Positions 1-48,121 of a stretch of 48,121 nt of DNA are shown in pieces (the first letter of the stretch is position 1; each line of letters begins with the position of its first letter). Below the pieces are notes generated by a model, which did no database searches, was not told where the DNA came from, and saw only the letters and a list, made by a program, of their open reading frames with translations. This stretch comes from Nitrospirota bacterium (GTDB lineage: Bacteria > Nitrospirota > Thermodesulfovibrionia > Thermodesulfovibrionales > BMS3Bbin05). Both the position numbers and the translations under genes were made by a program. The stretch spans positions 2,165,789 to 2,213,909 of the forward strand of contig CP070669.1 of the NCBI GenBank assembly GCA_020351835.1, in the 5' to 3' direction.

Positions 1-1
1 G

Positions 2-208
2 TTCGTCGTAGCTAACAAGACAAGGGGGAAGGATGACCTCCGGTTCATTAAGGATACACTTGGTGATATGGTCTACCTTGGGGCCATCTCGTTCTCCGAC
101 TGTATAATGCAGTCCGACATAGAGGGAATATCGCCCTTCGATAACTGCCCCGACACTGTCAAAGAGGTGGACGAGCTCAAGAGCAACCTTGCAAAGCATC
201 TGAATTGA
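2..208 (+). CDS. CooC-like nickel-insertion ATPase, C-terminal fragment
   Basis: Only the last 68 residues are in the window; the frame is open from base 2 to a TGA at 206-208. The visible end reads FVVANKTRG, then LGDMVYLGAISFSD, then DIEGISPFDNCP and a final helix. This resembles the C-terminus of CooC/MinD-like P-loop ATPases, which help mature the nickel centre of CO dehydrogenase/acetyl-CoA synthase. The P-loop lies upstream and cannot be checked. The folate and MetF genes that follow in the same direction support a Wood-Ljungdahl role. A different ParA/MinD-family ATPase is the main alternative. The next ORF starts 2 bases after the stop, so the two are probably co-translated. Confidence 0.7.
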   Translation, partial: FVVANKTRGKDDLRFIKDTLGDMVYLGAISFSDCIMQSDIEGISPFDNCPDTVKEVDELKSNLAKHLN

Positions 209-209
209 A

Positions 210-794
210 ATGAGCGGTATTACCGAAGAAAAGAAGCGCCTAAGGGATAAGATGACAGGTATCCTTGATTCGATGTCCGAAGATGAAAGAAGGTCGAAGA
301 GCAAGATGATCAAAGATAATCTTCTTGAACTGAAGGAATATAAAGATGCGCGTAACGTTATGCTGTTTGCATCTTTCAGGAACGAAGTGGACACAATGCC
401 TATCATCAATGATGCGTTGATGAACAAGAGCAATGTGATCCTTCCGAGAGTTAATACATCCAAAAGGGAACTTGAGCTATGTTCGATAACCAGCATTGAT
501 GACCTTGGTCCGGGATACTCGGATATACCCGAACCCCGTTCTGACAGAGAAGGTATGTTCGATCTCAGCAGCATAGATCTAATAATGCTACCGGGGCTTG
601 TCTTTGATCCAAATGGTGGTCGCCTCGGATATGGTGGAGGGTATTATGACAGGCTTTTACAAGATACGGACATTGAACCTACGCTCGTTGCTGTAGCATA
701 CTACGAGCAAATGATCGAAACTGTTCCAGCCACTGAAAGGGACCGTAAGGTTCATATAATAGTAACCGACAAAAAGACCTTTATGGTGAACTGA
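210..794 (+). CDS. ygfA: 5-formyltetrahydrofolate cyclo-ligase
   Basis: This 194-residue protein has the usual length for the family that converts 5-formyl-THF to 5,10-methenyl-THF with ATP. The N-terminus has the basic helical region seen in the family ([10 protein letters not shown]). The hallmark nucleotide/folate loop [15 protein letters not shown] lies near residues 136-150, preceded by [10 protein letters not shown]. It starts 2 bases after the CooC-like stop and has no clear Shine-Dalgarno sequence, which fits translational coupling. Its likely job beside the methyl branch is to rescue folate trapped as 5-formyl-THF. The stop is 2 bases before folE. Confidence 0.92.
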
Positions 795-796
795 TA

Positions 797-1360
797 ATGA
801 ACAAAAAGAAGATAGAAAAAGGCGTAAGGCTGATTCTTGAGGGCATCGGTGAGGACCTGGAGAGGCCCGGGATACAGAAGACCCCCGAGAGGGTGGCCTC
901 AATGTATGAGGAGATATTCTCCGGAATAGGAACATCCGGCGAGGACCTTCTTCAGCCGATCGAGGGCGAAAGCCATGATGAGATGGTACTGCTCAAAGAC
1001 ATTCCTTTCTATTCGGTATGCGAGCATCACCTTTTACCGTTCTTCGGCCGTGCACATATCGCGTACGTCCCCGGTAAGGGCAGGATCGTAGGCATAGGAG
1101 ACCTTGCCAGGGCACTGGAGGTCCTTGCCAAGAAACCCCAGGTCCAGGAGAGACTTACATCAGAACTTGCGGATATGCTAATGGACAGGCTTAAACCTAA
1201 AGGTGCCATGGTAATCATCGATGCCGAGCACCTTTGTCTGAGCATGAGGGGAATTAAGAAACCTGGGTCGAAGACCGTTACGTCAGCGGTCAGGGGTATT
1301 TTCAGGACCAAGGAGTCTACCAGGGAAGAGATGCTTGAACTGTTGAAAAAGGGCGATTAG
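797..1360 (+). CDS. folE: GTP cyclohydrolase I
   Basis: This is the first committed enzyme of tetrahydrofolate synthesis (GTP to 7,8-dihydroneopterin triphosphate). The 187 residues match the family length. Zinc ligands are visible as C75-E-H-H78 (in [12 protein letters not shown]) and C147 (in [11 protein letters not shown]), and the QERLT and SAVRGIF motifs are conserved. It sits 2 bases after the cyclo-ligase and before folD, so cofactor synthesis is coupled to C1-folate use. The zinc and substrate residues look intact. No other pterin or folate synthesis gene is in the window. Confidence 0.96.
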
Positions 1361-1411
1361 AAACTTACGTTAATGTGAGTATAAATATCATTTTTCTTAA
1401 AAGGAGGATGT

Positions 1412-2320
1412 ATGTCTGCCAAGATAATCAGCGGTAAGGATATAGCCGCACAGATCAGGGAAGAACTGAAAAAAGAGGTCGAGGAGATGAAGGAAAAGCA
1501 TAACGTAATACCGGGTCTTGTTACTATCCTCGTCGGGGAGAACCCTGCCTCGATAAGCTATGTTACAGGGAAGCAGAAAACGGCCCATGAGCTGGGCTTC
1601 AACTCCATACAGGATGACCAGCCTGAGGATATATCCGAAGAGGACCTGCTGGCACTCGTTGATAAGTACAATAAGGACCCTCAGATACATGGCATACTGG
1701 TCCAGCTTCCCCTGCCAAAACATATTGATGAGAAGAAGGTACTTAACGCCATAGACCCTGATAAGGACGTAGACGGTTTTCACCCGGTCAATGTCGGTAG
1801 GCTCATGATCGGCGGAAAAGAGGCCAAGTTCCTCCCCTGCACGCCCGCAGGCATTCAGGAGCTAATAGTGCGCTCGGGCTTTGAGACCAAAGGGGCCGAG
1901 GTCGTGGTCGTAGGGCGTTCAAATATAGTGGGAAAACCGATAGCTAACATTATGCTGCAGAAAGGTGAAGGAGCTAACTCAACTGTGACGGTAGTTCACA
2001 CCGGGACAAAGAACCTCGATGAGCACTGCAAGAGGGCTGACATATTGATCGTAGCAGCAGGTGTACCGGGTCTTGTAAAACCTGAGTGGATCAAACCGGG
2101 CTCCTGTGTTATAGATGTCGGGGTCAACCGGGTAGGAGAGAAGAAGAGCGAAAAGACAGGAAAGATGATAGCTATCTTAAGAGGCGACGTAGATTTCGAG
2201 GCTGCAAAGGAGATAGCGGGTGCAATAACACCTGTACCGGGAGGCGTCGGGCCCATGACCATAACTATGTTAATGAAGAACACCGTAAAATCTGCAAAGA
2301 CTTCGGCAGGTATAGAGTAA
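1412..2320 (+). CDS. folD: Methylene-THF dehydrogenase / methenyl-THF cyclohydrolase
   Basis: This bifunctional enzyme interconverts 10-formyl-, methenyl- and methylene-THF, the central steps of the Wood-Ljungdahl methyl branch. The 302 residues are of standard length. Visible motifs are the substrate signature YVTGKQKTA near 50 (catalytic Tyr and Lys), GILVQLPLP, DKDVDGFHP, the Rossmann motif VVGRSNIVGKP near 170, and the C-terminal PVPGGVGPMT. A strong ribosome site, AAAAGGAGG, precedes the ATG at 1412. The 51-base gap after folE contains no obvious terminator. Cofactor preference (NAD or NADP) cannot be told from sequence. Confidence 0.96.
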   Translation: MSAKIISGKDIAAQIREELKKEVEEMKEKHNVIPGLVTILVGENPASISYVTGKQKTAHELGFNSIQDDQPEDISEEDLLALVDKYNKDPQIHGILVQLPLPKHIDEKKVLNAIDPDKDVDGFHPVNVGRLMIGGKEAKFLPCTPAGIQELIVRSGFETKGAEVVVVGRSNIVGKPIANIMLQKGEGANSTVTVVHTGTKNLDEHCKRADILIVAAGVPGLVKPEWIKPGSCVIDVGVNRVGEKKSEKTGKMIAILRGDVDFEAAKEIAGAITPVPGGVGPMTITMLMKNTVKSAKTSAGIE

Positions 2321-2353
2321 AGAAAAGAAGACTATATTTTTTAGGAGATATAA

Positions 2354-4450
2354 ATGGCTGAAGATAACACAACAGCATTGAACGAGCCGTACAGGCCATA
2401 TGGTGCCGATATAAAGGAGACCAGGCCATACTCGCCATGCAGGGCGGCATGCCCCGCACATACAGATGTGCAGGCCTATGTGGGCCTTATAGCGCAGGGA
2501 AAGTATACTGAAGCTTTCGAAGTGATCACCTCGGTCAACCCTATCGCATCCGTATGTTCGATGATATGCCATCATCCCTGTGAACAGGCATGCAGGCGCT
2601 GCGGAGTTGATGAACCGCTGGCTGTCAGACATCTCAAGCGTTTTGCTATAGAAAGGTCGCAGGACTATCGTCGTGCAAAGAGAAAGCTGACAAAGAAGAC
2701 CAGGGGAAAGAGCATCGGAGTAATAGGGTCAGGTCCGTCCGGTCTGACGGCAGCCAATGATCTCGCAAGCCTCGGTTATGACGTGACGATATATGAGCGT
2801 CATCCGGTCCTTGGGGGTATGCTGGCGTCGGCTATCCCACCTTACAGATTGCCCCGGGAAATGTTGAACGAGGACATTGATGATGTAATATCGAAGGGCA
2901 TTAACGTCAAGACCGGCTTTGAAATAGGGCGCGACCGGAAGCTTGAGGACCTGATGAAGGACCATGACGGTATAGTCATAGCAATAGGGCTTTCACAAAG
3001 CCGTTCTCTGAACATCCCGGGGGTCGAAGGGGACGGCGTTCTCCTTGCCATACCCTTCCTCGAGGACGTGGCGTTTGACCGGAAGCCGGACCTTGGAAAG
3101 AAGGTCCTCGTAATAGGCGGCGGTAATGTCGCTATGGATGTGGCGCGAACAGCGCGCAGAATGGGTGTCAAGGATGTATCAATGGTCTGCCTGGAGAGCG
3201 CCGAAGAGATGCCCGCCTGGAAATGGGAGATAGACGAGGCTATTGAAGAAGGAGTGACCATAGACAACAGATGGGGCCCGAAAGCAGTAAAGCGTGAAAA
3301 CGGTAAAGTACAGGGGCTTGAGGTCGTAAAAGTAAATTCGGTATTTGATGACAAGGGCAGGTTCAACCCGTCATTTGATGATAAGACCACAAAGATCATC
3401 GAGGCCGATACTATCATAATAACGATCGGCCAGATGTCAAACATGTCCTTTCTGAAGGATGGCCCGGTGAAGCTGGATGAAAGAGGCCTTATACAATGGG
3501 ACCGCGATACTCATATGAGCAGCGCCTCGAACGTTTTCGTGGCCGGTGAGGTAGTGACCGGTCCCGGTTCGGCAATAGCTGCCGTTGCAAGCGGTCACAG
3601 GGCGGCCATGGCACTTCATCTCTACCTGCAGGGTGAAGAGATAAAGGGTAATCTTCCTGAACATGAAAAGGATAAGATAGATCAGCTTCCCGGTAAAGTA
3701 GTGGATCTTCTTGACAGGGAACAGCGGCAGGAGATAAAGCACCTGCCACCCGAAGTAAGGTGTGATACATTCACTCATTTCGAGATCGGATATGATGAAG
3801 CAGAGGCTCTCAAGGAGGCCGGGCGCTGCAGAGGATGCGGCGGCGGAGCCGTCGTGGACCCTAACAGATGTATGGCCTGTCTTACATGCCTCAGGGTCTG
3901 CCCATATGGAGCCCCGAAGGTCTTCGCTGTCTCTGAGATAAGACCCGAGTACTGTCAGGCGTGCGGGCTCTGTGCTCCCGAATGCCCGGGCCAGGCCATA
4001 AGCATGGTGAGCTATGATGTGAATGAGATAAGGAGCTCCATGCCGGATATTATAGGAAAGAGAGACCCGAAGAGAAGTGATCCCGTCATAGCGGCCTTTC
4101 TCTGTACCCACCATACCGGTGTGGGCGGGTTCAATGTCCCGGGAAATATCAGGACCATTCCTGTTCATTGTATAAGCCGCGTAGATGTGCTGGATGTTCT
4201 TAGCGCTTTCAGTAACGGAGCGGATGGTGTGGCTGTTATACGATGTGCCGACGGATCATGCAAATATAAAGGAGTGGCTAAAAGGGTATCGTCCCGGATC
4301 GGACGTGCGCGTGAACTTTTGAGCATGCTTGGGATAGAGAATGAGCGGACCGAAATGCTCACCGCGTCATCAACCAACGGGAACAGGTATTCATCCGTTT
4401 GTACAGAGTTTTCGGAGAAGATAAAAGAGCTAGGGTTGAGAAGTTCCTGA
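2354..4450 (+). CDS. GltD-like flavoprotein fused to 2x[4Fe-4S] ferredoxin and FlpD/MvhD domain
   Basis: This 698-residue soluble redox fusion has three parts. Residues 1-110 carry a GltD-type Fe-S domain with Cys 29, 33, 68, 72, 76, 80 and 83. Residues 118-425 hold FAD and NAD(P) Rossmann motifs (GVIGSGPSG near 122-130, VIGGGNVAMD near 253-262). Residues 490-550 hold a CRGCGGG turn and two ferredoxin clusters (C506/509/512/516 and C534/537/540/544). Residues 577-680 resemble MvhD/FlpD, the subunit that passes electrons between hydrogenase or formate dehydrogenase and heterodisulfide reductase, with C584, C606, C631 and C636. Followed by metV and metF, it probably delivers NAD(P)H- or ferredoxin-derived electrons to methylene-THF reductase. 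The partner is inferred. A ribosome site, TAGGAG, precedes the ATG. Confidence 0.85.
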   Translation: MAEDNTTALNEPYRPYGADIKETRPYSPCRAACPAHTDVQAYVGLIAQGKYTEAFEVITSVNPIASVCSMICHHPCEQACRRCGVDEPLAVRHLKRFAIERSQDYRRAKRKLTKKTRGKSIGVIGSGPSGLTAANDLASLGYDVTIYERHPVLGGMLASAIPPYRLPREMLNEDIDDVISKGINVKTGFEIGRDRKLEDLMKDHDGIVIAIGLSQSRSLNIPGVEGDGVLLAIPFLEDVAFDRKPDLGKKVLVIGGGNVAMDVARTARRMGVKDVSMVCLESAEEMPAWKWEIDEAIEEGVTIDNRWGPKAVKRENGKVQGLEVVKVNSVFDDKGRFNPSFDDKTTKIIEADTIIITIGQMSNMSFLKDGPVKLDERGLIQWDRDTHMSSASNVFVAGEVVTGPGSAIAAVASGHRAAMALHLYLQGEEIKGNLPEHEKDKIDQLPGKVVDLLDREQRQEIKHLPPEVRCDTFTHFEIGYDEAEALKEAGRCRGCGGGAVVDPNRCMACLTCLRVCPYGAPKVFAVSEIRPEYCQACGLCAPECPGQAISMVSYDVNEIRSSMPDIIGKRDPKRSDPVIAAFLCTHHTGVGGFNVPGNIRTIPVHCISRVDVLDVLSAFSNGADGVAVIRCADGSCKYKGVAKRVSSRIGRARELLSMLGIENERTEMLTASSTNGNRYSSVCTEFSEKIKELGLRSS

Positions 4451-4487
4451 ACATAATTTAGCTAATACAATTAAAGGAGCATGAACT

Positions 4488-5201
4488 ATGATAGTTGGAT
4501 CACAGAAACCCATCGATGAGATATGGGATATGGTCAAAGAGTTCAAACGCGTGATAGTTTTTGGGTGCAATACCTGCGTTGCAATATGTCACGCCGGTGG
4601 AAGCAAGGAGGCAGAGACTATAGCTTCCATGCTCAAAATGCGTTCTTCAAACGAAGGGGTAGATATGGATGTCAGCAGCACGTCGGTCATGAGACATTGT
4701 GAGCCCGAGTATTTCGACGAAGTTATTGATGAACTTAGATCATATGACCTTGTCCTATCCACTGCCTGCGGCGTGGGTGTCAATTTCCTTTCAGAGCGCA
4801 TAGGGAATATTCCCGTTTATCCGGGAATAAATACATCCTTCTTCGGTGCCGTCCCCGAGGCAGGGGTCTTCGAGGAACTATGTGCGGGTTGCGGAGACTG
4901 CATACTTCATATGACCGGGGGTATTTGCCCGGTGGCCCGGTGTTCAAAGACACTTATGAACGGCCCGTGCGGCGGTACTAACGAAGGCAAATGCGAGATA
5001 GGCAAGGATGTCGACTGCGCCTGGTATCTTATCGTTCAGAGGATGAAGGACCTGGGAACTATTGAGAAGCTCTCAGAAGTTATCCCTCCTCGCAGCTGGT
5101 CTACATCAAGGGATGGAGGACCAAGGAGAGTATCCGTTGAGCATATAAGAGAGTATGAGGAATCAGCAGAACAGAAAACCGAAGCAGGAGGGAGCAAATG
5201 A
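4488..5201 (+). CDS. metV: MetV, cysteine-rich partner of methylene-THF reductase
   Basis: This 237-residue protein matches the MetV family (methylenetetrahydrofolate reductase C-terminal domain protein). MetV forms a complex with MetF in acetogens and many anaerobes. The N-terminal half has FGCNTCVAICHAGG and STACGVGVNFL. The C-terminal half has the dense Cys region CAGCGDC, GICPVARC and GPCGGTNEGKCE, suited to iron-sulfur or zinc binding. The ribosome site AAAGGAG lies 8 bases before the ATG. Its last four bases overlap the metF start (ATGA), so a 1:1 complex is likely. It also follows the redox fusion by 37 bases, which makes that protein the obvious electron donor. Confidence 0.9.
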   Translation: MIVGSQKPIDEIWDMVKEFKRVIVFGCNTCVAICHAGGSKEAETIASMLKMRSSNEGVDMDVSSTSVMRHCEPEYFDEVIDELRSYDLVLSTACGVGVNFLSERIGNIPVYPGINTSFFGAVPEAGVFEELCAGCGDCILHMTGGICPVARCSKTLMNGPCGGTNEGKCEIGKDVDCAWYLIVQRMKDLGTIEKLSEVIPPRSWSTSRDGGPRRVSVEHIREYEESAEQKTEAGGSK

Positions 5202-6169
5202 AAAGCGAAAGCAATCTCGAAAAAGTGATCGCAAGCGGTAATCCCGCCGTGACGGCAGAGCTCGGTCCTCCGATGAGCGCAAATGGACACGAAGTAAGAG
5301 AAAAAGCAAAATTGCTCAAAGGGTTCTGTGACGCGGCTAATATAACTGACTGCCAGACAGCGGTCGTAAGGATATCCAGTATTGCTGCTGCTTATATGGC
5401 CCTCCAGGAAGGGGTAGAACCCGTTATGCAGATGACTTGCCGTGACCGGAACCGTATTGCGATGCAGGCGGACCTCCTGGGTGCCGCAGCTTTAGGCCTT
5501 AAAAATTGCCTGTGTCTTGCAGGAGACCATCAGAACTTCAGTGCTGCAGGGAGGTTGAAAGGCCACCCTGGTGCCAAGAACGTTTATGATGTCGATACAT
5601 GTCAGCTTGTCGGTATTCTGAAAAAGATGCGCGACGAGGGATTACAGGAAGGAGGCGACAAGCTGGAGGAGGCACCAAAGTTCTTTATAGGCGCATCATG
5701 GACGCCTATGGGCGACCCGATCGATTTCAGGCCTGTGAACCTCATGAAGAAGGTGAACTCCGGAGCGGATTTTATCCAGACCCAGGGAATATACGATATC
5801 GAAGGGTTCAGGGCCCAGATGGAGAAGGCCCGTAACCTGGGTCTACATGAGAGAACTGCCATTCTTGGTGGCATTATCGTTCCTCGTAGCGGGATGATGC
5901 TCAAGTATATGGACTCATCCGTCGCCGGAGTGTCGGTGCCAAAAGCACTTATCGACAGGATGATGAAGGCGAAGGAGGCAGCCGGAGACGACAAGAAGAA
6001 AGCAAAGGCACTGCAGGAAGCGGAAGGAATAAAGATAACGATCGAGCTTATCCATCAGGTCCTTGAGACCCCCGGAGTTAAGGGTGTCCATATTCAGGCT
6101 ATCGAATGGGAAAGTGCGATAGAGGGGATAGTGAAAGAGGCCGGGCTTTATCCGAGGCCTTCGGTATAA
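5198..6169 (+). CDS. metF: 5,10-methylenetetrahydrofolate reductase
   Basis: This 323-residue TIM-barrel flavoenzyme reduces methylene-THF to methyl-THF, the methyl donor for acetyl-CoA synthase or methionine synthase. Family motifs are VTAELGPP near the N-terminus (catalytic Glu), ADLLGAAALGLKNCLCLAGDH in the barrel, and FIQTQGIYD. The start overlaps metV by 4 bases (ATGA). It carries no C-terminal NADH-regulatory domain, as expected for the MetFV type. Context with CooC, folD and metV favours the Wood-Ljungdahl pathway, though the same enzyme also feeds methionine synthesis. Confidence 0.95.
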   Translation: MKSESNLEKVIASGNPAVTAELGPPMSANGHEVREKAKLLKGFCDAANITDCQTAVVRISSIAAAYMALQEGVEPVMQMTCRDRNRIAMQADLLGAAALGLKNCLCLAGDHQNFSAAGRLKGHPGAKNVYDVDTCQLVGILKKMRDEGLQEGGDKLEEAPKFFIGASWTPMGDPIDFRPVNLMKKVNSGADFIQTQGIYDIEGFRAQMEKARNLGLHERTAILGGIIVPRSGMMLKYMDSSVAGVSVPKALIDRMMKAKEAAGDDKKKAKALQEAEGIKITIELIHQVLETPGVKGVHIQAIEWESAIEGIVKEAGLYPRPSV

Positions 6170-6178
6170 GAGGATATA

Positions 6179-6979
6179 ATGTCAAAGGTCACGATCAATA
6201 CGCTCCTTAGCAAGAAGGCTGAAGGGAAAAAGATCACAATGCTGACAGCTTATGACTATCCTTCGGCAAAGATAGTCGATGAAGCAGGTATCGATGCCAT
6301 CCTTGTAGGTGATTCTCTTGCAATGGTAGTACAGGGCCTGGAGAACACACTTCCTGTAACAATGGATGAGATGATCTATCATACCAGGATGGTGTCCCGG
6401 GCCGTTGAGAACGCTATGGTAATTGGTGACATGCCGTTCATGTCCTACCAGGCATCTCGCAGGGAGGCGATACATAACGCCGGGCGGTTCGTTAAAGAGG
6501 GTGGTGCATCAGGGGTGAAGATAGAGGGAGGACTTGAGGTTGTCAAGACTGTCGAGAAGATAGTCAGGGCGGAGATACCGGTGGTCGCTCATATCGGCCT
6601 TACTCCTCAGGCCGTACACAGAATGGGCGGCTACAAGGTACAGGGGCGCTCTGACAAAGCTCAAAAAAGGCTAAAAAAGGAAGCCGAAGAACTGCAGGAT
6701 GCCGGGGCGATATGTCTGGTGCTTGAGGCCGTTCCTACAGAGCTTGCACAGGAAATAACCGAAATGCTCTCTATCCCGACTATCGGCATAGGGGCAGGAC
6801 CACACTGCGACGGGCAGATATTGGTCCTTCATGATGTTATCGGGATGTTCGATCGCTTCGTTCCGAAGTTCGTAAAGAAATATGCCAACCTCAAAGAGGA
6901 TGCTCTGAAAGCCATAAGAAGATACAAGGAAGAAGTAGAAGAAGGCAATTTCCCTACGGAAAAAGAGAGCTTTAAATAG
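6179..6979 (+). CDS. panB: 3-methyl-2-oxobutanoate hydroxymethyltransferase
   Basis: This is ketopantoate hydroxymethyltransferase, which moves a hydroxymethyl group from 5,10-methylene-THF to 3-methyl-2-oxobutanoate in pantothenate/CoA synthesis. The 266 residues include [24 protein letters not shown] (metal-binding Asp), HIGLTPQ and [19 protein letters not shown], all typical. It begins 9 bases after metF with the ribosome site AAGAGG. It is probably the last gene of the plus-strand C1 operon and a consumer of its product. It converges with thiE, leaving a 25-base gap with no clear terminator hairpin. Confidence 0.97.
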
Positions 6980-7004
6980 ACAGGCTGTACATCATCTGTT
7001 CTTC

Positions 7005-7646
7005 TTAGTCCCGGCCGGCCTTCTGCTTTCTCTCATACTCTTTGACAGTCTCGACCATTCTTTTTGCGGTCCTATAGGGATCATCTGCTTTAAGGATATA
7101 AGATGCTAGTGCTACAGCATCTGCTCCGGCATCGAATATATCCACCAGTACATCCTGTTCTATTCCACCTATAGCTACTATCGGCGTATGTACATGCTTC
7201 CTGACCTGATTAAGCATATCAGTACCTTTCGGTCTCCCGGCATCCTTGGTAGTCGTGTTATACATGGGCCCGAAACCGATATAATCTGCAGCTCCTGCAG
7301 ACGCTAACAGCGCTTCATCCAGACTATGGGTCGAGATCCCAACAGTCCTGTCTCCCATTATCCTTCTGGCATGCACAAGAGGAAGGTCATCCTGACCCAG
7401 ATGTGCTCCGTCGGCATCCACCGCTATCGATATATCACAATGATCATTAACTATATATTTTGCACCGTAATCCTGTGTTAACCTTCTTAGAACCTCTGCA
7501 TTGCGTAATATCTCTTTACGCGTAAGGGACTTTTCGCGATATTGAACAAAACGGATCCCTGCATCCAGCACCGTCCTCACCTGGTCCTCTATACTTAGGT
7601 CCGATACGGTCCGGTCCGTAATAAAACATATTCCGCCAAAGTACAT
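7005..7646 (-). CDS. thiE: Thiamine-phosphate synthase
   Basis: This 213-residue TIM-barrel protein joins the pyrimidine and thiazole precursors of thiamine. Motifs are FVQYREK near residue 34, YIVNDHCDIAI-like text, ADGAHLGQDD, GISTHSLDEA, YIGFGPMYNTTTK (phosphate site) and IVAIGGI. A GAGGG ribosome site precedes the ATG. It is the last gene of the long minus-strand run, 61 bases after accC. No other thiamine gene and no TPP riboswitch was found next to it. The TPP element could sit at a distant promoter. Confidence 0.94.
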   Translation of the reverse strand: MYFGGICFITDRTVSDLSIEDQVRTVLDAGIRFVQYREKSLTRKEILRNAEVLRRLTQDYGAKYIVNDHCDISIAVDADGAHLGQDDLPLVHARRIMGDRTVGISTHSLDEALLASAGAADYIGFGPMYNTTTKDAGRPKGTDMLNQVRKHVHTPIVAIGGIEQDVLVDIFDAGADAVALASYILKADDPYRTAKRMVETVKEYERKQKAGRD

Positions 7647-7707
7647 ATCATATCCCTCTAATTATGCAAAGCAAAGACCTATGGGTGTTGGTTATTATTG
7701 CAGCAGG

Positions 7708-9057
7708 TTATGCATGACCGTTAATGGTCTCACAGAAGTGGGTATCGAACTCCCCCTCCAGGAACTTTCCGTTCCTCAGAACCTTCTTATGGAAAGGTAT
7801 TGTCGTCCTTATCCCCTCGATCATGAACTCATTAAGCGCCAATATCATATTATCTATCGCCTCTCTCCTGGTAGGAGCATGTACTATTACTTTTGCGATA
7901 AGAGAGTCGTACTGAGGAGATACTTCCCACCCCGAATATGCTGCAGTGTCTACTCTGATACCAGCGCCTCCAGGCTGGAAAAAGAACGATATCTTCCCGG
8001 GCGATGGAATGAACGATTTTGGGTCTTCTGCATTTATTCTGCACTCTATCGAATGTCCTTCGAGAACTACATCGCTTTGCTTAAGCTCCAGTGGATTCCC
8101 GGCTGCCAGCTTTATCTGTTCCTTTATGATATCTATGCCGGTTACCATCTCCGTTACAGGATGCTCTACCTGTACTCTCGTATTGATCTCGATGAAATAC
8201 ATATTATCTTCCTGGTCAACAACAAATTCCACGGTCCCGATATTCTCATAATCCATGGCCTCGGCCACCTTTACAGCGTATTCACCGATCTTCCTCCTCA
8301 TCTTATCATCAAGAAAAGGAGATGGGCTTTCTTCGATAAGCTTTTGGTGTCTTCTCTGTATTGAACAGTCTCTCTCTCCGAGGTGAAGGATATTACCCTT
8401 ATTATCGGCCATGATCTGAACCTCTATATGCCGTATAGAAGGCAGGTACTTTTCGATATATAGATCGCTACTCCCAAATGCAGTAAGGGATTCCCTCTGA
8501 GCCGTAGAAAAGGATCTCTGCATTTCATCCTGCGACTCCACTATCCTCATTCCTCTGCCACCCCCGCCTGATGACGCCTTGAGAATAACGGGATATCCCA
8601 CTTTCTTGGCGATCTTTACCGCCTCCCTCTCATTCTTCACTATTCCGTCACTGCCCGGAATAACGGGTATCGAATGCTTCTTCAGAAGCTGTCTCGCCTT
8701 CGCCTTATCTCCTCCGGTCCTTATGTTCTCGGGTTTCGGACCGATGAATGTTATACCGGAGTTCTGACATGTCTCTGCAAACTGGATATCTTCTGACAAA
8801 AAACCATATCCAGGGTGGATCGCCTCTGAATCTGTTATCTCGGCGGCACTCAAAATGACCGGGATGTTAAGGTAGCTTTGCGCGGGATCTGCAGGACCGA
8901 TGCAAACAGCCTCATCGGCCATTTTTACATGAACTGCCTCTTTATCAACATCCGAATACACGGCAACAGTGCTTATACCAAGTTCCTTACATGCCCTGAT
9001 CACTCTTACCGCTATTTCGCCTCTGTTAGCTATCAAGACCTTTTTAAATATCTTCAA
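7708..9057 (-). CDS. accC: Acetyl-CoA carboxylase, biotin carboxylase subunit
   Basis: AccC carboxylates the biotin on AccB with bicarbonate and ATP, the first half-reaction of malonyl-CoA synthesis. The 449 residues show LIANRGEIAVRVIRAC at the N-terminus, the ATP-grasp glycine loop SSGGGGRGMRIV near 165, EKYLPSIRHIEVQ, EINTRVQVEHPVTE and the C-terminal biotin carboxylase domain. The start codon is TTG (9057-9055), supported by AAGGAG six bases upstream. It follows accB by 57 bases. The carboxyltransferase genes accA and accD are not in the window. Confidence 0.97.
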   Translation of the reverse strand: MKIFKKVLIANRGEIAVRVIRACKELGISTVAVYSDVDKEAVHVKMADEAVCIGPADPAQSYLNIPVILSAAEITDSEAIHPGYGFLSEDIQFAETCQNSGITFIGPKPENIRTGGDKAKARQLLKKHSIPVIPGSDGIVKNEREAVKIAKKVGYPVILKASSGGGGRGMRIVESQDEMQRSFSTAQRESLTAFGSSDLYIEKYLPSIRHIEVQIMADNKGNILHLGERDCSIQRRHQKLIEESPSPFLDDKMRRKIGEYAVKVAEAMDYENIGTVEFVVDQEDNMYFIEINTRVQVEHPVTEMVTGIDIIKEQIKLAAGNPLELKQSDVVLEGHSIECRINAEDPKSFIPSPGKISFFFQPGGAGIRVDTAAYSGWEVSPQYDSLIAKVIVHAPTRREAIDNMILALNEFMIEGIRTTIPFHKKVLRNGKFLEGEFDTHFCETINGHA

Positions 9058-9114
9058 GATTTCTCCTTTTGATCATTATCTTTAGATCACAGGGACATTC
9101 TGACCCGCAGTTCA

Positions 9115-9564
9115 TTACTTCTGGTCGATCAGAAAGAGGGGTTCTCCGTATTCCACAGGCTGGCCGTTGTCAACCAATATCCTTGCTACTACACCGTCCA
9201 CTTCGCTCTCTATCTCGTTCATCAGCTTCATAGCTTCGATTATGCAGAGGACCTGACCCTTTCTTACCTGTGTCCCTATCTCAACGAAAGGCGGGTCGTC
9301 CGGGGCCGGTGACCTGTAAAATGACCCAACTATCGGTGATGTAAGTGTGAACAAACGGTGGTCATCAGTCTCGGGTATGTCACCTGCCTGAAATTCCTTC
9401 CTGCTCTCGGAGATCTTATCAGCGGTAAAGGCCTTCTGCCCTTCAGACTCAATGCTATTTTCTCTTTTTACCCTTATCTTCTCCCCATCTTTCTCATATT
9501 CAAGCTCTGATATGTCGGTATTCCTGATCAACTTAAGTATCTTCTTAATATTATCAAAGTTCAT
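9115..9564 (-). CDS. accB: Biotin carboxyl carrier protein of acetyl-CoA carboxylase
   Basis: This 149-residue carrier has an N-terminal helical segment, a charged linker and a C-terminal biotinyl domain. The biotinylation site is the Lys in EAMKLMNEI near residue 113, and [22 protein letters not shown] is the usual entry strand region. The start overlaps the efp stop by one base (TAATG) and has the ribosome site GAGAGGG. It works with AccC immediately downstream. Confidence 0.96.
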
Positions 9565-10124
9565 TACTTTACCCTCTCAATATACTCCATGCTTCTGGTG
9601 TCTATTTTGATAACATCGCCTTCATTGATATGAAAAGGGACCTTGATAGTCGTTCCCGTCTCTACTATGGCCGGTTTGCTTCCTCCAGATGCAGTATCGC
9701 CCTTGAACCCCGGTTCTGTCTCTGTTACCGTAAGCTCAACAAATATCGGCAGCTCAACAGTCATCGGTTCACCCTTATAATAAAGAATACTCACGTTCAT
9801 GTTCTCTTTAAGGAACTTGACCGTCTCAGATAATTGCTCCCTGTTAAGGGGTACCTGCTCATAGCTCTCGGTGTCCATAAAATAGTAAAGATCATCCTGA
9901 TTATATAAATACTGCATCTCCTTGTCTTCAAGAGGTGCTTTAGGGAACTTATCACCCGTATTAAAGGTCTCTTCAATTATCTTGCCGCTCTTAAGTCCTT
10001 TCATCTTGGCTCTCACGAATGCTCCGCCACGGCCCATTTTTACATGCTGAAAATCTATTACTTCATATGGTTCGTCTTTGTACTCTATCTTGGTCCCTTT
10101 TCTGAAATCACCTGAAGATATCAC
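9564..10124 (-). CDS. efp: Translation elongation factor P (Arg-tip type)
   Basis: EF-P binds stalled ribosomes between the P and E sites and promotes peptide bond formation at polyproline stretches. The 186 residues give the full three-domain length, with the C-terminal signature [13 protein letters not shown]. The residue at the tip of the domain I loop, Lys34 in E. coli (PGKGQ), is Arg32 here (MGRGGAF). Thermus EF-P also has Arg at this place, as recalled. No epmA, earP or ymfI-like modification gene is nearby. It lies between an M24 peptidase gene and accB. Confidence 0.95.
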
Positions 10125-10157
10125 TCTAACCTCCTGAATATATTGTAAAATCGTATT

Positions 10158-11219
10158 TTATAGTATCTCCAGGTTCTTTGGCAATCCTGTTAGGCACTTT
10201 CTCCTGCCCCCTGAAACGGAGACCATATCCTCAATCCTCACCCCTCCTACACCCGGTATATATATCCCGGGCTCTATAGTAAAGACCATGCCATCGCGGA
10301 CGGTCTGAGCCGAGCGTGTTGAGATAGAGGGCCCCTCATGCACGTTCAGGCCGACTCCATGCCCTGTCCCGTGGCTAAAGTGGTCACCGAATCCCCGCTC
10401 CTCGATATAGCTCCTGGCAGCGCTGTCGATATCACTGCACTTCTCACCTTCCCTGACCGCATCAATAGCAAGTTTATTGGCCTTAAGCACTGTATTATAT
10501 ATCCTTTTCTTCTCGGATATATTGTCTCCCCTCATGAGGAAAGTTCTGGTCATGTCTGACATAAAACCGTCCGCTTCGGCTCCCCAATCGATCAGAACGA
10601 GGTCTCCTTTTTCCAATTTCTTTTCAGTTACCCGTGCATGAGGAAGCGCCGAGTTCTTTCCTGAGGCTACAATGATGTCAAATGGTAATTTCATGCATCC
10701 TTCTTTTTTAAGGTTAACCTCTAAAGCCAATGCTATCCTGTTCTCCTTTGCTCCTACCCTTATCTCTCGTTTCGTCCTTATGAATGCGTTCTCTGCTCTC
10801 TTTACAGCAAGTTCAATCTTATGAAGTTCACCCGCGGTCTTTTCAAGCCTCATCTTCTCTACAAGACCCTTGACAGCCTTCAGTCCAAAGTGCTTTTTCA
10901 TCTTCTCAAAGACATGATATGGCGCCCCATACTCAAGACCAAGATGCCTAACTCCCAAAGATTTGAGTCTCTTTCTGACCTCTTTGAAATAATCAGTCCT
11001 TATTATCAGGGGTTCTTCATCATCCCAAAGCATTTCGGACTCTGCCTTGTACCTGAAATCCGTAAAGAACAGTACATTGTCCCGCCCTATAAATAACATG
11101 GCGGTGGACCCCGGGAAGCCTGTAAGGTATCGGATATTGGTCATGTCTGAGATAAGGATACCGTCAAGCCTTCTCCTTGCCAATCCACGTTTTATATAGG
11201 CATATTTATCCATTGACAT
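10158..11219 (-). CDS. M24-family aminopeptidase (Xaa-Pro aminopeptidase/prolidase type)
   Basis: This 353-residue cytosolic metallopeptidase has the N-terminal creatinase-like domain (ISDMTNIRYLTGF) and the C-terminal pita-bread fold. The dimetal ligands are visible: Asp in IDWGAEADGFMSDMTRTF (two Asp), His in HGTGHGVGLNVHEGP, and Glu in FTIEPGIYIPG and VRIEDMV. It probably removes N-terminal residues next to proline. Being just upstream of efp, as in many bacteria, fits a shared link to proline-rich proteins. Whether it is an aminopeptidase P or a dipeptidase (PepQ) cannot be told here. No good Shine-Dalgarno precedes the start. Confidence 0.9.
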   Translation of the reverse strand: MSMDKYAYIKRGLARRRLDGILISDMTNIRYLTGFPGSTAMLFIGRDNVLFFTDFRYKAESEMLWDDEEPLIIRTDYFKEVRKRLKSLGVRHLGLEYGAPYHVFEKMKKHFGLKAVKGLVEKMRLEKTAGELHKIELAVKRAENAFIRTKREIRVGAKENRIALALEVNLKKEGCMKLPFDIIVASGKNSALPHARVTEKKLEKGDLVLIDWGAEADGFMSDMTRTFLMRGDNISEKKRIYNTVLKANKLAIDAVREGEKCSDIDSAARSYIEERGFGDHFSHGTGHGVGLNVHEGPSISTRSAQTVRDGMVFTIEPGIYIPGVGGVRIEDMVSVSGGRRKCLTGLPKNLEIL

Positions 11220-11247
11220 AGTATTAAAAGGGAGATATCAGGAGGGC

Positions 11248-11604
11248 CTAGAACTCGTTCTCGAGTTTCGGGACAGCTTTCTTTAGAATGAACCGTCCTT
11301 TTCCATAATTTCCATCGGGCTTTATAACAAGGCCAAGGTAGTAATCGTTATTTATCTTTCTCATCACGATACCGCACAGGTCAGATATTATTGAGAATTC
11401 CCTTGCATCGCCCAACCTGAGCTCCCTGGCAGCATTTTCGATATCCTTTATCATAGCCGATGCTTCAGCACCCAGGTCACTAAGGTCCAGTATCTTCTCT
11501 GAGTAATGTTCCTCTACCGGTATACCATCGGACGCTATTATCATTGCGGACACCGCCCCGTCTACATTATCTACAACTTCGGCCAGTACTTCTTTAAAGT
11601 TCAT
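11248..11604 (-). CDS. Roadblock/LC7 domain protein (MglB-like)
   Basis: This 118-residue single-domain protein fits the roadblock/LC7 fold: an N-terminal helix (FKEVLAEVVDNV), the strand VSAMIIASDGIPVE, a long helix around ASAMIKDIENAARELRL, and the strands FSIISDLCGIVMRKI and YYLGLVIKPDGNYGKGRF. Bacterial members such as MglB regulate small Ras-like GTPases and cell polarity. No MglA-type GTPase is in the window. The start overlaps the end of the TPR gene by 4 bases, so the two proteins are probably made together and may interact. Function beyond the fold is unknown. Confidence 0.8.
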   Translation of the reverse strand: MNFKEVLAEVVDNVDGAVSAMIIASDGIPVEEHYSEKILDLSDLGAEASAMIKDIENAARELRLGDAREFSIISDLCGIVMRKINNDYYLGLVIKPDGNYGKGRFILKKAVPKLENEF

Positions 11605-13646
11605 TTACGCTCTCCCCTGATCTTAATAAGTTGTAAAAAAGACTCAAGCCTTTCTACTACTACCTGCTTATCTTTACCAAGCATCTTCAGATAGGACTTC
11701 AGTTCCTGGAACTTTTGCTGGACCTTCTTATCATCTGGATATTCACTGACCAACTTTTCATAATGCATTATTGCATCAGCAAATCTTGACTGAGAGACAA
11801 GCTCCTCAGCTCTGGCTATCTCAGCTGACAGGTCATCCGTTGCAGGTGATACAGATACCGGTTCCTCGGCCGGCATTTGTTCAACAGGTGATGCTGTCAG
11901 CACTGTTTCCTCTTCTGTGACTTCGACCTCGGCAGGTACTTCGACCGTTTCGGTTATATCTGGCTCAGCAGGCGAAATTGTTACCTCATCAGCTACCTCA
12001 ACCTCTGAAGCCGTTTCCGTGATATTTTCAGCTCCTGAAGCTGCTTCTGCCCAGATATCCTCTACAGCTTCCGGCTGGCCGGCATCCGGCCTCTCCGGTG
12101 CGGATATCTCTTTATCCGCCGAAGGCTGTTTTAGAGCATCCCCTAAAGGGGCACCTGCAGCTTCGTCTGATACAACCTCTTTAATTTCCTCCATCTCGGA
12201 CGCCGCTTCAGCCCATACATCCTCAACATAACCTCCAGACCCGCCTTCACCCCCTTCTGTGTCAGGCGCCTCATCTTCCGGGAGCGATTCACCAAATATT
12301 ACCTCATCCTCGACTTCCCTCTTGTTCTTGGATAAGTCTCCTCTGAAAAGTACATCATCCGGAGATATGCCGCTGTCCTCTTTAACCTCCTCTACCATGG
12401 ACCCCTCAAACTGGTTCTGGACCTCATCCGGCTCAACCTCCTGAGGGGGTTCGAAATCTCCAAAGAGGACCTTATCCTCTGAGGTGCTTGTCTCATCACT
12501 GAACTTGTCTTCAGTTATGGACATCTCACCTGAACCTATCTCTGACTCCTGCGGTTCTTCGTCAATATGATGAACTTCGGGCTCCTCATCTCCGAGCCCC
12601 ACGCTGTCCGCTTCCGATAATTTCTCCTGTTCTTCTATCTTTTCTTCGTCTTGATCCATAAAAGCATATTCATCTATCGGTCCGCTCGTTGCCTTGATCG
12701 CAGCGTCCAGTTCAGCTTTCCAGTCATCTTCATCCGCTCCTGTATCGGCGGTACCCAGATACTGATCATCATCGGGCAGTATAGACTCTTCTTCGACCGG
12801 CTTACCGAGATATTCCTCATCTTCCGGAAGAATACTTTCCCTTGCCTCATTTTTCTCCACCGGGATGGAGGCCCCTGGAGGGGACTCTCCACCAAAGAAC
12901 ATCTGTGTATCCCTGCCTCCCTCTTCAGCGGATTTTCCTGCGGTATCCTCAAATGTCTCATGGTCCGGCTTCTTATCGGTATTGATCGTATCCTTGAACT
13001 GTACAAATTCCTGACCCAATGAGCTGCTGTCAAAGTCCTCCACCAGCGCGCCTCTTCCGGGGTATTCTATCTCCTCATGTTCCGGCTCACTATCCGGAAC
13101 CTCCTCCTCTATATCCTCCTCGGGAAGGCTTTCAACTACTTCTTCCTCTTCTGGAATGCTCTCAACGATCTCATCCTCTTCGGCCGCACTCATATCCAGT
13201 CCCTCATCCGTTACATCTTCCTCTTCTCTTAACCTGGCCTCTTCCGCGGCCACCGCAAGTTCTTTCTTGCTTGCCTCGGCCTCTTCATCAAGAGGATTAA
13301 GCATAAGGACGGTATCATACTGCTTGATAGCACTAATGGGATCCCCCATATCCCTGTATATCTCCGCAAGCTTCTTATGAGCGAACAAGTTATCCGGTAT
13401 CGCCTTGATAACCTCGGCGAACTCGTCCCTGGCCTCCTCCAACATCTCCTTTTCAACATAGATCTTCCCGAGAGCGACCCTCGCGCTCATATAAGAAGGT
13501 TGTATCTCAAGACCCTGCTTGAGCACCTCTATGGCCTCATCGAACATCCCCTCCTTCCGATATTCTTCAGATAGAGGGACAAAAAGCTTTGAATCAGGGT
13601 TCTTAGAGAGCTTTTCTTTAAGTTTTTCTATATCTTCAAGGCTCAT
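11601..13646 (-). CDS. TPR protein with long acidic repeat-bearing linker
   Basis: This 681-residue protein has no signal peptide. Residues 19-135 are tetratricopeptide repeats (for example FVPLSEEYRKEGMFDEAIEVL and ALGKIYVEKEMLEEARDEF). Residues 136-604 are strongly acidic and look disordered. Residues 605-670 are a C-terminal TPR-like helical unit. The linker holds repeated short motifs: SILPEDEEYLG (271-281) and SILPDDDQYLG (288-298); VLFGD, VLFRGD and VIFGE (393-454); VEDVWAEAASEMEEI (474-488) and VEDIWAEAASGAENI (528-542). It overlaps the roadblock gene by 4 bases, which suggests a scaffold and its partner. Function is not recognised. It has no Shine-Dalgarno; a promoter lies immediately upstream. 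Confidence 0.85.
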   Translation of the reverse strand: MSLEDIEKLKEKLSKNPDSKLFVPLSEEYRKEGMFDEAIEVLKQGLEIQPSYMSARVALGKIYVEKEMLEEARDEFAEVIKAIPDNLFAHKKLAEIYRDMGDPISAIKQYDTVLMLNPLDEEAEASKKELAVAAEEARLREEEDVTDEGLDMSAAEEDEIVESIPEEEEVVESLPEEDIEEEVPDSEPEHEEIEYPGRGALVEDFDSSSLGQEFVQFKDTINTDKKPDHETFEDTAGKSAEEGGRDTQMFFGGESPPGASIPVEKNEARESILPEDEEYLGKPVEEESILPDDDQYLGTADTGADEDDWKAELDAAIKATSGPIDEYAFMDQDEEKIEEQEKLSEADSVGLGDEEPEVHHIDEEPQESEIGSGEMSITEDKFSDETSTSEDKVLFGDFEPPQEVEPDEVQNQFEGSMVEEVKEDSGISPDDVLFRGDLSKNKREVEDEVIFGESLPEDEAPDTEGGEGGSGGYVEDVWAEAASEMEEIKEVVSDEAAGAPLGDALKQPSADKEISAPERPDAGQPEAVEDIWAEAASGAENITETASEVEVADEVTISPAEPDITETVEVPAEVEVTEEETVLTASPVEQMPAEEPVSVSPATDDLSAEIARAEELVSQSRFADAIMHYEKLVSEYPDDKKVQQKFQELKSYLKMLGKDKQVVVERLESFLQLIKIRGERK

Positions 13647-13655
13647 ATTAGTATA

Positions 13656-13683
13656 ATTTTATCAGGATATCAGAAAATGTCAA
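13656..13683 (-). promoter_or_regulatory. Candidate sigma-70 promoter giving a near-leaderless TPR transcript
   Basis: On the minus strand a perfect -35 TTGACA (13683-13678) is followed after 16 bases by TAAAAT (13661-13656), which is 5/6 to TATAAT. The TGA inside TTGACA is the stop codon of coaBC. Transcription would start near 13649, only about 3 bases before the TPR ATG at 13646. That fits the missing Shine-Dalgarno sequence there. Confidence 0.55.
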
Positions 13684-14867
13684 GAAAGTAGTGATGCCAC
13701 CCTGTCGAGAATTACAGCAGCAACGTCATGCTTACTCATTAAGGGATGCTCCTCCTCTGTAGTGCCGTCCATGATAGTTACTTTATTTGTGTCAACATCA
13801 AATCCGGATCCGCTTAAGGTTACATCATTGAACACTATCAAGTCCATATTCTTTCCCACCAGCTTTCCTCTGGCCCTTTCCCTGTTCTGTCCCGTCTCAG
13901 CCGCAAATCCGACTATTAACGGACGTCTCTTCATACTAGCAACAGCTTTAAGGATATCCTCTGTGGCTCTCAACTCCAGAAACATACTGTCCTTTTTCTC
14001 CTCCTTCTGGCCGCTCTTCTTAGCAGGGGCATAATCAGCAACTGCTGCCGCCATTATAAGCGCGTCAGCCTTGTCAGCGTTCTCGCTTACAGATGCCATC
14101 ATCTCTTCGGCCGTCTCAACTAAGATTGTTCGAGCACCCTTTGGGGGGTCTATCCAGGTCGGCCCGGATATCAGGGTCACTTCAGCTCCTCTTGATAATG
14201 CGTTCATTGCTATCGCATAACCCATCTTGCCCGAGGAGCGGTTAGAGATGAACCTTACGGGGTCAATGTACTCTCTGGTCGGTCCTGCTGTTATTACGAG
14301 TTTTTTTTTAGACAGGTCAGGATCGACAGCCAGGACCTTCTTTATACTTTCCACTATGATATCAACGCCGGCCAATCTTCCAATCCCTTCCTCACCACAT
14401 GCCAGGTCACCCCTCTCAGGCTTAACCTCAATGATACCTTTATCTTTTAAATGATCTAATTTTTCCACAAATATCGGATTGGTATACATCCGCCAGTTCA
14501 TTGCCGGAGCGACTATCACCGGACCCTCGAACGCCAGAAAGCAGGCACCCACTATGTCATCAGCTGAGGCACAATAGAATTTCGAGATAGTGTTCGCGGT
14601 CGCCGGAGCCACTACTAATGCATCGGCCCACTTAGGTATCTCTATATGCGCGAAGGGGTCTGAGAACATGTCCGTAATAACTTCATCACCGGACGCTATC
14701 TTCAATGAGTATGGTGTTACGAAATTTGCCGCCGAAGATGTCATGATCACCTTAACGGCGGCATTTTCCTTTTTGAGGGCTCTGATAAGGTCTATGCTTT
14801 TATATGCCGCTACACTTCCGGTAACAGCAACAATTATCTTTTTGCTAGTCAGCACCTTCCTCTTCAT
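13680..14867 (-). CDS. coaBC: Phosphopantothenoylcysteine decarboxylase/synthetase
   Basis: This bifunctional enzyme makes 4'-phosphopantetheine for CoA. The CoaC half (about 1-180) is an FMN decarboxylase with VTGSVAAYK, PAMNWRM and the active-site-lid Cys in LACGEEGIGRLA. The CoaB half has ITAGPTREYIDPVRFISNRSSGKMG and MAAAVADYAPA. The frame is open up to 15002, but the extra N-terminus is the rpoZ gene read in another frame. I chose ATG at 14867 (395 residues); GTG at 14855 after GAGGAAG is also possible. It overlaps the rpoZ end. With panB also in the window, two CoA-pathway genes are present. Confidence 0.93.
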   Translation of the reverse strand: MKRKVLTSKKIIVAVTGSVAAYKSIDLIRALKKENAAVKVIMTSSAANFVTPYSLKIASGDEVITDMFSDPFAHIEIPKWADALVVAPATANTISKFYCASADDIVGACFLAFEGPVIVAPAMNWRMYTNPIFVEKLDHLKDKGIIEVKPERGDLACGEEGIGRLAGVDIIVESIKKVLAVDPDLSKKKLVITAGPTREYIDPVRFISNRSSGKMGYAIAMNALSRGAEVTLISGPTWIDPPKGARTILVETAEEMMASVSENADKADALIMAAAVADYAPAKKSGQKEEKKDSMFLELRATEDILKAVASMKRRPLIVGFAAETGQNRERARGKLVGKNMDLIVFNDVTLSGSGFDVDTNKVTIMDGTTEEEHPLMSKHDVAAVILDRVASLLS

Positions 14868-15234
14868 TAAAGAGGTCACTAGCGGAAACGCTCTCGGACC
14901 CGTCCTTTTCGTAGAGGTATATCTTAAGGTCCTTTTCCAGTTCCGAAAGCTCTTCTTTTTCCGACTCTCTCCTCTTCTCCTCCAGCAGGCGCTTATAGTC
15001 AAGTTTCCTTGCCTCCTCCTTCGCCTTTACCGCTTCTTCTCCTACAAGAAACTCTACCTCGCCATCGATAGACTCCTCGATAGCAATACTGACCACTTTC
15101 TTGTTCTTCGACTCTATCTTCGGCATCCCGCCCGCAGCAAGGTCCTTTGCCCTTTGAGCGGAAATGTTGACCAGTCCGAACCGTCCGAGATATTTCTTTG
15201 TGTCAAACTCAATAGGAAGAGAAATGATATCCAT
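14845..15234 (-). CDS. rpoZ: RNA polymerase omega subunit
   Basis: The N-terminal 60 residues match omega (RFGLVNISAQRAKDLAAGG, then VVSIAIEESIDGEV), which helps assemble RNA polymerase. The remainder is a charged helical tail (EEARKLDYKRLLEEKRRES and beyond) that makes this protein longer (129 residues) than E. coli omega. The ATG at 15234 is preferred over the one at 15243, because AAGGAGG is 8 bases from the former and abuts the latter. The start lies one base after the gmk stop, the common gmk-rpoZ-coaBC order. Confidence 0.88.
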   Translation of the reverse strand: MDIISLPIEFDTKKYLGRFGLVNISAQRAKDLAAGGMPKIESKNKKVVSIAIEESIDGEVEFLVGEEAVKAKEEARKLDYKRLLEEKRRESEKEELSELEKDLKIYLYEKDGSESVSASDLFNEEEGAD

Positions 15235-15235
15235 C

Positions 15236-15874
15236 CTACACATCCTCCTTCAAAAAAATTTCTTTTATCCGATCATGATCGATGGATGATATTCCGTATC
15301 TTCTTGCCTGTACTATGCACCTGAGTTCCTCAACTGCCTGCTCAAGAGAGTCGTTTATGATAACATATTCATACCTGTCAAAGTCACTTATTTCCTCTCT
15401 TGCCTTTCTGAGCCTCATCGATATTACCTCCTCACTTTCGGTCCCCCTGCCTCTCAGCCTTGACTCCAGCTCCTCGGGAGACGGTGGCAAGACAAATATA
15501 TACGTCGCATCCGCCAGCTTCTCCATAAGCTGACGAGCGCCCTGAGTATCAATATCCATTATTATGTCTGCTCCGGATCCCCTTTTTTCGTCTATTCTTA
15601 TCCTCGAGGTCCCATAGTAGTTGCCGTGTACCTCTGCCCACTCAAGGAACTCGTTCCTGTTTATCATTTCCCTGAACTCATCGACGTCAATAAAACTGTA
15701 ATCAATATCGTTCTGCTCGCCTTCTCTTGGCGTTCGCGTGGTAAATGAGACCGAATGCTCGATCCCGTCGATCCGGTCACACAGCATCCTGCACAGGGTC
15801 GTCTTTCCGGCACCCGAAGGTGCAGAAACCACTATAAGGTTCCCTCTTTTCAGCTGCCCGCCCGGTATTGCCAT
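15236..15874 (-). CDS. gmk: Guanylate kinase
   Basis: This enzyme phosphorylates GMP to GDP with ATP. The 212 residues include the P-loop SAPSGAGKTTLCR near 18-30, the GMP-binding segment SFTTRTPREGEQNDIDYSF, and EWAEVHGNYYGTS. The lid region around LRGRGTESEEVISMR is intact. It overlaps the remA stop by one base (TAATG) and ends one base before rpoZ, so it is embedded in the operon. Confidence 0.97.
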   Translation of the reverse strand: MAIPGGQLKRGNLIVVSAPSGAGKTTLCRMLCDRIDGIEHSVSFTTRTPREGEQNDIDYSFIDVDEFREMINRNEFLEWAEVHGNYYGTSRIRIDEKRGSGADIIMDIDTQGARQLMEKLADATYIFVLPPSPEELESRLRGRGTESEEVISMRLRKAREEISDFDRYEYVIINDSLEQAVEELRCIVQARRYGISSIDHDRIKEIFLKEDV

Positions 15875-16146
15875 TACTCCTTATCGTCCTTATCGCTGAT
15901 GAACCTCTGCGTAATGGTCTCAGCCTGAAGTGCAGAGAGTATCACATGGTCGCTATCGGTGATTATGATTGACCTCGTTCTTCTTCCCTCTGTTGCATCT
16001 ATAAGTTTTCCGGCCTTACGTGCCTCTTCTCTTAACCTCTTGATAGGTGCAGATCCAAGCGTCACTATAGAGATCACCCTTGAGGCTGAAACCACATTAC
16101 CAAATCCTATATTAACCATTACATTATTTAGATATCCCTTTTTCAT
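15874..16146 (-). CDS. remA: RemA-like regulator (DUF370)
   Basis: The 90 residues match the RemA/DUF370 family: [18 protein letters not shown] near 11-28, [21 protein letters not shown], and [18 protein letters not shown]. In Bacillus subtilis RemA is a DNA-binding activator of biofilm-matrix genes and forms ring-like oligomers. Outside Firmicutes it commonly sits between yicC and gmk, as here, with unknown targets. GGAGG lies 4 bases before the ATG. The second Met at residue 10 is a possible later start, giving the shorter N-terminus usual in Bacillus. Confidence 0.9.
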
Positions 16147-16173
16147 TATTCCTCCAGTGTGACTTTATTGACG

Positions 16174-17037
16174 CTATTGAATGTTCTGAACCTGTTCTCT
16201 CAGTTTCTCAATTTCGTTCTTCAGGTCAACAACTATGGATACTACCTTCAACTCGGATGTCTTTGCCGCGATAGTGTTAGCCTCTCTGAAGAACTCTTGC
16301 AGAAGAAAATCCAGCTTCCTGCCGACCGGCCCTCCGGAGCCCATGATCTCGGAGAACTGTTTAATATGACTTTCAAGACGGGCAATTTCCTCGCTTATAT
16401 CAGATCTTTCAGCAATCACCGATGCTTCCTGGATAAGCCTGCTCTCATCCGCAATGTTCCTTTTTATCAGGTCATCCATCTTGGCAAGGTATCTTTCCCT
16501 CAGCTTTTCACTTATCCCCGCACTTTTATCAGATATCATGTTAACTGCCGCCCTGACATTGCCAAGCATCTCATCGAGCTTATCCTTTATATTCTTTCCC
16601 TCCGCTATCCTCATATCCGTTAACCTCTTAACGGCATCATCGAAGACATCAAAGACCTGTTCATCTTCGAACTCAACATTGTCGGATATCAAAATATCCT
16701 TGTAACCCGACAGTAGTTCAAGGCTGATATCACCCGATATCGAATATTTATCCTTGATATGTTCAAAAGCCCGAACTATGCCCGATACAAGCTCATCGTT
16801 CACTGCGAGTTCGCTTATCTTCTCAGCATTGACCGAAATACTTATCTCGAACCTGCCGCGCGAAAAGAACTCTTTTAGCCGCTTCTTAAGTTCTACTTCA
16901 AGTTTATTCAGGTATCCGGGTGCCCTGAAGAAGACATCGAAGTACCTGTGATTGACCGAACGTATCTCTATGCTCATTATTTCGTTCTGGGCCGCTCCAA
17001 ATCCGGTCATGCTCTGAAATTGAATATTACTGTTCAT
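16174..17037 (-). CDS. yicC: YicC-family endoribonuclease-like protein
   Basis: This 287-residue protein has the YicC N-terminal domain (QSMTGFG, IEIRSVNHRYFD) and the C-terminal DUF1732 domain (IAERSDISEEIARLESHIKQF, GRKLDFLLQEFFREANTI). E. coli YicC is reported to act on small RNA turnover. ATG at 17037 is preferred to the upstream TTG at 17046: GGGAG is well placed for the ATG, and the TTG overlaps the hisS stop. It is the standard neighbour of remA and gmk. Confidence 0.93.
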   Translation of the reverse strand: MNSNIQFQSMTGFGAAQNEIMSIEIRSVNHRYFDVFFRAPGYLNKLEVELKKRLKEFFSRGRFEISISVNAEKISELAVNDELVSGIVRAFEHIKDKYSISGDISLELLSGYKDILISDNVEFEDEQVFDVFDDAVKRLTDMRIAEGKNIKDKLDEMLGNVRAAVNMISDKSAGISEKLRERYLAKMDDLIKRNIADESRLIQEASVIAERSDISEEIARLESHIKQFSEIMGSGGPVGRKLDFLLQEFFREANTIAAKTSELKVVSIVVDLKNEIEKLREQVQNIQ

Positions 17038-17042
17038 TAATA

Positions 17043-18350
17043 TCAACTCCCGTTATCCGAAATTATCTTTATCATACTCTCATGATCGTCAAGAGCGATC
17101 TCACCTTCTTTAGCGTCAGAGAGCCTCTTGAACTTCACTATGCCTCGCTGAACCTCGTCAGTGCCTATGACAAACACATATCTCGCGCCGGCTTTGTCAG
17201 CTCTTTTCACCTGCTTGCTCAACGACGCATATGTGTAGTTGGTCTCACATCTCAATCCTCTTTCTCTGAGCTCATGCGCAACCGCAACACCTGCTTTGCG
17301 GGCATCCTCGTTCATACATATGATAAAAAGGTCCGGCACCGGCATCTTATTACTCATCTTACCTGAGATCAGCTCCGCCAGCCTTTCCATCCCCAGTGCA
17401 AAACCTACTCCCGGAACGGGCGGGCCGCCAAGGTCCTCGACAAGCTTATCATACCTTCCGCCGGCTACGACCGCGTTCTGGGACCCCAGCTCGGTGGTCG
17501 TGATCTCGAATATCGTACGCGTGTAATAATCCAGGCCTCTTACTATCCTTGGATTGACGGAATGTTCAACTCCCATCAGACCCAGATAATCTCTAAAGCT
17601 ATTAAAATGCTCTTTGCATCCTTCGCACAAAAAATCCCTGATCAAAGGGGCATCCCCCGACGCCTCAACACACCCGGGGACCTTACAGTCAAGCACTCTC
17701 ATAATATTGGTCTCATATCTCCTCTTGCAGTCATCACAGTATCTGTCGATCCTTGAGTAAACATGGTCATGAAGGGCCTTTTTGTAATCAGGTCTGCACT
17801 TTACGCAACCTATGGAGTTCACCTCGTATGTGAGAGACCCGAGCCCGACGCAATAAAGAAAATCCCTTATCATGCTCATCATCTCTGCGTCTATATACGG
17901 GTCATCAATACCGAAGGCCTCCGCTCCTATCTGATAGAACTGCCTGAACCTCCCCTTCTGGGGTCTTTCGTATCTGAACATGGGTCCGGAGTAATAATAC
18001 TTCTGCGGCGAGCTTTCAGTGTGGAGCCCGTGCTGGATATAACACCTTACCATCGGGGCGGTACCCTCAGGCCTTAATGTAAGGCTCCTTCCGGCCCTGT
18101 CCTCGAACGTATACATCTCTTTCTCTACGATGTCAGTTGATTCCCCGATACTTCTGGAGAATATCTCGGTATGCTCAACTACGGGGATCCTTATCTCGTC
18201 GTATCCGTATCTATGGAATGTGCCCCTGGCACAGTCATCTATATGTTGCCAGGCAAGGCTATCAGGCGGAATAATATCCTGGAATCCCTTAGGAGCTCTG
18301 TACTTCTCCTTCAACCTGTTGTTCTCCTTCGCGTTCTTTGTCGAACTCAA
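17043..18350 (-). CDS. hisS: Histidyl-tRNA synthetase
   Basis: This class II synthetase charges tRNA-His. Motifs are APKGFQDIIPPDS, TLRPEGTAPMVRCYIQ, motif 2 MFRYERPQKGRFRQFYQIG, the histidine motif RGLDYYTRTIFEI, and the C-terminal anticodon-binding domain from about 335. The ATG at 18350 lies 62 bases inside divIVA and has poor upstream signals. A TTG at 18314 (residue 13) is preceded by AAGGAG at 9 bases and gives an N-terminus closer to most HisS proteins, so the true start may be 18314. Confidence 0.96.
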   Translation of the reverse strand: MSSTKNAKENNRLKEKYRAPKGFQDIIPPDSLAWQHIDDCARGTFHRYGYDEIRIPVVEHTEIFSRSIGESTDIVEKEMYTFEDRAGRSLTLRPEGTAPMVRCYIQHGLHTESSPQKYYYSGPMFRYERPQKGRFRQFYQIGAEAFGIDDPYIDAEMMSMIRDFLYCVGLGSLTYEVNSIGCVKCRPDYKKALHDHVYSRIDRYCDDCKRRYETNIMRVLDCKVPGCVEASGDAPLIRDFLCEGCKEHFNSFRDYLGLMGVEHSVNPRIVRGLDYYTRTIFEITTTELGSQNAVVAGGRYDKLVEDLGGPPVPGVGFALGMERLAELISGKMSNKMPVPDLFIICMNEDARKAGVAVAHELRERGLRCETNYTYASLSKQVKRADKAGARYVFVIGTDEVQRGIVKFKRLSDAKEGEIALDDHESMIKIISDNGS

Positions 18351-18777
18351 TCATTTGCATGTGGCTCTGAAGTAACCTTTTAAGCTCCTCTTTAAAGTGA
18401 CGTCTTATCCCCTTGAGATCAACTATATCCTCATGTATCTTAACGACCTTCTCCTGAGCTTCTTTGATGATCTCATCTGCTCTTAGCTCAGCCTCCTTTA
18501 TTATCAGCTCTGCCTCTTTTCGGGCATTAACTTTATAATCCTCTACCATCTGCTGGGCGGTCATAAGCGTCTCCCTGAGGGTGTTCTCCATATCCCTGTA
18601 TTCCTTTATCTGGTTCTCCGCCCTGTGAGCCTGCTCCTTCAATGACGCGTTCTCTCTTAAAAGCTCCTCCATCTCTTCCCTTACAAGTTCAAGGAAAGCA
18701 TAGACCTCCTCAACATCAAATCCCCTGAACTTTATCGGGAACTGCTTTTGCTGAATATCCAATGGAGATATTCTCAT
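18289..18777 (-). CDS. divIVA: DivIVA-domain protein
   Basis: This 162-residue protein has the DivIVA membrane-curvature-binding N-terminus (MRISPLDIQQKQFPIKFRG, then FDVEEVYAFL), followed by a long coiled coil (about 30-145) rich in E, K and R, and a short polar tail. DivIVA proteins mark poles or septa and recruit other factors. Adjacency to yggT, proC and yggS is the same cluster seen downstream of division genes in Gram-positives. The 3' end overlaps hisS. The GGAGG ribosome site is clear before the ATG. Confidence 0.92.
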   Translation of the reverse strand: MRISPLDIQQKQFPIKFRGFDVEEVYAFLELVREEMEELLRENASLKEQAHRAENQIKEYRDMENTLRETLMTAQQMVEDYKVNARKEAELIIKEAELRADEIIKEAQEKVVKIHEDIVDLKGIRRHFKEELKRLLQSHMQMIEFDKEREGEQQVEGEVQSS

Positions 18778-18778
18778 G

Positions 18779-19084
18779 CTAAAAACCTCCTTTAAGTTGT
18801 ATTCCGTAATCTATCAATGATTGCAGAATAAATCCCTGTATCAAATAAATTGCCGCGATAAGTATAAGCGGTGAGATATCAATACCTCCAAATATACCTA
18901 TTCTTCTTCTGATAGGCCTCAGTGCCGGCTCCGTAGCTGAACGAAGGAACCTTACTATGGGATTATAAGGATCTGGATTGACCCAGCTTATCAGAGCAGA
19001 AATTATCACTATCCACATATAAAGGAAAAGTACCATTTTCAATATGCTGCCCAGTGCTATTAGGAGATTCCCGATAGCTATCAT
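18779..19084 (-). CDS. yggT: YggT-family membrane protein
   Basis: This 101-residue integral membrane protein has two hydrophobic segments (about 5-30 and 68-92) flanking the conserved loop WVNPDPYNPIVRFLRSATEPALRPIRRRI, whose NPI..FL...EP..RP..R pattern defines the family. The function is poorly known; plant and bacterial relatives act in osmotic stress or cofactor assembly. It overlaps proC by 4 bases and precedes divIVA by one base. Confidence 0.93.
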   Translation of the reverse strand: MIAIGNLLIALGSILKMVLFLYMWIVIISALISWVNPDPYNPIVRFLRSATEPALRPIRRRIGIFGGIDISPLILIAAIYLIQGFILQSLIDYGIQLKGGF

Positions 19085-19905
19085 TCGTCTCCTTCTGAGG
19101 CCTTCTGTGAGATTTCGGCGGCCTTTTCACATGCCGACTCTATACAATCTATTATCAATCCCTTAAAACCATCCCTTTCAAGAACGAAGAGCCCTTCTGC
19201 CGTTGTGCCACCGGGCGATGTCACCATATCCCTGAGCTTAGACGTGCTGATACCGCTCTTCAGCATCTCAATGCTGCCCTCCACGGTCGAAAGCGCCAGT
19301 GTCAATGCATCCGCACGATTAAGTCCCATCCGCACGGCACCGTCTATTAGAGACTCCACGAAAAGGCTAACGAACGCAGGTCCGCTCCCGCTCAATGCAG
19401 TAACAGCATCAATATACTTTTCATCCAGAAGTATCACATCACCTACACTCTCAAATATCTTTTGGACCAGGGTAATATCCTTCTTGAGGTTCATCGGTGA
19501 GGCTGCGATCGCAGTTATGCCCTTCCCGACGAATGCCGGAGTATTGGGCATTACCCTTATGATCCTGTCAGTCCCGAGATTATATCTCAGGTATGCCATT
19601 GATATCCCCGCGGCAACTGATACGATCAGCTTATCTTTAGTGATATCGGCCTTTATCGATCTGGCCACCTTACCTGCATCACCCGGCTTTACTGCCAGCA
19701 ATATTACATCCGAACTTTTAACGACCTCGGTATTGTTCTTTGAGCCCTTTATCTTATATTCTTTCTTAATATACTTTGTCCGGCTTGATGACCGGTCATA
19801 GAAGACCAGATCACGCACTCCTCCGTCCCTGAGGCCTTTTATGATAGCCTCGGCCATCTTACCTCCGCCAATAAAGCCTATCTTTGTTCTCTTTATATTG
19901 CTCAT
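19081..19905 (-). CDS. proC: Pyrroline-5-carboxylate reductase
   Basis: This enzyme catalyses the last step of proline synthesis. The 274 residues include the NADPH Rossmann motif IGFIGGGKMAEAII near 9-22, VILLAVKPGD, RVMPNTPAFVGKG, ALSGSGPAFV and the C-terminal family signature LRDMVTSPGGTTAEGL. It follows yggS by 2 bases. It lies in the same operon as efp, whose product aids proline-rich translation, though that may be coincidence. Confidence 0.96.
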   Translation of the reverse strand: MSNIKRTKIGFIGGGKMAEAIIKGLRDGGVRDLVFYDRSSSRTKYIKKEYKIKGSKNNTEVVKSSDVILLAVKPGDAGKVARSIKADITKDKLIVSVAAGISMAYLRYNLGTDRIIRVMPNTPAFVGKGITAIAASPMNLKKDITLVQKIFESVGDVILLDEKYIDAVTALSGSGPAFVSLFVESLIDGAVRMGLNRADALTLALSTVEGSIEMLKSGISTSKLRDMVTSPGGTTAEGLFVLERDGFKGLIIDCIESACEKAAEISQKASEGDE

Positions 19906-19907
19906 TA

Positions 19908-20588
19908 TCAGGTCCTTTCCCCGAATATTGCCGAACCTATCCTCACAAGTGTTGATCCTTCCTCAACAGCGACTTCGAAGTCATTAGACATACCCATCGA
20001 CAAATTCTTTATATCATATCCTGAAGATATCAGGTCATCCCTTATTTCTCTAAGCCGGACAAAGTAAGGCCTGACCTCTTCTACGTCATCCGAATAAGGC
20101 GGTATGACCATTATCCCATCTACCGAAACATGGTCCTGCCCTGAACCAACTTCCACCATCTCCATCACCTCTCCAGGAGATATTCCGTGTTTATTTGTCT
20201 CGTCAGACAACTTCACCTGAACATATACCCTCTGGACCTTATTAAGGTCTCTTGCATGTCTGCATATCCTGTCAAGGAGCTCGATAGAGTCAACGCTTTC
20301 TATGACATCGAAAGCCTCGACAGCCTTCTTTACCTTGTTCTTCTGCAGGGTACCTATCATATGCCACTCCAGCCCCGAGTACCTGCGGAGATGATCTATC
20401 TTCTCCAGACCTTCCTGGACCCTGTTCTCGCCAAAAATCCTTAGACCCGCATCAATCGCTTCGGCAATATGTTCGGTATCGATAGTCTTTGTTACGGCCA
20501 GAAGCTCAATTTCGTCAGGGCTTCTTCCGGCCCTCATTGCCGCATGCGAAATCCTTTTAAATAAAGTACTTATTCTCTCGATTAACAT
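19908..20588 (-). CDS. yggS: PLP homeostasis protein (YggS/PLPBP family)
   Basis: This 226-residue PLP-binding TIM-barrel protein belongs to the YggS/PROSC family, which buffers free pyridoxal phosphate. Visible are LLAVTKTI (PLP Lys in the VTK motif near 33), FGENRVQEGLEKI, WHMIGTLQKNK, and the C-terminal SMGMSNDFEVAVEEGSTLVRIGSAIFG. It is the first gene of the long minus-strand run and has no clear Shine-Dalgarno before its ATG. Confidence 0.95.
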   Translation of the reverse strand: MLIERISTLFKRISHAAMRAGRSPDEIELLAVTKTIDTEHIAEAIDAGLRIFGENRVQEGLEKIDHLRRYSGLEWHMIGTLQKNKVKKAVEAFDVIESVDSIELLDRICRHARDLNKVQRVYVQVKLSDETNKHGISPGEVMEMVEVGSGQDHVSVDGIMVIPPYSDDVEEVRPYFVRLREIRDDLISSGYDIKNLSMGMSNDFEVAVEEGSTLVRIGSAIFGERT

Positions 20589-20621
20589 TTATGATACCAT
20601 AATTTCCCTGAATTTCAGCAG

Positions 20622-20656
20622 AAATCGGCCTTTATCGCCGGATTTCGAATATTATA
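20622..20656 (-). promoter_or_regulatory. Possible promoter and leader hairpin of the yggS-thiE run
   Basis: A perfect TATAAT lies on the minus strand at 20656-20651, 62 bases before yggS, but no good -35 is seen at 16-18 bases. The leader just after it holds an inverted repeat at 20645-20622 (CGGC and GCCG arms extended by AAAT/ATTT). The rest of 20589-20719 shows no gene, no U-rich terminator and no recognised riboswitch. Confidence 0.3.
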
Positions 20657-20719
20657 TCCTAATGACACGTTTCAATGTCCTGCAAGGGATAGCGAGGCTG
20701 GTACCCGTTTAGCAAAGCA

Positions 20720-21097
20720 TCAGTCTGAAGTAAGAGAGGATATGACCGCCTTCATCTCAGCAAGCATAAATGGCTTTTTCAGTATCCTTGCGCCATAGCT
20801 CCTAAGATCATCCTCCATGTCATCATCAACGATGGTTCCGGTCATCAGTATGAACCTCTCTATAAGCAGGGGATCGTTCTCCAGTATGAATTTCATGAGG
20901 TCCCCACCGGACTTACCTGGCATTTTCAGATCGCAGATGATGACAGAGTACTGAACACCCTTCAGAAGCCGTATAGCGGAATCAACATCATTGGCACTAT
21001 CACTTTCATATCCAAGTTCTTCAAGCCAGCTATGCAGGATCTCGACAATATCGATCTCATCATCTATTATCAGCGCTTTGTTCCCGGCCACGGTCAT
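20720..21097 (-). CDS. Single-domain response regulator (receiver only)
   Basis: This 125-residue CheY-like receiver has the acidic pair D12-D13, the phospho-acceptor D56 (CDLKMPG), T86 (LMTGT) and K108 (KKPF). It has no DNA-binding or enzymatic output domain. The start overlaps the kinase gene by 4 bases (ATGA), so the pair is cognate. The signal must pass on by protein interaction or a further phosphotransfer, and the target is not visible here. Confidence 0.93.
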   Translation of the reverse strand: MTVAGNKALIIDDEIDIVEILHSWLEELGYESDSANDVDSAIRLLKGVQYSVIICDLKMPGKSGGDLMKFILENDPLLIERFILMTGTIVDDDMEDDLRSYGARILKKPFMLAEMKAVISSLTSD

Positions 21098-22833
21098 ACC
21101 TCTTCATGCATATTTACGGGAAAAGAGACTATAAAGGTACTTCCTTTTCCCTCTTCGCTCTCGATCCTGATATCGCCTCCATGGGCCTTTACCGCACTGT
21201 ATACAATTGATAACCCAAGGCCTGTCCCCTTGCCAACATCCTTGGTCGTAAAGAACGGCTCGTATATACGGCTCATAACATCCCGGGACATACCGATCCC
21301 GGTGTCGGTGATCTCAACATATACCCGGCCGTCGGCCGGATATGTACGAAGAGAGATAGTACCCTTGCCACCCTTGTCACTAATGGCATTGTGAGCGTTG
21401 TTGATCAGGTTCAGCATTACCTGTTGAATTTGTGTGGTATCACACTCTATCTCCGGTATTTCTTTAAATTCTTTCTTTATCTCTATGTCTTCTACATGTA
21501 GTTCGTATTCCTTCAGTTCTATGACCTTTTCGATTATATTATTGAGGTCATTCCGCGCGAAATCAGAAGGCCTCTTCCTGCTGAACTCAAGAAGGTTCCT
21601 TATTATTTTGGATACACGTATCGCAGCGGAGTATATCTTTTCTACCCTTCCCCTGTCATCATCCTCAAGTTTAGTGGAGTCCTTCAATATTTCTGAGAAT
21701 CCGACCACTGCAGACAGCGGATTATTGACCTCATGCGCTATCCCCGCCACGAGCTCACCAAGTGCAACAAGCTTCTCAGACTGTATCGCCCTTTCCTCAA
21801 GCTCCTTTTCCTTTGTTATATCCCTTCCGATCCAGAGCACGCCTGTTATGTCCCCTGTGTCAGAGAGAACAGGAAACGTCTTTACAAACAGGGTATATCC
21901 ATCTATTTTGATCACTTCGGTTTGAACAGATGCAGCCTTAAGAGTTTTGGCTATCGCACAGTCCTCCTCATTTTCGTGCTGGAAACATACGACCTTCTGC
22001 AAAGACCTGCCCTCTATCTGATCATCCGTTCCAAAGATCTTGTGGAATGCGCGGTTAACAATGATTACCGTACCATCAATATCACAAAGTGCCATCATAG
22101 AATCGACCGAATTGAAAGCGGTCTGCCACTGCTTTGCCCAGTTTATGATCTTTTCTTCATTGATCATTATCTCCGACTGCATAGATTCCATCGCGTCAGC
22201 AAGACTTTCAAGGTCCTTTCCGAACAGACCCCTGTCTATCTTCTTCCCCCTTCTTACAGCTTCTGTCGCTTCCATTATGTTTCCAATGTTCTTATCGAAC
22301 CTGTTTAAAAAGAACATGGATATCGCAATGATCACGAACAGGCCAAAAAGAATTGTAAAAATGAATATTATCCATGACCTCTTGGCATCTCTGACCGCGT
22401 CCGCTACCCGGTCAGAGACCAGTATCTGGCCGGAGAAAAGCGCATCGTGACTAAGCTTATGAATGCGGTCCACGGACATCCCAAGGTGAGCTTCGTCTCC
22501 GTCATTATCGATGATACCTTCAATCACAGATATCATCTCTGATATCCTCTGCCCCCCCGATTCACCATGGTGACAGTCCCCGCAACTTTCGAGCATTCCT
22601 TTTATTTGGAGGCTTATTTTTCCAAATTCATCCCTTTTCCCGCTAAAGAACATTGTTTCACGCAGGTTTTCGGACTCGATCGAAAGTTCGCTTCTCTTTA
22701 GCAGGCTCACATTACTGTCAATAAGGCGGGTCATCTCTTTGCTGGCCCGGAACAGGTATATACCGGTTACTGTCATTCCGGCGATTGACAGGAATACAAA
22801 AACTGCGATAAATGAATAGAACAGTCTTTTCAC
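21094..22833 (-). CDS. Membrane sensor histidine kinase with periplasmic CxxCH motif
   Basis: This 579-residue kinase starts with GTG. TM1 is about 5-28, the periplasmic domain 30-150, and TM2 about 152-176. A HAMP-like helix is followed by a PAS domain (about 233-345), a HisKA H-box with H367 (GIAHEVNNP) and an HATPase domain (N box MLNLINNAHNAI, DTGIGMS, GKGTGLGLSIV). The periplasmic domain contains C84-G-D-C87-H88-H89, a canonical c-type heme attachment motif, as in heme-containing redox sensors of Geobacter. Redox or gas sensing is inferred. No cytochrome maturation genes are in view. Confidence 0.92.
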   Translation of the reverse strand: MKRLFYSFIAVFVFLSIAGMTVTGIYLFRASKEMTRLIDSNVSLLKRSELSIESENLRETMFFSGKRDEFGKISLQIKGMLESCGDCHHGESGGQRISEMISVIEGIIDNDGDEAHLGMSVDRIHKLSHDALFSGQILVSDRVADAVRDAKRSWIIFIFTILFGLFVIIAISMFFLNRFDKNIGNIMEATEAVRRGKKIDRGLFGKDLESLADAMESMQSEIMINEEKIINWAKQWQTAFNSVDSMMALCDIDGTVIIVNRAFHKIFGTDDQIEGRSLQKVVCFQHENEEDCAIAKTLKAASVQTEVIKIDGYTLFVKTFPVLSDTGDITGVLWIGRDITKEKELEERAIQSEKLVALGELVAGIAHEVNNPLSAVVGFSEILKDSTKLEDDDRGRVEKIYSAAIRVSKIIRNLLEFSRKRPSDFARNDLNNIIEKVIELKEYELHVEDIEIKKEFKEIPEIECDTTQIQQVMLNLINNAHNAISDKGGKGTISLRTYPADGRVYVEITDTGIGMSRDVMSRIYEPFFTTKDVGKGTGLGLSIVYSAVKAHGGDIRIESEEGKGSTFIVSFPVNMHEEV

Positions 22834-22876
22834 TTGGATATTATCCTAATCGGAGACCCAAAAGATGGCGAGCACC

Positions 22877-22949
22877 ATAATGGGCTATTTTACGCCTTCT
22901 GTCCCCCATTATTCCTTATTCTAGCAGTTTTTCTGCTCTTTTTTTATAG
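22877..22949. repeat. Inverted repeat and small hairpin in the kinase/GT9 intergenic region
   Basis: A perfect 8-base inverted repeat, ATAATGGG (22877-22884) and CCCATTAT (22905-22912), encloses 20 bases including TGTCC. It is followed by AGCAG-TTTTT-CTGCT (22923-22937) and a run of seven T on the plus strand. That second element looks like a weak intrinsic terminator, but no plus-strand gene precedes it. The region 22834-23004 holds no gene. Confidence 0.4.
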
Positions 22950-23004
22950 TTGGTTCCCGACCCAACACCCTAAGATTTCATCGATCTACCGGCCTTGGGT
23001 GGCC

Positions 23005-24090
23005 CTATTTCAGGAGTTTGTCGGTGGCTTCAATGACGTCTTCCGGTAAGATCTCGCTCAAGCACCTTATCCCTTTGTCACATGATGGTGTATACCCGAA
23101 CCTGGTGCAGGGGCTGCAGTCAAGCCTCTTATTGACCACCTCGTGACATTCTCCCCGGGGAGCCCATTTCTTCTCTATCCCTGAGCCGAAAATTGATACG
23201 GTAGGAGCCCCAAGTGCATATGCCATATGCATCAATCCGGAGTCGGCCGTGATCAGCAAAGCACTGTTCTTTAATACATACGCCACCTCCCTCAGCGTTG
23301 TTAATCCAGTAAGGTCCACCGCGCCGCGTACCTGTTGTCTGATCTTCAACGCATCCTCCTTCTCATCCGAGGTGCCGAGCAAGACTATTCTGTAACCTCT
23401 TTCATTCAGATTTTTTGCGACCTCACCATATCTCTCACCACCCCATCTGCGCTCTCTCACTGTAGCTCCCGGAAAGATAGCAACGACATCGATATTCGAA
23501 CCTATTGTATCCTCTACATACTTCCCGGCTTCTGCCGCCTCAATGTCAAGAAAAGGCACGTCTGGCAGAGCCTCACTATGAGGAACTTCGATCTGTTCTA
23601 ACAGGCGGTAAAAGCTCTTTACCTCGTTATCGTCGTGATCATATTCAACGGTATGGGTGAACAGTTTGCTCCTGTCATTCGTTCCGAAACCGATCCTGAT
23701 CCCGGCACGGGTCATAAATGCAATTACAGCTGACATCCTATGCCACTGCTCAGTGTCTACTACTACATCATACTGGCTGCTGATACATCTGAGTAGATCT
23801 GCCCCTCTGTCATATAGATAAACTCTCCTTAACCCGTTTATCATTCCGAATATCCCGGAGTTTCTTTTCTCACACAAAATATCAATCTCCGCCCCGGGAT
23901 ATTTGATCTTTAATGCCTTTATAGCCGGCACCAGCAATACAGCATCGCCGATACCTCCGGGACGGATAAATAGCACATTACGCACCAGAAGTTGAGCACC
24001 ATCCCGTTCGGCCTTAAAAAAAGACAATAAAAGGACCAGAAGCCTGCCCAATAACCTGTCAACGAGTTTTATCAGCCTTATTTTTGTCAT
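23005..24090 (-). CDS. GT9-family glycosyltransferase (heptosyltransferase-like)
   Basis: This 361-residue GT-B enzyme has the family start NVLFIRPGGIGDAVLLVPAI (near 38-57), the middle motif VAIFPGATVRERRWGGERYGEVA, and the donor site LLITADSGLMHMAYALGAPTVSIFG. The C-terminal segment CSPCTRFGYTPSCDKGIRCL resembles the Cys-rich tail found in several heptosyltransferases. It probably adds a heptose or other sugar to a lipopolysaccharide-like core, which supports an outer membrane. AAGGTAG precedes the ATG. The 124-base gap upstream (24091-24214) holds no gene. Confidence 0.88.
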   Translation of the reverse strand: MTKIRLIKLVDRLLGRLLVLLLSFFKAERDGAQLLVRNVLFIRPGGIGDAVLLVPAIKALKIKYPGAEIDILCEKRNSGIFGMINGLRRVYLYDRGADLLRCISSQYDVVVDTEQWHRMSAVIAFMTRAGIRIGFGTNDRSKLFTHTVEYDHDDNEVKSFYRLLEQIEVPHSEALPDVPFLDIEAAEAGKYVEDTIGSNIDVVAIFPGATVRERRWGGERYGEVAKNLNERGYRIVLLGTSDEKEDALKIRQQVRGAVDLTGLTTLREVAYVLKNSALLITADSGLMHMAYALGAPTVSIFGSGIEKKWAPRGECHEVVNKRLDCSPCTRFGYTPSCDKGIRCLSEILPEDVIEATDKLLK

Positions 24091-24214
24091 CTACCTTATT
24101 TTTAAATTATTTTTATCGGACTACGGTAATGAAGCACTATATACATTAAATCACTCTTTAATCATGCCAGGCGCCGGACTGAATACACCGTAATACCCTA
24201 CTGTAAATAACCTA

Positions 24215-25099
24215 TTACTTAAATGACGAGCTACTGTAGAGCCTTGAGGCATTAAGAATACTGCCGGCCTCTTTCATATAGGCGCCATTTCTTACCAATA
24301 TATTATCACGTTGCCAGCGAGATCCTTTTACAGTAAATGTTGAAAAACAATCTATAAGTCGTTTGCTTCCCCAGTTGATGATCTCCTGCCCTACGCATTG
24401 TAATCCGGCATCTTCGGCATATCGATTGAACTTATCAGCTGTCATACTTAATGCCCGCAAATGACTTCTATCTATGATCATGTTGCCGGCAAGAGAAAAA
24501 GCTATCTTCTGCAAGGTCCCTGATATGCCCGATCCATCATCATTAATACTTCTACCGGACCCCTCCCGTTCGGTACTCAAAGATAACTTACTTAGCAGCC
24601 ATCTCAGCAATGAAAAATATCGTCTATACTCACCAAGGTTAGAATGGTGTATAAATCCTGCGCCATCTTCCTTAAGGATCCTTGAGAACTGGTCAATATA
24701 TCCAGACATCACGTCATCCTCTGCATGAACAAGTGAATCAAAGGAGAATATAAAGTCGACAGATCCATCAAGGATCATGTCCAGTGATGAACCATCATTA
24801 ACAATATATTGAATGTTAGAACTTGACTTGAACCTTTCCTTGCAGGCCTGTATGCATTTATCCGAGATGTCAAGCACGATAAGGTTATCACAGTTTTCTT
24901 TCAGGTACTGAGACCATCTTCCGTATCCGGGCCCTATCTCCAGGATCGTTGCAGCAGGAAGAAAACAGTGTATCCGAGGCAATATGGAACCATACCAGTG
25001 CATATCGCTGCCTCCCCAGGTCCCGGACCATTCGTCACCGCCGGCATCCCAGTTATATTCGCTGTCCCAAACCTTCTTATTCCATCCGATCGTTGGCAT
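24215..25099 (-). CDS. Class I SAM-dependent methyltransferase
   Basis: This 294-residue cytosolic protein has the Rossmann-type SAM motif ILEIGPGYGRWSQYL near 52-66, motif II LIVLDIS, and the post-motif VDFIFSFDSLVHAEDD. A distinctive N-terminus (WNKKVWDSEYNWDAGGDEWSG) is seen in methyltransferases of polysaccharide clusters. The substrate is probably a sugar of the surface glycan made by the neighbouring transferases; this is inference. Confidence 0.82.
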   Translation of the reverse strand: MPTIGWNKKVWDSEYNWDAGGDEWSGTWGGSDMHWYGSILPRIHCFLPAATILEIGPGYGRWSQYLKENCDNLIVLDISDKCIQACKERFKSSSNIQYIVNDGSSLDMILDGSVDFIFSFDSLVHAEDDVMSGYIDQFSRILKEDGAGFIHHSNLGEYRRYFSLLRWLLSKLSLSTEREGSGRSINDDGSGISGTLQKIAFSLAGNMIIDRSHLRALSMTADKFNRYAEDAGLQCVGQEIINWGSKRLIDCFSTFTVKGSRWQRDNILVRNGAYMKEAGSILNASRLYSSSSFK

Positions 25100-25161
25100 T
25101 TTTCATTCTCCCTGACCACTATTACCCTGAGCAGATCCAGTTTCATAAATACAATCTCCGC

Positions 25162-26148
25162 CTATATAGTATGTAAACACTTGCCCTTTCTTCCCTTAAA
25201 GAAATCGAGGTACCCAAGAATGGCACCTTTTATTGCTTGCATCCTTCCCTTAACCAGTTGAACGACCAGCCATACGGGGATCGCGAAAAAGAACTGAAAA
25301 AGGTAGAAAATGTACTTGTTGAGATCATCAAGATTACTGCTGAAATATATCATCCTGTTCCTGTGGAAGTAGTATTGGTTCATTTTGGAATATCGGCCTC
25401 CTATAGTAGCACTGTACTTATGATATATCGTGACGCTACAATCCACTATCATCTTTAGTCCGGCATTTCTCACTCTTGTTGAATAATCTATATCCTCAAT
25501 GTTCAGAAAATAGTCTTCTTTCAGATATCCGACTTTTTCAATGACGTCGGCTGGTATCAACATCATGCATCCCGTTACGAATTCTGTTTCTCTGATACCA
25601 TCACAATCATCCTCTTTATGATAGAAAGCCCCCCTTACAGTGCTGATATAACCGCCACTGAACCATACTTTTTCTCTATTATCATAGTATCTGATCTTAC
25701 CACCCACAATACCTGTATCTTTAGTGCTCATGACGGTCCTTACCATGCCTGACAGAACATCCTTCTCAACCACTGTATCATTATTCAACAATAGGACGAA
25801 TTCTGCTCCCTGAACAATTGAATACCTGATCCCCAGGTTATTGGCACCTGCGAATCCAAGATTTACGGGAGAGGAGATTATCGTGACAACAAAGTCATCC
25901 CGTCCTGCAAGAGCTTCTTCTGCGTTAAGTATCTGCAGATCTATATTATTACTGCCAGCCCAGGCGGATATATTATCGATCGACCCGTCAGTTGAGCCAT
26001 TATCAACAAGTACGATCCTCTTCTTATATCCCTCCTCAAACAAAGAGCTGATACACTCTATCGTATCACTGCTATTATTCCAGTTGACTATGACTATATA
26101 AAGTTCGGGAACCTCAGAAGACCTATCTTTCGTCACATGCCTTGTCAT
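25162..26148 (-). CDS. GT2-family glycosyltransferase (rhamnosyltransferase-like)
   Basis: This 328-residue GT-A enzyme shows YIVIVNWNNSSDTIECISSL at 16-35, LVDNGSTDGS, NLGFAGANNLGI and the metal-binding LLNNDTVVE, with FVTGCMMLIPADV and EDYFLNIEDIDYSTRV in the acceptor region. A hydrophobic C-terminal segment (about 283-303) may associate with the membrane. The pattern matches WbbL-like rhamnosyltransferases. GAGG lies 7 bases before the ATG, although the start overlaps the preceding sulfotransferase gene by 26 bases. Confidence 0.88.
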   Translation of the reverse strand: MTRHVTKDRSSEVPELYIVIVNWNNSSDTIECISSLFEEGYKKRIVLVDNGSTDGSIDNISAWAGSNNIDLQILNAEEALAGRDDFVVTIISSPVNLGFAGANNLGIRYSIVQGAEFVLLLNNDTVVEKDVLSGMVRTVMSTKDTGIVGGKIRYYDNREKVWFSGGYISTVRGAFYHKEDDCDGIRETEFVTGCMMLIPADVIEKVGYLKEDYFLNIEDIDYSTRVRNAGLKMIVDCSVTIYHKYSATIGGRYSKMNQYYFHRNRMIYFSSNLDDLNKYIFYLFQFFFAIPVWLVVQLVKGRMQAIKGAILGYLDFFKGRKGKCLHTI

Positions 26149-26992
26149 ATCCCAACCTCACCACCAATTCTTTATCCCTTATCTTATTAAACACAGCGAC
26201 CAGATCTTCGTCATTCAAGAACTTGTATCTGTTCTCGTATCTCAAGTCCGCTATGGCATCTCTCAACAGGTCCGGGCCGGCACTGATCCCTGCATAATTC
26301 ATGATCCTGGTAATATTCTTTTCGGGCTCAGCAAGAACATCTTCAAATTTTATATGTACTATCCTTTCACCGAAATCGCTGTCAAGGGAAAAAGCCTTAT
26401 TTGTGTATTCCTCCCAGAGCCTTATTCCTTCCATAATATCCTGCGTTCTTATAGAACCCTGGTACCATATCTTTCCCATCAACATCCTTTCCATTATATA
26501 TTTCTTCCAGTTCCGAGAGTATTCCTCTTTGATCTTCTGCTCTCTCTGCCTTAAGCTGCTTGCCACATCGATAGGATTCCTGTAAACATGAAGCAATAGC
26601 GCTTCAGGGAATATCATCTTCCAGAGGTCTGCGGTGAAGGTGTTTCTGGGGTCCTTCCATCCCCAGGGCCGGTCGATATCAGTGATATGACCATATTTAA
26701 GTAATCTCCCCACCCCCATGTACTCTATCCTTCTCAGACCTTTTACGTGAGACCTTAGCACCTTCAGCATATTCTGCTTCAGGTCATCATTAATGAACTT
26801 AAAATTATAGGGGTTGTCCCATGAAGCATTTGTCTGTTCGAATATCCACTCATTCATCCTGAGGAAAAAGGTCGATTCAGAATTTATATCCATCCATTTC
26901 CCGAAGAACACACCCAATCTCTCCAATATATTCACAAGCATTGAGGTTCCTGCCCTGTGCATACCAAGAATTATCAATGGCCTGTTCTTCAT
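26123..26992 (-). CDS. Sulfotransferase-family protein
   Basis: This 289-residue protein has the PAPS 5'-phosphosulfate loop IILGMHRAGTSML near residues 7-19 and the 3'-phosphate motif LLHVYRNPIDVASSLRQRE near 133-151. Such cytosolic enzymes move sulfate from PAPS to sugar hydroxyls. Its place among glycosyltransferases suggests a sulfated surface polysaccharide. It ends inside the GT2 gene and starts 1 base after the GT4 stop. No PAPS synthesis gene is in the window. Confidence 0.82.
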   Translation of the reverse strand: MKNRPLIILGMHRAGTSMLVNILERLGVFFGKWMDINSESTFFLRMNEWIFEQTNASWDNPYNFKFINDDLKQNMLKVLRSHVKGLRRIEYMGVGRLLKYGHITDIDRPWGWKDPRNTFTADLWKMIFPEALLLHVYRNPIDVASSLRQREQKIKEEYSRNWKKYIMERMLMGKIWYQGSIRTQDIMEGIRLWEEYTNKAFSLDSDFGERIVHIKFEDVLAEPEKNITRIMNYAGISAGPDLLRDAIADLRYENRYKFLNDEDLVAVFNKIRDKELVVRLGYDKACDER

Positions 26993-26993
26993 G

Positions 26994-27992
26994 TTACCTG
27001 TCTTTCAGAACTCCCTTAAATACGTTTAAGTGTTCTTCAGCACTTTTTCCCCAGCTGAACTCCTGGGCTCTCTTCAGACCTTTATCACGCAGTTCGGACC
27101 ATAACCTCTTGTTCGTTATCAACTGCCTCATTGCATAGGATATATCATCTACAGATCTTGGGTCTATCAGTAAAGAAGCCTGACCTGCGATCTCAGAGCA
27201 TGCTGTAGTATTGGAAGTGACAACAGGACACCCGCAAGCCATAGCTTCGATTATCGGCATGCCAAAAGATTCATGAAGCGAAGGAAAAACAAACCCCGTA
27301 GCGTTACGATAAAGGTCAACGATATCATTATGTCCTACTTTCTCTCTTATTATCTTAATTTTAGGGTCTCTTTCCTTCTTATTATATCCCGGCACCACCG
27401 CGAGGAGGTCCATGTCATATGATCGGCTCAGGACCTTAAATGCCCTTAATATCCTGTCTAAATTCTTTTTTGGCTGATATTCTGATATATGAAGAAGATA
27501 AGGCTTTGAGTCAGAGTCTCTCTCTGAAGGTCGGAATACATCATGGTCTACGCCGTGATATATCGGATATATCAATTCCTTATTGAGACCTAAAGCCGAA
27601 CCGATCTCTGACATCGCGTATTTTGATACCGTGATCACGGCAGATACCCTATGCCTGAAATATCCCCATTCAACCAGTCTCTTCCTTCTCTGCATAGATC
27701 CCAGTATTCTCATTGGCACGTTCACATAATATTCACCGGGATCAACAGTGAATGGTGCGGCTCCATGTACTGTCACAACGATCGGTTTTGCAGCATCTTT
27801 AAGTATCTTATCAGGAGCAAGACCTCCGGTGGCACCGGGGTCCCAATACAGGTCTACATCATCCGGCCTCGGATGTTTTCCTGAAAATTCTTTTATCTCG
27901 ACATCAGAGCCAGTCAGGTTCTGAATAATATTATCAACGTAATTCTTTATGCTAAAGGATATTGAACCCGGGGAGTAGATCCCTATTCTCAT
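26994..27992 (-). CDS. GT4-family glycosyltransferase
   Basis: This 332-residue GT-B retaining transferase has an N-terminal acceptor domain (MRIGIYSPGSISFSIKNY) and a C-terminal donor domain with YLLHISEYQPKKNLDRIL and the E-x7-E motif in FPSLHESFGMPIIEAMACGCPVV. Its nearest functional relatives are mannosyl- or rhamnosyltransferases of O-antigen-type clusters, but the sugar cannot be read from sequence. The start overlaps the next methyltransferase gene's end by 4 bases (ATGA). Confidence 0.9.
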   Translation of the reverse strand: MRIGIYSPGSISFSIKNYVDNIIQNLTGSDVEIKEFSGKHPRPDDVDLYWDPGATGGLAPDKILKDAAKPIVVTVHGAAPFTVDPGEYYVNVPMRILGSMQRRKRLVEWGYFRHRVSAVITVSKYAMSEIGSALGLNKELIYPIYHGVDHDVFRPSERDSDSKPYLLHISEYQPKKNLDRILRAFKVLSRSYDMDLLAVVPGYNKKERDPKIKIIREKVGHNDIVDLYRNATGFVFPSLHESFGMPIIEAMACGCPVVTSNTTACSEIAGQASLLIDPRSVDDISYAMRQLITNKRLWSELRDKGLKRAQEFSWGKSAEEHLNVFKGVLKDR

Positions 27993-28783
27993 GACATATC
28001 CTTCTTTCTGGCAACAGCGACCATTACCCTGAGCATCCGGGGTCCTTTGAAGGGTCTGACCTCGTAATAGCTCTTCCCTTCTTCACCTTTTAATTGTTCA
28101 ATGATCGTACTTCCCTTTGCTCCATTGATGCTTTGCATGGTCTTATGATCCGTCGGTCTGCGCCCCAGTAAGGACATGATTGCATCTTTGATCCCCAGTT
28201 TGTTCATAATTGACCCAATGAACGGGATCATATACCATTGTGCTATATCCGATATCCTGTCAGTGATCCGGAAATACTGCGCATAGCACTGGATCTCTGA
28301 GAATTTCTTTCCGATCAGATAGAAGAACTCATCAACCCCATATTCTTTAAGATGAAAAGGTGGATGTGAAGCATATTTGATGTTAGGCGTTGAACAAATA
28401 ATGATACCGGATGACCTAAGCACCCTTCTGAGCTCAGAAAGATATCTGTCCCCATCGTTCACATGCTCAATGGTCTCGTAGCTGACTATAGCATCGAAAG
28501 AAGAATCCTCAAAGGGAAGATCAAGGGCATCGGCGTTAACGAATCCGTCATATTTCCATATCGACCTCGATTCCTCTATAAGGTCCTTATCATAGTCAAC
28601 ACCTGTAACATCACATCCATATTGTCTGATAATCTCAGTGCCGTATCCTATGCCGCAAGCAATATCCAGCACCTTCATACCGGGCTTCAGCAATGATAAA
28701 GCGAATAGATACCTCTCCCAGTGTTGAGCCGTTAAATAGTGATCCTTATTGACCGGGATATAATGTTCAGCGATATTATTCAT
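27989..28783 (-). CDS. Class I SAM-dependent methyltransferase
   Basis: This 264-residue protein carries MKVLDIACGIGYGTEII near 35-51, VTGVDYD, NADALDLPFEDSSFDAIVSYETIEHV, and a motif III region LRSSGIIICSTPN. This is the Methyltransf_11 pattern common in O-antigen loci. It is translationally coupled to the GT4 gene after it. The likely substrate is a glycan hydroxyl or a lipid-linked sugar, by context only. Confidence 0.87.
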   Translation of the reverse strand: MNNIAEHYIPVNKDHYLTAQHWERYLFALSLLKPGMKVLDIACGIGYGTEIIRQYGCDVTGVDYDKDLIEESRSIWKYDGFVNADALDLPFEDSSFDAIVSYETIEHVNDGDRYLSELRRVLRSSGIIICSTPNIKYASHPPFHLKEYGVDEFFYLIGKKFSEIQCYAQYFRITDRISDIAQWYMIPFIGSIMNKLGIKDAIMSLLGRRPTDHKTMQSINGAKGSTIIEQLKGEEGKSYYEVRPFKGPRMLRVMVAVARKKDMS

Positions 28784-28787
28784 GACA

Positions 28788-29615
28788 TTATTTATATGTG
28801 GTCTTCTGGAACAGGAATACTGCAGTTGTATGATATTTTCTAGGTATCACCCTGTAAAGAGCGGGATCCAGAGTAGCATCTACCTTTCCAATAATCTTTC
28901 TCATGATCATTTTTATGCTCATTTGCCCCCTTACCATCCCTTCGTCATTATATACGGACTTTATTCCAGTTCCCATTTTCCCGAAAAAGTGCTGTAAGAG
29001 GTCTCTTATAATCCAGTACTTAAGGCCAATGTGATGTCGAAGCTCAAAACCATTACCTCTGGCGATATCTATCCATGAATCCCTGGTCCTGGGGAACATG
29101 TTATAACCTTCCCCCTCACCCAGGTCCTCAAGCATTATGAAATGACCATCTTCGCGCAGAACGCGATGTATCTCTCCCAGTATCTTCTCCTGATCAGGGT
29201 ATCTGTTATGGTGGATAACCGTAACGGAGTAGACCAGGTCCATGCTATTGTCAGGATAGGGTATTTTTTCATCTACAAGTTTAAGTTCGGCTTTTGGATG
29301 CTCTTGCCTTGCAGTTTCTATCATTTCTTTTGAAATATCGACCCCATGCCATTCAACACCATATCGTTCAAAGAGAGACACCCAGCGCCCGATGCCACAA
29401 CCATATTCCAATACATTCTTTCCCGAGATCATAAGATCGTTCAAGATCCTTTTTATCGCTGATCTCTGCACCTTGTGTGCTGACTCATTTTCTTCAGCTA
29501 TGGCATTGTTCACACATATAGCAGAGAATCCCTGCCCTTTGCCTGAACGAGCCCTTGCATCCCAATACTTTTCCGGATCGTATTGTCCCATGTCCAGATG
29601 TTTATCATCGTCCAT
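28788..29615 (-). CDS. Class I SAM-dependent methyltransferase
   Basis: This 275-residue protein has NVLEYGCGIGRWVSLFERYG near 73-92, WHGVDISKEMI, KIPYPDNSMDLVYSVTVIHH and the motif III region VLREDGHFIMLEDL. It is not closely similar to the two methyltransferases nearby, so it probably targets another position. It lies 4 bases before the next methyltransferase gene. The role in glycan decoration is inferred. Confidence 0.86.
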   Translation of the reverse strand: MDDDKHLDMGQYDPEKYWDARARSGKGQGFSAICVNNAIAEENESAHKVQRSAIKRILNDLMISGKNVLEYGCGIGRWVSLFERYGVEWHGVDISKEMIETARQEHPKAELKLVDEKIPYPDNSMDLVYSVTVIHHNRYPDQEKILGEIHRVLREDGHFIMLEDLGEGEGYNMFPRTRDSWIDIARGNGFELRHHIGLKYWIIRDLLQHFFGKMGTGIKSVYNDEGMVRGQMSIKMIMRKIIGKVDATLDPALYRVIPRKYHTTAVFLFQKTTYK

Positions 29616-29659
29616 AAGTAATTACCTTTCTAAAATTTGCTGCGATCTATATAAGATTT

Positions 29660-30574
29660 CTAATCTATCATCCATCCTTCAAAATTGCGCTTCAATAGAA
29701 TACCGAGACGTTCGATCTCCGGCCTGAACTTTTCTCTTAAGTATCTCCTTAGATCAGGATCCATAGGTTGTCGTGTAACGAACTGAGAGTTGTATTCCAT
29801 CAATTTCCGATATATGGCCTCTCGCACCGGGAACAGTATAGATCTGCTTATCATCCTTACCAGCTTCGGAGGCCTCAGCAGGAATTCTCTTATTAATCGG
29901 CTCCTGACACGCTTGCATGGATTGATGATCTCGAACTCGGTCCTGAAAGCAGGGTCAACTTCCAGGAACTCGAGAGTTCTGGCATAGACCATTTCAGTTT
30001 GCTCTTTAAATTCATCATATATGATAACGTGCACTCTCTCTTTACCGAAAACATCGAAATACCGGTTGATCTGATCACTAAAGCAGGAAATGTCATAATA
30101 GAAGAGCCTCTCTTTGAAACGGAGCCCTTTAGGAATAAGATTACCCTTTTTTCGCTCACCCTCAGCATCAAGCGCTTTTTTCAGATCTTCGATATCTTCA
30201 TCTCCATTAAATACAAGTTGAGAATGGTATGATTCAAGCATGTCTACAGGATCTCTGATCATGATAATTATTTTTGCCCGATCGTTAAATCTATTGATAT
30301 TATGAGCAGCTTCTTTAGAGTAAAGGTAGAATACACTGGCATCTCCTATCACATCTCCTTTTTGAGCCCCTTGAAATATCTTTAAATAATTATCAACTGA
30401 GCGGAAATGATCGTCCATTGGTATGAGATCGCTTGCAAAATGGTGGGTTTCTTTATATTTAGGAATATAGATGTCAGGATGCTTCCCGAGGTATTCGAAC
30501 ATTGCTGTTGTCCCACACTTGGGTGCTCCCACAATAAAGAAATCCGGTATCGCTATCATTTCGTCATTTATCAT
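29660..30574 (-). CDS. Sulfotransferase-domain protein
   Basis: Using the ATG at 30574, which forms an ATGA overlap with the flippase stop, the protein has 304 residues; a longer frame to 30646 would lie inside the flippase gene. The PAPS loop FFIVGAPKCGTTAMFEYL is at about 12-29, and the 3'-phosphate motif IIMIRDPVDMLESYHSQ follows near 103-119. It resembles heparan-sulfate-type and bacterial capsular sulfotransferases (Sulfotransfer_1). It is the second sulfotransferase of the locus and diverges strongly from the first. Confidence 0.85.
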   Translation of the reverse strand: MINDEMIAIPDFFIVGAPKCGTTAMFEYLGKHPDIYIPKYKETHHFASDLIPMDDHFRSVDNYLKIFQGAQKGDVIGDASVFYLYSKEAAHNINRFNDRAKIIIMIRDPVDMLESYHSQLVFNGDEDIEDLKKALDAEGERKKGNLIPKGLRFKERLFYYDISCFSDQINRYFDVFGKERVHVIIYDEFKEQTEMVYARTLEFLEVDPAFRTEFEIINPCKRVRSRLIREFLLRPPKLVRMISRSILFPVREAIYRKLMEYNSQFVTRQPMDPDLRRYLREKFRPEIERLGILLKRNFEGWMID

Positions 30575-31920
30575 TTTTTTAATCTGAACGCTGTCGGGTT
30601 CAATCCGAGTTTTCGCCATACTAATACTGCCAATATGATGTTCCATATAATTATACTTGCCACCGTCGCAATTGCTGAGCCCTCCATTTTATAGACCGGT
30701 ATAAGTAAGCTATTCAGTATCACATTTGTTACAACACCGATGCCTATACCTATAGCGACCACATTTTCATTCCCGCTCATTATCAATAGTAGCCCTACTG
30801 ATCCGGCTGCGGCATTTATTAATTGACCAATGCTCAGTATTGTAAGAGCTGTCCGTCCAGATATAAAAGCCTCCCCGAACAATAAAAGGAACCAGTGACC
30901 GAAAAGGATCAATATTAGAGTGCCCATAAATGAGAACACTAATACTATCCTTGCACTGTATGTTACTTCTCTTTGTAGGCGTGATATCTCTTTAGACACG
31001 TGTAATCTGGAAATGATCGGAGCAAAAGCGGTATTAACTGATAATAGAACGTACGTTATCAGTTCTGCACCACGATTCGCTACAGCATATATCCCGGCCT
31101 CTGAGGAACCAGCGATCACTTTGAGCATAATAATGTCAATATGAGAATTAACGAGTATCATACCGCTTATGAGTATAAGTGGGGCTATGCTCTTTAACCA
31201 AAGTCGAGTTTCAAAAACAGGAGCTGAATCTCTTACTTCATGCGGCATTACCTTCCTGGAAAGATATGTTGCAGCAATCAGTCCGGCTGTTAAGGCTAAG
31301 ATGTTAAGTTCGATCGCGATCTTTGAGGTTGCTCTGGCATTTCCTATAACAAAGACGCTTAGTATAAGAACCAGGAACAATAAAGGGCTTATCACCATCT
31401 CGGGCAATTGGCCCAGCACGATTCTTTGAAATCCCTGCATCACAGATTGCCTTGCCCTCGTAAGAGTAATAAGTGGCAAGATCAGTAGCGCTATCCAGAA
31501 AGTTGGTAGCAGCCCCGATGAATTGTCTGCTATCAACCATCCTATAACTCCTGCACATACCATTAAGGTCAGAGAAAAAACAGACACTACCTGATAGGAA
31601 CGTCGAAGCAGCCCTCTAATACGACCCCATTCAAAATATGCGGCATACGCAGAAATATTACGCACAAGCAACTTATCAAATCCCATTAGCCCGAATATCC
31701 CTAACAGTCCTACAACCGCCAACAAATAAACATAAGATCCGTATTCTTCTGCCCCGAGTAAGCGGGCCAATAACAGGCTTACAAGAAAGCTGAGGCCCAT
31801 GGATGTACTTTTGATCATCAGTGTTCCCACTGATCCTTTAATGAGAAGACGCCTGTGTTCATTTATAACCGATCGGTTCATTTCTGGCATACCTTGCTGG
31901 TTACGGCCACATGGATACAT
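30571..31920 (-). CDS. Polysaccharide flippase (Wzx/MATE-like)
   Basis: This 449-residue integral membrane protein has about 12-14 predicted hydrophobic segments. The N-terminal pattern LIKGSVGTLMIKSTSMGLSF, then LLARLLGAEEYGSYVY, is typical of O-antigen and teichoic-acid exporters of the PST/MOP superfamily. It would flip an undecaprenyl-linked glycan across the inner membrane. AAGGA lies just upstream of the ATG. No Wzy-type polymerase was recognised among the neighbours. Confidence 0.9.
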   Translation of the reverse strand: MYPCGRNQQGMPEMNRSVINEHRRLLIKGSVGTLMIKSTSMGLSFLVSLLLARLLGAEEYGSYVYLLAVVGLLGIFGLMGFDKLLVRNISAYAAYFEWGRIRGLLRRSYQVVSVFSLTLMVCAGVIGWLIADNSSGLLPTFWIALLILPLITLTRARQSVMQGFQRIVLGQLPEMVISPLLFLVLILSVFVIGNARATSKIAIELNILALTAGLIAATYLSRKVMPHEVRDSAPVFETRLWLKSIAPLILISGMILVNSHIDIIMLKVIAGSSEAGIYAVANRGAELITYVLLSVNTAFAPIISRLHVSKEISRLQREVTYSARIVLVFSFMGTLILILFGHWFLLLFGEAFISGRTALTILSIGQLINAAAGSVGLLLIMSGNENVVAIGIGIGVVTNVILNSLLIPVYKMEGSAIATVASIIIWNIILAVLVWRKLGLNPTAFRLKK

Positions 31921-31926
31921 AGTCCT

Positions 31927-32955
31927 TTATTTTCCGGAGATACTGCGTATGACACGAAAGAACTCCTCCTTGCTATGCTCTATGGAGTATTTGCTCTTCA
32001 CCAGTTCCACTGCATTCTTAGCTATAGAAAAGGACAAAGATTCGTTGCTTAGTATTTCCGATATTTTCATTGCCAGCTCTTCCGTATCATCAGCCACCAT
32101 ACCATTTACTCCATCTGAGATGAAATGGACAGCCGATGTCGTCACAACGGGACATCCACATGCCATCGCCTCAAGGACAAATAATGGAAGCCCTTCATGT
32201 CTTGAGGGGTATAATAATGCATCGCTGGATGACAGTATCCACCTGAGCTCTTCGGAGCTCACAAATCCGAAATTCCTCATCTTGAAAGGAACCCTTATAT
32301 CCTCACCCACAGCCCATATGGATATTTTTCCCTGTTCTATCTCGTTCTCAAAGCCTGATAAGATCCTCTTTACTCTGTCAAAACCCTTTCTATGATCACT
32401 TCTGGCAAAGACGAGTATGACCTTTCCATTACCTTTTTGCTTTAACAACTCTTCTTTCTTCTCGTGGAAAAAAATACCAGGATCAACACCGTTATTTATC
32501 ACTGTTACATTAGCGCTGAACCTGTCCTCTAATAGCCTGCCAAGTTCAACAGACACAGCTATTACAGGTATTTTCAATATTCTCAGACCCAGGTAATATG
32601 CAGATCTTATAAATAGTTTCATAATACCGTATTTATAGTAGGACTCGTCATAATCCTGAGCAAAATAGAGTATTTTCTTTCTGTTCCTGAAAGACAATAA
32701 TAATGCCATTATGATAATATCTGCCACTATCAGATCATAATCCCTTTCTCGAAAGATCGCACTCAATATAGTACCGGCCTTGTTCTTTATTCTGGAAATA
32801 GGCTCTATCCGTACATTTACGGGAAAAACGGTATTAACAATATTTGACAACATTGTTACTTTTAGCCCCTGGGATGAGAGATAATTGGCATACTCAGCTA
32901 CCATCTTATCCCCACCCCTGCTAAATAATGAATGTCTGAAGAAACATATTTTCAT
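31927..32955 (-). CDS. GT4-family glycosyltransferase
   Basis: This 342-residue GT-B enzyme begins MKICFFRHSLFSRGGDKMVA, has VINNGVDPGIF in the linker, VILVFARSDHRKGFDRV in the donor domain, and the E-x7-E motif in YPSRHEGLPLFVLEAMACGCPVV. It resembles WaaG- and capsule-type transferases. It precedes the flippase by 6 bases and belongs to the glycan operon. Donor and acceptor are unknown. Confidence 0.9.
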   Translation of the reverse strand: MKICFFRHSLFSRGGDKMVAEYANYLSSQGLKVTMLSNIVNTVFPVNVRIEPISRIKNKAGTILSAIFRERDYDLIVADIIIMALLLSFRNRKKILYFAQDYDESYYKYGIMKLFIRSAYYLGLRILKIPVIAVSVELGRLLEDRFSANVTVINNGVDPGIFFHEKKEELLKQKGNGKVILVFARSDHRKGFDRVKRILSGFENEIEQGKISIWAVGEDIRVPFKMRNFGFVSSEELRWILSSSDALLYPSRHEGLPLFVLEAMACGCPVVTTSAVHFISDGVNGMVADDTEELAMKISEILSNESLSFSIAKNAVELVKSKYSIEHSKEEFFRVIRSISGK

Positions 32956-33016
32956 ATCAGGTCGTCATTGATCATGAGCACATCAATTCTTATAAAGTGT
33001 ATATTTATCCATGGAG

Positions 33017-33841
33017 CTATCGTATATCTCTCTCGAACAGTCCATCAAGAAATTGCATATCTTTAGATACAGGCAACAACTTCGCGAGACGAAATCCATT
33101 CTCCTGCAGATAACTGCCAACTACGAACATATTGCCCGAAGATCTCCTGAACACGCTCATTTCCACCAGTACCTTATCCACATTTGTCAGTGTATTTACA
33201 GCTGACACCAGAACATCATATTCACTCCCCTCCGTATCGATCTTCAGCAGGTCACATTTATCAATAAGATGTTCTGCCATGATATCATCCAGTCTTTTCA
33301 TCTTGACATCAACACTATCTCTGTACTTTTCATTGTCATCCTTAATATAAGTACTATGTTGCGACGATATCTCGGGTATGAACATAGTAACAGTATCATC
33401 AGTTATTCCGATCGCACAATTTATGCAATCATTCGGGTTCCTGGCATTCAATTTCAGTATTTCATAACAATCTGTCAGTGGCTCAACACTGATAACCCGT
33501 TCAGCGGTAAGGTAATGAGAGCAGAAAAAATTGAACTGCCCGGTATGAGCGCCTATATCGATGACTATCGGATCACTTGCCAGCCACTCTTTGATCTCAT
33601 AACTTTCGCAATATACCCTTTGTAGAGATGATAGGCCATAGATATTGTCATAATAGTATTCTCTATTAAATATCGACACTCTGGCAGGCTTATTCCGGAT
33701 TCCGGTTACTTTATCTTTTACAAAATAGAGGTATTTGATCAGAATGAACCATACTCTCTCCCATACATGGATACCCTTGATATTGAGGAGGAATACAACA
33801 TCCAGCTTAATAGACCATATCAGCAATCTAAGAATCCGCAT
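33017..33841 (-). CDS. FkbM-family methyltransferase
   Basis: The protein has 274 residues from the ATG at 33841. That start is supported by AGGGGAA five bases upstream and lies after the UbiA-like gene's stop; the longer frame to 33916 overlaps that gene by 61 bases. The FkbM pattern is clear: PIVIDIGAHTGQFNFF, VISVEPLTDCYEILKLNA, NCAIGI, and DLLKIDTEGSEYDVL. FkbM enzymes O-methylate sugars or polyketides. It follows the UbiA-like gene by 14 bases. Confidence 0.88.
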   Translation of the reverse strand: MRILRLLIWSIKLDVVFLLNIKGIHVWERVWFILIKYLYFVKDKVTGIRNKPARVSIFNREYYYDNIYGLSSLQRVYCESYEIKEWLASDPIVIDIGAHTGQFNFFCSHYLTAERVISVEPLTDCYEILKLNARNPNDCINCAIGITDDTVTMFIPEISSQHSTYIKDDNEKYRDSVDVKMKRLDDIMAEHLIDKCDLLKIDTEGSEYDVLVSAVNTLTNVDKVLVEMSVFRRSSGNMFVVGSYLQENGFRLAKLLPVSKDMQFLDGLFERDIR

Positions 33842-33855
33842 CCGTTCCCCTGCTA

Positions 33856-34701
33856 TTAAGAATACCTTATCATGCCAATAAGCAGTAACCACGCTAATAC
33901 TGTCAGAGCGAGCCACTTGTCTTTGGTCAAGGCCTCGGTAGGATCTCCTGCACCGCTATCAGCAAGCATTATATACCGAAACAGGCCTATAGTAACGACC
34001 GGTATCGTATAAATAAGGCTCTGATACTGCTCAACAGTATATAAGGCATAGGACATCAGTGAGGCCGATGCGGAGATTAGTAATATCTGCTTCAATACTG
34101 AGACCGAATAGAAAGTCAGGCTTTTTCTGTGTTCATCGGCTATTTTGTTCAGGAGACCAACTTCACTTAACCGCTTTCCCGATGCAAGGACAAGTGAGAT
34201 CATGAACATAGTTAACAATAGCCAGTGAGATACAGTGACATTGAAGGCTGCCCCTCCAGCCAGCACCCTTATCACGAATCCAGAGGCTATCGAAAAGATA
34301 TCCATGATCGGCACATTCTTCAAGTAGGCAGAGTAGGCGATCTGTATTATGAAGTATCCAAGTACGTAGTAGAAATATACTGCGTTAATACTAAAAGAAA
34401 GCACAAATGATATTAATATGAGCGCTACGGATATTAATTCGGCATGCCCTTTGCTTACCCTTCCCGACGCAATAGGCCTTTTCTTCTTTTCGGGATGAGC
34501 CTGGTCATTCTTAATATCCAAGATATCATTAATGATATATACAGAGCTTGCACCTAAAGAAAAAGCAATGAAAACCGGGATCGCGTTAAGCATCGTTTCC
34601 TCTCTAAAAAAAACACCCCCAAAGAACGGAGCTGCGAAGAGGAACAGGTTCTTTACCCAGTGGCTGGAACGAAACAATCTCAGGTAATCCTTTATCATCA
34701 A
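33856..34701 (-). CDS. UbiA prenyltransferase, decaprenyl-phosphate phosphoribosyltransferase-like
   Basis: This 281-residue membrane protein has about 8-9 TM segments. The first Asp motif is N58-D-I-L-D62-I-K-N-D66 and the second region reads YLKNVPIMDIFSIASGFVIRVLAGG. These match decaprenyl-phosphate 5-phosphoribosyltransferases (Rv3806c type), the entry to decaprenyl-phospho-arabinose or -ribose donors, rather than quinone UbiA. The glycan context supports this. The later enzymes (a phosphatase, DprE1, DprE2) are not in the window. Confidence 0.82.
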   Translation of the reverse strand: MMIKDYLRLFRSSHWVKNLFLFAAPFFGGVFFREETMLNAIPVFIAFSLGASSVYIINDILDIKNDQAHPEKKKRPIASGRVSKGHAELISVALILISFVLSFSINAVYFYYVLGYFIIQIAYSAYLKNVPIMDIFSIASGFVIRVLAGGAAFNVTVSHWLLLTMFMISLVLASGKRLSEVGLLNKIADEHRKSLTFYSVSVLKQILLISASASLMSYALYTVEQYQSLIYTIPVVTIGLFRYIMLADSGAGDPTEALTKDKWLALTVLAWLLLIGMIRYS

Positions 34702-34713
34702 TAACCCCCTTCG

Positions 34714-35631
34714 TTACTCAGTTTTATGCCTGGCAATTATCGTTATATTCTCACTAAGATTTAATATATATCCTACAAATACTATCGGAACAAAGGGTAA
34801 AAGGGCTACGGTGCTCAACTTATCATAAAATCCCTTTATCAATCCCTCCCCTCCCGGTAAAGATCGGAACAGACTGACTGGATAGAAAAGAGGAGACGGG
34901 GTCTGGTAACAACTCATTGTATATAGTCCATTTAGTGTCATAAGTTTGCGAAGGGTCTTTGGTGTAAAAAAATTGCAGTGATATGGGAGCACCCAGGCCC
35001 ATTTAGTACCGAATATGTAGCGGCCGATACTATTTATATTAGGGACTATTATCAGCAAAACGCCTCCCGGATTAAGCAGGGCCTTCGCTTTGGCTATCAT
35101 TGTGCCCGGTTCCTCCATATGTTCAAGTACCTGCCTTAAGATAACAACATCGTATGTATCCGGAAGATCTATATTCTCAAGATAATCACTATAGACCTCG
35201 ATACCATATTTCTCCCGAGCTATCCTTGCCCTTGCTTCGGACGGTTCCACCGCGGTGACACGAAAACCGTTCCTTGACCATACGTTGGTACTCCATCCGG
35301 TCCCGCAGCCAATATCCAGAAGAGAAAATTCTCCGGGTCCCATTGCTTTTCTTACATTACGTATTTCCTTACCTATTATTATTGTCTCATAAAGGTACTT
35401 GAGCCTTTCGTTATGAAAGAACTCCGCATCAGCGACGGAATCCATCTGTCGTTCTTCGAGCTCTTCAATAAATATCGGTTTTGCGAACATAAAACCACAA
35501 TCGTTACATTTGAAGATCTTCGATTTCCTTTCACCGTCATCATATATATATCTCACTTCGTTCACTCCGGCAGTACACACGGGACAACGTAATGGGACAT
35601 CATGGTAGTGATTTCTTGTTCTCTTCAACAT
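34714..35631 (-). CDS. SAM-dependent methyltransferase with N-terminal zinc ribbon
   Basis: This 305-residue protein starts with a CPVC ... CNDCGFMF zinc-ribbon-like segment (residues 15-48). A methyltransferase domain follows with SLLDIGCGTGWSTNVWSRNG near 103-122, VTAVEPSEARA and VVILRQVLEHMEEP, and a C-terminal hydrophobic stretch (about 276-297). This Methyltransf_23-like architecture is common in O-antigen and NDP-sugar clusters. The hydrophobic tail may hold it at the membrane. Confidence 0.87.
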   Translation of the reverse strand: MLKRTRNHYHDVPLRCPVCTAGVNEVRYIYDDGERKSKIFKCNDCGFMFAKPIFIEELEERQMDSVADAEFFHNERLKYLYETIIIGKEIRNVRKAMGPGEFSLLDIGCGTGWSTNVWSRNGFRVTAVEPSEARARIAREKYGIEVYSDYLENIDLPDTYDVVILRQVLEHMEEPGTMIAKAKALLNPGGVLLIIVPNINSIGRYIFGTKWAWVLPYHCNFFTPKTLRKLMTLNGLYTMSCYQTPSPLFYPVSLFRSLPGGEGLIKGFYDKLSTVALLPFVPIVFVGYILNLSENITIIARHKTE

Positions 35632-35706
35632 AATCCACTTCCTAAAGACAATGTTAAGCCATCATTAATATTTTGTACATTATAACGCAACAGGAAATTA
35701 TTTTAG

Positions 35707-37557
35707 TCATTTGAGCTTTCTGGAGATCAGCTCTTCTATCTTCTCTGAATCACCGGCGCGAATAAGATGCAATAACCTCGCAGCATCCTCAGCCAGTGAG
35801 CTATTTGGGTCGATATCTATGACCTCCTGAAAATATTGGACAGCATCATCAAAATGGCCAAGCCTGAGATAGCTCAGACCAATATTGAAGGTCGGCATTA
35901 TGAACCCGGGGGAAAGGTCCCGTGCTTTCTGATAATAATTAATTGCCCGGCCGATCAACTCTTCTTCTTTCCCTATGTTCTCATCGAGAAGCGACATCCT
36001 GTCAAATACTATAGCGAGGTTAAAATGTGCTGCGGAGTTCCTGCTGTTCTCCTCGATAGAATATATTAAATGCCTTCTTGCTCCTTCAAGGTCTCCGCTT
36101 TCAAGTTTGAGCGTTCCCAGCAGATTATAAGCTATAGACCTGTGAAATCCAGCCATACCCTGACCTCTGGCAACTAACTGAAGTTCATTTTCGGCCTTTT
36201 CGTATTCGCCCTCCCTGACCAGTGCAGCTCCATAGTTCAATCTGGCGTGAACTGACAAAGGGTTCTTTTTTACCGTATCTTCCCATATAAACAGATCACT
36301 GCGCCAATCAGGTATTCTCAGAGCAAATGCAGTTGCAGATATGATAACGATACAGATCATTATTATATATGCCCTTCCCCTGCTCTTAACGGAGGACATA
36401 AATATACCGGGCAAAAGTGCGAAACCTACCGAAGGAAGGTAGAGATACCGTTCTCCAAGCGGTTCAGATATCTTTGAGAATAAGATAAGAAGTGAAGGCG
36501 ATAAGGCAATAACTATCCAGACAAGAAGGTATAGCTCGATCTTCTTACCATTTAAATAGAACAAAATACATACTATGATATACGCGACCACGACAAAGAA
36601 ATATAACGGGCTCTCCGGCAGCATAGGTATGAGGCTTAATTTAAATGGCAATACCAGTTTTTCGATATAATATCCTGTGCCCATTATCAGTTTGCTGATG
36701 ATCACGACCGGGGTTACCCCGCCAGAGAAGAATGCTCCTTTAGAACCAGGGGGAGCGGTCAGCTTAGCGACCAGGAACATTCCGTTACGGAACACAAAAT
36801 AGATCACAAGGACAAGCATCATCATGCAGGCAGCAATGACTATTTTCTTCTTTGGCATTTTCAGGATAATTCCGTAAACGAGAGCTATTCCAATAAAGGA
36901 TATCGCGTTCTCTTTTGAGAAAAGCCCGAATATGAAGAATACACAGCTTAGCACAAGCGCCTCAACCCTTCCCTCCCTTTCATATATCATGAAGGAGAGA
37001 AAAGCAAGGATAACAAACAGCGTAGCAAGGAGATCGGTCCTCCCGGAGATCCAGGCGACCGACTCAATATGGACAGGGTGCAAAATAAAGACCATCGTAG
37101 ATAAAAAGGACAGGGTCAGGACTTTGTCCTCATTTACTTCATCTCTATCCATACCCGTGATGTTCAGATTATATTTCAGAATTTGATAGCACAGAACGAA
37201 CACCAGAAGCGCGTTTATCATATGAAGAATGATGTTGGTCAGGTGGTATCCTGCCGGATCGAGCCCCCACAAACTGTAATCAAGGGCCATCGACATATGC
37301 AATAGAGGCCTGTAGAAAGTAGCGGACTGGAAAAAGAAAGAGTAAGGGCTCTGTGTTGACTTAATAGGTTTGTACAGAAGCTCTGTATCGTCCCATATAA
37401 ATCCGCTATAAATAACAGAGATATATACGATAAAAGAGACCAAAAGGACGATACACGCCAGGATCACTTTCGACCTGCATAATGCTAATAATTTCTCAAC
37501 GATACTGGTATACCTCCTGTTATCTACCCGGACATGTTTCTCAGAAAAAATGGTCAA
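35707..37557 (-). CDS. TMTC-like GT-C glycosyltransferase with C-terminal TPRs
   Basis: This 616-residue membrane protein has about 10-11 TM segments (residues 30-410) followed by TPRs (about 430-600; for example LGTLKLESGDLEGARRHL). The first luminal loop has the acidic pair D56-D57 in FIWDD, typical of GT-C catalysis. The motif HPVHIESVAWISGRTDLLAT near 160-179 is the TMTC/DUF1736 signature. Eukaryotic TMTC proteins O-mannosylate cadherins. Here a role in protein O-glycosylation on the outer face is inferred. It is a close paralogue of the next gene, 31 bases upstream. Confidence 0.87.
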   Translation of the reverse strand: MTIFSEKHVRVDNRRYTSIVEKLLALCRSKVILACIVLLVSFIVYISVIYSGFIWDDTELLYKPIKSTQSPYSFFFQSATFYRPLLHMSMALDYSLWGLDPAGYHLTNIILHMINALLVFVLCYQILKYNLNITGMDRDEVNEDKVLTLSFLSTMVFILHPVHIESVAWISGRTDLLATLFVILAFLSFMIYEREGRVEALVLSCVFFIFGLFSKENAISFIGIALVYGIILKMPKKKIVIAACMMMLVLVIYFVFRNGMFLVAKLTAPPGSKGAFFSGGVTPVVIISKLIMGTGYYIEKLVLPFKLSLIPMLPESPLYFFVVVAYIIVCILFYLNGKKIELYLLVWIVIALSPSLLILFSKISEPLGERYLYLPSVGFALLPGIFMSSVKSRGRAYIIMICIVIISATAFALRIPDWRSDLFIWEDTVKKNPLSVHARLNYGAALVREGEYEKAENELQLVARGQGMAGFHRSIAYNLLGTLKLESGDLEGARRHLIYSIEENSRNSAAHFNLAIVFDRMSLLDENIGKEEELIGRAINYYQKARDLSPGFIMPTFNIGLSYLRLGHFDDAVQYFQEVIDIDPNSSLAEDAARLLHLIRAGDSEKIEELISRKLK

Positions 37558-37588
37558 AGTTCACCCGAATAAACTACCTCACTGCCTG

Positions 37589-39394
37589 CTATCCACCACC
37601 ATTTTTTATAAGCTCAATTACTTTATACTTATCAGGTCCGTTTAGTAAATGAATGAACCTGGCAGAGTTCTTTGCCTGAATGCTTTGAGGATCAAGCTCT
37701 ATAACATCCCTGAAGAATTTCTCGGCCTGCACATAATCATCCATCATCAGATAACAAAGAGCAATATAATATCTTGCCATCATATACCGGTCCGACCTCT
37801 GTATTGCTCTTTCGAACATGGCCTTAGCTTTGTTCAGGAGCGCCATTCTTTCTTCTTCATTGCTGGATTTGCCAGACATCATATAGTAAACTAAGCCGAG
37901 GTTGTTCAGTGAGATAGCATTCCCTGGCTTGATGTTCAAGGCAGCTGTCATGTGCTCTGCTGCCCTTTCGTAGTTCTCAGTTTTGAATTCAATATGGCCG
38001 AGAGTTTCAAAGATCAGCGATGCCTGGCTTACTGTAATGTTCTTTTCAGAAAGGGCCCCCAGCATCTCCTTTCGTGCTTCATCCATTTCTCCATCCCGCA
38101 CAAGAGCAGCTCCATAATTGATCCTTGCAGCGACCGCTTCCGGATTGCTCTTGACAGTAGCCATCCATAATGCCCTGTCATTTCCCCAGTCCTTTATCCT
38201 ATCTAAGAACAATATGCCGTAGAGAACAACCAGGACCGTCATTACAGACACAATGATCTTCCTGTTCCACTCAACGGCAAATATTCCCAGCAGGCAACAA
38301 AGGCCTACCGTTGGCATATACAGATAACGTTCCGCGATAGGAGAAGCAAGCTTTGAGAAAAGTATCAATATTGAGGGTGACAGTGTTATAACTATCCAGA
38401 GCACCATCATAAGCTCGAACTTCCTTCCTTGTTTGTATAGATAAGCAGCTCCAATGACAGGTATCAGGAATATCAGATAATATATGGCACTATCCGGCAC
38501 AGAAGGCATCAGGCTGAGATCCAGCGGCATAATAAGCTTCTCAAAATAGTAACCCATGCCCATTACTAACCTTTCTACCAGTGATCCCACCGAAGCGGTA
38601 GCGGCAAAAAATGCTTTCTCCGATCCCGGAGATGAAACAAACCTGTTGACAAGGTAAGATCCGTTCCTGAAAAAGAAATAAACAGCGAAAACAAGGAACA
38701 TCGATCCCAAAGAAAGAAAGACCCTTCTCTTCTGCATACCCGTCACAAGCCCATAGATCAATACTATCCCGATAAAAGCAACGCTGTTCTCCTTGCTTAA
38801 CATAGCCGCAAAGAAGAAGAGTCCGCTCAATGCAAGAGCTACCCATCTCTTATCCCGTTCGAACTCCATAAATGATAGAAATGCCAGGAGCACAAAGATG
38901 GTAGCCAGTATATCTGTCCTTCCTGATATCCATGCAACAGATTCTATATGCACCGGGTGAACGGCAAATACTACAGCCGCACCGAAGGATACCCAGAGCA
39001 CCCTGTTCTCGTTATCTGTCACTCCTGAGATATCACTTTGAAGCTCCAATTTACGCTTCAGGAGCTGATAGCAGAAAATGAATACCAGCAGAACATTGAC
39101 CATATAAAGAAAGATGTTCGTAACATGGTAGCCGACCGGATTAATATGCCATAGACTGTAATCAAGTGCATTAGCCAGCATTAATACCGGTCTGAAGTAT
39201 GTTCGGCCGCTAAATATGTACTTGTAAGGGTCTTCCCCAAGGCTCAATGGCCTTAGAATAAGATTTACGTCATCCCAGATAAAACCGGATCTCAATGTAT
39301 AAAGATATATAAAGGCAGAAAGAAGGGAGATGATCGCTGCCAGAAAACCCTTTTTATGCTGCGATATCCATGATCTAGTATTAGCAACCGTCAT
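37589..39394 (-). CDS. TMTC-like GT-C glycosyltransferase with C-terminal TPRs (paralogue)
   Basis: This 601-residue protein is collinear with the adjacent 616-residue one: FIWDD (D41-D42), LDYSLWHINPVGYHVTNIF, HPVHIESVAWISGRTDILAT and a C-terminal TPR block (ALNIKPGNAISLNNLG). The two arose by tandem duplication. Divergence in the first loop and TPRs suggests different acceptors. It begins about 100 bases downstream of the pilin genes on the same strand, so pilins are reasonable candidate substrates. No clear ribosome site precedes its ATG. Confidence 0.87.
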   Translation of the reverse strand: MTVANTRSWISQHKKGFLAAIISLLSAFIYLYTLRSGFIWDDVNLILRPLSLGEDPYKYIFSGRTYFRPVLMLANALDYSLWHINPVGYHVTNIFLYMVNVLLVFIFCYQLLKRKLELQSDISGVTDNENRVLWVSFGAAVVFAVHPVHIESVAWISGRTDILATIFVLLAFLSFMEFERDKRWVALALSGLFFFAAMLSKENSVAFIGIVLIYGLVTGMQKRRVFLSLGSMFLVFAVYFFFRNGSYLVNRFVSSPGSEKAFFAATASVGSLVERLVMGMGYYFEKLIMPLDLSLMPSVPDSAIYYLIFLIPVIGAAYLYKQGRKFELMMVLWIVITLSPSILILFSKLASPIAERYLYMPTVGLCCLLGIFAVEWNRKIIVSVMTVLVVLYGILFLDRIKDWGNDRALWMATVKSNPEAVAARINYGAALVRDGEMDEARKEMLGALSEKNITVSQASLIFETLGHIEFKTENYERAAEHMTAALNIKPGNAISLNNLGLVYYMMSGKSSNEEERMALLNKAKAMFERAIQRSDRYMMARYYIALCYLMMDDYVQAEKFFRDVIELDPQSIQAKNSARFIHLLNGPDKYKVIELIKNGGG

Positions 39395-39497
39395 CGATTA
39401 TTATAATAGATACGCACGGGTACAGAACAATGCTTAACATACCATGCCTCTGCATAAAGTGACTGGTCCGCGTTCCGGAGGAAATATATTTTCAGGT

Positions 39498-40007
39498 CTA
39501 AAAATTCCTGTTATTGAAACAGTCTATAGCGAACACGTCTCCATCGACCCTTGTCCCTGCAATAGCCGTAGCTATGGCAACAAAACATGGAGGGTCGGGC
39601 GGTGTTGCCGTGAAATCCTGCGCAATCACGCTCGTTGGGTCGAACGGAACTGTGGGAGTATCAGGCATACGGCGATTTTCCAGTATACGGAATGTGAACT
39701 GGGACTCTCCCGATGGCCTGAAACCCGGCAATACGTCCTCGATCCCGTTGTCTGATGAATCTTGCGGTGTTGCTTTGTAATCTATGTTATCAGTGGCCGA
39801 TGCAGTTATTGAAGCATAGAACCCGTTCTCTGAATAATACTGTTCCTGAAGCAGTCGCAGGGACTCAAGGTTGCCGTAGCCCTCTGTCCTGGCGGCTTTC
39901 CTCGTTACACCCACATATGAAGTGACAGCAATACCTGAAAGTATCCCAATGATACATATAACAATGAGAAGCTCGATAAGCGTAAATCCCTTTTGATCTC
40001 TTATCAC
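39498..40007 (-). CDS. Type IV pilin-like protein (minor pilin or pseudopilin)
   Basis: This 169-residue protein has a short leader (MIRDQKG) and a class III signal: cleavage G7/F8 before FTLIELLIVICIIGILSG, with Glu at mature position 5. The hydrophobic N-terminal helix is followed by a polar globular part with a C-terminal Cys pair (PPCFVAI ... AIDCFNN), probably a disulfide. It is downstream of a larger pilin and of a hairpin, so it may be expressed less. The region 39395-39497 after it holds no gene. Confidence 0.9.
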   Translation of the reverse strand: MIRDQKGFTLIELLIVICIIGILSGIAVTSYVGVTRKAARTEGYGNLESLRLLQEQYYSENGFYASITASATDNIDYKATPQDSSDNGIEDVLPGFRPSGESQFTFRILENRRMPDTPTVPFDPTSVIAQDFTATPPDPPCFVAIATAIAGTRVDGDVFAIDCFNNRNF

Positions 40008-40031
40008 AACTCACCTCTCAGAAAAGATGTA

Positions 40032-40051
40032 GGGGCACCTAACGGTGCCCC
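40032..40051 (-). terminator. Strong hairpin between the two pilin genes
   Basis: A perfect 8-bp G/C-rich stem (GGGGCACC and GGTGCCCC) with a 4-base loop lies between the pilin genes. On the minus strand it is followed by TACATCTTTTCT, a weak U-tract. It probably acts as a partial terminator or 3' stabiliser that keeps the upstream pilin mRNA in excess. Confidence 0.7.
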
Positions 40052-40078
40052 CTTAAACTGCTAACTCATAAGTACTGA

Positions 40079-40726
40079 TTACTCAGCTGTTACGATCTTG
40101 GTCGTCAACTGCTCCGAACCTGCGGTATCGCTACCACCAGGACCGTTGGAGAACGATGAGACCGTTATACTGCTTCCGACCTGGCTAGGATTGAAGTTAA
40201 CCCTGCATGCGTCAGCCGGTAGGGCAGGCGCTGCTGTAAGCCTTGCGTACAGATAGCGAGGGGGCGCACAAGCATCCATTCCGGACCATGGAGAAAGTTC
40301 GGCAACTGGATTTGACACTCCACAGGTGGCTGCAGCATTAACACCCAATCCCTGGGTCCTTGCACCGACATAGCACATTGCTGCTGCCCTGGCCGGGTTT
40401 GTGCCATCAAGCGCAAATAACGCAGAGTTCGTGAAATCACTTCCTGTGATCTGGCCGTCCCAGTCTGTATCGACCTCCCTTAACGATGCTCCGAGGGCTG
40501 TGGAGACGATACCCTTGATAGCGGAGTTGAGCCAGTGCTGAAGGTCCGACTCAGATGATGCTGCCGCCTTAATAACGTTTGATTTCCTCGCTTTTTCCTG
40601 TGCACCGATGTAAGCAGGAATAGCGATTGCCGCAAGAATACCGATGATCGCGACAACGATGAGAAGCTCTATCAGGGTAAAGCCCCTGTCTGATCTTCCC
40701 TGCATTTTGTTGATAGTTCTGAACAT
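40079..40726 (-). CDS. Type IV pilin-like protein (major pilin candidate)
   Basis: The ATG at 40726 is chosen because AAGGAGG ends 7 bases upstream; the frame continues to a GTG at 40744 that lies before this site. The protein has 215 residues with leader ...SDRG, mature FTLIELLIVVAIIGILAAIAIPAY and Glu5. The globular part has an EF-hand-like loop (D86, D88, D90, G91, I93, D97 in VDTDWDGQITGSDF) and four later Cys, enough for two disulfides. Strong translation signals and the hairpin after it suggest high expression. GspG-type pseudopilin is the alternative. Confidence 0.9.
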   Translation of the reverse strand: MFRTINKMQGRSDRGFTLIELLIVVAIIGILAAIAIPAYIGAQEKARKSNVIKAAASSESDLQHWLNSAIKGIVSTALGASLREVDTDWDGQITGSDFTNSALFALDGTNPARAAAMCYVGARTQGLGVNAAATCGVSNPVAELSPWSGMDACAPPRYLYARLTAAPALPADACRVNFNPSQVGSSITVSSFSNGPGGSDTAGSEQLTTKIVTAE

Positions 40727-40748
40727 TATGCTTCCTCCTTTCACAGAT

Positions 40749-40788
40749 TAACCGGCCAATGGCCAGGTTATAATGATCATCTGATCAT
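40749..40788 (-). repeat. Two inverted repeats in the pilin leader
   Basis: TAACC-GGCC ... GGCC-GGTTA (40749-40770) forms a 9-bp stem with one mismatch just before the pilin ribosome site. ATGATCA-TC-TGATCAT (40773-40788) is a perfect 7-base palindrome pair with two GATC sites. They could act as operators, mRNA stabilisers or translation control. No known riboswitch consensus was recognised. Confidence 0.5.
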
Positions 40789-40853
40789 GATTGATATTTC
40801 TAATACGTCCCTACTCACCCCCTTTTCAAGTTTGACAATTGACACCTTACAAG

Positions 40854-40869
40854 TGCAGAAACCATGCCA
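40854..40869 (-). promoter_or_regulatory. Candidate sigma-54 (-24/-12) promoter for the pilin operon
   Basis: The minus strand reads TGGCATGGTTTCTGCA. GG and GC are exactly 10 bases apart, as in TGGCAC-N5-TTGC promoters, with mismatches at two less critical positions. Transcription would start near 40843 and give a leader of about 117 bases. Pilin genes in many bacteria are RpoN/PilR dependent. Neither rpoN nor pilR is in the window. Confidence 0.5.
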
Positions 40870-41111
40870 ATGCCAAATCAGAAATTTATTATTATAAATC
40901 AAGGAGTTATTATACGCAAGGGCCCATGCTATAACTTTGTTATGACAAATTATGTCACCGTGCATAAGCATAGTGTCATAAAAAGGCATCAAACGCCTGT
41001 AATGTGCAGCCGGTCAGGAAATTATGATATGCTGTAAAGAATTGAATGTCTCTTAGGTCGCTGAAACAGTAAGGTTACATCCCGCTTTGACAGTTATGAA
41101 CAAACGGTCAG

Positions 41112-42569
41112 ATGAAAACATCATTTAAGATCATAAACATTGCGGTCCTCATCACCTGGATCATCATGCTCTCTATAATGCTGTTCAGAGAGCACGCTGG
41201 GATCACTTTAGGTCCCGGAGTGGATGAAGGTGCCGGCATCGGTAAATACACCAGCTGGTACGATATTTACAAGGCAGATGCAAAAATAGGCTATGCAAGC
41301 ACATCTGTTAACCAGGCAGGCAACGAGATCGTAATTGATCACATCAGGGCTGTCATGGTTGAAAAGGAAGGCAAGGATGTCCTGCTCCAGTTGAAATTAA
41401 GGTACCTCAATGATATTAACTTCTCACCCAGGTCGTTCATGTACTCGCTCATCCTCGATGACAAGCCCCAGAGAGTGATAAAAGGTGAGATCGACGGGAA
41501 GAAGGCCCTCTTTTTTCTCGAGTCCGACAAGGGGACAGAGGTTAGAACAATAGACATAACTGACAAAGAACCTTTTCTCCCGCTAACGATCCTGCCGGCG
41601 ATCCTGAAGAGCAACCCTTCAAAGGGCTCTGTATTTGTGGCACCCGTTCTGAACATCGAGAACATGGCTGTTGACAGGGTAAGGATAGTATTAGAGGATA
41701 TTGTTCCTTTCAAGTTGAATATAAATATCGAGAGCCTCTTCAAGTTCATGGTAGGAAGCCAGATCATCTGGTGCGATAAGAACGGCAATATAGTCAAAGA
41801 GTCACTTCCTAACGGTACAACATTATACTCTCAGAGCGAAATAATGGCAAAGGACATGACCGGGAGGCCACTGGTAGATTTTACTTCGATCCCACTGATA
41901 GGATCATCAAGGATACTTACCGACGTCGAAAAACTGAAAGTTCTGAAATTAAAATTAAACGGTTATAAGATTCCTGAAGACATTCTCGGTAATACGAATG
42001 TTACTGTTGAAAAGGATGTGCTGACAATAAGCAAGTACCTCGAGGATGAAATAAAAGCAGATAGTTACAAACTCCCCTTACGCTCTCAACATCTGGACCA
42101 ATATACACAAAGTGACGAATGGATAGACCTGGACGCTAAGCTAAAGAGGACAGGAAGGGCCTTCGCCGGGGCCTATGATAACGACTCATACCGGCTTACT
42201 CATTACCTTCGTGGATATGTTCATAATATCATCGGTACGAGGCTCTTTTTTACACCATCAAATTCATCAGAAGTGTTAAATATACGTATGGGAGACCACC
42301 TTGAAAAGACCGTGCTTGCCACTTCTTATGCAAGGGCCGCTGGAATGCCGGCACGGATGGTTGGAGGCCTGGTTTACAGGAACGGGTTCTTCTATTTTCA
42401 TTCATGGGTAGAGATATGGTTCAATAAATGGGTCCCTATGGACCCTTCGCTGGTACAGTTCCCTGCTGATGTATCACATATACCTCTTGCTGCAGGGAGT
42501 GTCGGGGAAATAATATCAATTATCGAAATTCTTGATCAGATAGAGATCGAGGTACTGGAGGCTGAATGA
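41112..42569 (+). CDS. Transglutaminase-like fold protein lacking catalytic Cys
   Basis: This 485-residue protein has one N-terminal TM or signal anchor (about 7-25) and an extracytoplasmic body. The C-terminal part (about 365-450) has the transglutaminase core: GDHLEKTVLATSYARAAGMPARMVGG, FHSWVEIWFNKWVPMDPS. Family members have Cys where H396 stands (usually GDCxEh). The His (H430) and Asp (D444) are kept. It is therefore probably a non-catalytic, ligand- or peptide-binding domain. The last 4 bases overlap the ABC ATPase gene, which links it to that transporter. Confidence 0.82.
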   Translation: MKTSFKIINIAVLITWIIMLSIMLFREHAGITLGPGVDEGAGIGKYTSWYDIYKADAKIGYASTSVNQAGNEIVIDHIRAVMVEKEGKDVLLQLKLRYLNDINFSPRSFMYSLILDDKPQRVIKGEIDGKKALFFLESDKGTEVRTIDITDKEPFLPLTILPAILKSNPSKGSVFVAPVLNIENMAVDRVRIVLEDIVPFKLNINIESLFKFMVGSQIIWCDKNGNIVKESLPNGTTLYSQSEIMAKDMTGRPLVDFTSIPLIGSSRILTDVEKLKVLKLKLNGYKIPEDILGNTNVTVEKDVLTISKYLEDEIKADSYKLPLRSQHLDQYTQSDEWIDLDAKLKRTGRAFAGAYDNDSYRLTHYLRGYVHNIIGTRLFFTPSNSSEVLNIRMGDHLEKTVLATSYARAAGMPARMVGGLVYRNGFFYFHSWVEIWFNKWVPMDPSLVQFPADVSHIPLAAGSVGEIISIIEILDQIEIEVLEAE

Positions 42570-43315
42570 TTGAGATCCGAAATTGCACAAAAAGATATGG
42601 CGAACTGCTGGCCGTCAACGACCTTGGTCTGGATGTAGGAGTGGGAGAGATATTCGGTTTTCTCGGACCCAACGGCGCAGGAAAATCCACGACTATAAAG
42701 ATGATGGTAGGCCTTATAAGACCTGATTCAGGGTCTATCAGGATAGCTGGCAATGACGTGACTGGATCATCAGATAAGGCAAAACAGCTGATAGCATACA
42801 TACCTGAAAAAGGCTACATATTCGAGAAGATGACCGCCTGGGAATACCTTAAGTTTATAGGGGGTCTCTACGGTATGGATGAGGGCACTTTTATGGATAA
42901 TACCGAAAAGTATCTCAGGACCTTCGGCCTGCTTGACTGGAAGAACGAGATGATAGCTAACTTTTCTCACGGTATGAAGCAGAGATTACTGCTTACCTCT
43001 TCCTTTATGCGCTCTCCAAAGGTGCTTATACTTGATGAGCCTCATAACGGGCTTGATCCAAAGGGAGTAAAGGTACTTAGAGATCTCCTTTACGAATCAA
43101 GGGATAAAGGCATGACTATCGTTCTTTGCACTCATATAATAGCCATAGCAGAGCAGATGTGTGATAATATCGCGATCATTAATAAGGGACATATCATAGC
43201 TCATGGCTCCAGTGATGAAATAAAACATTATGCAAAGTCCGATGATAAGAACCTTGAGGACGTATTCCTGAGGTTGACGTCTGATTATCAGGAGCAGGGC
43301 AGAGCAATATCATGA
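42566..43315 (+). CDS. ABC transporter ATP-binding protein
   Basis: This 249-residue NBD has Walker A GPNGAGKST near 37-45, the Q-loop region AYIPEKGYIF, the signature FSHGMKQRL, Walker B VLILDEP and the H-loop His in CTHIIAIAEQ. It looks catalytically intact and is of the ABC-2 exporter type (CcmA/DrrA-like). ATGA overlaps on both sides couple it to the transglutaminase-like protein and to the permease. The transported substrate is unknown. Confidence 0.93.
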   Translation: MIEIRNCTKRYGELLAVNDLGLDVGVGEIFGFLGPNGAGKSTTIKMMVGLIRPDSGSIRIAGNDVTGSSDKAKQLIAYIPEKGYIFEKMTAWEYLKFIGGLYGMDEGTFMDNTEKYLRTFGLLDWKNEMIANFSHGMKQRLLLTSSFMRSPKVLILDEPHNGLDPKGVKVLRDLLYESRDKGMTIVLCTHIIAIAEQMCDNIAIINKGHIIAHGSSDEIKHYAKSDDKNLEDVFLRLTSDYQEQGRAIS

Positions 43316-45048
43316 AAGACCTCCTGGTCCTTATCTCACCGATATTCTGGTCAATAAAGAATGATTTGCTCAAGGCCGATCGGACCTTTTACAGAAGGTT
43401 CATTATGTTATCCGGATCAAGCGTTCTATTTATTCTGCTAATTACCAGTTTCCTTAATAAAAGCATGATAAGGCTGCAGTCGATCGCACCTGACCTTTTC
43501 GGGATAATACTTATCAAGGGTTATTCCTTCATGTTCCTTATAATATTCGGGGTCCAGGTATTGAACGGATTTGTTTTCGCCCTGAACTCCTTCTATCAGT
43601 CCAGAGAACTTGAGGTCATAATGGTCTCCCCTGTAGATAAAGACTCGCTATTCTTTGCACGGTTGCTGGACACACAGATAAAGGCCCTCTGGATGCTCGC
43701 TGTATTCGGACTTCCGCTTCTCGTAGCGGCAGGGATCACGCTGAATGCAGGACCTGTTTACTACCCGTTCTCTATATTGATATTCATTGTTTTTTCTTCG
43801 ATCCCGGTCAATATAGGTATATTGATAGCCATAGTACTGTCAAAATTTCTTCACACCAGACGATTAAAAAGGATATTGCTTACCATGGGCGTCCTAACCA
43901 TTGCCGTGATAACGACCCTTTTCAGGATATATCGTCCGGAGCGCTTTATTAATCCGGAGCTCTTCGCTAATGTTACCCTCTTTATCAACGAGCTCAATAC
44001 CGCTTCACATGTTCTTCTGCCGAACAGGTGGCTCGGAGAATCGGTCTTTGGTCTTATCCAGCACAAGGACCCGATCATCTTGGTACATATCATGCTTTTG
44101 ATCACCACATCATATCTAACAGCTATCCTCGCGATGCTGGCATTCAGAAGGTTCCATGAAAAAGGATGGGCCTTACTTCAGGAAGGAGGTTCAGCTTATT
44201 ACAGAGCTCAAACACCGGAACAGAAGCAGCGGCCGATAATTGATCTTGTAACTGCCCTGTTCAATAGATCCATCTCAATATTCTCAGTCAAGCAAAAGAT
44301 GTTCTTTAAAAAGGAGTTGATCTACCAGGTCCGTGATATCAAGAATGTGCACCAACTGCTCATACTCCTGTCACTTGTCATAGTTTATCTGTTCAGCATC
44401 TCTTCTCTGCCCCTTGACTGGGCGGATATAATATATGCTCTTAAACTGAAATACTTCACCGCTTTTTTTAACATAGGACTGATAGCGACGATAATAGCTG
44501 CCCTTTGCACCAGGATCATATATCAATCCGTTTTGAATGATAAAGACTCTTTCTGGTTGATGAGAACTGCTCCGGTCTCACCGTCCCAGTATGTGATGTC
44601 GAAGTATCTGTTCTTCTTCTTGCCTATTTGCATCCTCGGCCTTCTTCTGACAATATTTTCTTTCAGGTTCATCGATATCGACAATGCTGTCATGGTCCTC
44701 GAGATATTCACTGTTATAGTGATCTGTTCTTCATTGACGGCTCTGGCGATCTATACCGGCACTGCAGACATGGTCAAACACATAAGGGAATCCTCAAAAG
44801 ATGAGTTAAAGACCGGAAATATTATATTTATGATCGGTGCAGTGATACTGATAGCCTTGACCCTTACTTTCGAAGCGGTCCCTGTCTTCCTTTATTTTCT
44901 CGCTGAGTCGAAACAGGCATCTTTTGTGGGAAAAACATGGGCAGTTATTCTAGCCTCTTCCACTTTCATAATTCTGATCAATCTGATAACAGCTTGGCTA
45001 TCTTTAAGGTCATCGATAAAAAAGATAGACAGTGTAGAACTAGGCTAG
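43312..45048 (+). CDS. ABC transporter permease (large, exporter type)
   Basis: This 578-residue membrane protein has about 12 hydrophobic segments in two halves separated by a polar region (about 280-330). It is translated in overlap with the ATPase gene and is probably its membrane partner, with two six-helix halves on one chain. MVSPVDKDSLFFARLLDTQIKALW in the first half and MRTAPVSPSQYVMSKYLFFFLP in the second have the same layout, which suggests internal duplication. It resembles putative ABC exporters of unknown cargo. Its end overlaps the convergent small gene by 9 bases. Confidence 0.85.
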   Translation: MKDLLVLISPIFWSIKNDLLKADRTFYRRFIMLSGSSVLFILLITSFLNKSMIRLQSIAPDLFGIILIKGYSFMFLIIFGVQVLNGFVFALNSFYQSRELEVIMVSPVDKDSLFFARLLDTQIKALWMLAVFGLPLLVAAGITLNAGPVYYPFSILIFIVFSSIPVNIGILIAIVLSKFLHTRRLKRILLTMGVLTIAVITTLFRIYRPERFINPELFANVTLFINELNTASHVLLPNRWLGESVFGLIQHKDPIILVHIMLLITTSYLTAILAMLAFRRFHEKGWALLQEGGSAYYRAQTPEQKQRPIIDLVTALFNRSISIFSVKQKMFFKKELIYQVRDIKNVHQLLILLSLVIVYLFSISSLPLDWADIIYALKLKYFTAFFNIGLIATIIAALCTRIIYQSVLNDKDSFWLMRTAPVSPSQYVMSKYLFFFLPICILGLLLTIFSFRFIDIDNAVMVLEIFTVIVICSSLTALAIYTGTADMVKHIRESSKDELKTGNIIFMIGAVILIALTLTFEAVPVFLYFLAESKQASFVGKTWAVILASSTFIILINLITAWLSLRSSIKKIDSVELG

Positions 45049-45240
45049 TGCTCTCTTAAGAGATTCAAGCTTATCGTTCAGCTGCTCCGTACTTGCAACG
45101 ATATCGGCAAGAATGCTGCTTGCTCCCTCGATCCCTTCAGCCTTCATCCTGTCAGCCCAGTCACTATATGTCCTTGCGTGTTCGGTATTATGCTCTTTCC
45201 AGTGATCAATGAGTACCTTCAATTTTCCCTTGTCGTTCAA
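45040..45240 (-). CDS. Small His-striped helical protein
   Basis: This 66-residue protein starts with TTG, supported by AAGGAGG six bases upstream. It is predicted all-helical: helix 1 holds H13-W-x2-H17-x3-H21 (HWKEHNTEH), which places three His on one face and could bind a metal, followed by W28 and a second helix. Similar HWxEHNxxH mini-proteins occur in anaerobes, some near nickel genes, as recalled and not checked. The function is unknown. It is divergent from the LysM gene and converges with the permease. Confidence 0.7.
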   Translation of the reverse strand: MNDKGKLKVLIDHWKEHNTEHARTYSDWADRMKAEGIEGASSILADIVASTEQLNDKLESLKRALA

Positions 45241-45406
45241 CGTATGCCTCCTTTCGGCCCTTTTATTCCGTTCATAAAGACAACTTTGTCGGAAACATCT
45301 TTGTATAATATTCTATTGGTCAGGGAAAACAATATCAAATCACGGTCATTATGACAATATCGGCCCATTTTCTAAATATAAACTTTAAAAAAAATACCAG
45401 AAGGTA

Positions 45407-45435
45407 TTGACACTTTTGATAAATTACGCTATCTT
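45407..45435 (+). promoter_or_regulatory. Sigma-70 promoter of the LysM gene
   Basis: A perfect TTGACA (45407-45412) is followed after 17 bases by TATCTT (45430-45435), and a second AT-rich TATAAT overlaps downstream. Transcription would start near 45442, giving a leader of about 39 bases ahead of AAAGGAG and the ATG. The rest of 45241-45406 holds no recognised feature. Confidence 0.65.
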
Positions 45436-45480
45436 TTATAATAACCAGATATCTGAAGGACCGTTGAAAGGAGTGTATTA

Positions 45481-46473
45481 ATGAGCAGGAAGAACATAAT
45501 TATTTGTTTAATATCGGTTTTCTTGATGGTCTTATCTATAACTGCCAGCGCTACACTTAATCTTGAATATAAAGACTATATCATAAAGCCCGGAGATACG
45601 CTCTGGGACATATCGGCAGCAGAATTGAAGGACCCCTTTCTATGGCCAAATATCTGGAAGGAAAATCCTGATATAGAGAATCCTGATCTTATTTACCCGG
45701 ACCAGTTCATTAAGATACCCGTTTATCTTGTTCAGAGACAGATAAAACTTACTCAGCCGGTCGAAGAGGTGGAACCTGTCGATATTGATATCGATAAGGA
45801 CATAACCGAGACCATGCCGGAGATAGAAGATACAACACCCCGCAAGAAGAGGTTCGCAGTTGACCGGTCATTGGTCATGGTAAGCGGCTATATCTCTCCG
45901 GACCTGCCAACCATAGGAAAGATCCTAGGGAACCGCGATAATCGCTTGATACTTGGCAAGGGGGATTCAGCATATGTAGATATCGAGGGGGACCTCTCTG
46001 TCGGCAGAAGGTTCTATACCTTTCGTTATGTACCGGATATTAAACACCCTAAAGGCAATAAGCTGGGATATCTGATAGAGATAACAGGCATAGCTGAGAT
46101 AGTCGGAGAGGAGTCTGGGAATGTGAAGGTAAATATAACGGAATCCTTTCTTGATGTTAATGTTGGAGAGTACCTTCAGGATTACTTCGAAATCGAGCCG
46201 CCAGAAAAAGTCGCATCTCCCAGAATGCCAGAGATCAAGGGTGTGGTCGTAACGTCAAAGGACCTTAAGGACCTTAACGCCGAAGGTGATGTGGTTTACA
46301 TAGACAAGGGAAGTGAGGACGGCGTACTTCTAGGTGATGCGTTCCGCATCGTATCCGAGCAATATCCCAACATAGTGATAGGGGATATCCTCGTCATATT
46401 TACCAAAGAAAAGACATCCACGGCTTACGTAAACTTCTCTAAACAGCCGATAGATAAGGGTGATTATTTCTAA
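45481..46473 (+). CDS. Secreted LysM-domain protein
   Basis: This 330-residue protein has a Sec signal peptide (residues 1-24, hydrophobic ICLISVFLMVLSI, cleavage near ASA) and one N-terminal LysM domain (about 32-80: YIIKPGDTLWDISAAEL, PFLWPNIWKENPDIENPDLIYP, GQ-like QFIKIP). LysM binds peptidoglycan. The C-terminal part (about 125-330) is beta-rich with repeats of the type VDIEGDLSVGRRFYTF and VYIDKGSEDGVLLGDAFRIV, seen in other LysM-bearing envelope proteins. It has its own promoter and a terminator. The exact role is unknown. Confidence 0.9.
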   Translation: MSRKNIIICLISVFLMVLSITASATLNLEYKDYIIKPGDTLWDISAAELKDPFLWPNIWKENPDIENPDLIYPDQFIKIPVYLVQRQIKLTQPVEEVEPVDIDIDKDITETMPEIEDTTPRKKRFAVDRSLVMVSGYISPDLPTIGKILGNRDNRLILGKGDSAYVDIEGDLSVGRRFYTFRYVPDIKHPKGNKLGYLIEITGIAEIVGEESGNVKVNITESFLDVNVGEYLQDYFEIEPPEKVASPRMPEIKGVVVTSKDLKDLNAEGDVVYIDKGSEDGVLLGDAFRIVSEQYPNIVIGDILVIFTKEKTSTAYVNFSKQPIDKGDYF

Positions 46474-46490
46474 CTAAGGCAGTAAAAGAT

Positions 46491-46524
46491 AAAAAAAGCA
46501 CCTTTTATTAAGGTGCTTTTTTTT
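46491..46524. terminator. Bidirectional rho-independent terminator
   Basis: AAAAAAAGCACCTT, the loop TTATT and AAGGTGCT followed by eight T form a perfect hairpin with A- and T-tracts on both sides. It serves the LysM gene (+) and rpoD (-). The rpoD stop codon lies at its edge (46523-46525). Confidence 0.92.
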
Positions 46525-47944
46525 ATGCAGACGCCGTTAATATCTTCAGCGCTTTTAACCTGCTTGGATGCTTCAGCTTTCTAAGGGCTTTAGCTTCTAT
46601 CTGACGTACCCTCTCTCTCGTTATTGAGAGATGTCTTCCAACCTCTTCAAGAGTATGGTCACGGTCCATTCCTATACCGAATCTCATCTTTATGACCTTT
46701 TCCTCTTTTGGTGTAAGGGTCCTTAATACCCTCTGAATGAAATCGGAGTTTTCCTGCTGCTGCGCATCTGCGAACGGGGAAGGACTGTTCTTGTCCCCTA
46801 TGAAATCTTCCAGTTCCGTATCCTCATCACCGACCGGTGTCTGAAGCGCGATAGGGTCCTGTATTGCCCGGAATACCTCTTCTACTTTCCTGGTAGGCAC
46901 CTCGAGCTTCTTTGCTATCTCTTCGTTCGAAGGTTCCCTGCCCAGTATCTGTGTAAGTTCCCTTGAGGCCTTGGTCACCCTGTTATAGAACTCCATCATG
47001 TGCACCGGAACCCTGATCGTTTTTGTCTGGTCAATAAGTGCCCTCGTTATGGCCTGCCTTATCCACCACGTGGCATAGGTACTGAACTTGAATCCCTTTT
47101 CATACTTGAACTTATCAACAGCCTTCATCAGGCCGATATTGCCTTCCTGAATGAGATCGAGCAGTGGCAACCCGCGTCCTACATAGTTCTTTGCTATGTT
47201 AACTACCAATCGAAGGTTCCTTGTTATAAGCTCGTTCTTAGCAGTAGTGACAAGCTCTTTCGCTTTTGATACCCTGTCCCAGTACTCTTTTATATCTTCG
47301 ATCTTTCTGCCTATATCATTTGCAACGTTCTTTTGCCTGTCGTTTACCTCTTTTACTATGTTCTCCAGCCTTTTTGTGTTCACGCCTTTTTTCTTCTTCT
47401 CTCTGATCGCCCTTCTGATCTCCTTTAACGATGGGAACTTCCCAAGCTTCCTCTCCGTGATCTCGAGATCACCCATAAGCTCTTCGAACCTCTCAAGGGT
47501 CATTCTCAAGGCCTCATCCGTCCTTTCATCATCGGTGAACATATCCTCATCACCCTCAAGCCCGGATTCGAACCTCTTGAATACCGGGAGCTTCATAAGG
47601 ATACCGTTGATTATGTCCCTTCCTTCCTCCAGGCTTTTTGCAAGCTCTGTCTCCTCATCTTTTGTAAGAATGGAGATATCACCCATAGAGTGGAAGTAGG
47701 CCTGGACCAGGTCCTCTGTCTTTTCGTATTCTTCGGTCGTTTCCTCACTTGAATCATCATCCTTTGACTGTCCTTCGGAATCCACGACCTTCACACCCAT
47801 ATCCTTCAGGAGGTCCATAAGGTCCTCAAGCTCGTCGGGCGAGAAGAACTCCGACGGCAGGGCGTCATTTATCTCATCATAGGTAAGAACACCTTTCTTC
47901 TTACCTACATTGATTAGCTCTTCAAAGAGATCCTTTTCTTTCAT
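46523..47944 (-). CDS. rpoD: Primary RNA polymerase sigma factor (sigma-70)
   Basis: This 473-residue RpoD has region 1.1 (about 1-50: [13 protein letters not shown]), region 1.2 ([20 protein letters not shown]), a non-conserved region, region 2 ([52 protein letters not shown]), region 3 and region 4.2 with helix-turn-helix ([20 protein letters not shown]). All promoter-contact motifs are intact, so it is the housekeeping factor. A GGAG site precedes the ATG. It lies directly downstream of a 23S rRNA gene on the same strand. Confidence 0.97.
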
Positions 47945-48000
47945 GACTGTTCCAAGCTCCTAACCTTTATAAATAAAAGGGTTTTTCACACCTTTCACTT

Positions 48001-48031
48001 ATATTATTACACATTTGCGTTACATTAACAA
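48001..48031 (-). promoter_or_regulatory. Weak candidate promoter of rpoD
   Basis: The minus strand has TTGTTA (48031-48026) followed by TAATAA at 16 bases (48009-48004) or TAATAT at 19 bases (48006-48001). Start would be near 47995, with a leader of about 50 bases. It sits in the 101-base gap after the 23S end. Read-through from the rRNA operon is an alternative source of rpoD mRNA. Confidence 0.3.
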
Positions 48032-48045
48032 CAGAGGAGTAAGAT

Positions 48046-48121
48046 AAGGTGTACAAGGCGCACGGTCTATTAGTACTGGTCAGCTGAACACATTACTGTG
48101 CTTACACCTCCAGCCTATCAA
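48046..48121 (-). rRNA. rrl: 23S ribosomal RNA, 3' end (partial)
   Basis: Read on the minus strand, this begins TTGATAGGCTGGAGGTGTAA, continues through AGCTGACCAGTACTAATAGA and ends CCGTGCGCCTTGTACACCTT. It aligns by eye with the last 75 bases of E. coli 23S rRNA (TTGATAGGCCGGGTGTGTAA, GGTACTAATGAACCGTGAGG). The body of the gene continues beyond the window. The exact 3' end is estimated at 48046 (plus or minus 3). No 5S rRNA follows in the 101 bases before rpoD. Confidence 0.95.

Follow-up and report, generated by a model that had tools for sequence, protein, structure and literature searches.

What does a transglutaminase-like (TG-like) protein do beside an ABC transporter once its catalytic cysteine has been lost? 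The question is raised by three overlapping genes in a 2.29 Mb single-contig genome, which lie within the 48,121-nucleotide stretch of DNA analysed here (the window); the named near relatives are Nitrospirota, several of them labelled Thermodesulfovibrionia. The initial annotation had read the first gene as a Cys-less transglutaminase that has become a receptor or regulator for the cargo of an exporter, or that uses a His-based chemistry. Inactive transglutaminase domains are already known from bacteria (PMC12239564, PMC3482391), as is a papain-fold domain with a Cys-to-Tyr replacement in an ABC exporter (PMC8277102). For an operon of this TG–ABC–permease kind, or for its Cys-bearing parent module, we found no description in open-access text; the initial annotation had likewise known of no described system with this order. 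The gene order itself proved to be widespread. Here, we favour, with a probability of about 0.5, the reading that the TG-like protein is a non-catalytic periplasmic subunit that binds substrate for, or gates, the transporter and serves a pilin-linked surface function.

Organization of the locus and predicted structures

The TG-like protein (485 aa) is encoded on the forward strand at 41112..42569, and is identified by its match to Pfam Transglut_core (PF01841; 50.5 bits with a cut-off of 23, E = 2.8e-13, residues 363-445), by alignment and by its predicted model; Transglut_core models were the only ones returned by the Pfam scan. The ABC ATPase (249 aa; 42566..43315, forward strand) has intact nucleotide-binding motifs, with Walker A, the signature SHGMKQR, Walker B and the H-loop all present. 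The permease (578 aa; 43312..45048, forward strand) is a type V-like single chain of about 2 × 6 TM helices, which matches PF16949 ABC_tran_2 with 211 bits (E = 4.6e-62) and is the sole PF16949 permease of the genome. The two overlaps noted initially are both real: the start of each downstream gene overlaps the stop of the one before it in a shared ATGA, at 42566-42569 for TG/ATPase and at 43312-43315 for ATPase/permease. A LysM-domain protein (330 aa; 45481-46473, same strand) follows 432 bp past the permease gene, outside the conserved module.

The model of the TG-like protein (mean pLDDT 94) consists of a TM helix at aa 2-28, in keeping with the anchored protein first proposed, a beta-barrel-like domain (aa 46-241), a linker and a papain/TG core (aa ~311-461). 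By Foldseek, the barrel matches EipB/DUF1849 (6ntr; E = 1.6e-6, TM-score 0.53-0.60 by target, about 10% identity), and no DUF1849 match was returned by the Pfam scan. The core matches 3isr (E = 2.8e-6) and, weakly, TglA of S. pyogenes; a sequence search of solved structures gave 3isr (a putative cysteine protease), 6g49 (a weak TG match), one chance-level match and nothing more. In the permease model (pLDDT 83), a single chain forms about twelve long helices; the best fold matches of this model, all weak (best E 4.4e-3), are a mycobacterial efflux pump, NosY, CcmB, KpsM and ABCG transporters, among which CcmB and NosY belong to ABC proteins that are not simple exporters. The modelled permease would thus bear a weak resemblance to type V ABC transporters.

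The active site is lost in one Nitrospirota clade

The position of the catalytic Cys is codon 396 (42297..42299, forward strand), which reads CAC (His) and shares its alignment column with the Cys of GDCNEH; codons 430 (CAT, His) and 444 (GAC, Asp) retain the other two residues, exactly as the initial annotation had described them. Because the Cys is lost, though His430 and Asp444 are kept, the protein is, as judged from its sequence, a member of the transglutaminase fold family without an intact catalytic triad and very probably not an active enzyme of that family.

In 61 genomes, a search found 11 full-length TG homologues in addition to the window's own, and a scan of one genome per species across 84,980 species gave 80 named loci. 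Of 106 non-redundant TG rows, 86 have the Cys and one (L052) is a fragment that stops short of it. Outside the Nitrospirota clade the Cys is present in 85 of 85 scorable relatives, and every scored row without it falls within a single clade of 20 rows (SH-aLRT 100), where the site is occupied by Tyr, His, Asp, Ser or Gly and, in one member, Cys. This member (L069) has the full GDCNEH; its Cys may be retained or may reflect a reversal from Ser. The window's protein belongs to a subclade of 11 rows (UFBoot/SH-aLRT 100/100), and the other rows of the clade make up a Ser grade that includes L069, with its Cys, and one Gly row (L176 in G213; ORF 688-2166, GEGKES at the site). The same split was recovered independently in a tree of the ATPase and permease, and a test of one origin for all non-Cys rows gave a p-AU of 0.086, by which a single loss is not rejected. 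As the Cys is absent from all 11 rows and present in every scorable relative outside the larger clade, its loss is more than chance. Cys-bearing homologues in the same gene order, which the initial annotation had taken as the mark of an isolated mutation, are indeed abundant, yet the loss is clade-wide and old.

Within the 11-row subclade the site is Tyr in seven rows, His in two, Asp in one and Ser in one, so that His396, whose conservation had been put forward as the check, is not conserved. At this position Tyr is encoded by TAT, His by CAT or CAC, Asp by GAT, Ser by AGC or AGT and Cys by TGC or TGT; most of the clade has TAT, which a single base change separates from TGT and likewise from CAT or GAT. 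A Tyr intermediate thus explains the two-base distance between Cys and His, which had been correctly counted, and a single two-base jump is not needed.

The rest of the active site has changed as well. In 83 Cys rows, Q297 is found in 99%, C396 in 100%, N397 in 93%, E398 in 100% and H399 in 98%; in the 11-row subclade, Q297 is replaced by V or A, C396 by Y, H, D or S, N397 by L or I and H399 by R or K, and position 398 is E or Q. In papain-like C39 peptidases, a Gln that precedes the Cys contributes to the oxyanion hole (PMC8277102), and Q297 may play the corresponding part in the TG-like protein. His430 and Asp444 are kept in 11/11 rows, and the segment from Q449 to H456 is unchanged; of the 485 columns, 67 are invariant in the clade. 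In the same alignment, the eight Ser rows all keep Q297, N397, E398 and H399 (8/8 each). In a further member (L073/L177, G197) the TG ORF is shortened to 345 aa with Asn at the His430 position, possibly a decaying copy or masked sequence. From these replacements, the TG-like protein of the window's subclade is very probably a pseudoenzyme with a non-catalytic role.

The module is widespread and its genes occur together

The order TG–ATPase–permease was found in 67 rows. These come from Deltaproteobacteria (in the wide sense), Binatia, Acidobacteriota, Neomarinimicrobiota and Nitrospirota, and the 4-base overlap often recurs in them. Many homologues adjoin housekeeping genes such as apparent purL and purF. 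In two Cys-less loci the ATPase/permease overlap is broken by an ORF that, by eye, resembles a DUF559/Vsr-like endonuclease (L055:2349-2795; L058:10253-10621).

Among genomes of the order, all 31 with a full-length TG protein also have the permease (31/31), in 16 of them on different contigs; the permease occurs in 37/176 genomes, and the co-occurrence has p=8e-29, uncorrected for shared ancestry. One genome of the same genus (G001) has neither TG protein nor permease, and since this loss takes in the permease too, the module was lost as a unit. The Cys-less TG gene is under purifying selection, with a dN/dS of about 0.17 for L054-L060 (0.120/0.688) and of 0.13-0.14 for Cys pairs. Three genomes (G158, G176 and G186) hold a Cys module and a Cys-less module, and a separate ATPase and permease belong to each. 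Owing to these separate ABC genes, the Cys-less lineage there is a distinct module and not an allele of the only copy, and it is paralogous or horizontally acquired. The receptor or regulator tied to an exporter that was first envisaged is therefore upheld in two respects, the protein being very probably non-catalytic and functionally tied to an ABC transporter, as seen from the 31/31 co-occurrence and the conserved overlap; its part there may be that of a receptor, a regulator or a scaffold.

Association with type IV pilins

A long type IV pilin (family A5; 40079..40744, reverse strand) lies 367 bp upstream of the TG gene in divergent orientation, and is followed by a second, shorter one (family A6; 39498..40007, reverse strand). 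No other gene of the long-pilin kind occurs in the genome. The shorter one is widespread and therefore says little. No promoter signal stood out in the stretch that separates the pilin from the TG gene; pilB is present above cut-off elsewhere in the genome. The pilin pair adjoins the module divergently and upstream in the window and convergently and downstream in L053, L055, L057 and L069, and no pilin was found near the module at the roughly 60 loci outside the clade.

At full strength the long pilin occurs in 13 of 230 genomes of the class, and 12 of these 13 hold the clade's TG protein. Uncorrected for shared ancestry, the association has p=1e-13 by genome, p=3e-8 by genus (9/10 genera) and p=0.012 at the family level. 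The sole class genome with the long pilin and without the clade's TG (G196) consists of about 350 contigs and is 7% contaminated. Loss of the Cys and linkage to the pilin do not always go together: G007 has a Cys-less TG without the long pilin, and L069 has the adjacent pilin pair with an intact Cys.

It may be that the pilins merely hitch-hike with the lineage and that the module has a general envelope role in lipid, glycan or peptide handling, a reading which can be true together with that of a pseudoenzyme. The roughly 60 pilin-free loci, and the many homologues beside apparent purL and purF, would fit it; the two arrangements of the pair and the 12/13 co-occurrence, however, speak against it, and we regard simple hitch-hiking as rather less likely than not.

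Discussion

We propose that the three genes would encode one envelope machine, in which a type V-like ABC transporter works with a dedicated inner-membrane-anchored periplasmic subunit that combines a beta-barrel resembling EipB with a transglutaminase-fold domain. Most lineages have kept the Cys-His-Asp site intact, and their subunit presumably works as a hydrolase or acyltransferase. The window's Nitrospirota clade has lost this site but retains the fold, the pocket wall formed by His and Asp, and the coupling to the transporter. Instead of cleaving a ligand, the pocket would now only bind it, and the subunit would serve the transporter as a receptor for its substrate or as a gate, much as the C39-like domain of HlyB, with its Cys-to-Tyr change, is thought to act (PMC8277102). 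Binding of a ligand in the old pocket we judge an even bet, and the involvement of a pilin or pilin-linked substrate a little short of that. We infer that the transporter exports, that its cargo or client would be connected with this particular type IV pilin pair, and that the pilin itself may be the client.

A rival to the ligand-binding subunit is that the TG core is a structural scaffold only, a folding, assembly or force-transmitting element without a ligand pocket, resembling NosD on NosFY. The loss of the active site with retention of the fold, the similarity of the permease to NosFY and CcmB, and the conserved residues W432, W440, Q449-F-P-A-D453 and H456 of the clade, which may be structural, are all in line with this. 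A pure scaffold, however, need not keep the pocket residues His430 and Asp444, which are invariant when most columns are not, and we think it improbable that scaffolding is the whole role.

Catalysis by other means, with His, Tyr, Asp or Ser as nucleophile or base in place of Cys, could draw on the intact His430 and Asp444, and in the Ser grade, with Q297, N397, E398 and H399 in place, a Ser-His-Asp hydrolase is conceivable. In the window's clade it is very unlikely, as the site varies among four residues and Gln297, N397 and H399 are lost too. The His-based chemistry considered initially fares no better, since the two His rows of the 11 are not sisters in the tree. Hardly more credible is a relaxed or decaying gene on its way out of an operon that works without it, to which the G001 genome and the long branch of the window's protein might point: the ORF is intact in all sampled members except the shortened L073, dN/dS is about 0.17, and in G001 the permease is gone too, the module leaving as a unit. 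That codon 396 reflects a lone mutation or an error of sequencing, an idea with nothing in its favour beyond the codon itself, can be dismissed, as eleven clade genomes are without the Cys and three further active-site losses accompany it.

The non-catalytic subunit that we favour can be compared with several known systems. The first is the C39-like domain of type I secretion systems such as HlyB, in which the Cys is changed to Tyr9 with His83 retained, and to Tyr, Leu or Asn in others, active and inactive versions occurring within the same transporter family (PMC8277102). This domain and the TG-like protein share a papain-like fold, a replaced Cys and a kept catalytic His, and each goes with an ABC transporter, in the former case an exporter; the likeness is one of analogy only, since the C39-like domain is N-terminal and fused to a type IV transporter, whereas the TG-like protein is separate, anchored and equipped with an extra beta-barrel and a type V-like permease. 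The second is the RloB-type protein of the inner membrane, whose periplasmic TG domain is likewise inactive (PMC12239564), but which has seven TM helices, ATP-grasp and retropepsin partners and no ABC transporter, where the TG-like protein has one N-terminal helix in its model. RHS toxin TG domains, which have lost C, H or D and follow a signal peptide or TM helix, have been proposed to bind peptides (PMC3482391); unlike the window's TG, they are fused to RHS repeats and lack a transporter operon.

NosDFY also combines an ABC transporter with a dedicated periplasmic subunit, and the fold of our permease weakly matches NosY. NosD, however, has a different fold, and NosDFY serves copper-site assembly. 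EipB (DUF1849) would share the beta-barrel-like domain, although the solved EipB has no TG domain. Compared by gene linkage, the nearest described arrangement is that of Myxococcus xanthus, where the pilin operon PilA-PilG-PilH-PilI encodes an ABC accessory protein, an ATPase and a permease, and pilus formation reportedly depends on PilG-PilH-PilI (PMC3546991, PMC3724824). There, as at five loci here, a pilin gene is linked to accessory, ATPase and permease genes, but the window's pilins lie on the opposite strand from the module. No match to a PF09822-type accessory protein was found in the window's own genome. A more specific picture, in which a pilin-dedicated ABC machine has a dead TG domain as its periplasmic peptide receptor or gate, the counterpart of the HlyB domain across the membrane and derived from a still-coexisting active module, we hold to be speculative and rather doubtful.

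These findings describe a widespread three-gene envelope module, in which a presumably active TG-fold protein would be joined to a type V-like ABC transporter. The Nitrospirota clade offers a natural series of active sites with Cys, Ser, Gly, Tyr, His or Asp, and some of its genomes have both versions, so that the function of the subunit that depends on catalysis can be tested directly. With this module, type IV pili also gain a candidate ABC partner in bacteria other than myxobacteria.
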